Source of the DNA: Anaerolineaceae bacterium
Lineage (GTDB): Bacteria > Chloroflexota > Anaerolineae > Anaerolineales > Villigracilaceae
Length of the DNA stretch: 34,108 nucleotides
Assembly (NCBI GenBank): GCA_009885445.1
Contig: VFKQ01000264.1
Location: forward strand, 1-34,108
Direction: 5' to 3'
Translations under genes and position numbers: made by a program
Notes under the pieces: model-generated
Databases searched by the model: none
What the model saw: only the letters and a program-made list of their open reading frames with translations
Told to the model about the DNA's origin: nothing
In this document: piece after piece, positions 1 through 34,108 of the stretch
Numbering within the stretch: the first letter of the stretch is position 1
Layout: every line of letters begins with the position of its first letter

Positions 1-208
1 GTTTTCGTGGCACAACCCTCTTTTCGTATTCAATTTTTTACATTTGTTATTTTTCCGGTTGGCCCCTGTTTCCGCCTCACCGGTTGAACTTACTGTTTGC
101 AGTTTACAGGGTTTTAAAATGATTGTCAAGTATGTTTTGAAACTCGTTGCATCATCGAGTAAATAGTTGTCAGACAACTTTGCTCCCCGCCAGTTACTGA
201 AATGCATC
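1..208. other. Intergenic start of window, no gene seen
   Basis: I see no convincing gene in this AT-rich stretch. It holds two small hairpins downstream of the minus-strand operon that ends at 209: a perfect 7+1+7 palindrome (AGTTGTC / GACAACT, 165-179), and ACTCG / CGAGT flanking a 9-base loop at about 142-160. They could end the operon's transcript, but no strong T-run follows them. Confidence 0.5.
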
Positions 209-433
209 TTAGTCTTTGAAAACCAAAGGATACTGCTCTGGATACTTAAGTGCATCGAGTTCAATGTCCATATCAAGGTCAGGCCAATGAAAATTGTCAA
301 ACTGATTCTCAAAGTGAAAAATCTGCTCGATAGTGGCAGTTCGGAATTCAGGGTAGCGGTCATAAGGCACAAAATATTCGCCGTCTGCGGTTAATAACCA
401 GAAGCCATCACGCTCCACATTTGTGATTTCCAT
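209..433 (-). CDS. DUF2442 domain protein
   Basis: A 74-residue protein of the DUF2442 family. The short beta-rich N-terminus, the central NATIEQI-like segment (here RTATIEQIFHFE) and the later W-P-D-L-D...ELDAL pattern are typical of the family. DUF2442 proteins often pair with DUF4160 proteins in toxin-antitoxin-like loci, but here no DUF4160 partner is present. Its ATG abuts the stop codon of the upstream membrane-protein gene with no gap, and a GGAGGG ribosome site lies inside that gene's end, so it is translated as the last gene of the MoxR/DUF58 operon. Function is unknown. Confidence 0.75.
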   Translation of the reverse strand: MEITNVERDGFWLLTADGEYFVPYDRYPEFRTATIEQIFHFENQFDNFHWPDLDMDIELDALKYPEQYPLVFKD

Positions 434-928
434 TCACCCTCCTCTCCTCATCCTCGCCACCAACTGCGTCAACCCAATCGCGGCGAGCAATGCCAGGAAG
501 GCGACCCACTCAAAACTAAACTGCGGACGAAACAGCATCGAAGCCAGCGATAAGACAAATCCCAGCGCGGCGACGCCGCTGATTCGAATCAAGTGCGGAC
601 GCTCAAGCGACTCGCGCTCGCTGAGGGTGGGCGCATTTTCGAGGCGCTGTTCAAAATCGGACAGGTCCCAGGCGAAGAGCGCGCCGACGATGCCAGCCAG
701 CATCCAGCCGGAGGGCGCGCTCGTCCACACACCATAAGCAGAAAGAATCACAGCGACAGAAAAGCCAATGGAGGCGAACCAGCGCCAATTGCGGAATTGC
801 GCAATCAGCCACAGCGCGGCGAAGATTAAGAGTCCGCGCGCGACAGCGGGCTGACCCGACTCCAAATAGCCGAGCGCCAACGCGCCCATGCCGGTGACGA
901 TGCTGACAAATAAAACGACACGGGTCAT
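434..928 (-). CDS. Small integral membrane protein
   Basis: A 164-residue protein with about five hydrophobic segments: one at the N-terminus (VVLFVSIVTGMGALALGY), two around residues 33-65, one near 72-90, and two short ones near the C-terminus after a charged stretch. I do not recognise a named family. The start chosen is the ATG at 928, whose ATGA overlaps the stop of the DUF58 gene. A start 29 codons further upstream would read arginine- and cysteine-rich sequence that belongs to the DUF58 frame. It is the fifth gene of the MoxR/DUF58 operon and may work with those proteins at the membrane. Confidence 0.75.
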   Translation of the reverse strand: MTRVVLFVSIVTGMGALALGYLESGQPAVARGLLIFAALWLIAQFRNWRWFASIGFSVAVILSAYGVWTSAPSGWMLAGIVGALFAWDLSDFEQRLENAPTLSERESLERPHLIRISGVAALGFVLSLASMLFRPQFSFEWVAFLALLAAIGLTQLVARMRRGG

Positions 929-2211
929 GCAGGCCTCCCAATCGAACGCAACCATTGCGGCGTGCGCCCCAACGCCGCGCGGACAGCGGCATCGAAAGGT
1001 TGCTCCACGTCCCAATCTACAGTTTGAATGCCCGCACCTTGCAGACGGCGTAATAACAGTCCGCGTTCGAGGCGCACAATGCGTGCGGCTGTTTCCACTT
1101 CTGAAGTGGCAGGTAAATAACTTAATTCAAAACTCACCGGGTCGGGGCTGACCACGGTGACTTGATAACCGCGCGAGCGCAAACCGACCAGTGCGCCATA
1201 ATCACCTGGAACCAGCGGACTAACCACGACGATCTGCGAATGCACAGGGAAGAGGCGAGTGGGCAAGTGCGCGAGGCTGGCGAACACTTCACTGCCGCCA
1301 GGTCGCGCCGCGGCGAGAGCCTGCAATATTCGTTCGCGTTGCACCTTGCCATAGCCAGGAATCGTCCACTGCAAATATTGTCCGTAGACCAACAGCGCGA
1401 GACGGTTGCCCTGCGTAATCAGCGCGTCGCTGATGGCGGCGCAAGCGATGACAGAATGTTCGAAAAGCGATTTATCCACGCCGAAACGATTCGATCTATC
1501 GCGCCCGTCGAGCAGGATGCCCACATCCGCGACTCTTTCCTGCTCGAATTCGTTCGCATACAAATTATTGGGATGACGCGCGCTGATGTGCCAGTTGATG
1601 CGCCGCGGCGAGTCGCCGGTTTGATATTCGCGCACGCCGAAGAAGTCCACGCCCGAGCCGCCCACCCGCGCAGGGATCTCCCCCGCATACACGCGAGTCC
1701 GCCGTGGGCGAATAGATACTTGCTTGAGGCGCGGCACAAAGGGCAGGACGATGAGTCGCGCGGGGGCGGGTAGAGTCTCCGTCCGCTGGAGCAGGCCGAG
1801 GGAGTCGCGGGCGCTGACGCGTAACGGAGAAAACTGATAATCGCCGCGCAACCCGCTAACCGTGTAAGTCCACGAGGCGGACCCGTTGGGGGCGAGTCGA
1901 ATCAAGTGGCGAGTCTCGCCTTCGAGCAGAGTCAAGCCTAAAAGCAGGTCATCCAGCACAGTTAATTCTTCGATGCTCGCGCCGCGATTTGTGATTTCAA
2001 TAGTGACGTCTACATTTTGATGCGGGCTGACGCGTTCGGCGCTCAACGAACGGCGGACATGCAATTTAATTTCGGCGGGCGCGCGCCAAAAACCAGCGAG
2101 CAGATACAACGCGAGCGGCGCAAGCAAAGCGAGCACATCCCCGCTGACGGTGGCGAGGCCGGCGAGCAGGAGGAGGTAGAGATTGAGAGCGAGGAAGAGT
2201 GGGCGATTCAT
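925..2211 (-). CDS. DUF58 domain protein (MoxR partner)
   Basis: A 428-residue protein. Two hydrophobic segments lie at residues 5-42. A beta-rich region follows, and then the DUF58 signature (G-x-D-F-F-G-V-R-E-Y-x-x-G-D...R-I-N-W-H-x-S-A-R) at about residues 185-215. A von Willebrand A-like fold follows, with GILLDGRDRSN at its start. DUF58 proteins are encoded next to MoxR AAA+ ATPases and are thought to act with them in envelope-associated complex assembly or metal insertion. The MoxR gene lies 78 bp upstream, and the next gene overlaps this one by ATGA. The target of the pair here is not known. Confidence 0.9.
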   Translation of the reverse strand: MNRPLFLALNLYLLLLAGLATVSGDVLALLAPLALYLLAGFWRAPAEIKLHVRRSLSAERVSPHQNVDVTIEITNRGASIEELTVLDDLLLGLTLLEGETRHLIRLAPNGSASWTYTVSGLRGDYQFSPLRVSARDSLGLLQRTETLPAPARLIVLPFVPRLKQVSIRPRRTRVYAGEIPARVGGSGVDFFGVREYQTGDSPRRINWHISARHPNNLYANEFEQERVADVGILLDGRDRSNRFGVDKSLFEHSVIACAAISDALITQGNRLALLVYGQYLQWTIPGYGKVQRERILQALAAARPGGSEVFASLAHLPTRLFPVHSQIVVVSPLVPGDYGALVGLRSRGYQVTVVSPDPVSFELSYLPATSEVETAARIVRLERGLLLRRLQGAGIQTVDWDVEQPFDAAVRAALGRTPQWLRSIGRPA

Positions 2212-2247
2212 GTAAAAAAGATGAAAGATGAAAAAAAAATTAACCTT

Positions 2248-2273
2248 CGTGTTGTTTCGACAAGCTCAACACG
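2248..2273. repeat. Inverted repeat between moxR and DUF58
   Basis: CGTGTTG (2248-2254) and CAACACG (2267-2273) flank a loop containing TTCGACAAGCT. This TTCGACAAGCTCAA type of sequence is a common dispersed palindrome in bacterial genomes. It lies in the 78-bp gap inside the operon and could affect mRNA stability between the two genes. Confidence 0.5.
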
Positions 2274-2289
2274 CCGCCTTTGTGTTTAA

Positions 2290-3240
2290 TTAAATCACTG
2301 GCACAGCCGTGCGCAATATTGCATCTCGAATCACTTCGCCTGTGACGGTGTGCGACATCCAATATTCAGGTTGCAAAATAATTCGATGCGCGAGCACGGC
2401 GTTGGCAAAATATTTAATGTCATCGGGCAAAACATAATCGCGGCCGGCGAGCGCGGCAAAGGCGCGCGCTACTTTTAAGAAAGCCAGCGAGCCGCGCGGA
2501 CTCGACCCCACGGCGGTGCGACGGTCTTCGCGCGTGGCCTGCACGAGGCCGACGATGTACGCATCCAAATCTTTGTGGACGTGCACCGACTCGATGCTCT
2601 CGCGCAGTTCAAGTAGTTTTTGCGCGCTGGCCACTTCACGCAATTGCACTTCATCCTGCGTGCGCGCACGGCGACGACTCAAAATCTCACGCTCCTCTTC
2701 GGCAGTGGGATAGCCCATGCCCAGCTTTAACATGAAGCGATCTAATTGCGCTTCGGGCAATGGGAAGGTGCCTTCATATTCAATTGGGTTTTGCGTGGCC
2801 AACACAATGAACGGATCGGGCAGGCGCAACGTCTCGCCTTCGAGAGTCACTTGTCCCTCTTGCATGGCTTCGAGCAAAGCGGATTGCGTCTTCGGCGAAG
2901 CGCGATTAATTTCGTCGGCCAATAAAATATTGGTGAAGATCGGGCCTTTGCGCAATTCAAATTGATTCGTAGTGCGATTAAAAATATATCCGCCGGTAAT
3001 GTCAGCTGGCAAAAGGTCGGGCGTGAATTGAATCCGTTTAAAATCCAAACCCAGCACGGCGGCGAAACTGCGCGCCACAAGAGTCTTGCCGAGGCCCGGA
3101 AAATCTTCGAGCAGAACATGTCCGCCGGCCAGCGCGGCGGCGAGAATCATTTCGAGCGCGGCGCGCTTGCCCACCACGGCGCGCTCCACTTCGGCGATCA
3201 CATTTTTTGCAACTGTTGAAACTTCTTTGATGTCTGTCAT
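2290..3240 (-). CDS. MoxR family AAA+ ATPase
   Basis: A 316-residue AAA+ ATPase of the MoxR family. The Walker A motif DFPGLGKT is at residues 46-53, Walker B ILLADE at 105-110, the sensor I region [24 protein letters not shown] follows at about 147-170, and a lid domain occupies the last third. The length is normal for the family. MoxR ATPases act as chaperones for vWA/DUF58 partners, which are encoded immediately downstream here. The upstream DUF4129 and 2-TM proteins are the usual companions in this gene neighbourhood. The start is supported by a GGAG element nine bases upstream. Confidence 0.95.
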
Positions 3241-3260
3241 TTACAACTCCATCTTTTTTC

Positions 3261-3298
3261 ACCGCGAAGAGCGCAAAGGTTTTTGTTTTCTTCGCGGT
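3261..3298. repeat. Inverted repeat, CACCGCGAAG family
   Basis: ACCGCGAAGA (3261-3270) pairs with TCTTCGCGGT (3289-3298). The same core (CACCGCGAAG / CTTCGCGGTG) bounds the element at 26735-26839, so this is a dispersed repeat family. Here it sits in the leader just upstream of moxR. Confidence 0.75.
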
Positions 3299-3318
3299 AA
3301 AGAATTTTTATCATTACT

Positions 3319-3338
3319 CGCGACACCATGGTGTCGCG
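3319..3338. repeat. Perfect 20-bp palindrome after a stop codon
   Basis: CGCGACACCATGGTGTCGCG reads the same on both strands. It begins directly after the stop codon of the minus-strand membrane protein gene (stop at 3339-3341) and lies within the operon. It is likely a REP-type element and would form a 10-bp hairpin in RNA. Confidence 0.8.
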
Positions 3339-3929
3339 TTACGATTTTTCCAAATTCGATTCAATAATTTCCAACGCGTCATGCGGATTCAAATCCAGCG
3401 GCGTGGGGCGCGGACTTTCAAACGGCCAGCGCGCTTGCGGGAAATCTGCGAACGAGCGATTCAATCCCGCGTCCAAATAGGATGCCACCTCTGCGGGCGG
3501 ATTCCAGTCTGCGTCACGCAACGCTGTCCGCGCCGACGGCGGGTTGCGCCGCGCGCGAAAAGTCAGCAAGTCACGCGCGAGTTGAGCAAGCCGTTGCGCC
3601 ACCAGCCACTTAAAATAATTTCCGCGCGAGGCTTTGTTCAGCCACAACGCCAAAGACTCCACTTGTCCGCGGCCCATGAAGGGCGGGTCTGCTTTTCGAG
3701 GGCGTAGTTTTTGTTCGGGTGTGAGACTGCCCATGATAAACCACAGCGAGGCGGCCACGATGAGTATCCACCACAAAATTTGCGGGAGCGCGTCGTAATA
3801 CAGGCCAGCGATCCACCACACATACAGCGCGGGACGAATCAACATGCGCTCGACTGTGCGCTGCATCGCAAAGGCCAGGACAGCGATGACGAGTAATCCG
3901 CCTAGAAAAATTCCTGCGCGGCGCGTCAT
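3339..3929 (-). CDS. Two-TM protein of the MoxR/DUF58 operon
   Basis: A 196-residue protein with two hydrophobic segments (about residues 7-24 and 45-68), then a charged, proline-rich cytosolic region (LTPEQKLRPRKADPPFMGRGQ onward) with a helical block around WLVAQRLAQLARDLL. I do not recognise a named domain. Its ATGA overlaps the stop of the DUF4129 gene, so the two are translationally coupled. Its position between DUF4129 and MoxR suggests a scaffold or regulatory part of that membrane complex. Confidence 0.8.
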   Translation of the reverse strand: MTRRAGIFLGGLLVIAVLAFAMQRTVERMLIRPALYVWWIAGLYYDALPQILWWILIVAASLWFIMGSLTPEQKLRPRKADPPFMGRGQVESLALWLNKASRGNYFKWLVAQRLAQLARDLLTFRARRNPPSARTALRDADWNPPAEVASYLDAGLNRSFADFPQARWPFESPRPTPLDLNPHDALEIIESNLEKS

Positions 3930-4795
3930 GCCGTCTCACCACATGCGCGCAAAATGGAGGTGAGACATTCCGCCGCGTCGGCTTTTTCGCGCTCTTCTGT
4001 GCGCCGCGCGCCATAACGCGCAGACTCAAATAAACGAGTCAGGCGCGTAACGGCCTCGTAGGGCAAACCCGCTTTCAGCAGGTGCAGAGCGAACTCGCCA
4101 GCAGTCATCGCCTGCTGACGCTGTAGTCCGCGTGCGTGGGCTACGGCCTCAGTCATGCGCACGTAGGCTTTTAGAATCGCGTCTTCCCAATCGTGTCCGG
4201 CGGATAAATCGTCCAGCGAGGCGCGCGCGGCGGAGGCGATTTCGTTGAGCGGAAGGGCCGCGTCTGTTTGAGTCGCTGAAGTGGCGAAGCGCTGTTTGAA
4301 AAACCAGAGCAGGCCTAAAGTCAAGACGATGAACGCGAACGAGAGCAGATAAATTGTGGCGGGCGAAATGTCGGGGGGCGTAAAAACTGCGGGAGGCGGA
4401 GTAACGTCTGCGTTGCTGGGCGAGGAAAAGTCCATAGCCAAATTGATTGGCATCAAACCAAGTTGAACGCGGTTCTGAATCAGCCAGAAAATTGTGAAGG
4501 CCACGATCATTAAACGGATGAAAGCCAGAAGCCTTTGATTGGGTGAAGTCGGCAGAACCGATTGACGGGTGCGCGCCAATAATATGTAGCGAAACAAAAA
4601 TACCGCCACGATTAGCACGGCCCAAAAAACAAGCTGACTGCGCACCGCGCTGAACGGCGCGGGTCCGCCCTGCGCGGCAGTGACCTTGTCCCATTGCGCG
4701 GGATTGAATTGCACATCATGCAGGCCAGCGGCTAAATCGAGCAGGGCCAGGAGTGCTAAAGAGGCAGTTACAAGGATGGAGGTACGCGAGTTCAT
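3926..4795 (-). CDS. DUF4129 domain membrane protein
   Basis: A 289-residue membrane protein and first gene of the MoxR/DUF58 operon. It has an N-terminal signal-anchor-like segment, further hydrophobic segments near residues 55-75, 85-105 and 150-175, and a C-terminal cytosolic domain. That domain has the DUF4129 pattern (DWEDAILKAYVRMTEAVA...TAGEFALHL...L..LFESARYG). DUF4129 resembles the C-terminal part of transglutaminase-like proteins found with MoxR/DUF58. I chose the ATG at 4795 because the upstream residues are arginine-rich and unlike a membrane protein, and because a TGGTAAAAT promoter-like element ends seven bases before it. Confidence 0.85.
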   Translation of the reverse strand: MNSRTSILVTASLALLALLDLAAGLHDVQFNPAQWDKVTAAQGGPAPFSAVRSQLVFWAVLIVAVFLFRYILLARTRQSVLPTSPNQRLLAFIRLMIVAFTIFWLIQNRVQLGLMPINLAMDFSSPSNADVTPPPAVFTPPDISPATIYLLSFAFIVLTLGLLWFFKQRFATSATQTDAALPLNEIASAARASLDDLSAGHDWEDAILKAYVRMTEAVAHARGLQRQQAMTAGEFALHLLKAGLPYEAVTRLTRLFESARYGARRTEEREKADAAECLTSILRACGETA

Positions 4796-4802
4796 CGCAG
4801 GC

Positions 4803-4811
4803 ATTTTACCA
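4803..4811 (-). promoter_or_regulatory. Extended -10 promoter, probably leaderless
   Basis: On the minus strand TGGTAAAAT (extended -10 form TGn plus TAAAAT) ends seven bases before the ATG of the DUF4129 gene. Transcription would then start at or next to the start codon, giving an mRNA with almost no leader. No Shine-Dalgarno sequence is visible before this ATG, which agrees. Confidence 0.45.
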
Positions 4812-4871
4812 TCCAGACTCGCGCCGCCCATCCCTCTGCAGAGGGGCGAGGTAGCCACTGCGGCTTTGCGG

Positions 4872-4877
4872 TATAAT
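4872..4877 (+). promoter_or_regulatory. Candidate -10 box for glmS
   Basis: A perfect TATAAT, with no good -35 at 16-18 bp. It lies about 60 bp before the ribozyme cleavage site, where the glmS promoter is expected. Transcription would begin near 4884. Confidence 0.5.
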
Positions 4878-4939
4878 CCCGCTCGCACAAAAAAACAAGA
4901 CGCGGAGGTGACGCAACAAATTTATTACGGGAAAAAACA

Positions 4940-5237
4940 GCGCATGGACTTTGGTTAGTTGGGTAGTTCGATAGTTCTATAGTTTACTGGTTGCGCAAAA
5001 CCATGTAACCGAAAAAACTATGTAACTAAATAGCTATGTAACTACTAAAAGTTGACGAGGATGAGGGTTCTCAACTGCAAAGTTGAGTTAATTGACCACT
5101 ACGGTCAAAAAAATCGAATGATCAGCGGATGCCCTCCGGTGCCAGCCAGGCCCGACTTCTTTCCCTCCAGAAAAATAACCTTCACAAAAAAATACCGCGC
5201 GGGCAACCATGCGGACAAAGTTGTGAAGCGTGGCATA
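4940..5237 (+). ncRNA. glmS ribozyme (glucosamine-6-phosphate-sensing)
   Basis: The conserved blocks of the glmS self-cleaving ribozyme appear in order upstream of glmS. AGCGCATGGACTTT at 4939-4952 is the cleavage-site block, with cleavage expected between A4939 and G4940. AAGTTGACGAGGATGAGGG at 5049-5067 closes P1 and opens P2. ATCGA is at 5113-5117, CAGCGGATGCCCTCCGGT at 5123-5140, and GCGGACAAAGTTGTGAAGCG at 5211-5230. GAGGG (5063-5067) pairs with CCCTC (5132-5136). CTTCACAA (5180-5187) pairs with TTGTGAAG (5221-5228). ACTTT pairs with AAAGT to begin P1. In the known class, glucosamine-6-phosphate acts as a coenzyme for cleavage, which destabilises the mRNA and lowers GlmS. The RNA is about 300 nt, longer than usual, because of a roughly 100-nt P1 and a 43-nt insertion between GGGTT and ATCGA. 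The 3' boundary is approximate. Confidence 0.88.
4956..5047. repeat. 8-nt periodic inverted repeat forming ribozyme P1
   Basis: The left arm is a tandem array of TAGTT plus three variable bases (4956-4995, five units, the last TGGTT). The right arm is the complementary array AACTA plus three bases (about 5016-5047, four units, one AGCTA). Together they make a long imperfect stem inside P1 of the ribozyme. It resembles a dispersed intergenic repeat inserted in a stem that tolerates length change. Confidence 0.75.
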
Positions 5238-5256
5238 TTAAAAGAGAATAGAGAAC

Positions 5257-5298
5257 GGAGAAAAGAGAGTAGTTATGACTCCCTGCTCTCTTTTCTCT
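5257..5298 (+). promoter_or_regulatory. Long hairpin just before the glmS ribosome site
   Basis: GGAGAAAAGAGAGTAG (5257-5272) pairs with CTGCTCTCTTTTCTCT (5283-5298) over 16 bp, including G-U wobbles and a 10-base loop. It sits between the ribozyme and the GGAGG site at 5321-5325. No T-run follows, so it is not a typical terminator. It could protect the 5' end of the cleaved mRNA or be a dispersed AG-rich repeat like that near 25480-25520. Confidence 0.6.
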
Positions 5299-5333
5299 AA
5301 TCATCTTCCCGCTCAACTCTGGAGGACTCCCTC

Positions 5334-7175
5334 ATGTGTGGAATCGTCGGTTATATCGGCCCGCGCGACGCGACGCCGATTATTTACAACGGCTTGAAAC
5401 GCCTCGAATATCGCGGCTACGACTCGGCAGGCATCGCCGTGTTGCAAAACGAAAATATCGAAGTGCGGCGTGAGGCGGGCAAACTTTCGATGCTGGGCGG
5501 CTTGCTCGAAACATCCCCGATCAGCGGCAACATTGGCATTGGTCATACGCGCTGGGCTACGCACGGCGCACCCAGCGCGCGGAATGCGCACCCGCATCTC
5601 GGTCAAACCGGACGCGTTGTGGTTGTGCAAAACGGCATCGTCGAAAACTATCTTGAAATCAAAGACGAGTTAACGTCTGAAGGCGTGGATTTCAAATCAG
5701 ACACAGATACCGAAACCATCGTGCATCTCGTGGAGCATTATCTCGCCAGCGGACTCGACCTTGTCGAAGCGGCGCGCAAGACCTTTAAATATATTCGCGG
5801 CGCAAATGTGGTCGTGCTCATGTCTGCGGACGAGCCGGACAAAATCATCGCCGCGCGCATCGGTAATGCTGGCGGGGTCGTGGTGGGTTACGGCGACGGA
5901 GAAATGTTCGCCGCTTCAGACGTGCCTGCCATTTTGGAGCACACGCGCAAAGTGACTTTCCTTGAGTCGCATCAAATGGCCGTGCTGACGCGCGAAGGCG
6001 TCCGCTTTGAAACGATTGACGGAAGCCGAATCCGGCCTGAAATCCAGACCGTGGCGTGGGACCCGATCGCGGCCGAAAAGGGCGAATATCGTCACTTCAT
6101 GCAGAAGGAGATTCAGGAGCAAGTCCGCGCGCTGACAGATACGCTGGCGGGCCGCGTTGATTTCGAAGCCGGAAGAATCCGCCTGCCCGATTTAAATCTC
6201 ACGCCCGAGTTGGCCAAGCGCATCACAAAAATTTACATCACCGCCTGTGGCACCGCCGCGTATGCGGGCATGGTCGGAAAATTTCTGATCGAGAAAATCG
6301 CGCGCATCCCGGTTGAGGTGGAGATTGGTTCCGAGTTTCGTTATCGTGACCCGATCATTGATGCGAACACCGTGGTGCTGGCCATCAGCCAATCCGGCGA
6401 GACGGCGGACACACTGGCCGCGATGGAGGAGGGACGCCGCAAGGGCGCGATTGTGTGGAGCATCGTCAACGCGATTGGTTCGCAGGCCATGCGCATCGCT
6501 GACGGAACCATCGCGATGCAAACCGGACCGGAGATCGGGGTGGCCTCCACGAAGGCTTTCACCGCCCCGTTGATTGACCAATACATGCTGGCGATTCTGC
6601 TGGCAGACATGCGCGGCACGATTGACGAAAAGACGCGCCGCGAGCTTGTGTCTGATCTGCGCCTCGTCCCCGACCTGGCCGGGCGCACGCTAGCCCGCGA
6701 AGCTGACGTAGAAAAAGTGGCGCACGCATTCAAAGATATTCGCAGTTGTCTGTATCTCGGTCGCGGAATCAACATGCCGATTGCATATGAAGGCGCGTTG
6801 AAGTTGAAGGAGATTTCATACATTCATGCCGAGGGCTATCCTGCCGGCGAGATGAAGCACGGCCCCATCGCGTTGATTGACCGCGAGATGCCGGTGTTGT
6901 GCATCGCGCCCAAAGACCCGTGGCATGAAAAGATGATCTCGCAGATTCAACAGGCCAAGGCCCGCGACGGAATCGTGATTGCTGTGGCGACAGACGGCGA
7001 CGAACTGGTGGCTTCGATGGCGGACCATGTGTTGTGGGTTCCCAAAATGCCCTGGCTATTGTCGCCAGTGATCACGGTTCTGCCACTGCAACAGTTGGCT
7101 TATCACATCGCCACCCTGCGCGGCCTCGACGTGGACCAGCCGCGCAATTTGGCGAAGAGTGTGACGGTGGAGTAA
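5334..7175 (+). CDS. glmS: Glutamine-fructose-6-phosphate aminotransferase
   Basis: A 613-residue full-length GlmS. It makes glucosamine-6-phosphate from fructose-6-phosphate and glutamine, the first step to UDP-GlcNAc. Residues 1 to about 220 are the class II glutamine amidotransferase domain, with Cys2 after the initiator Met (MCGIVGYIG) as nucleophile. Two SIS domains follow. The first has SQSGETADT and the second the conserved GALKLKEISYIHAEGYPAGEMKHGP region. The C-terminus NLAKSVTVE is the standard end. A GGAGG at 5321-5325 precedes the ATG by eight bases. The gene is monocistronic, and the ribozyme in its leader implies feedback by its product. Confidence 0.98.
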   Translation: MCGIVGYIGPRDATPIIYNGLKRLEYRGYDSAGIAVLQNENIEVRREAGKLSMLGGLLETSPISGNIGIGHTRWATHGAPSARNAHPHLGQTGRVVVVQNGIVENYLEIKDELTSEGVDFKSDTDTETIVHLVEHYLASGLDLVEAARKTFKYIRGANVVVLMSADEPDKIIAARIGNAGGVVVGYGDGEMFAASDVPAILEHTRKVTFLESHQMAVLTREGVRFETIDGSRIRPEIQTVAWDPIAAEKGEYRHFMQKEIQEQVRALTDTLAGRVDFEAGRIRLPDLNLTPELAKRITKIYITACGTAAYAGMVGKFLIEKIARIPVEVEIGSEFRYRDPIIDANTVVLAISQSGETADTLAAMEEGRRKGAIVWSIVNAIGSQAMRIADGTIAMQTGPEIGVASTKAFTAPLIDQYMLAILLADMRGTIDEKTRRELVSDLRLVPDLAGRTLAREADVEKVAHAFKDIRSCLYLGRGINMPIAYEGALKLKEISYIHAEGYPAGEMKHGPIALIDREMPVLCIAPKDPWHEKMISQIQQAKARDGIVIAVATDGDELVASMADHVLWVPKMPWLLSPVITVLPLQQLAYHIATLRGLDVDQPRNLAKSVTVE

Positions 7176-7183
7176 GCGATCTA

Positions 7184-7269
7184 GCCACAGAGAGCACAGA
7201 GAGATTCTAATTTTTTCTCAAGGTTTTCTCTCCCGTAAGAACATCGGGACAATGTGTGAACTCTGTGGC
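7184..7269. repeat. Inverted repeat, GCCACAGAG family (copy 1)
   Basis: GCCACAGAG (7184-7192) and CTCTGTGGC (7261-7269) bound an 86-bp intergenic element nine bases after the glmS stop. A second copy with the same ends lies at 11493-11542. It is a dispersed non-coding repeat and may also help end or stabilise the glmS mRNA. Confidence 0.8.
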
Positions 7270-7349
7270 GAACGAATTTGCCTGTGTCAGTCAGACGCGA
7301 AGCGCAACCATTTTACAGATTAGTGTTTCATTAGAGGGTTGATAGCCAC

Positions 7350-7378
7350 TTGACTTGGCCCTCTAAATTTTGTATAGT
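7350..7378 (+). promoter_or_regulatory. Sigma-70 promoter of ABC operon
   Basis: TTGACT (7350-7355), a 17-bp spacer and TATAGT (7373-7378) form a near-consensus housekeeping promoter. Transcription would start near 7385, leaving a leader of about 85 nt before the ATG at 7470. Confidence 0.8.
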
Positions 7379-7401
7379 AATTCTCGGTCACCCCAAAACA
7401 A

Positions 7402-7437
7402 AAACGGCACTGCCAGAAAAAGATTGGCGTGCCGTTT
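7402..7437 (+). promoter_or_regulatory. Leader hairpin of ABC operon
   Basis: AAACGGCAC (7402-7410) pairs with GTGCCGTTT (7429-7437), with GCCA / TGGC continuing inside after a one-base bulge. The stem ends in TTTCTT. It lies wholly within the predicted leader. It could be an attenuator or a stabilising stem. No anti-terminator partner is obvious. Confidence 0.55.
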
Positions 7438-7469
7438 CTTACGCAAAATCCCCGGGGCAAGGAGCAGAC

Positions 7470-8414
7470 ATGATCCGTGTTACAGATTTAACCAAAGACT
7501 ATGGCCCGCGCAGAGCATTGCACAGCCTGAGCTTTGAAGCCAGGCAAGGTGAGATTATCGGCTTTCTCGGCCCCAACGGCGCCGGCAAGACGACCACCAT
7601 GCGCATCCTCACCGGTTACATGCCACCCACTTCTGGCGAGGCCATTGTGGCCGGTTATAACGTGATGGAGGAATCCATTGAGGTGCGCAAACGCGTGGGC
7701 TACCTGCCCGAGACAGTTCCGCTGTACAACGAAATGGTCGTCCAGGATTTCTTGAAGTTTATGGCCGAGTTGCGCCATATCCCCAACCCTGAAGAAAGCG
7801 TGGCGGACGCACTCAACATGGTGGGCATGACTGAGCGCGCCAAGGGTTACATTGGCAATCTGTCGAAAGGCATGCGCCAGCGTATTGGTCTGGCCCAGGC
7901 GCTGATTCACCGTCCCGAAGTTTTGATTCTCGACGAACCCAGCATCGGCCTCGACCCGGGGCAGGTGGTGGAACTGCGCAAGATTATCCGCGAGATCGGC
8001 AGAGAGCGCACGGTGTTGCTTTCCACGCACATCCTTTCGGAAGCCCAGCAAATTTGTGACCGAGTCATCATCATCAACAAGGGCAAAATCGTCGTGGAGG
8101 ATACGCCCGAGAATCTGCAAGCCCGCCTCGTGGGCGGCGAGCGCGTCGTCCTGCGTGTGCGCGGTGATGCGGCGGAACTCTCAGCGAAGATAGAGCAGGT
8201 GAAGGGCGTCCAACGGCTTAAGTCGAACCCCGATGGGAGTCTCGAGTTTGAATATCTGCCCGGGCACGACGTACGTCCTGAAGTGGCCAAGATCATTACT
8301 AACGGCGGCTACGAGATGCTCGAAATGAAAACCTTGAGCCTGAGCCTTGAGGATATCTTCCTTGAATTAACCAAGGAACAAGTTGTTACGCCCAAAAAGA
8401 AAAGACGGTTGTGA
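7470..8414 (+). CDS. ABC transporter ATP-binding protein
   Basis: A 314-residue ABC ATPase of the CcmA/NatA/GldA type. Walker A GPNGAGKT is at residues 34-41, signature LSKGMRQ at 131-137, Walker B VLILDE at 151-156, and the H-loop is in LLSTHIL. The C-terminal third is a DrrA-like extension. I chose the ATG at 7470 because AAGGAG lies six bases upstream and the protein then starts with the usual MIRVTDLTKDYG. It is the first gene of a four-gene operon with a permease, a GldG-like protein and a DUF4340 protein. The cargo is unknown. In other phyla the homologous GldA-F-G set is tied to gliding or surface secretion. Confidence 0.95.
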   Translation: MIRVTDLTKDYGPRRALHSLSFEARQGEIIGFLGPNGAGKTTTMRILTGYMPPTSGEAIVAGYNVMEESIEVRKRVGYLPETVPLYNEMVVQDFLKFMAELRHIPNPEESVADALNMVGMTERAKGYIGNLSKGMRQRIGLAQALIHRPEVLILDEPSIGLDPGQVVELRKIIREIGRERTVLLSTHILSEAQQICDRVIIINKGKIVVEDTPENLQARLVGGERVVLRVRGDAAELSAKIEQVKGVQRLKSNPDGSLEFEYLPGHDVRPEVAKIITNGGYEMLEMKTLSLSLEDIFLELTKEQVVTPKKKRRL

Positions 8415-8422
8415 GGTTTCCC

Positions 8423-9178
8423 ATGAAAAATATTTGGACCATCGCAAAACGCGAATACGATAACTACTTTGCCAGCCCGCTTGCTTACGTGATCGCGGCT
8501 GGTTTGCTCTTTCTTCTCGGAGGAATCTTCCTCATCATCCTGCAAGGTTCCATCCAGCAGGCTATCTTTGGCGGCGGCACTCCCGTGGACATTGGTTTTA
8601 TAAATCAATGGTTCTACTATCTGTTGCTATGGACAGTCCCCGCGCTAACCATGCGCCTGATCTCGGACGAGAATCGCACCGGCACGCTCGAGCTTCTGCT
8701 CACGGCCCCGGTGCGCGACTTTGAATTGGTCATCGGCAAGTGGCTGGGCAGTTTCTTGTATATTCTCAGCGTGATTGGCGTCAGCTTCATCTTTGCCATC
8801 GTGGCCAACTATCTGGCCGAGCCGGGCATTGACCAGGTGAAGATGATGTCTTCGTACCTGGGTTTGATTCTGATTGCCGGCGCACTGCTGGCGTTGGGTA
8901 CGGGCATTTCTGCATTGTTCAATAATCAGATTGCGGCCTTCTTTGTCACGCTCGCGCTCTTCATTGTTCTGTGGTTGCTAATCGGAATCCCGGCCAGTTT
9001 TTTCCCCAGCAATCCGGCCATCGGTGACGTGTTCCGCTATCTTCAAATCGGCAATCATTACGAGAGCACTTTCAATGCCGGTGTGCTTTACCTTTCAGAT
9101 GTAATTTACTTTCTCAGCCTGATCGCCATTGGCCTGTTCACCGGCGTCACGGCTGTTGACTCGCGGAGATGGCGCTAA
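8423..9178 (+). CDS. ABC transporter permease (GldF-like)
   Basis: A 251-residue integral membrane protein with six hydrophobic segments, spread from residue 22 to the C-terminus, of the ABC-2 permease family. The sequence FYYLLLWTVPALTMRLISDENRTGTLELLLTAPV is the ABC-2 hallmark between TM2 and TM3. The start is ATG 8423, with GAGG seven bases upstream. A GTG at 8411 would overlap the ATPase stop but lacks a ribosome site. The gene lies nine bases after the ATPase and shares TAATG with the next gene, so the operon is translationally coupled. Confidence 0.93.
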   Translation: MKNIWTIAKREYDNYFASPLAYVIAAGLLFLLGGIFLIILQGSIQQAIFGGGTPVDIGFINQWFYYLLLWTVPALTMRLISDENRTGTLELLLTAPVRDFELVIGKWLGSFLYILSVIGVSFIFAIVANYLAEPGIDQVKMMSSYLGLILIAGALLALGTGISALFNNQIAAFFVTLALFIVLWLLIGIPASFFPSNPAIGDVFRYLQIGNHYESTFNAGVLYLSDVIYFLSLIAIGLFTGVTAVDSRRWR

Positions 9179-10788
9179 TGAATAACGGACGCAACTACAA
9201 CTACTCCTACCTCACACTGGCGCTGGCTGGAGTGGCGCTGATCGTCACCCTGCTGGCATGGTTCGCCAAACTTGCAATCGGCAATGGGTTCTTGCTCTCG
9301 TTCAACCCCGACACCGTGGACTTGACCCTGCAAATCAGCGGCATGATCACCGTAATCAGCGCCGCCGCATATGCTTTCATGGAACCAGACGCGGTGCGCG
9401 ATTTTATGGGCACGCGGCAGGCGCGTTATGGCGCTAATCTGACGGTGATGACGTTGGCCTTCGTGGGTATTATCATCTTTGCCAACAGCATCGTTTACTC
9501 AGCCGATAATCCGCTCAAGTTGGATCTGACCGAGAGCAAAGAAAACACGCTTAGCCCCGAATTGACTCGCGCACTGGATACCCTGCCCGCCAAACTCACG
9601 GCCACAGCCTTCTTTTCTTCGCAGGCCTCTGATATAGAGGCGCGTAAACTCTTACAAAGCATGAAAGCCAGCGCCGGCGGAAAATTTGACTATAGCTTTG
9701 TCAACCCAGATGCAAACCCTGTGGCGGCCAAAGCCGCCGGAGTGACGGGCGATGGCAAAATTGCCCTCGAAATGAACGGCCGCACCGAAGTAGCGGACTA
9801 CGCCGACGAAGGCGAAATTTTGCTGGCCATAGTGCGCATCCTCAACCCTGAAAATCGCACGGTGTATTTCCTCATCGGTCACGGTGAAGCAGATATTGAG
9901 GGCAACGGCGACCGCACCATGACCCGCGCCAAAGAAACTCTTGAAAGCAAAAATTACACCGTTAAGACGCTCAACTTGCTGGCCGAAAATAAAATCCCCG
10001 CCGACGCAAAAGCCATCATCATCGCCGGCCCCACCAAGCCCGTCTCGGCCAACGAAGTCAGCTTGCTGGTGAACTATGCCCTGCACGGCGGGGCGTTGAT
10101 TGTCATGGAAGACCCGACGGCCATCAATGATTTCGGCGACGCCATTGATCCCTTGGCGAATTCCTTAAGTCAAATCTGGGGCTTGCGTCTGCGCAATGAC
10201 TTTGTAGTGGATACCGCCAATACCAGCAATGTCGGCGATGTAATTGGCACAAACATGGATTTCAACCACCCGATCACACGCACCATGAACCCCACTCTGC
10301 CGCCCATCATGCACCTGGCGCGCAGTATCGAGATTCTTCCGCGCGAGGGTGTCACCCAATCGGCGCTGGTGCAAACCAGCCTCGGTTATCGCTCGTGGGG
10401 CGAAACAGATTTTACACCGCTGAAAGACCCCAGCGCCGCCCTCGCCTTTGACGAGGGGACCGACGCCGCCGGCCCCGTTGTAGTGGCCGCCGCCATCGAA
10501 AACGCCAACGGCCTCGGCCGCGTAGTCGTCATCGGCAACTCCTTCTTCGCCGACGATCAAGGCTTTGACGTGTACGGCAACGGCGACTTTTTCGTCAACA
10601 GCGTAGACTGGGCCGTGGGCCAGGAAGACACCATTGGCCTGACCCCCAAGCCTCAGATTCCGCGCACGTTAAAGTTACCCTCCGCCAACGTGCTGTTGCT
10701 CATTCAAGCCGGTCTGCTGTGCTTAATTCCCGGCCTCATTCTTGGCTTGGGCGTCTATGCCTGGGCCGTGCGCCGCAAACGAGGCTAA
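9178..10788 (+). CDS. GldG-like ABC auxiliary protein
   Basis: A 536-residue protein with three N-terminal hydrophobic segments, a large extracytoplasmic region, and one C-terminal TM followed by RRKRG. The region after the third TM (LDLTESKENTLSPELTRALDTLPAKLTATAFFS) is the conserved start of the GldG-type domain. FLIGHGEADIEG and a later VVIGNSFFADDQGF are family hallmarks. It probably supplies the periplasmic part of the ABC complex. ATG 9178 overlaps the permease stop (TAATG). ATG 9169 is in frame but its ribosome site would be one base away. The DUF4340 gene starts with no gap after this stop. Confidence 0.9.
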   Translation: MNNGRNYNYSYLTLALAGVALIVTLLAWFAKLAIGNGFLLSFNPDTVDLTLQISGMITVISAAAYAFMEPDAVRDFMGTRQARYGANLTVMTLAFVGIIIFANSIVYSADNPLKLDLTESKENTLSPELTRALDTLPAKLTATAFFSSQASDIEARKLLQSMKASAGGKFDYSFVNPDANPVAAKAAGVTGDGKIALEMNGRTEVADYADEGEILLAIVRILNPENRTVYFLIGHGEADIEGNGDRTMTRAKETLESKNYTVKTLNLLAENKIPADAKAIIIAGPTKPVSANEVSLLVNYALHGGALIVMEDPTAINDFGDAIDPLANSLSQIWGLRLRNDFVVDTANTSNVGDVIGTNMDFNHPITRTMNPTLPPIMHLARSIEILPREGVTQSALVQTSLGYRSWGETDFTPLKDPSAALAFDEGTDAAGPVVVAAAIENANGLGRVVVIGNSFFADDQGFDVYGNGDFFVNSVDWAVGQEDTIGLTPKPQIPRTLKLPSANVLLLIQAGLLCLIPGLILGLGVYAWAVRRKRG

Positions 10789-11427
10789 ATGAACACACGC
10801 CCCACGTACATTCTGCTGATCATCTTCCTCGCCCTCGTGGGCTGGTCGCTGTGGCAAAAAAATAACGCAAGCAACATTCCTGAGTCCGAAGTTCCGACCC
10901 AGGCCGCCGCGCCCACATTGGAATACCTCTTCCCCGCCGATCAAGGCATCGTCACCAGCATGCTCATCGAAAACAGTGACGGGGGATCCGTAGCCCTCGA
11001 ACGCGTGGGCGCAAGCTGGAGGTTGACCATGCCCATTTTGGGCGACGCCGATACGGGCGCGGTCGAAGCGGCGGCCAGCCAGCTGACAGCCCTGCTGGTC
11101 GAGACGCGCATCCCGGGTCTGGACCCGGCCGAAGCGGGTTTAACGTCCCCGCGCTTTTCTCTCACTATCGGCTTCAGCGACGGAAGCTTCCGCATCGCCC
11201 TGATCGGCGACGAAACGCCAACCGGCGGCGCCTATTACGTGCGTAAAGATGATGGCGGCATCGTCGTCATTAGCGCCAGCACAATTGATTTTCTGACCAG
11301 CATGATTGATAACCTACCCCTGCCGCCTACCGCAATTCCCACAGCAACACCCACCTCGGCGCCCGTTACAGAAACTCTGCAACCCCCCGCCACCCTTGAA
11401 TCGGCAACCGCAACGAAAACGCCATAA
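10789..11427 (+). CDS. DUF4340 domain protein
   Basis: A 212-residue protein with an N-terminal signal anchor (YILLIIFLALVGWSLW), then a single DUF4340 unit (EYLFPADQGIVTSMLIENSDGGSVALER..WRLTMP...AD..AVEAAASQLTALL) to about residue 175, and a Pro/Thr/Ser-rich tail. DUF4340 proteins follow GldG-like genes in many bacteria and are thought to be outer-face partners of the exporter. Many family members have repeated units, so this is a short version. It is the last gene of the ABC operon. Confidence 0.9.
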   Translation: MNTRPTYILLIIFLALVGWSLWQKNNASNIPESEVPTQAAAPTLEYLFPADQGIVTSMLIENSDGGSVALERVGASWRLTMPILGDADTGAVEAAASQLTALLVETRIPGLDPAEAGLTSPRFSLTIGFSDGSFRIALIGDETPTGGAYYVRKDDGGIVVISASTIDFLTSMIDNLPLPPTAIPTATPTSAPVTETLQPPATLESATATKTP

Positions 11428-11492
11428 AAGGGTCTTGTATTTCACAAGAAAAAAGCGTAATGTGTAATAGGCCTCTGCAATGAATTTCTTAC

Positions 11493-11542
11493 GCCACAGA
11501 GAGCACAGAGAAACACTCAAAAGACTCTGTGAACTCTGTGGC
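11493..11542. repeat. Inverted repeat, GCCACAGAG family (copy 2)
   Basis: GCCACAGAG (11493-11501) pairs with CTCTGTGGC (11534-11542), and an inner CACAGAG (11504-11510) pairs with CTCTGTG (11525-11531). This is a compact 50-bp version of the element at 7184-7269. Confidence 0.85.
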
Positions 11543-11548
11543 TGGGAT

Positions 11549-11576
11549 TTGCCCCATCGCGCAAGAAGTCTAATAA
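11549..11576 (+). promoter_or_regulatory. Possible promoter of sigA
   Basis: TTGCCC (11549-11554), a 16-bp spacer and TAATAA (11571-11576). If real, transcription starts next to the large inverted repeat at 11582-11713, which would then form most of the sigA leader. The boxes are weak. Confidence 0.3.
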
Positions 11577-11581
11577 AAAAA

Positions 11582-11713
11582 ATCTCTACCGTACAAATGT
11601 AAGTAATTCCCATCATTGCGAGGGCGCACTGGCCCGAAGCAATCTCATTGTAAATACTGGGATTGCTTCGTCGGGAGTACCCTCCTCGCAATAACAAATT
11701 TACAGTAGAGAAA
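11582..11713. repeat. MITE-like inverted repeat upstream of sigA
   Basis: The outer ends TCTCTACCGTA and TACAGTAGAGA are complementary with one mismatch. Inside, ATTGCGAGG..GAAGCAATC is mirrored by GATTGCTTC..CCTCGCAAT. The core ATTGCGAG / GAAGCAATCTC belongs to a dispersed palindromic repeat type found in several bacterial phyla. It has no coding capacity, about 130 bp length and a miniature-transposon-like layout. Confidence 0.75.
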
Positions 11714-11735
11714 TACAAAAAAACTGGATGTGTAA

Positions 11736-12947
11736 ATGGACATGGAAAAAATATTGATCGTTGACGAGGAAGAAGAATTTCCCGCGATCGCCCGACTCGT
11801 TGAGCTGGGTCGCCAGAAGTCTTATGTGACGCTGGACGACATTTTGCATTTCTTCCCCGAAGCCGAGCAGGATGTGGAGCAATTGGAGGAGGCCTTTTCG
11901 GCCTTGCTCAGCGCCGGCATCCCCTTCGTCGAAGACGCTGTCAGCGCCGAACCCACCGAAGACGAACTCGTGGCGGTGGAGGAAATTGAGGCCGAAGTTG
12001 AAGTTAACCCGGGCCTCGACGACTACCTGGCCAACATTGACACCGACGACACCATCGGCCTGTACCTCAAAGAGGTCAGCCGCGTACCCCTGCTGACCGC
12101 CCCTGAGGAAGTCACACTCGCCCAGCGCATTGAGCGCGGACGTAATTCCCGCGAAGAACTGGCTAAGGGCGCCGTCACCCCCAAGCGTCGCGGCGATTTG
12201 CGCGGCCAAATTGAAGACGGCTGGGCCGCGCGCGAACACCTCATCACGGCCAACTCACGTTTGGTGATTTCGGTGGCAAAGAAATACATGGGACGCGGTG
12301 TGCCCTTTTTGGATTTGATTCAGGAAGGCAACATCGGCCTGATTCGCGCCACCAAGAAATTTGACTATCGCCGCGGGCACAAGTTCTCCACCTACGCCAC
12401 CTGGTGGATTCGTCAGGCCGTCACGCGCGCCATCGCCGATCAGGGACGCACCATCCGCGTGCCCGTGCACATGGGCGACCAGATCAACAAACTCCTGCGC
12501 GTGCAACATCAGCTCACTCAGCGTCTGGGCCGCGAACCCTCGGTGGAAGAACTCGCTGAGGCGCTCGAGGTGCCACCGAAGAAAGTTGAAAATATGATTC
12601 AGGTGGCGCGCCGTCCGCTCTCGCTCGAGACGCCCACCGACGACGAGGAAGATTCTGTGCTCGGCGACTTCATCGAAGACGACGAGGCTCCCCCACCCGA
12701 CGAGACCGCCACTTACAACCTGCTCAAGGAACATCTTGGCGAAGTGCTCAACGGACTTCCGCCACGCGAGGTGCGCATCCTGCAATTACGCTACGGCCTG
12801 CTCGACGGACAAGCCTACACGCTGGAGGAAGTCGGTCGCAAGATGGGCGTGACGCGCGAACGCGTGCGCCAAATCGAAGCGCAGGCACTCAGTCGTCTAC
12901 GTCACCCGTCTATTCGGCGCAAGTTGCGCGATTATTTGGGCGAATAG
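11736..12947 (+). CDS. sigA: Primary RNA polymerase sigma factor
   Basis: A 403-residue sigma-70 family group 1 factor. A short region 1.1-like N-terminus (FPAIARLVELGRQKSYVTLDDIL) is followed by an acidic linker. Region 1.2 is DTIGLYLKEVSRVPLLTAPEEVTLAQRIERG. Region 2, with the -10-binding part, runs from ANSRLVISVAKKYMGRG to TIRVPVHM. Region 3 follows. Region 4 carries the helix-turn-helix VGRKMGVTRERVRQIEAQALSRLRHP. It recognises the TTGACA/TATAAT-type boxes seen elsewhere in the window. The ATG at 11736 was used; the ATG two codons later (11742) is also possible. No clear ribosome site separates them. It is monocistronic, with a strong terminator downstream. Confidence 0.95.
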   Translation: MDMEKILIVDEEEEFPAIARLVELGRQKSYVTLDDILHFFPEAEQDVEQLEEAFSALLSAGIPFVEDAVSAEPTEDELVAVEEIEAEVEVNPGLDDYLANIDTDDTIGLYLKEVSRVPLLTAPEEVTLAQRIERGRNSREELAKGAVTPKRRGDLRGQIEDGWAAREHLITANSRLVISVAKKYMGRGVPFLDLIQEGNIGLIRATKKFDYRRGHKFSTYATWWIRQAVTRAIADQGRTIRVPVHMGDQINKLLRVQHQLTQRLGREPSVEELAEALEVPPKKVENMIQVARRPLSLETPTDDEEDSVLGDFIEDDEAPPPDETATYNLLKEHLGEVLNGLPPREVRILQLRYGLLDGQAYTLEEVGRKMGVTRERVRQIEAQALSRLRHPSIRRKLRDYLGE

Positions 12948-13043
12948 ACAACACGGCAACGACAGCCTTCTGGCGCGCCCGAATATTTTTACAATGCTTG
13001 TATGGTTTTCTGGACTCCACCACCCTCATTTTGCGCCGCTGAC

Positions 13044-13078
13044 AAAAACTCCCGACAGTAACCTGTCGGGAGTTTTTT
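13044..13078. terminator. Bidirectional terminator between sigA and ctaAB
   Basis: The stem ACTCCCGACAG / CTGTCGGGAGT closes on a TAAC loop and is flanked by five A on the left and six T on the right. It works on both strands, ending sigA from the left and the oxidase assembly operon from the right. Confidence 0.92.
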
Positions 13079-13100
13079 AATTTTACGCAATTTCCAGCGC

Positions 13101-14420
13101 TCACACCATCGCGTCAATCATAAAAGCCACGAACAAAAACAATAGATACATGCTCGACCAGCGATACATTTGCCAGGCCACTTTATTGCCTTCGATTTTG
13201 AGCACGCGCCACGCGGCCCAGATCATCCACAAACCCAGCAGAATCGCCGAGACGAGGTAGATGACGCCCGAAAGTTGGAAGATGGGCAAAAGCAGGGTAA
13301 TCGCAAACAACTCCAACGTGTAGATCCAAATCTGACGGCGCGTCTCGGCCTCGCCGCGCACCACGGGGAGCATGGGCACGCCCGCGCGTGCGTAATCTTC
13401 CCGGCGGACAATCGCCAGCGCCCAGAAGTGCGGCGGCGTCCAAAAGAAGACGATGGCAAACAGCAACAGCGAGACAACGTCCACGCGGCCCGTGGCGGCG
13501 GCCCAGCCCACCATCGGCGGGATGGCCCCTGCCCCTCCGCCGATGACAATATTTTGCACAGTGAGAGTCTTCAGCCAGATGCTGTAAATCACCACGTAAT
13601 AAAAAATTCCAGCCAGTGAAAGCGCGGCGGCGGCGAAATTAACAAAACAAGCCAGCACAAAATAACTGAGCAAACATAACATCAGCGCGAAGGAAAGTCC
13701 TTCAGCGGGAAACATGCGTCCCGCCGCCAGCGGACGATTCTCGGTGCGTTGCATGTTCTTGTCTAAATTGCGATCAATGAATTGATTGAGCGCGCTCGAA
13801 CCACCGGCGGCCAGTGCACCCCCCGTCAGCGTGAAGAAGGCCAGGGGGAACGGCGGCCAGCCGCCCAGTCCGGCGAGAAGCGTGGTGATGGTTGTCGCCA
13901 AAAGCAGGAGCACGACGATCGGCTTGGTCAGCGTCAACAAGTCGCGGGCGCGGAGCCCGAATCCAACTGGCGCATAACTAATCGCTTGCGGAGCATCTGT
14001 CGCCGAAATATAAATTAGCGCGACCAGACCCGCCCACACCAAAACAGAAGTGACGCCGTGCAACACAACCAGATGCAACTGAAAGCCGCGCGCCAATTGC
14101 ACAGAGCCGATTAGCGCTTCGCCAAAATATGCAACACTGATGACTGTGACCAGCGGCAGAATGCGAATGTCGTGACGATAGTTTTTCCAGGCGCTGAAAA
14201 AAAATGCGGTCATCAACAGGCCCGCGCCAATCGCGCTCAACTGATGCGTCAGCGCAAGCCAGCCCGCAGAATTTTCTGGCGCACACAACGGCCACTGCGC
14301 GCAGGCCGATTCAATATTTTGAAGCGTGACCAACCTGCCCAAAATTGTAACTAGCAAAATTGCGCCAGCCACAATCAGGGTCAGCCGCGTAAACGCTGAG
14401 GCGAGTGAAAATTTTTTCAT
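13101..14420 (-). CDS. Half-size heme A synthase fused to heme O synthase
   Basis: A 439-residue fusion. Residues 1 to about 140 match one half of CtaA: four TM segments, a cysteine pair C40 and C46 (ACAQWPLC), and histidines H59 (ALTHQL) and H121 (VVLHGVTS). Residues from about 155 to the end are a complete CtaB (protoheme IX farnesyltransferase) with the prenyl-diphosphate motif NxxxDxxxD at N212, D216 and D220, then RTENRPLAAGRM. It would farnesylate heme b to heme o and possibly oxidise it to heme a for the oxidase encoded upstream. Canonical CtaA has eight TM segments, so the CtaA part is half-length. It overlaps SURF1 by four bases and is the last gene of the operon. Confidence 0.92.
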   Translation of the reverse strand: MKKFSLASAFTRLTLIVAGAILLVTILGRLVTLQNIESACAQWPLCAPENSAGWLALTHQLSAIGAGLLMTAFFFSAWKNYRHDIRILPLVTVISVAYFGEALIGSVQLARGFQLHLVVLHGVTSVLVWAGLVALIYISATDAPQAISYAPVGFGLRARDLLTLTKPIVVLLLLATTITTLLAGLGGWPPFPLAFFTLTGGALAAGGSSALNQFIDRNLDKNMQRTENRPLAAGRMFPAEGLSFALMLCLLSYFVLACFVNFAAAALSLAGIFYYVVIYSIWLKTLTVQNIVIGGGAGAIPPMVGWAAATGRVDVVSLLLFAIVFFWTPPHFWALAIVRREDYARAGVPMLPVVRGEAETRRQIWIYTLELFAITLLLPIFQLSGVIYLVSAILLGLWMIWAAWRVLKIEGNKVAWQMYRWSSMYLLFLFVAFMIDAMV

Positions 14421-15169
14421 ACAAACTGCTTCCTTAAATAAAATGGATAACCGAGCAACATCATCACCGCAAAGCTAAACCATTGTATCGCGTAACCCAT
14501 GTGCGGCCCTTCGCTTAATTCGATCACCGGCTGAAATGGAATCGGCGGCTCATCGTTTGCGGGCGTTGGGTCGAGTTGCAAATACAGCGGCAAAATTTTA
14601 TACGGGATTTGCGCCGCGATGCGCTCGAAGTTTATGAAGTTCCAGAAATCGAGTCTGGATTGATTCGGACTCAGCGTCGGATCGGACAGCCCGCCAAAAG
14701 TGGACTCGCTCATCCCGAGCCGCATCCATCCCCGCGCTCGAAGCGGGCCGGCCACATCGTAGCGACTCCAGCCCGAGGGCGCGTCGTTGCCCTCAGCGGG
14801 GACCCAGCCACGGTCAACGAGAACCGCCCTCCCGTGCGGCAATCGAAGCGGGGTGATGAGGTGATAGCCAAATTCGTTATTGTGAACTTGGTTGCGAATC
14901 GCAAATTGATTCGCAAAGTCGTACATCCCCTCGGCGGAGGCGCGGCGATATTCCTGGGCGGCCACATCCGCATCTGCGCTGATATTTAAATCCAATTCGG
15001 GCAGGGCGCGCATTTCGAGAACGTGCGTGTTGAATTCATGCCGTCCAGCGAGACGATCCAATTGCCAGATGCCGAGGCGCACACACACCGCCGCGCCGAC
15101 GATGACCAGCGCCGTGGTGAGAATCCAGCGCCGCGAAAACATGCGCGGAATCGTGTTGAGCAGGCTCAT
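14417..15169 (-). CDS. SURF1 family oxidase assembly protein
   Basis: A 250-residue SURF1 protein with the usual two TM segments, at about residues 14-33 and 226-244, around an extracytoplasmic domain. Family marks are LGIWQLDRLAGRHEFN near the first TM, YHLITPLRLPHGRAVLVDRGWVP in the middle, and MGYAIQWFSFAVMMLLGYPFYLR at the end. SURF1 helps insert heme a into subunit I. Its ATGA overlaps the upstream cupredoxin-like gene, and its end overlaps ctaAB, so the three are coupled. Confidence 0.93.
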   Translation of the reverse strand: MSLLNTIPRMFSRRWILTTALVIVGAAVCVRLGIWQLDRLAGRHEFNTHVLEMRALPELDLNISADADVAAQEYRRASAEGMYDFANQFAIRNQVHNNEFGYHLITPLRLPHGRAVLVDRGWVPAEGNDAPSGWSRYDVAGPLRARGWMRLGMSESTFGGLSDPTLSPNQSRLDFWNFINFERIAAQIPYKILPLYLQLDPTPANDEPPIPFQPVIELSEGPHMGYAIQWFSFAVMMLLGYPFYLRKQFV

Positions 15170-15660
15170 GTCTTTTTTTCTTTGGGTTGCAGAGGCGCGA
15201 TGAAACCATACAACGAAAATAAAATGATCATCGGCAGGGCAGAAAAAATTATGCCTTGCATGCGTGTGACGCCAGTGACAGCGGGGAGCACCGTGAGACC
15301 GAGGGAGTTATCGGCGCGAAACGAGCAGTTGTAAGAAAAGTTTTCCACCTTGTCGAGAGTCAGCGTGGCCGAGGAGCCAGCCGGAATAAAAAACGGGCCG
15401 AGCTGATGCGCGACGCTATCTTGGTTGTCTACAACGAGCATGTCGCCCAAAACAAAAGACAGGCTGGTCGGCATACTCATGTCTGCTTCGCCGTGCGCAA
15501 CACGCTCAGCAGTGCCGGGCGAAATAGTCAGGCGGACAATTTCTGGCGGACGATCTTGCGTGGTGCGCAATATCTCATACGAGATCTCGTTAATTAACAC
15601 TGCCATAACGAGGCCCGCCAAAGCAGAAAATAACAAACGCTTGAGAATAAGTTTACGCAT
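15166..15660 (-). CDS. Membrane-anchored cupredoxin-like protein
   Basis: A 164-residue protein. One TM lies at residues 7-26 and a second near the C-terminus (FSALPMIILFSLYGFIAPL), around a beta-rich domain. In that domain FVLGDMLVVDNQDSVAHQLGPFFIPAGSSATLTLDKVENFSYNCSF resembles a plastocyanin/cupredoxin fold, with a His (VAHQ) and a Cys (YNCS) in the expected ligand strands. It starts three bases after the SCO stop and overlaps SURF1, so a role in copper handling for CuA or CuB is likely. That role is inferred from fold and position. Confidence 0.7.
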   Translation of the reverse strand: MRKLILKRLLFSALAGLVMAVLINEISYEILRTTQDRPPEIVRLTISPGTAERVAHGEADMSMPTSLSFVLGDMLVVDNQDSVAHQLGPFFIPAGSSATLTLDKVENFSYNCSFRADNSLGLTVLPAVTGVTRMQGIIFSALPMIILFSLYGFIAPLQPKEKKT

Positions 15661-15663
15661 GAC

Positions 15664-16239
15664 TTATTGCTTCAACAGCAGACGCAAGTCTGCGGCCATG
15701 TCATCGGCGAACATGTCGGCTAAAAAGGTGAGCACAAAATTACCCGAGCGATCCAACACGTACATGCGATTGGCGTGCGTCTCACCACCGTCCATGACCG
15801 CCACTCCATAGTCTGACCAAACTTTGGCCAACTCTGCGGGCGTGCCGGTGAGGCCGAGAAAAGAGGTGTCGAAATGGCCGAGGAACTCCGCTAGTGAAGC
15901 GGCATCGTCGCGGGCCGGGTCGGTGCTGACGAACAAGACCTGCACGTCTGCGGACTGCTCGCCGAGGATGCCAAAGACCTGCTTCAACTGCCCCATCGCC
16001 AGCGGACATTCCTTGGGGCAATTGGTGTACCCAAAAAAGATGACCACCACTTTTCCGCGTACGTTTTCGAGCGCGAAGGGGTTTCCATTGTGATCAGTGA
16101 GATTAATCGGTTTCGGCGGCAACGGCGGAGAGATGACCGTACCGTGAAATGTTTCTTTTTTTGTTACGAAGAGCAGGCCAGCCATCAGCACAATCGCCCC
16201 GAAAATGGCCGCCAGCCTGAGAAGTTCCTTGCGTAGCAT
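15664..16239 (-). CDS. SCO1/SenC copper chaperone
   Basis: A 191-residue thioredoxin-fold protein with an N-terminal membrane anchor (residues 8-25). Copper ligands are C74 and C78 (NCPKECP) and H155 (GETHANRM). SCO proteins deliver copper to, or reduce, the CuA site of subunit II. The start is ATG 16239, with GGAGG five bases upstream. A longer reading would run back through the terminator hairpin. It begins a second set of assembly genes after the structural oxidase genes, separated from them by a terminator-like hairpin. Confidence 0.95.
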   Translation of the reverse strand: MLRKELLRLAAIFGAIVLMAGLLFVTKKETFHGTVISPPLPPKPINLTDHNGNPFALENVRGKVVVIFFGYTNCPKECPLAMGQLKQVFGILGEQSADVQVLFVSTDPARDDAASLAEFLGHFDTSFLGLTGTPAELAKVWSDYGVAVMDGGETHANRMYVLDRSGNFVLTFLADMFADDMAADLRLLLKQ

Positions 16240-16249
16240 ACATGCCTCC

Positions 16250-16284
16250 AAAAAAATACTGGGCGCTCTGTTCGAAGCGCCCAG
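16250..16284 (-). terminator. Terminator-like hairpin between coxCD and sco
   Basis: On the minus strand CTGGGCGCT / AGCGCCCAG (16284-16276 with 16267-16259, 8-base loop) is followed by TA and seven T (16256-16250). The T-run runs directly into the GGAGG of sco. Partial termination here would lower assembly gene expression relative to oxidase subunits. Confidence 0.85.
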
Positions 16285-16314
16285 CAATTCTACTGCTTTT
16301 TTTGTCTTTCGACG

Positions 16315-17130
16315 TTACACCAGCTTGCCGATCAGGTAGAGCGCGGGGTAGAAGAAAATCCAGACCACGTCTACGAAGTGCCAGTAGATGGTGGCGGCTT
16401 CGACGCCCCAGTGCTTTTCAGCGCTGTAGTAGCCCTTGCCAGCCTTACTGCGCACCACCTGCAACAGCGCCAGACCGGTGAGCACGTGGAAGGCGTGCAT
16501 GCCTGTCATCATGAAGAAGATGGCGCCCATCGCTGTGCCGGAGGCAGTCAGTGGGACAAAGCCAGCATGCTCGCCAAACAGAATCAAGACGGGTTCGGCG
16601 ATGGCTGGGATGGTGTGCCATTCAATGACGACCACGCCAACAAAGAAGCCAAGCCCCAAAATCATCGTGATCAAAGACCAGTTCATAAAGCCTTTGGTGT
16701 CGCCATGCGCCATGAGAGTCTCGGCGCGATTCATCGAGAAAGACGAGATTAACAACACATTGGTGACGAACAGGCCGAAGAGCTGGGCCAGCTCGGGGCG
16801 GGTGAGGCCGAGCAAGTTGAATCGTGCTACACCCAAACCGAGGAAGACGAACGCGTCGGAGAGCAAAAACAGCCACAAGCCAAGGCGGTCGGTGCCGGTC
16901 TTGTAGGCGTAGCTCTCGTGACCAGCACCGTGGTCGTCGTCGTTGAGACTGCCGATGTGCATGTAGTAGTAGAGCACCAGCGCCGCCTTGACAATGGCCA
17001 CCACGATTAAGAGCGGGGTGTTATTAACAGCAACCGCAATGAAGTACTCCAAGAGAGTCAGCGCACCGAGGAAGACGAAGATGATTACGCCCTGCCCGAG
17101 CGCGGAGGATTTATCTTGTGTGTGATGCAT
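16315..17130 (-). CDS. Cytochrome c oxidase subunit IV-III fusion
   Basis: A 271-residue membrane protein. Residues 1 to about 70 look like the small subunit IV (VIIFVFLGALTLLEYFIAV, then a second TM with KAALVLYYYMHI). From about residue 78 it is a five-TM subunit III, with GLWLFLLSDAFVFLGL, FFMMTGMHAFHVLTGL and the closing YWHFVDVVWIFFYPALYLIG. It stabilises subunit I. It starts ten bases after coxA. IV-III fusions are uncommon, but both halves are intact and in one frame with no stop. Confidence 0.9.
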   Translation of the reverse strand: MHHTQDKSSALGQGVIIFVFLGALTLLEYFIAVAVNNTPLLIVVAIVKAALVLYYYMHIGSLNDDDHGAGHESYAYKTGTDRLGLWLFLLSDAFVFLGLGVARFNLLGLTRPELAQLFGLFVTNVLLISSFSMNRAETLMAHGDTKGFMNWSLITMILGLGFFVGVVVIEWHTIPAIAEPVLILFGEHAGFVPLTASGTAMGAIFFMMTGMHAFHVLTGLALLQVVRSKAGKGYYSAEKHWGVEAATIYWHFVDVVWIFFYPALYLIGKLV

Positions 17131-17140
17131 TGGGTGCTTC

Positions 17141-19003
17141 CTATTTCTTCTTCGGAGTTATGAATTCGATATATTTCGAGCCGGCCAAACCGTAATCATA
17201 CGGCTCGCCCACCACTTCAAAAGGCACATCGTAGTTGTGAGCGGGCATCGGCGAAACAACCTGCCATTCGGGCGAGCGCGAGTTCCACAAGTTGCCTGTG
17301 GCGGGTTCGCCGCGCTTGATGCTGATGACCAGATTGTAGAAGAAAATCAGAATCGAGAGCGCGATCAGGAAGCCTGAGATGGTCAGCACGAGGTGCATGT
17401 TGTCAAAACCCAATGCGGGGTCATAGTCCGCGATGCGGCGGCGCATGCCGAGCAGACCGATGCGCATCATGCCAAAGGACAGGGTCAGGAAGGCAGGCGT
17501 CATCAGCCAGAAATGAATCTTGCCGAGAGTCTCATTCATGCGCTTGCCCGTGGCTTTGGGGAACCAGAAATAAAGCGCCGCAAAGAACGGGAAGACGAAT
17601 CCGCCGAAGAGTGTGTCGTGGAAGTGACCGACGACGTAGTAGGTGTCATGCAAGTGCAAGTCCACAGAGACGGTGGCGTTGGGCGGACCAGTGATGCCGC
17701 CCAAGAGGAAGACGACGATCGCACCGAGCACAAAGAGCATCGGCGTGGGGGTGTCAATCTTGCCGCCCCAAATGGTGGCGACCCACGAGAAGAATTTCAC
17801 GCCAGTGGGGATGGCCACCAACAAAGTGCTGTACATGAAAGGCACACGAAGGTATTCGTTCATGCCGGAGGTGAACATGTGATGCGCCCAAACCACAAAG
17901 CCAACGAGAGCGATGGCCAGCGACGACATGGCGATCCACTTGTAACCGAAGAGCGGCTTGCGCGCAAAAACGGGCAACAACTCTGAGACAATGCCCAAGC
18001 CGGGCAGAATGAAGACATACACCGCCGGATGCGAATAGAACCAGAATAGGTGCTGGAACAAAACCGGATTGCCGCCCTTATCCGGGTCGAAGAAGCCCAT
18101 GTGCAGTACGCGTTGGAAAGCAACCAACTGAAAGGAGAGGCCGATCAACTGAGTGGCGGTGAGCGCAATGAGCGACGTGGCAATCGAAGCCCAGACGAAG
18201 ATTGGCATGCGGAAGGCGGTCATGCCCTTGGCGCGCATGCGCAGGGTGGTGGCGATCAAATTGAGCGAGCCGAGGATGGACGACCAACCTGCGGTGAAAA
18301 CGCCGAGGAAGAACATGTCGATTCCCAGTGGCGCTTTCGCCGAAAGAGGGGGATAGCCCGTCCAGCCAGTGTCGAAGCCGCCGAGAATGAGAGCGGAGAC
18401 CAGCAGAATTGCGGCGGGCGGCGCGACCCAAAACGAGAAGGCGTTCAAACGCGGGAAGGCCATGTCATGTGCGCCGATGAGCAGGGGCACGAGGTAGTTC
18501 ATCATAGCGGCCACGCCCAGTAAAATGGAGACGATCATGATCATGCCGTGCAGACTCATCAACGAGTTATACAGTTGCAAACCGTTCTGCTCGAAGAGGC
18601 GAAACTCCAGCGTTAGAAACTGCAGACGTGAGGCGGCCAGCTCTGTACGGAAAATCAGGGCGAAGGTGCCGCCGATGACGAGCAAAGCCAGCGCGGTGAC
18701 GGTGTATTGAATACCAATGACCTTATGGTCCAACGAGGGGCCAAAATATTTTTCGATACCGGGTTTGTCTTCGTGATGTTCAGGCGTATCAATGCCACGA
18801 GCCCATTGATACCAATCGTCCATCACGCCGTGATACCAGACAAAACACAGCACACCCATCAGTCCGCCGAAGAGCCAGGCCGGTTCTCTAAAGAAGAACT
18901 GGGTGTCAAACAAGGGCATGGGGCTAAAAACAGTAGGCAAGGCAATGGGCAACAGCCAGCGCATGAGGGTAACAAATAGCGCGCCGCCCACAGTGCCAAT
19001 CAA
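17141..19003 (-). CDS. coxA: Cytochrome c oxidase subunit I, A2-type
   Basis: About 620 residues. It is the catalytic heme-copper subunit that reduces oxygen to water and pumps protons. Low-spin heme ligands are H152 (LHGM) and H472 (HFHD), with heme a3 ligand H470. CuB ligands are H335, H384 and H385, with Y339 as the cross-linked tyrosine. The motif YSHPAVY (333-339) replaces the GHPEV glutamate and marks the A2 subfamily. Two extra hydrophobic segments precede the canonical first TM. The start is unsure: TTG 19003 is used, and no ATG or GTG is in frame between it and the TAG at 19031-19033. The frame is open to 19030, so up to nine more residues are possible. Confidence 0.95.
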   Translation of the reverse strand: MIGTVGGALFVTLMRWLLPIALPTVFSPMPLFDTQFFFREPAWLFGGLMGVLCFVWYHGVMDDWYQWARGIDTPEHHEDKPGIEKYFGPSLDHKVIGIQYTVTALALLVIGGTFALIFRTELAASRLQFLTLEFRLFEQNGLQLYNSLMSLHGMIMIVSILLGVAAMMNYLVPLLIGAHDMAFPRLNAFSFWVAPPAAILLVSALILGGFDTGWTGYPPLSAKAPLGIDMFFLGVFTAGWSSILGSLNLIATTLRMRAKGMTAFRMPIFVWASIATSLIALTATQLIGLSFQLVAFQRVLHMGFFDPDKGGNPVLFQHLFWFYSHPAVYVFILPGLGIVSELLPVFARKPLFGYKWIAMSSLAIALVGFVVWAHHMFTSGMNEYLRVPFMYSTLLVAIPTGVKFFSWVATIWGGKIDTPTPMLFVLGAIVVFLLGGITGPPNATVSVDLHLHDTYYVVGHFHDTLFGGFVFPFFAALYFWFPKATGKRMNETLGKIHFWLMTPAFLTLSFGMMRIGLLGMRRRIADYDPALGFDNMHLVLTISGFLIALSILIFFYNLVISIKRGEPATGNLWNSRSPEWQVVSPMPAHNYDVPFEVVGEPYDYGLAGSKYIEFITPKKK

Positions 19004-19030
19004 CTGCCAAACAAAGCCCTTGGTGATGGT

Positions 19031-19243
19031 CTAATATCCAACAATGCCATAAAAGAAGGCTATGACGCCGAACATCAACGCCAGCCAACCGGCGAGGGGC
19101 GCAGTGTAGGCTAGTTTGATAGGGAGGCTAAAATTTAGTTGATAGCGGGTCAGAAAATCTGCGCCCAGACCGAGCACATACCCAGCCAGTGCGCCCAAAA
19201 GCAAGAGGCCGAGCGCGCGCCCAAATGATCTATTATTTTTCAT
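19031..19243 (-). CDS. Small two-TM protein of oxidase operon
   Basis: A 70-residue protein with two hydrophobic segments (ALGLLLLGALAGYVLGLGA and PLAGWLALMFGVIAFFYGIVGY). I do not recognise a family. GAGGTGA five bases before the ATG at 19243 supports this start over the in-frame GTG at 19252. Its position between coxB and coxA suggests a small accessory oxidase subunit. Confidence 0.75.
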   Translation of the reverse strand: MKNNRSFGRALGLLLLGALAGYVLGLGADFLTRYQLNFSLPIKLAYTAPLAGWLALMFGVIAFFYGIVGY

Positions 19244-19258
19244 GCGAGTCACCTCTAC

Positions 19259-20275
19259 TTATTTCAGCGTCTTGATAAACGCGATGATGTCGTTGATTTG
19301 GTCCGCGCTCAACGTGTTGGCGAACGTCTGCGGCATGTTGGGGGTAAAGCCATGCACAATCCTAGCCAATGGATTCAGAATGGATTCGATAAGATAGGCC
19401 TCGTCAACGACCACACTGGAGCCATCTTGCAAAGTTTCGGTCTTTCCAAACAAACCAAGCCAAACCGGTGCGGCCACGCCCGACAGCTGGGTGGAGGTGA
19501 TTGAGTGGCAACCCAGGCAATAGGTGGCGGCGAGAATTCTGCCGCGCCCTTCGGGGGTTTTGGAGGCTTCAATGGCGATGGCCTGTTGCTCCAGCGCCCA
19601 CTCCTCGAAGTCGGCGGTCTCTTCAACAAGCACATCGTCTTCCATATAAGAGTGGGATATGCCGCATAGTTCCGCGCAACGGACTCTGTATGCGCCGAGG
19701 CGATCGGGCGTGATCAATAATTCGGTAACCCGACCCGGCACAAGGTCCTGTTTGACGCGGAATTCGGGCACCCAGAAAGAGTGGATGACATCCGTGGATT
19801 CCATCAGCAGGCGAATCTGGCGGTTGATGGGCAAATGCAAAACGTCGCTCGAAAAGCCGTAGTCGGGGTATTCGAAAGTCCAGTTCCATTGTACGGCATG
19901 CACGCGGATGACCATCGCATTGGGGTCGAGGCGACGCACTTCACCGAGGCTGTACGCGCCCATGTAGGCGAAGGCGAAGACGGCGAAGAGCGGCAAGACC
20001 GTCCACGCGATTTCGAGATTGTAGTTGCCCTCAAAATGCTGGCCTTCGCCCGTTTCGCCCTTGCGACGATGAAAGACCACCAACGCGTAACTCATGGGGG
20101 CCACGATCAACGCAAACAGAAAAGACATGGCCCTCATCTGCCAGTCCCACAGCCAGTCAATCGAAGTGGCTTGCGTGCTGGCATGCACGGGCATCAGCCC
20201 CAGGGAGGTGAGGCCCACATAAATTACGTAGGTCATTGCCGCTGTCAGAATGCTGACGATCACAAAATGTCGCAT
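19259..20275 (-). CDS. coxB: Cytochrome c oxidase subunit II with fused cytochrome c
   Basis: A 338-residue protein. TM helices lie at about residues 4-26, 50-68 and 88-108. The CuA domain has ligands H165, C200, E202, C204, H208 and M211 (RCAELCGISHSYM). A C-terminal cytochrome c domain has CLGCH at 243-247 and a probable axial Met at M294 (FTPNMPQTF). The cytochrome fusion defines a caa3-type oxidase, in which electrons pass heme c to CuA to heme a. AGGAG precedes the ATG. It is the first gene of the operon. A 12-bp palindrome (CGGGGTACCCCG, 20300-20311) lies in its leader. Confidence 0.97.
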   Translation of the reverse strand: MRHFVIVSILTAAMTYVIYVGLTSLGLMPVHASTQATSIDWLWDWQMRAMSFLFALIVAPMSYALVVFHRRKGETGEGQHFEGNYNLEIAWTVLPLFAVFAFAYMGAYSLGEVRRLDPNAMVIRVHAVQWNWTFEYPDYGFSSDVLHLPINRQIRLLMESTDVIHSFWVPEFRVKQDLVPGRVTELLITPDRLGAYRVRCAELCGISHSYMEDDVLVEETADFEEWALEQQAIAIEASKTPEGRGRILAATYCLGCHSITSTQLSGVAAPVWLGLFGKTETLQDGSSVVVDEAYLIESILNPLARIVHGFTPNMPQTFANTLSADQINDIIAFIKTLK

Positions 20276-20370
20276 ACGCTTTCTCCTAAAAGATTATGAC
20301 GGGGTACCCCGCGAATTATTTTTTTGCGCGCCGCAGCCGATAACTGCCAACAGCGGACAAGTTTTACCCA

Positions 20371-20376
20371 ATTATA
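20371..20376 (-). promoter_or_regulatory. Candidate -10 box for coxB operon
   Basis: On the minus strand a perfect TATAAT lies about 95 bp before the coxB ATG, without a good -35. It is the best TATAAT in the 123-bp gap between bcp and coxB. Confidence 0.45.
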
Positions 20377-20398
20377 ACGGACGGAAATCAACCGCGCC

Positions 20399-20887
20399 TC
20401 AGTCCGCGCTCACATCGTCCCGATGCACTAACGGGAAAGCGGCCAGCACTTCGAGGCTGTGTTCTGCGGGACGGACCTTCTCGAACACATGCGAAATGTT
20501 GCCCGCCGAGTCTATCAAATAGGTGGTGCGCAGAACACCGTCGTAGGCTTTGCCAAACATTTCTTTGGCGCCCCAAGCCCCATATAACTCGCAGACTTCG
20601 TGACCCGCATCTGCCAATAAAGGGAAGGGCAATTGAAACTTCTTTTTAAATTTTACGTGCGACTCGGCAGAATCTGGGCTGACGCCTAAAATCGTGATGC
20701 CAGCCTTTTCATAAGCCGAATAATCGTCTCGAAAATTGCAGGCTTCTTTGGTGCAACCCGGCGTGTCGTCTGCGGGATAAAAATAAAGCACAACCGCTTT
20801 GCCGCGATAAGAGGAAAGACGGCGCTTGGTTCCGGTGTCATCAAGCAGTTCAAAATCGGGGGCGGGGATTCCGCTGGGAAGTGGCAT
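20399..20887 (-). CDS. bcp: Thioredoxin-dependent thiol peroxidase (BCP type)
   Basis: A 162-residue peroxiredoxin of the BCP/PrxQ type that reduces peroxides using thioredoxin. The peroxidatic C45 and resolving C50 are in DTPGCTKEACNFRD. GVSPDSAESHVKF and TYLIDSAGNISHVF are family marks. Length is normal. GGAG precedes the ATG. It has its own TATAAT upstream and is not spaced as part of the oxidase operon, though a role beside a respiratory oxidase makes sense. Confidence 0.95.
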   Translation of the reverse strand: MPLPSGIPAPDFELLDDTGTKRRLSSYRGKAVVLYFYPADDTPGCTKEACNFRDDYSAYEKAGITILGVSPDSAESHVKFKKKFQLPFPLLADAGHEVCELYGAWGAKEMFGKAYDGVLRTTYLIDSAGNISHVFEKVRPAEHSLEVLAAFPLVHRDDVSAD

Positions 20888-20919
20888 TGATTTACTCCAT
20901 CAGGATTTTTGCAGTGGCG

Positions 20920-20925
20920 ATTATA
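20920..20925 (-). promoter_or_regulatory. Candidate -10 box for bcp
   Basis: Minus-strand TATAAT, 32 bp before the bcp ATG. The -35 region (TTTTTC, near 20945-20950) is weak. Confidence 0.45.
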
Positions 20926-20991
20926 ACCGAGGTGAGCGGGCTGGGAAAAATTAGTGGCCGGTGAAAATGTTGCCGAGGACCGGCACTGCGC

Positions 20992-21120
20992 GGGGATTCA
21001 AATCCCCGACTAATAACTACCAAGTCCGCTGAAGCGGACTCGTCGTCCGCCAGCCGTCTTTTGCGCAGCACCCTTTAGGGCAGACGGCTTCCTCTCTGAG
21101 GCGGGGGATTCATCCCCCCG
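20992..21120. repeat. Palindrome cluster, copy 1
   Basis: A series of short palindromes: GGGGATT ca AATCCCC (20992-21007), AGTCCGCT ga AGCGGACT (21023-21040), CACCCTTTAGGG (21069-21080), and GCGGGGGAT tc ATCCCCCCGC (about 21101-21120). The first, second and last also occur in the same order and orientation at 24727-24808. Both copies lead into a decayed RHS tail. Confidence 0.8.
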
Positions 21121-21123
21121 CCG

Positions 21124-21651
21124 TACATGGACGACCCCTCCACTCCCGCCAGCGAAGGCTTCGGCTTGATGTACTATTGCGATAGCACCCTTTAGGGCGG
21201 CGCGCGCTGGTACGATCCCTCTCTGGGACGCTCCCCGACACTTGCCTCCGGGGCCATGGTCGCCCAACCCGACAGCATCGTCCCCACGTCCACGCAAGGC
21301 ACGCAGGCCTGGGACAGGTATGCTTATGTCAATGGGAATCCGGTCAAGTACTCGGACCCGACGGGACATAGCGTGGATTGCTGTATTGGGATGGGATGCG
21401 TCGGTAGTTGAACCAACCCGAATGACCCGACTCCTCCAGCAGATGATCCAGATGTTGTGGACGATGATGATGAGCTGGATTGTATGGGAGCGGATTTTTG
21501 GGAATGTAATTTTGACTGGGGCGTTTTGAGAAAAATGCTGGTAAGACCTGCGGTCGGGTTACAGACCCGTGCCGAGCAAGTAAATACCTTTGATCAACTG
21601 CGGGATTTTATTTTGCGGGAAAGGCATGTGTTATTCCGATTGATGATGTGA
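21124..21651 (+). pseudogene. RHS/YD-repeat protein, C-terminal remnant
   Basis: One reading frame gives SEGFGLMYY, then ARWYDPSLGR, then QPDSIVP, QAWDRYAYVNGNPVKYSDPTGH. This is the RHS repeat-associated core at the C-terminus of RHS/YD-repeat toxins. Between MYY and ARWYD there is a short in-frame insertion carrying CACCCTTTAGGG and a TAG stop (21193-21195). A second stop (TGA, 21409-21411) follows SVDCCIGMGCVGS. Past it the same frame stays open to 21651 with an acidic DPDVVDDDDELDC stretch, and takes in another palindrome (CGGGT tacag ACCCG). There is no start and no N-terminal RHS region, so it is a gene remnant. Confidence 0.8.
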
Positions 21652-21764
21652 GAGAATTCTTTATGTAAATCAGCGCGATCGCATATCATCCCCGAATGGG
21701 GAGATTCCGCTGGAGCATTAAGGTCGACGAAAATAAGGCGCGGAGTGTATAAGGAAATGCCCAC

Positions 21765-22529
21765 TTACGATTTCCCTTTTATGATCTGCCAGATCATAAC
21801 AAATCCGCCGATTGCCCCGCCAATTGCCCCGCCAATTGCCCCGCCTAAGGTCCAGCCGATCGCCTCGCCGATTGCCCCGCCGATTGCCCCGCCGATTGCC
21901 AAGCCGATTGCCCCGCCGATTGCCCAAGCCAGAATTATCCAGAGCGTGCTATTCCAATCAGAAAGAATATGTTCAATGCGTAACGTGATTCCAATGACAA
22001 GCTCGCCGATTGCCCCGCCGATTGCCCCGCCACCTGCCAAGTTGATGTCGATTGCCCCGCCAATTGCCCAACCGATTGCCCAGGCCAGAGTGATCCAGAG
22101 CATGTTTTTCCAATCAGAAAGAACATGTTCAATGCGTAAGGTGATTGCAATAACAAGCCCGCCGATTGCCCCGCCGATTGCCAAGCCGATTGGCCAGCCG
22201 ATGTCCCAGCCGATTGCATCGACGAAAGCCCAGCCGATTGCCCAGCCGATTGCCCCGCCAATTGCCCAGCCCAGCGTTATCCAGACTATGGCGATCCATT
22301 TTGGAATAGAAATTGGTTTAGGGGTATCTGGTAAATCTGTCTGCACCCATTTCATGCCATCATGACGATACCATAATTCGGTCTCATAGCCCATCATCCA
22401 CCAACTTCCTTGCTCATCCCGTATCATCAGGTCTTCAAGTTGTGCCTTGAATTTAGCATTAGTCAATGTCCCTGCTTCAAACTGAGCTTTGAGTTGTTTG
22501 AATCTTTTCTCTGCTTGCTTGATATCCAT
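21765..22529 (-). CDS. Repetitive Gly/Ala/Ile membrane protein with SHOCT-like N-terminus
   Basis: A 254-residue protein. Residues 1 to about 70 form a soluble part: a short helical pair (KRFKQLKAQFEAGTLTNAKFKAQLEDL, SHOCT-like), then a Trp-rich GSWWMMGYETELWYRHDGMKWVQ. The rest is hydrophobic, built from AIGG / AIGW / AIGL units and from a longer module (ITLRIEH-L-SDW-LWI-LAWAIG) that occurs twice fully and once partly. Regular Gly spacing resembles glycine-zipper helices that oligomerise in membranes. GGAG lies eight bases before the ATG. It starts 25 bp after the caspase gene as the third gene of that operon. A pore-forming or membrane effector role is my inference. I know no named family for the repeat region. 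Confidence 0.8.
   Translation of the reverse strand: MDIKQAEKRFKQLKAQFEAGTLTNAKFKAQLEDLMIRDEQGSWWMMGYETELWYRHDGMKWVQTDLPDTPKPISIPKWIAIVWITLGWAIGGAIGWAIGWAFVDAIGWDIGWPIGLAIGGAIGGLVIAITLRIEHVLSDWKNMLWITLAWAIGWAIGGAIDINLAGGGAIGGAIGELVIGITLRIEHILSDWNSTLWIILAWAIGGAIGLAIGGAIGGAIGEAIGWTLGGAIGGAIGGAIGGFVMIWQIIKGKS
21805..22270. repeat. 12-bp tandem and interspersed repeat in coding DNA
   Basis: On the plus strand the unit CCGATTGCCCCG (minus-strand codons for GAIG/AIGG) recurs many times, often back to back, with few silent changes. A larger unit of about 180 bp containing TCCAATCAGAAAGAA..TGTTCAATGCGTAA is present twice (about 21927-22000 and 22079-22155). The near identity of units at DNA level points to recent expansion. 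Confidence 0.85.
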
Positions 22530-22554
22530 AATCCATCTCCGATATACTATTATA

Positions 22555-24054
22555 CTATTTTGGCAAATCCTTAGGTTTTCCGCGCAAAGTAATTTCCTCA
22601 GGCATCGATTTTGGCTTTGATGATTTTATATCTTCAGGGAAAGATGCGGGCTTAGTATATTGAAATATTGGCGGTTCTTGTTCAGTTTTAGCTTTTTTAT
22701 CAAATTGCTTTTCTTTGGCGAGACGTTCAACTTCAATCTTTGCTCTTGTACTGCGCTCTTCTTCCACTTTTTGAGCCGCGAGTCGTTTTACCTCATCCTT
22801 AGCCTTTTGTTCTTCATCTTCCTTTTGCTCAGCCAACAATCGCTCAGCCTCTTGTTTGGCTTTTCGTTCAGTTTCTATTTTTTCTGCACGCAGTCGCTTT
22901 GCTTCCATCTTTGCTTTTGCAACGCGTTCTTCTTCAGCCTTTTGTTTAGCCAATAATCTTCCGGCCTCTTCTTGAGCTCTTCGTTCTACTTCCAGTTTTT
23001 CAGCCGTCAGAAGCTCTTCTTCGGCTCTTAGTAATGCAAGACGTTCTGATTCCCCCCTTGATTTTCGTTCATCCTCTGCCTGGCGAATAGATTCCAGCAC
23101 TTGCGTTGCCAGTTGTTCTACACGGCGGGTTGTGTTTTCATCTGTAGCAACCTTCTCCAGCGCTTCGCGGGCTGAACGCGCCAGTCCAATATTCTTGCCT
23201 CTAAGAATCTTTTCTAATTTTTGCACTGCCGCTTCACGCACATAGGGACGAGTATCTTCGATTTCGCTGATAAGATCGTCGGGTAAATCTACAGGCTTGA
23301 TATTTTCAATACGCGTACTTTGGCGCAGGACAATTTCTCCTTGTTGCCTGCTAGAAAATTTTGACGGGGTTTGCTTCGGGGTGGCGATCCTTACCTTCTC
23401 ATAAGCATAATCATATAACTCATCAACTGTGACACGCCCGTCGCTGTCCAAATCCGCTTCGCCTTCCAGGCCTTCCACCAGATAGTGAGTAAATAAGGAA
23501 TTGTCGGTTTCGCCAATAACCTTATCGCCTTCCCATGCGAATTGGGTCGAGTCGCTGGCGGTCAGGATGATGCGACCATAGCCGCTCTCAAAAGCGGAAG
23601 CGGTTCCGATACTGACACCCGTCGCGGCTTTTGTGCCTTGTGCAACAGCGCCACTATTGCAACAATCCAGAATTAATACTTGCCGCCTCGAACGGCTTTG
23701 ATCCATCGCCTCACGAATGTAATCCGATTTAATTGCAGTAGATCTTAAGCGGGAACGAATTGTATTCTTGACAGCCAAATATAATGAGCCAAGTTCGTCA
23801 CGAACACCGTGCCCTGAAAAATACAGAACAAGCAAATCATCGGGCTTCTTCTGGTCGAAAAATTCATCAATCCCTTCGTTCACGGCGGCTGATAATTGAT
23901 TCAATAAAATATTGACACTATCAAACGCGCCAATCTCCTGATCTTTAAGGACACGCGCGAAATCTTCCGTATCCTTGCCAGGCGCGGTGAGTTGCGCCAG
24001 ACCTGGGTCGGTGTATTCCGTGTTGCCAATGATCAGGGCGAACTTTCCACTCAT
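22555..24054 (-). CDS. Caspase-family protease with EF-hand-like loop and coiled coil
   Basis: A 499-residue protein. Residues 1 to about 240 are a caspase/metacaspase (C14) domain: FALIIGNTEY start, catalytic H82 (YFSGHG) and C132 (LILDCCNSG). D201-x-D203-x-D205-G..E212 (DLDSDGRVTVDE) matches a calcium-binding EF-hand loop. Residues about 255-310 resemble HEAT repeats (YVREAAVQKLEKILRG, LARSAREALEKVA). Residues about 310-455 are a long charged coiled coil in roughly 29-residue repeats. The tail has three similar short motifs (KPASFPEDI, KPKSMPEEI, KPKDLPK). It overlaps the EACC1-like gene by ATGA. Such caspases act in prokaryotic conflict or cell-death systems. The substrate is unknown; the co-encoded membrane protein is a candidate. 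Confidence 0.9.
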   Translation of the reverse strand: MSGKFALIIGNTEYTDPGLAQLTAPGKDTEDFARVLKDQEIGAFDSVNILLNQLSAAVNEGIDEFFDQKKPDDLLVLYFSGHGVRDELGSLYLAVKNTIRSRLRSTAIKSDYIREAMDQSRSRRQVLILDCCNSGAVAQGTKAATGVSIGTASAFESGYGRIILTASDSTQFAWEGDKVIGETDNSLFTHYLVEGLEGEADLDSDGRVTVDELYDYAYEKVRIATPKQTPSKFSSRQQGEIVLRQSTRIENIKPVDLPDDLISEIEDTRPYVREAAVQKLEKILRGKNIGLARSAREALEKVATDENTTRRVEQLATQVLESIRQAEDERKSRGESERLALLRAEEELLTAEKLEVERRAQEEAGRLLAKQKAEEERVAKAKMEAKRLRAEKIETERKAKQEAERLLAEQKEDEEQKAKDEVKRLAAQKVEEERSTRAKIEVERLAKEKQFDKKAKTEQEPPIFQYTKPASFPEDIKSSKPKSMPEEITLRGKPKDLPK

Positions 24055-24422
24055 TTTTTCTTCTTCCCCTTTTCAAGTGATGCAAGCAGTTTTTGTAATT
24101 CTTCTGGTGAGCCTTCGAACTCAATCCCCTTGCCTTTGAATTTCACGGTGCGTCCCTGTCCGCGCATGACCCAAGCTTGTACCAGTGCAATAATGCCTGG
24201 TGCAACGGCGGGCAAAACTTCAAGAGCCAGCATTCCAATTGTCACTACATCCCCAGCTTTGGTGCCAGCAGGCGCAATGTCCGACTTCACACGTTCAACT
24301 GATTCGACATGACTCTCGTTTAACTCTTTCCACAGATTCGTAGTCATCCGCTCAATATCCTCATCGGTTGTGTATTCAGCCAGGATTTCGAGTTCGAGTT
24401 TGATTGAGTCTTCTGTTGTCAT
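24051..24422 (-). CDS. EACC1-like effector-associated membrane protein
   Basis: A 123-residue protein. An acidic N-terminal helix region comes first. Next is SDIAPAGTKAGDVVTIGMLALEVLPAVAPGIIALVQAWVMRG with one TM segment, then a short beta region GRTVKFKGKGIEFEGSPEELQKLLASL and a lysine tail. This order (APxGxKxG, TM, W, then GRTVK..GxxxEFxG..EE) is that of the effector-associated constant component EACC1. EACC1 accompanies caspase or trypsin effectors in NTP-dependent conflict systems. It is the first gene of the three-gene operon and overlaps the caspase gene by four bases. No STAND NTPase is present in this window, which is unusual for such systems. Confidence 0.75.
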   Translation of the reverse strand: MTTEDSIKLELEILAEYTTDEDIERMTTNLWKELNESHVESVERVKSDIAPAGTKAGDVVTIGMLALEVLPAVAPGIIALVQAWVMRGQGRTVKFKGKGIEFEGSPEELQKLLASLEKGKKKK

Positions 24423-24472
24423 TTAGGGCTCCACGTGTGCTGATCTAGCTGTCTTTATTAAGAGGCATTCCA

Positions 24473-24500
24473 ATTATAGGCTAAAATCTACTTGTTTCAA
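24473..24500 (-). promoter_or_regulatory. Sigma-70 promoter of the caspase operon
   Basis: On the minus strand TTGAAA (24500-24495), a 16-bp spacer and TATAAT (24478-24473). Transcription would start near 24466, 44 bases before the ATG. A good promoter implies the operon is expressed constitutively by the housekeeping factor. Confidence 0.75.
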
Positions 24501-24640
24501 TACTTAATTTCTTGTTTAGCTATCAGAGAAAGAATAAAATCTCAACTTTACATCCTCGCCCTGGTTATCCTCTTCGCGATTGACTCCGCTGGCGCATGGT
24601 CTCTGACCTGCGTCAATCCATGACCAAAGGTCTCAGTTCC

Positions 24641-24720
24641 TCTCCCTCCCCAACCCCTCATACACCCTCACCAACTTCTTCTGCGCTTCGTGCCAGGTGA
24701 ACTTCGTCAGCGCGCGCTCG
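24641..24720 (-). pseudogene. Duplicated 3' fragment of the glycosyltransferase gene
   Basis: About 78 bases nearly identical to 25525-25606, the 3' end of the downstream glycosyltransferase gene. On the minus strand it reads RALTKFTWHEAQKKLVRVYEGLG, the same peptide. Nothing of the rest of the gene is present; the sequence passes at 24721 straight into the palindrome cluster. The two copies are in the same orientation and bracket about 0.8 kb. Confidence 0.85.
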
Positions 24721-24726
24721 TCACCG

Positions 24727-24808
24727 CCGGGGATTAAAATCCCCGGCTAAGCACTACCAAGTCCGCTAAAGCGGACTCCTGTGCTGAGGGCGGGGACCAT
24801 GGTCCCCG
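24727..24808. repeat. Palindrome cluster, copy 2
   Basis: CCGGGGATT aa AATCCCCGG (24727-24746), AGTCCGCT aa AGCGGACT (24760-24777) and CGGGGACCATGGTCCCCG (24791-24808), in the same order and direction as the cluster at 20992-21120. The linker CACTACCAAG before the second palindrome nearly repeats the first copy (AACTACCAAG). Confidence 0.85.
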
Positions 24809-24812
24809 TTCG

Positions 24813-24876
24813 TACATGGACGATTGCGTAGCATCAACACCGGGGAGCGATGGCTTTGAGCTGATGAGTTGCTGAA
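24813..24876 (+). pseudogene. Second RHS tail remnant, very short
   Basis: TACATGGACGA followed by bases reading STPGSDGFELMS, matching YMDDPSTPASEGFGLMYY of the remnant at 21124. The match ends after the LM. It is a more decayed or truncated copy of the same RHS-associated sequence, and is too short to be sure by itself. The preceding palindromes strengthen the case. Confidence 0.6.
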
Positions 24877-24898
24877 GGAACGTGATTTGCCGTATAAT
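24869..24898 (+). promoter_or_regulatory. Promoter of DUF4160-DUF2442 pair
   Basis: TTGCTG (24869-24874), an 18-bp spacer and a perfect TATAAT (24893-24898). Transcription would start near 24905, just before the GGAGAGG ribosome site. The -35 box overlaps the end of the second RHS remnant. Confidence 0.65.
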
Positions 24899-24921
24899 TG
24901 GTTGGAGAGGAACGAACACAA

Positions 24922-25182
24922 ATGCCAGAGATAAGCCGCTTTTTTGGGATTGTCATTTTCATGTACTTCGACGAACACAACCCGCCACATTTTCACGTCC
25001 GATACAATGAAGAGCGCGCGGTTGTATCAATTAATGAACTCAAGGTAACACAAGGCAAACTTTCAAAACGCGCGTTGGCCCTGGTCTTAGAATGGGCAAA
25101 CGAACATCGCGAAGATTTAATCGGCAACTGGAATAGCCTGCAAACCACAGGCGAGTTTTCCAAGATTGCTCCGCTGGAATAG
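24922..25182 (+). CDS. DUF4160 domain protein
   Basis: An 86-residue protein. MPEISRFFGIVIFMYFDEHNPPHFHVRY is the highly conserved DUF4160 start, followed by LSKRALALVLEWANEHREDLIGNWN. The family is often coded with a DUF2442 partner, as here, and the pair is regarded as toxin-antitoxin-like. Biochemistry is not established. ATG 24922 follows GGAGAGG by 11 bases. An in-frame TTG at 24898 lies in the -10 box and is not used. The stop overlaps the ribosome site of the next gene. Confidence 0.9.
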   Translation: MPEISRFFGIVIFMYFDEHNPPHFHVRYNEERAVVSINELKVTQGKLSKRALALVLEWANEHREDLIGNWNSLQTTGEFSKIAPLE

Positions 25183-25190
25183 GAGGCACT

Positions 25191-25427
25191 ATGGTTTGGG
25201 TTGTAGACGTGAAGTACATAAAAGATTATCAAATCTGGCTTCGCTTCAACGACGCCACCGAAAAGGTTATTGATTTCAAAGAGAAAATACTCTCTGAAAA
25301 ACGGCCCATCTTCACACCGCTCAAGGATATTGAATACTTTAAAATGGTTTCTCTAAATCGCGAAAGCGACACTATCCAGTGGCCCAACGGCGTAGACATT
25401 GCCCCCGAAACGCTGTACAGTTTTTAG
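25191..25427 (+). CDS. DUF2442 domain protein
   Basis: A 78-residue DUF2442 protein: short strands around YQIWLRFNDATEKVIDF, then IFTPLKDIEYFKMVSLNRESDTIQWPNGVDIAPETLY. The WPNGVDIAPE motif is the family signature. AGGAGG (25181-25186) overlaps the DUF4160 stop and gives strong coupled translation. DUF2442 is usually taken as the antitoxin or regulator of the pair. A second, distant DUF2442 protein is coded at 209-433. Confidence 0.92.
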   Translation: MVWVVDVKYIKDYQIWLRFNDATEKVIDFKEKILSEKRPIFTPLKDIEYFKMVSLNRESDTIQWPNGVDIAPETLYSF

Positions 25428-25492
25428 ATTATCAAGTTTCCGGGCAGTCCCGCGCGCACAATCTCCAGTCTCTGGTCACTAATCTCTAATCA

Positions 25493-25520
25493 CTATTCTC
25501 TATTCTCTATTCTCTATTCT
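25493..25520. repeat. CTATTCT x4 tandem repeat
   Basis: Four perfect 7-bp copies. They lie in the convergent gap between the DUF2442 and glycosyltransferase genes and include the latter's stop codon. Copy-number change would alter the glycosyltransferase C-terminus. Confidence 0.9.
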
Positions 25521-26691
25521 TTTCTCTCCCCTCCCCCAACCCCTCATACACCCGCACCAACTTCTTCTGCGCCTCGTGCCAGGTGAACTTCGTCAGCGCG
25601 CGCGCGGATGCAGACTCAGCCAACTTTTGCGACAACTCAAAATCATTCAGCAAGGCCAGCGTCTGCCGCGCCAGGTCGTCGGGGTCGGACGGCGAGAAGA
25701 GCAGGCCGTCCACGTCTTCGCGCACCAACTCGCGCACGATGGGCATATTCGACGCCAGCAATGGCCGTCCCGCCGCCATGTATTCGAGCACCTTAATCGG
25801 GCAGGCGCCCTGCGTCACATTGCGGTCGTTCAGTCCCAGCGGCGCCACGCAGAGGTCCGAGGATGCAATCAGCGCGGGCACTTCGTGATGCGCCACCGCC
25901 GGCTCGATGCTGACGTGTTCCTCGAGTCCCAATTTGCGAATCTGCTTCGCCAATATTTTTCGCTGACGTGACCGTCCGCGCCCCACAATTTGGAGGTGTA
26001 TCGGTTGCTGTGCGAGAATCTTCGGCATCGCTTTGATGACGACGTCCAGTCCCTGCCAATCGGCCAGCGTGCCGAGGTACAACAGGACGGGCACGCGCCC
26101 CGTCCGCGCTGGTAGCGGGCTGGGCGAAAAATCTGAGGGGCTGACTCCGTTCGGGATGACGGTCACCCGCTCACGGCGGACGCCGAGCGAGGCCAGGTAG
26201 TCGCGAGTCACCCGCGAGGGACAGATGATTCCGTCGGCGCTGTGCAGAGTCGCCAATTCCTGTTCTTTTATTTTTGCAATCAGCTCGTGTTCGGTTTCGG
26301 GGTAATGATATTTCAGCTCCACCGAGGCGAGGCCGTTGACCTCAAACAGAGTCTTGTATCCATATTTTTTTTTGTTCTGCACAATGTGCAGGCCGTCCCA
26401 GATATTTCGAAAGTGGACAACGTCATATTTTTCGTTGAGCGCCAGATGCGCGGCCACCGCCTGGCCGAAATGAATCGCCCGCGACAAAAAGTTTTGCGAC
26501 AAATCCTGCGCGATGCGCGTCACCTGCGCGCCTTCGAGCATCTCCTCTGCGGGATGCACTCCGTCGTTCGGCGTGAACAAGTGGACGGTATAATTGGCGG
26601 CGACCAGCCCGCGCAGATTGTGCAAAATATGTGTCGAGGCCCCCTTCGGGCTGGGCACAATGTCGAAGGCAGTGTAGAGGACTCTTTTCAT
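25507..26691 (-). CDS. Glycosyltransferase family 4 protein
   Basis: A 394-residue GT-B glycosyltransferase. The N-terminal domain begins KRVLYTAFDIVPSPKGASTHI, with a glycine-rich acceptor region. The C-terminal donor domain has VPVLLYLGTLADWQGLDVVI and the nucleotide-sugar region CPIKVLEYMAAGRPLLAS..PIVRELVREDVDGLLFSPSDPDDLA. It transfers a sugar from an activated donor, probably to a lipid or glycan; the substrates are not predictable. ATG 26691 is chosen because homologous sequence begins there and a TATAAT lies seven bases upstream. The upstream in-frame residues come from a repeat. The stop codon lies in the CTATTCT tandem repeat, so the last few residues (REKNRE) are repeat-coded. The 3' end is duplicated at 24641-24720. 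Confidence 0.92.
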   Translation of the reverse strand: MKRVLYTAFDIVPSPKGASTHILHNLRGLVAANYTVHLFTPNDGVHPAEEMLEGAQVTRIAQDLSQNFLSRAIHFGQAVAAHLALNEKYDVVHFRNIWDGLHIVQNKKKYGYKTLFEVNGLASVELKYHYPETEHELIAKIKEQELATLHSADGIICPSRVTRDYLASLGVRRERVTVIPNGVSPSDFSPSPLPARTGRVPVLLYLGTLADWQGLDVVIKAMPKILAQQPIHLQIVGRGRSRQRKILAKQIRKLGLEEHVSIEPAVAHHEVPALIASSDLCVAPLGLNDRNVTQGACPIKVLEYMAAGRPLLASNMPIVRELVREDVDGLLFSPSDPDDLARQTLALLNDFELSQKLAESASARALTKFTWHEAQKKLVRVYEGLGEGREKNRE

Positions 26692-26698
26692 AGCGAAG

Positions 26699-26704
26699 AT
26701 TATA
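26699..26704 (-). promoter_or_regulatory. -10 box, probably leaderless glycosyltransferase mRNA
   Basis: On the minus strand a perfect TATAAT ends seven bases before the ATG at 26691, so transcription should start at or next to the start codon. There is no ribosome site. The -35 region is poor. Confidence 0.5.
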
Positions 26705-26734
26705 AACTGAACACAAAGAAACCCAGCGAACTTT

Positions 26735-26839
26735 TTCACCGCGAAGCGGAGGAAGAACACGAAGGCAAATTAATGTCGCGAAGGACACCCTTCGCGTAAC
26801 TCGAAAAAACTTCGCGCCCTTCGCGGTCTTCGCGGTGAA
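26735..26839. repeat. Inverted repeat element, CACCGCGAAG family
   Basis: TTCACCGCGAAG (26735-26746) and CTTCGCGGTGAA (26828-26839) bound a 105-bp element with an inner CGCGAAGG / CCTTCGCG hairpin. The core matches the element at 3261-3298. It fills the divergent gap between the glycosyltransferase and DUF2652 genes. Confidence 0.85.
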
Positions 26840-26864
26840 GATTTAGAAATGAACAAGGCATCCG

Positions 26865-27983
26865 ATGGCAAACAAAGGCTTCTTCATTATTACCGACATC
26901 TCCGGCTACACAGAATATCTCACCGGCTCCGAGCTGGACCACGCCAACGAGATTCTGCAAAGCCTGTTCGACGCGCAACTGAAAGCGGTGAAGCATCCCT
27001 TCATTCTTTCAGGCTTTCGCGGCGATGCCATTTTCATGTACGTGCCTGAAACCAATTTCGTGCAGGCGCAAAGCATGCTCGAAGCAATCGAAAATTTCTA
27101 CATCATCTTCGCTGACGTTTTGCAACAGATGCAATACAACACCACCTGCAAATGCCGCGCCTGCAAGAACATGAGCCTGCTCGATTTAAAACTCTGCGTC
27201 CATTACGGCGAATATCTGATTCAAAAACTGGCCGACCGCGAAGAACTGCTCGGCGCAGATGTGATCGTGCCGCACCGCATGTTGAAAAATCACGTCATCG
27301 AAAAAACCGGCATCCAGGCCTACGCGCTGTTTAGCGAGATCGCCGCTGAAAAATTATCGCTGACCGAATATTGCGAGTCGCAGTTCGTGCGACATTCCGA
27401 AACCTACGAACATCTCGGCGAAGTAAAAATGTGCGTGCTCGACTTGCGCACCGCGCTCGAACGCGAACGCAACAAACGCAGATTCTTCGTCCGCCGTGAA
27501 GACGCCTGGATTCAATGGGAAGGTGACCTGCCCTATCCGCCCGCGCTGATCTGGGAGTTCCTGACCAACCCCGAACTCGAAGCGGGCTTCTTGCAATACG
27601 ATAATGTCGTCCGCGAAGATTTTCTCGGCGGCCGCGTGCGCGAAGATGCCGTCTTACACTGCGCACATGGCGACCTGCATGTGGTCAACAAAATTATCGA
27701 TTGGAAACCGTTTGAATATTACAGCATGGACGCGAACGTCAACAGCATGATCTTTTACAAGCAGACCCGTCAGTTAATTCCGATCGAGAACGGCACACAC
27801 GTTCAAACTTTCCTCGGCCAGCCGCGCGATGCCGTCCCCGACGAAACACGTTTGTACGTCGAGTCCGAAATCCAGCGAGCCTGGGCAAATCTCGGCCCCT
27901 TCATTGAAAAAACCATCGCCGAGGGCAAGGTCACTTTTAAATACGATGCCATTGACGCCGTGCCAAAGTCCGCGCACAATTAG
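26865..27983 (+). CDS. DUF2652 (cyclase-fold) protein with SRPBCC domain
   Basis: A 372-residue protein. Residues 1 to about 200 are DUF2652, related in fold to class III nucleotidyl cyclases: GFFIITDISGYTEYL at the start, LSGFRGDAIFMYVPE, then a cysteine-rich CKCRACKNM, and LDLKLCVHYGE. Residues about 215-355 look like an SRPBCC/START-type lipid or hydrophobic ligand domain (YPPALIWEFLTNPELEAGFLQYDNVVRED..GG). The full metal and nucleotide residues of active cyclases are not evident, so catalytic activity is uncertain. AAGG precedes the ATG by seven bases. The next gene follows 18 bp downstream. Confidence 0.87.
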   Translation: MANKGFFIITDISGYTEYLTGSELDHANEILQSLFDAQLKAVKHPFILSGFRGDAIFMYVPETNFVQAQSMLEAIENFYIIFADVLQQMQYNTTCKCRACKNMSLLDLKLCVHYGEYLIQKLADREELLGADVIVPHRMLKNHVIEKTGIQAYALFSEIAAEKLSLTEYCESQFVRHSETYEHLGEVKMCVLDLRTALERERNKRRFFVRREDAWIQWEGDLPYPPALIWEFLTNPELEAGFLQYDNVVREDFLGGRVREDAVLHCAHGDLHVVNKIIDWKPFEYYSMDANVNSMIFYKQTRQLIPIENGTHVQTFLGQPRDAVPDETRLYVESEIQRAWANLGPFIEKTIAEGKVTFKYDAIDAVPKSAHN

Positions 27984-28001
27984 CCGCCGGAGAACCAGCC
28001 C

Positions 28002-29057
28002 ATGAATTCTCAAGATGTTATTTTCTACGCCATTTTCTTTGTTGGTTTTTGCATCTTTCCAATCGTGCTGATATTTTTTGTTTTCCGCGCCTTTCGACGC
28101 GCGCAGACTCCAACGGCGGCGAATAAATCCGTTTCGGTTCAGACCAAGCCTGTAGCGGGCTCGCCCGTTAAGGGCGCGGTCAGCCCCGTCAGCGTGTCGC
28201 CACAAATCGTTGCGGGAGCGGGGTCCGCCGTTACGCCCATCTATCTAAATTTCAGCAACAAGCCTGCCGCGATTATTCAAAGCATGAACGCGCTGACGGC
28301 GCAAGCCAAAGCGGGCAACACCGCGCGCACACGCTGGAGCCGCGGACCGCGCATTTTGTTCTGGCTCGGCTTGGGACTGATTCTATTTGAAGGCCTGATG
28401 TTTCTGCTCGGGTACACGCCCTCGTGCGCTTTCGTCACTGGCGGAATTGTGTTGTGGGTCATTGCGCTTTTCTTTGGGAGCAGATTACGCCGCGCGCAAG
28501 TGCAGGCCTTCCCCAAAGAATTTGGCGAGTTCGAAGATATCGTGCACACCCTGCGCGATGACCTGCGCCCCGACAGCGGCTTCCTCGGCAATTTAGATTT
28601 AACCGGCGCGCGCCAAGCGACGAAAGTTGCGCGCGAAGCAAAAGACACGGCCAATCGCACCACGCAATATTTCCGCGACCAGTGGTTGAACTTAAAAGCA
28701 AAACTCTACGACGGAAATGTTTTGCGCGTTTCGGCCATTCAAAGAATCAAAGAGCGCAAGGGCTATTACGGGCGCGGACGAGTCAGCGGCAAATCCAAAT
28801 GGAAGCCCGCAAAATTCAAAGGCTCATATCAGGAATTGAAAGTGCGCATCGTGGTTAATCCCGACGTATACAAGATTGTGCCCAGCAAAGAAATGGCGCA
28901 CGGCAAAAAGTTCGGCGAGTACACCATTGAAAGTGTGGATAGCGCAGACGGCATCATCACCGTCCTGGCGAATAGCGGCAACGAAAACATTGCCTCCGAA
29001 AGTATTTTGAGCGTGCTCAAGTCTGCTTATGGCATGTTGCAATTGAAGAAGGCATGA
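28002..29057 (+). CDS. Membrane protein of unknown function
   Basis: A 351-residue protein I do not recognise. It has an N-terminal TM (VIFYAIFFVGFCIFPIVLIFFVF), a Ser/Ala/Pro/Val linker to about residue 100, and two TM segments (ILFWLGLGLILFEGLMFLLGY and FVTGGIVLWVIALFFG). A cytosolic helical region with EFEDIVHTLRDDLRPDSGFLGNLDLTGARQATKVAREAKDTANR comes next, then a basic, beta-rich C-terminus (about residues 255-351). It is preceded by GGAG and followed by the beta-propeller gene, with which it probably forms an operon. Confidence 0.8.
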   Translation: MNSQDVIFYAIFFVGFCIFPIVLIFFVFRAFRRAQTPTAANKSVSVQTKPVAGSPVKGAVSPVSVSPQIVAGAGSAVTPIYLNFSNKPAAIIQSMNALTAQAKAGNTARTRWSRGPRILFWLGLGLILFEGLMFLLGYTPSCAFVTGGIVLWVIALFFGSRLRRAQVQAFPKEFGEFEDIVHTLRDDLRPDSGFLGNLDLTGARQATKVAREAKDTANRTTQYFRDQWLNLKAKLYDGNVLRVSAIQRIKERKGYYGRGRVSGKSKWKPAKFKGSYQELKVRIVVNPDVYKIVPSKEMAHGKKFGEYTIESVDSADGIITVLANSGNENIASESILSVLKSAYGMLQLKKA

Positions 29058-29064
29058 TTATGGA

Positions 29065-29108
29065 GTCGGCCCGCTCGCTGGCCGACATGCGGGAGCAAGC
29101 TCCCGCAT
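29065..29108. repeat. Two adjacent palindromes (BIME-like)
   Basis: GTCGGCC / GGCCGAC (29065-29086, 8-base loop) is followed at once by ATGCGGGAGC aa GCTCCCGCAT (29087-29108). Adjacent paired palindromes are the layout of bacterial interspersed mosaic elements. They lie between two genes of the same operon. Confidence 0.8.
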
Positions 29109-29140
29109 TCCAAAACAAAGCATCACGAAAGGTTACATCA

Positions 29141-30691
29141 ATGAAACTCCGTTCAATCACCACCATCCTCCTGGCCGTCATCATGATTGCGCTCGTCATG
29201 GGCGTCTCGTATTTTTTTGCCAGCAATGGCTCCGCCGCCGCCGAGAAGTATTCGAGCGAATCGTTGTGGAGTCAATCTTACTCCGCCGCCGAAAGCATGA
29301 AGATCATCGACGTCACCGGCGACGGCACCGCAGACCTGTTCATTCAGAACTCCACCAACGTCAGCGTGTATGACGGACTCGGAAATGAGCAGGCCAGCAT
29401 TGGCATCGGCTCCGGCAAGACCACCCTCGGCGACGTGAACGCCGACGGCGTGGAAGACATCATCGTCTACGATTCATCGAACCCCAATGTAAATATCATT
29501 AGCCGCGGAACGACCACGCAGGAATTTTACGTTCCCGGGCTGGGCACGCCCTCGCGCAATGCGCTGATGAAATTTGTGTCTGGGCCCCAAATCATTCTCG
29601 GCGACACCAGCGGCAATTTAATCAGCGTCAACCCTGACGGGATTATTTTATGGCAGAATTCTGTCGGCTCCGAAGAATTCCGCGGCATGGACGACGCCCG
29701 CGTAAACGGAAAAATTTATCTGGCCGTGGCCTCGCATAGCGGCAATCTGGCAGTCTTAGGCGCGGACGGCACGGCGCTGTGGACTGCCGTCACTGAACAG
29801 TTGCGCCGCATGCGCGCCTACGACCTCTTCGGCGACGGCACGAGCGAAATCCTTTCGGGCGGCGAATATGGCGAGTTTGTCATCTGGAACGCGGCGACTG
29901 GCGAGCGCATATTTACCAAGTCACTCGGGCAGGCCATCTCTGAAATCCGCAGTGCCGAAATCAACGGCGACCCCGCCTCCATCGAGATTATCGTCGGCGG
30001 CAAAGACGGCGGCGTGTGGGCCTTCGACGCCAGCGGAAATGAACTGTGGTCACGTTCGGTAGCGGACAAGGTCACCGAGATCGTCGGCGTGGACTTTGAC
30101 GACGACGGCGCGCAGGAAATTGTCATCGGCGACGAGACCGGCGCGGTGAATGTTTTCTCGTCCGCAGGCGCACGCTCGAAGTTGACAGACCTAGGAAACG
30201 AGATCACCAGGATAGATGAAGGCCGGCTCAACGGTGAGCGCGTGCTGGCTGTCTCCAGCCTGTCTGAGTTGCAGGTACACAAGGTCATCTACAGCGCCCT
30301 GCCGGGTTTTGAAAACACGCCTCTGCTCGTCGGTTTAATTGTCAGCCTCGCCATTTTGGGCGTCGCCTGGGTCCTGGCTACCCTGCCGCCCAAACCGCAA
30401 ATGAAAGTTTCGATTCAAGACAAGAGTCGCGAAAGCCTCGAAGCCGAGCGGCGCATGTTGAAAGAATCCATCGCCGACGTGGAACGCCTGCGCAAAGCCG
30501 GCGAAGTCACTGGCGGCGCGTATCTGGCGCGCCTCAAACAACTGCGCGGCGACCTCGCCGAAAACGAAACCGCCTTCAAAACGCAGGGCTTCCCCATCAA
30601 AGTGGAAACCTTCGCCTGCCCCAACTGCGGCGGCACCCTCGAACTCGGCATGGACAAATGCGAGTACTGTGGGCATGTGATTTTGACATAA
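29141..30691 (+). CDS. Membrane-anchored beta-propeller with cytosolic zinc ribbon
   Basis: A 516-residue protein. An N-terminal signal anchor comes first (SITTILLAVIMIALVMGVSYFF). A long extracytoplasmic beta-propeller follows, with FG-GAP-like calcium sites (DVTGDGTADLFI, DVNADGVEDIIV, DFDDDGAQEIVI) and PQQ-type blades (AVLGADGTALW, WAFDASGNELW). A C-terminal TM (LLVGLIVSLAILGVAWVLATL) leads to a helical SHOCT-like segment (ERLRKAGEVTGGAYLARLKQLR) and a zinc ribbon (CPNCG..CEYCG). An ATG at 29054 overlaps the previous stop, but would put two palindromes and a charged stretch before the anchor. ATG 29141, with GAAAGG upstream, is preferred. It may sense outside ligands and signal inside. Confidence 0.85.
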   Translation: MKLRSITTILLAVIMIALVMGVSYFFASNGSAAAEKYSSESLWSQSYSAAESMKIIDVTGDGTADLFIQNSTNVSVYDGLGNEQASIGIGSGKTTLGDVNADGVEDIIVYDSSNPNVNIISRGTTTQEFYVPGLGTPSRNALMKFVSGPQIILGDTSGNLISVNPDGIILWQNSVGSEEFRGMDDARVNGKIYLAVASHSGNLAVLGADGTALWTAVTEQLRRMRAYDLFGDGTSEILSGGEYGEFVIWNAATGERIFTKSLGQAISEIRSAEINGDPASIEIIVGGKDGGVWAFDASGNELWSRSVADKVTEIVGVDFDDDGAQEIVIGDETGAVNVFSSAGARSKLTDLGNEITRIDEGRLNGERVLAVSSLSELQVHKVIYSALPGFENTPLLVGLIVSLAILGVAWVLATLPPKPQMKVSIQDKSRESLEAERRMLKESIADVERLRKAGEVTGGAYLARLKQLRGDLAENETAFKTQGFPIKVETFACPNCGGTLELGMDKCEYCGHVILT

Positions 30692-30711
30692 CCGCCGAAT
30701 CAATCACATCA

Positions 30712-30745
30712 GTAGGGACGCAGCAATGCTGCGTCCCTACTTTTT
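30712..30745 (+). terminator. REP-type palindrome acting as terminator
   Basis: GTAGGGACGCAGCA and TGCTGCGTCCCTAC (30712-30740) are perfect 14-base arms around one A, followed by TTTTT. It is the first of four related elements in consecutive gaps. The T-run makes it a good intrinsic terminator for the beta-propeller gene. Confidence 0.85.
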
Positions 30746-30818
30746 ATCAACAACGCATCAACGCGGACCGTGAAGCGGGCTTGCCCAAACGATGCTTGAT
30801 TCTCCACCCAAACCCACA

Positions 30819-30827
30819 TGCTATAAT
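30819..30827 (+). promoter_or_regulatory. Extended -10 promoter of aldehyde dehydrogenase
   Basis: TGCTATAAT combines the TGn extension with a perfect TATAAT (30822-30827). Transcription would start near 30834, giving a 35-nt leader with GGAGGA before the TTG start. Confidence 0.7.
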
Positions 30828-30868
30828 CACGGCGTTTTGCAAACCAAAGCGCGACATCGGAGGATTTT

Positions 30869-32347
30869 TTGGAACCCCTTAACTTTATCAACGGCCAATG
30901 GCAAAAAGGCCACAGCGGACAATCTTTTGACACGCTCAACCCCGCAAACGAGTCTATCATCGCCAGCATCGTCGCCGCAGACGTGACGGATGTGGAGGCC
31001 GCTGTCCAAGCCGCCAAAGATGCCTTCAACCCCTGGCGGCTGACCCCCGCTCCTCTGCGCGGTGAATTGCTTTTTCGTGTGGCTGAAATTTTGCGCGAGC
31101 GCAAAGAAGAACTCGCACAACTTTTAACTAAAGACATGGGCAAGGTCATCGCCGAGGCGCGCGGAGATGTGCAAGAGGCGATTGACATGGCCTACTTCAT
31201 GGGCGGCGAAGGACGTCGTCTGCTCGGTTACACTGCGCCTGTGGAGATGCACAATAAATTCGGCATGGCCGTGCGCGACCCATCCGGCGTCGTCGGCATC
31301 ATCACGCCGTGGAATTTTCCCATCGCTGTGCCCTCGTGGAAAATTTTCCCCGCGCTCGTGGCGGGCAACACCCTCGTCTGGAAGCCCTCGCCAGAGACGC
31401 CCGCGATTTCTGCGGCCTTTGTTAAAGTGTTTGAAGATGCGGGCATTCCGAAAGGCGTATTCAATTTGATTCTCGCCCCGGGTGCGGACGTGGGCCGCGC
31501 ACTCGTCTCGCACCCCGATGTGCGCGTGATTTCGTTCACTGGCTCCACCGCCACGGGACGCGCCATTGCTCAAGATGCCGCGCGACTCAATAAAAAAGTC
31601 TCGCTCGAAATGGGCGGCAAAAATGCCATCATCGTCATGGAAGATGCGAATCTCGAACTCGTCAGCGACGCGACGCTTTGGTCCGCCTTCGGCACAAGCG
31701 GACAGCGTTGCACGGCCGCGAGTCGCTTAATTGTGCAAAAAGGCGTGGCGGGCAAGTTGAAAGAATCTTTGCTGGCGCGCACCAAGCAACTTAAACTCGG
31801 TGACGGACTCAACGCCAAGACAGACGTTGGGCCGGTGATCAACAAAGTGGCACAAGAGCGCATCCACGGATTCGTGCAGGCTGGCAAGAAAGAGGGCGCT
31901 CGAGCCCTCGTCGGCGCGGAGATGACCGCCGTAGACGGCAAAGGATTCTTCTACGAGCCGACTCTCTTCGACGGCGTCCTCCCAGGGTCCATGCTCGAGC
32001 GTGATGAAATTTTCGGGCCGGTGCTTTCGATCATCGAGTTCAACACGCTCGAAGAGGCGATTGAAATTAATAATCATTCGCAGTACGGACTCTCCACTTC
32101 GATCTTCACCCAAGATGTGAACCGCGCCTTCACCGCCATGCGCGACATCGCCAGCGGACTGGTCTACATCAACCACGGCACCACCGGCGCGGAGATTCAA
32201 TTTCCATTCGGCGGCGTGCGCGGCACGGGCAATGGCCATCGCGAGGCCGGTCAGGCCGCGCTCGAAGTGTTCACCGAGTGGAAATCCATTTATGTGGATT
32301 ACTCCGGCAAGCTCCAGCGCGCGCAGATCGATAATCGCGAGGAATAA
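30869..32347 (+). CDS. Aldehyde dehydrogenase family protein
   Basis: A 492-residue NAD(P)-dependent aldehyde dehydrogenase. N149 is in TPWNF, the general base E247 in LEMGGKN, and the catalytic C281 in [18 protein letters not shown] and [28 protein letters not shown] cover the C-terminal conserved region. It oxidises an aldehyde to the acid; the true substrate is not clear, and it is most like semialdehyde-type family members. Translation starts at TTG 30869, four bases after GGAGGA. No in-frame ATG gives the conserved INGQW start. It is flanked on both sides by REP palindromes. Confidence 0.93.
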
Positions 32348-32353
32348 TCTTTT

Positions 32354-32386
32354 CCGTAGGGGCGCAGCAATGCTGCGCCCCTACGG
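32354..32386. repeat. REP-type palindrome 2
   Basis: Perfect 16-base arms (CCGTAGGGGCGCAGCA and complement) around one A. It begins seven bases after the aldehyde dehydrogenase stop. Same family as 30712, 32713 and 32960. Confidence 0.9.
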
Positions 32387-32404
32387 TTGGTCATCCAAAA
32401 TCTC

Positions 32405-32716
32405 ATGACGAAAAAGAATTTTTATCTCCTGTGCGCAATTCTCGGCTTCATCATCCCCTGGAGCGTTGTAATTTCCGGCATCACAACGCAGGCGCCGCTC
32501 ACGCACATGTTCCGCATTCTCTTTGCCAACACCTATAGCGGCGCGTTCACGGCAGACTTGATGTTTTCGCTTTTCGTCTTTTGGGTGTTTGTGTTTAACG
32601 AGACGCGCAGGCTGGGCATGAAAAACGCATGGACCTACATGCTCTCCTCTGCCTTCCTCGGCCTCGCGTTCACATTTCCACTGTTCCTATTTTTCCGCGA
32701 ACGGGAAATAAAGTAG
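32405..32716 (+). CDS. DUF2834 domain membrane protein
   Basis: A 103-residue protein with three hydrophobic segments (LLCAILGFIIPWSVVISGI, ADLMFSLFVFWVFVF and MLSSAFLGLAFTFPLFLFF). FTADLMFSLFVFWVFVFNETRRLGMKNAW is the DUF2834 hallmark. The function is unknown. ATG 32405 is used; a TTG at 32387 lies just past a palindrome and gives no conserved sequence. Its TAG stop is supplied by the first bases of the next REP element (GTAG), so the element inserted at or replaced the original gene end. Confidence 0.85.
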   Translation: MTKKNFYLLCAILGFIIPWSVVISGITTQAPLTHMFRILFANTYSGAFTADLMFSLFVFWVFVFNETRRLGMKNAWTYMLSSAFLGLAFTFPLFLFFREREIK

Positions 32717-32741
32717 GGGCGCAGCAATGCTGCGCCCCTAC
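32713..32741. repeat. REP-type palindrome 3, overlapping a stop codon
   Basis: 14-base arms GTAGGGGCGCAGCA and complement around one A, perfect. The TAG at 32714-32716 in the left arm ends the DUF2834 gene. The ATG in its centre is in frame with iscX but is not the likely start. Confidence 0.92.
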
Positions 32742-32750
32742 CACGATGCC

Positions 32751-32954
32751 ATGTCTCTCCACTGGGAAGCCACCTTCGCCATCGCCATGGAACTGCGCCG
32801 CCAACACGCGGACGTGGACATCGAGGCCGTGTCGCTAAAACAAATTCTGGATTGGACTCTCGCGCTCCCTGAATTCGACGACGATCCAGCGCTAGTGAAC
32901 GATGATATTTTGTACGCGATCTATCAGGATTGGTTTGAAGAAAATTTACAATAA
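32751..32954 (+). CDS. iscX: IscX-like Fe-S assembly protein
   Basis: A 67-residue acidic protein with the IscX pattern: MSLHWEATFAIAMELRRQHADVD start, LKQILDWTLALPEFDDDP in the centre and ILYAIYQDWFEENL at the end. IscX (YfhJ) binds IscS and acts as an adaptor or iron-linked regulator in Fe-S cluster assembly. ATG 32751 matches the usual IscX start; an in-frame ATG at 32727 lies inside the REP element. There are no other isc genes in the window, but the next gene is an Mrp/ApbC-type Fe-S carrier, so the pair probably works together. Confidence 0.88.
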   Translation: MSLHWEATFAIAMELRRQHADVDIEAVSLKQILDWTLALPEFDDDPALVNDDILYAIYQDWFEENLQ

Positions 32955-32959
32955 ATGGA

Positions 32960-32990
32960 TGTAGGGGCACGGCGTCGCCGTGCCCCTACA
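32960..32990. repeat. REP-type palindrome 4, variant core
   Basis: The outer arms TGTAGGGGC / GCCCCTACA are shared with the other copies, but the inner part is ACGGCG / CGCCGT around T. All 15 pairs are intact, so the core has changed on both arms. It lies six bases after the iscX stop. Confidence 0.9.
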
Positions 32991-33015
32991 AATCAGAAAA
33001 AAAATTGGAAACCAA

Positions 33016-34095
33016 ATGACAAACAATATCACGCAAGAAAATATTCTCGCCGCGCTGAGCAAGGTGCAGGAACCCGATTTACATCAAGACCTGGTCACGC
33101 TCAACATGGTGCGCGACATTGAGATCGCGGACGGCAACGTGTCGTTTATGATCATGCTGACGACTCCGGCGTGCCCGTTTCGGGCGCGGATCGAGCGCGA
33201 GGCCAAAGAGGCGGTGATGACCATTGCTGGCGTCAAATCCGTCGAAGTGAAAATGGACTCGGACGTGCCCAATGACGGGCGCGCGCGCGGTCTCGTCAAC
33301 ATGCCGATTCGCAACGCCATCGCGGTCGGGTCGGGCAAGGGCGGCGTTGGAAAATCTACTGTCGCGGTTAATCTCGCCGTGTCGCTGGCGATGAGCGGCG
33401 CGCGCGTCGGCCTGATGGACGCCGACATTTACGGCCCCAACGTGCCGACGATGATGGGCATCGAAAAACTACCGCCGCCCGTTGGCAAAAAAATGATTCC
33501 GGCCGAGGCGCATGGCGTGAAAGTTATTTCGATGGGACTGTTGGTCAAGCCCGGCCAACCGCTGATCTGGCGCGGCCCGATGCTCAACTCCGCCATCCGT
33601 CAATTTTTGAGCGACGTCGAATGGGGCGAGCTGGATTATTTAATCGTCGACCTCCCGCCCGGAACGGGTGACGCTTCGTTGAGCCTCGCCCAGTCCCTGC
33701 CGTTGAGCGGCGCGGTCGTCGTCACTTTGCCGCAACTCGTCTCGCTCGAAGATGCCAGCCGCGGACTCGAAATGTTTCGCAAGTTGGAAGTGCCACTGCT
33801 CGGCGTCGTCGAAAATATGTCCTATCTCGAATTACCCGACGGCACGCGCATGGACATTTTCGGCAGCGGAGGCGGCGCTCGACTCGCGGCGGCGGCGGGT
33901 GTGCCCTACCTGGGCGGCGCGCCCATCGACCAGAACGTGCGCATCGGCGGCGACACGGGCCAGCCCATCGTCGTCTCGTTCCCCGATTCGCCCGTGGCCA
34001 AAGCCCTGACCGAGATCGCGCAAAAAATTGCTGCGCAGGTGAGCGTCAATGCGTTGAGTGGTGGCAAGCCGATGGAAATTAATATTGTTGGTTAG
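33016..34095 (+). CDS. Mrp/ApbC family P-loop ATPase
   Basis: A 359-residue protein. Residues 1 to about 85 are a MIP18/DUF59 domain with TTPACPFR. The ParA-like ATPase follows, with the deviant Walker A GSGKGGVGKST at 105-115, DADIYGPNVP at about 135-144 and YLIVDLPPGTGD near 208-219. The family carries Fe-S clusters to apoproteins. Where most members have a CxxC after ENMSY, this one has LELPDGTRMD (271-280), with no cysteine. GGAA lies seven bases before ATG 33016. An in-frame GTG at 32980 is inside the REP element and is not used. It follows iscX. Confidence 0.93.
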   Translation: MTNNITQENILAALSKVQEPDLHQDLVTLNMVRDIEIADGNVSFMIMLTTPACPFRARIEREAKEAVMTIAGVKSVEVKMDSDVPNDGRARGLVNMPIRNAIAVGSGKGGVGKSTVAVNLAVSLAMSGARVGLMDADIYGPNVPTMMGIEKLPPPVGKKMIPAEAHGVKVISMGLLVKPGQPLIWRGPMLNSAIRQFLSDVEWGELDYLIVDLPPGTGDASLSLAQSLPLSGAVVVTLPQLVSLEDASRGLEMFRKLEVPLLGVVENMSYLELPDGTRMDIFGSGGGARLAAAAGVPYLGGAPIDQNVRIGGDTGQPIVVSFPDSPVAKALTEIAQKIAAQVSVNALSGGKPMEINIVG

Positions 34096-34108
34096 GTGTT
34101 TAACGTAA

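Follow-up and report, generated by a model that had tools for sequence, protein, structure and literature searches.

The glmS ribozymes are the textbook case of one ribozyme acting on one gene. McCown et al. 2011, in RNA, reportedly found all but two of 463 representatives in glmS mRNAs, and is also said to have described variants with additional core stems in Deinococcus-Thermus. The ribozymes of Rfam family RF00234, such as those of B. subtilis, B. anthracis and T. tengcongensis, have the motifs AGCGC, GACGAGG, UCGA and GCGGA, stems P1 to P4 together with P2.1, P2.2 and P3.1, a GNRA loop in P4, and a position in the glmS leader, all of which recur in an element within the 34,108-nucleotide stretch of DNA analysed here (the window). 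The element differs from these ribozymes in its P1 of about 107 nt, in two stems (P2a and P2b) placed between the P2 5' strand and UCGA, and in a J3/4 linker carrying an anti-Shine-Dalgarno sequence that covaries with the Shine-Dalgarno (SD) region of glmS. Like the Deinococcus-Thermus variants it has additional stems in the catalytic core, though possibly at another site, and the window's variant is in Chloroflexota.

The original prediction placed a glmS ribozyme directly upstream of glmS, with its conserved blocks in the right order and the P1, P2 and P4 pairings kept, and this is borne out. When positions 4700-5400 were searched with cmscan, RF00234 covered window 4928-5238 on the + strand (36.9 bits, E = 5.1e-7), the alignment spanning the full model (positions 1-167 of 167) with approximately 100 nt inserted in P1, and glmS begins 95 nt downstream of the match in the right orientation, so that the ribozyme sits in the glmS leader. 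Every block quoted in the prediction was found, in order and on the + strand; the three stems can be drawn, as can P3, P3.1 and the core pseudoknots; and because the motif starts at A4939, cleavage is predicted at A4939|G4940, in agreement with the site proposed earlier. On the Rfam search that had been suggested as a check, the full-length match and its E-value stood, whereas the score fell 0.1 bits below the gathering cut-off of 37 bits, and a default scan of the window at that cut-off lists no RF00234. The same element scores 31.3 bits in a search of the whole source genome (3.0 Mb, 404 contigs), and relatives in its family reach 45-50 bits. A second covariance model, R1, was built from the variant ribozymes of relatives with the window's sequence excluded, and scores the element at 66 bits in a whole-genome search (E = 5.3e-13). 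The features of the leader and its gene are as follows.

4872-4877, + strand: TATAAT, an exact motif and possible -10 element of a leader promoter
4939-4946, + strand: AGCGCAUG, predicted cleavage site and P2.2 5' strand (4941-4943); from the RF00234 alignment, invariant in 20 sequences
4947-5053, + strand: P1, its base formed by 4947-4952 with 5048-5053; fold of 4948-5052 at -33.9 kcal/mol, z -4.8
5054-5060, + strand: GACGAGG, P2.1 5' strand, including G5060; invariant
5063-5067, + strand: P2 5' strand GAGGG, partner 5132-5136; paired in 100% of cells, with changes on both sides in 2 of 5 pairs
5070-5087, + strand: P2a, additional core stem with loop GCAA; 97.9% paired, 6 of 7 pairs changing on both sides
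5092-5108, + strand: P2b, second additional core stem, variable in length; 88.6% paired, 6 of 6 pairs changing on both sides
5114-5117, + strand: UCGA, P2.1 3' strand, including U5114; invariant
5125-5132, + strand: GCGGAUGC, P2.2 3' strand and beginning of the P2 3' strand; GCGGA invariant
5137-5154, + strand: P3, with loop GCCA (5145-5148); 96.7% of cells paired
5160-5171, + strand: J3/4 linker UUUCCCUCCAGA, anti-SD element, 5164-5171 being complementary to 5318-5325; from its occurrence in the family and covariation
5180-5228, + strand: P4 (5180-5187 with 5221-5228, 5195-5202 with 5207-5214), with GNRA loop GCAA (5203-5206) and an A-rich internal loop; from the RF00234 alignment and pair counts
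5231-5234, + strand: P3.1 3' strand UGGC, pseudoknot with GCCA 5145-5148; 96.1% of cells paired, almost invariant
5246-5302, + strand: imperfect inverted repeat in the spacer from ribozyme to glmS, with matches to its arms elsewhere in the genome
5318-5325, + strand: glmS SD region UCUGGAGG, from sequence
5334-7175, + strand: glmS, glutamine-fructose-6-phosphate transaminase, 613 aa; TIGR01135 763 bits, cut-off 418

The structure was tested on the window aligned to 19 relatives. Its pairs form in 92.6% of cells across the 20 sequences, compared to 77.3% for shuffled and 31-45% for slid controls; both sides change in 34 of the 51 pairs. Compensatory changes are carried by P1, P2, P3 and P4, the proximal part of the last being paired in 72.6% of cells; P2.1 (5056-5057 with 5115-5116) and P2.2 (4941-4943 with 5125-5127) are 100% paired but invariant, and hence carry no covariation signal. 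The four core motifs are present in the window and invariant throughout the alignment, and by the B. subtilis and T. tengcongensis correspondences given in PMC11602151, the T. tengcongensis counterparts are the catalytic G40 for G5060 and U51 for U5114. P2a and P2b are common to the relatives and covary strongly. Elsewhere in Chloroflexota, the copies with the best scores mostly lack them: GACGAGG and GCGGA stand about 28-30 nt apart there, as against roughly 70 nt or more in Anaerolineae and in a few other cases. The usual P4 domain seems to be missing from several sister-family glmS ribozymes (L135, L137, L139, L142, L143).

The window's element belongs to the glmS class of self-cleaving ribozymes. 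A chance resemblance with no ribozyme behind it would be consistent with the empty default scan, but is refuted by the R1 match and the alignment pairing test; E-values of 5e-7 (Rfam) and 5e-13 (independent model), the site upstream of glmS and the orthologous elements found throughout the family make it vanishingly improbable, much as the original prediction had judged.

Little surprise attaches to the phylum. The prediction of a probable Chloroflexota source agrees with the closest GlmS proteins (82% identity), which belong to Chloroflexi MAGs, but the rarity outside Firmicutes that it implied is not supported: RF00234 matches 136 of 400 Chloroflexota genomes at E <= 0.01 and exceeds the Rfam cut-off in 110, and the mere presence of a glmS ribozyme here is therefore unsurprising and in Chloroflexota ordinary. 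Under strict filters, 117 of 152 genomes in the window's family have a match, and under laxer filters a glmS-class ribozyme occurs in 40 of 40 sampled genomes; the sister family, which we take to be Anaerolineaceae, has RF00234 matches in 113 of 147 genomes, and in many of these there are two. Viewed together with its relatives, the element is a variant of the class whose linker is predicted to pair with the SD, and its genome holds a second subclass at the head of a glutamine-synthetase operon. The long P1 hairpin, the two additional core stems, the J3/4-SD complementarity and, necessarily, the second ribozyme elsewhere in the genome are absent from the prediction.

P1 is the second longest among 68 loci (range 16-137 nt), and its interior (window 4955-5050) resembles a dispersed repeat of the source genome with an 8-nt unit, of TAGTTNNN type, which has partial matches at about a dozen other places in that genome. 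The simplest reading is that the repeat may have spread into a ribozyme segment in which changes in length are tolerated. Were the insertion instead to have inactivated the ribozyme, leaving only an untranslated region, one might expect both the repeat-like interior of the 107-nt P1 and the RF00234 score just under the cut-off. Such decay is nevertheless improbable, as the core is intact, along with P2.1, P2.2, P3.1 and P4, the inserted sequence sits in the distal P1 loop and folds as an extension of that stem, and the core is also kept in relatives with a P1 of 61-137 nt. In a scan of the window's glmS leader, we found no full sigma-70 promoter and no promoter-like or terminator-like site.

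Of 90 loci in the window's family, 85 have a J3/4 linker of the form UUUCCCUCC, which is complementary to the SD of glmS; the same element occurs in only one of 43 glmS leaders in the sister family. The window's own duplex is 8 bp long, for which comparison with shuffled J3/4 gives P = 0.0008. For the base that follows CCUCC and the one that precedes GGAGG, the combinations are A-U (50), G-C (15), A-C (18) and G-U (2), with the same trend at the next position, giving Fisher p values of 4.5e-6 and 7.7e-7 for the two flanking positions. Since kinship inflates such tests, we also simulated the evolution of the SD side on a tree built from GlmS N-termini, which returned P = 0.021 and 0/4000 (<0.0003) for the flanking positions and P = 0.98 for the next position outward, used as a control; a count of co-changes on the same branch gave P = 0.06 and 0.13, which is suggestive only. 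The complementarity might be incidental, given that CCUCC is complementary to any GGAGG, any pyrimidine-rich linker fits an SD, and J3/4 could be conserved for the ribozyme fold. Among 89 loci, 20 keep a match of <=5 bp, as nearly any SD sequence would give, the branch-based test is marginal, and the glnA-type leaders described below have a J3/4 CCCUUCC that is matched by a downstream GGAAGGG, which is not an SD, in 59 of 63 cases (flank covariation there is weak, with three of four flanking positions not convincing). We consider this explanation doubtful while giving it real weight, because both bases next to CCUCC covary with the two before GGAGG, with double swaps from A-U/G-C to G-C/A-U on two separate branches, because the simulation, which corrects for the tree, reaches significance at each of these positions but not at the control, and because the element is missing in 42 of the 43 sister-family leaders.

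As a functional pairing, the J3/4-SD duplex would probably act as a constitutive brake on translation or allow ribosome loading and ribozyme folding to affect each other. It would outlast cleavage, because cleavage lies 5' of the ribozyme. PMC2258182 describes the binding pocket of the glmS ribozyme as preformed, so that we do not expect this layer to depend on the ligand. Like translational riboswitches that sequester the SD, the leader has a predicted pairing with the SD that is supported by covariation, yet we do not class the element among them, since ligand-dependent access to the SD is not expected.

The source genome holds a second, variant ribozyme on another contig (C364; locus L409, G000:C364:1-4300), which R1 scores at 81.4 bits. 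Its 5' end is cut by the start of the contig, and it is followed by a terminator-like hairpin, an Ada-like gene, an EamA transporter gene and glnA. RF00234 gives the truncated copy only 20 bits; its identification as a glmS-class variant is made from R1, the core motifs and synteny. A weak RF00234 match elsewhere in the genome (L002, G000:C347, 15 bits) lacks core motifs, and we discarded it. Most relatives have such a second copy: in the window's family it heads ada-eamA-glnA or eamA-glnA, and in the sister family it stands upstream of GlnA (TIGR00653, 523-556 bits). The fetched loci, once de-duplicated, contain 171 ribozymes in front of glmS and 47 in front of glnA. A full-text literature search, outside which the main 2011 survey falls, so that earlier reports are possible, returned no glmS ribozyme on glnA or in Chloroflexota.

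The glnA-type variant of Anaerolineae shares with the window the core motifs and the double-pseudoknot layout, and some copies score over the RF00234 cut-off. It differs in its core AGCG-R-CUG, with one additional nucleotide before P1 and an invariant UCAGCGG opposite, allowing a possible CUG/CAG pairing in P2.2, in the terminator-like hairpin that usually follows, and in the operons that it heads. The AGCG-R-CUG core is found in the glnA leaders of Anaerolineaceae (L134, L136, L138, L141, L132, L133 and L207-L286), whereas the glmS copy in the same genomes keeps the ordinary AGCGC(A/C)UG; the P2.2 variant may leave room for an altered ligand or altered kinetics. The glnA-linked copies covary well, being 97.6% paired against 86.4%, with 23 of 32 pairs changing on both sides. 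Between ribozyme and operon, the hairpin was found in 42 of the 43 leaders from the window's family and 25 of the 49 from the sister family, compared to 2-3% of shuffles, and has a conserved, GCAUGCCC-type sequence with GGAAGGG ahead of it (for example in L221, L376 and L388). Four further copies lie upstream of glutamate-synthase-like genes (L420/L458, L438 and L457, and L427 after a FAD/Fe-S oxidase gene). PF01645 was found in the gene at L420, and NCBIfam calls none of these genes a GltB equivalog; L444, with 35% local identity and no family match, was dropped as a GltB-like candidate.

We propose that GlcN6P, the product of GlmS, would bind the preformed core and so bring about cleavage at the predicted site, after which the downstream fragment with its 5'-OH would be degraded, probably by RNase J, and GlmS synthesis would fall. 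RNase J is the decay enzyme that acts after glmS cleavage in B. subtilis, and its gene is present in the source genome (TIGR00649, 580 bits, cut-off 400). With the J3/4 linker paired to the glmS SD, the folded ribozyme would probably lower translation as well, adding a translational layer to a ribozyme known for acting through mRNA cleavage. The second copy on ada-eamA-glnA probably puts glutamine supply under related control: GlmS consumes glutamine and GlnA makes it, and a shared GlcN6P signal would lower both. That a GlcN6P-activated ribozyme represses glmS, with an SD-masking layer and as part of a wider glutamine-centred regulon, is in our judgement very probable. A more elaborate version, in which the canonical copy controls glmS throughout an Anaerolineales regulon and the AGCG-R-CUG subclass, with an intrinsic terminator coupled to it, regulates glutamine synthetase as well as, in some genomes, a glutamate-synthase-like gene, perhaps in response to a ligand other than GlcN6P, seems unlikely. 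Should the second copies prove active, nitrogen assimilation in a large bacterial group, most of it uncultured, would also be governed by this class, and the natural variants of the core would offer a direct test of what determines ligand specificity.

Downstream of glmS, a gene resembling that for GldA (327 bits, under the equivalog cut-off) lies with others resembling those for GldF and GldG in a set of ABC transporter genes at window 7350-10788.
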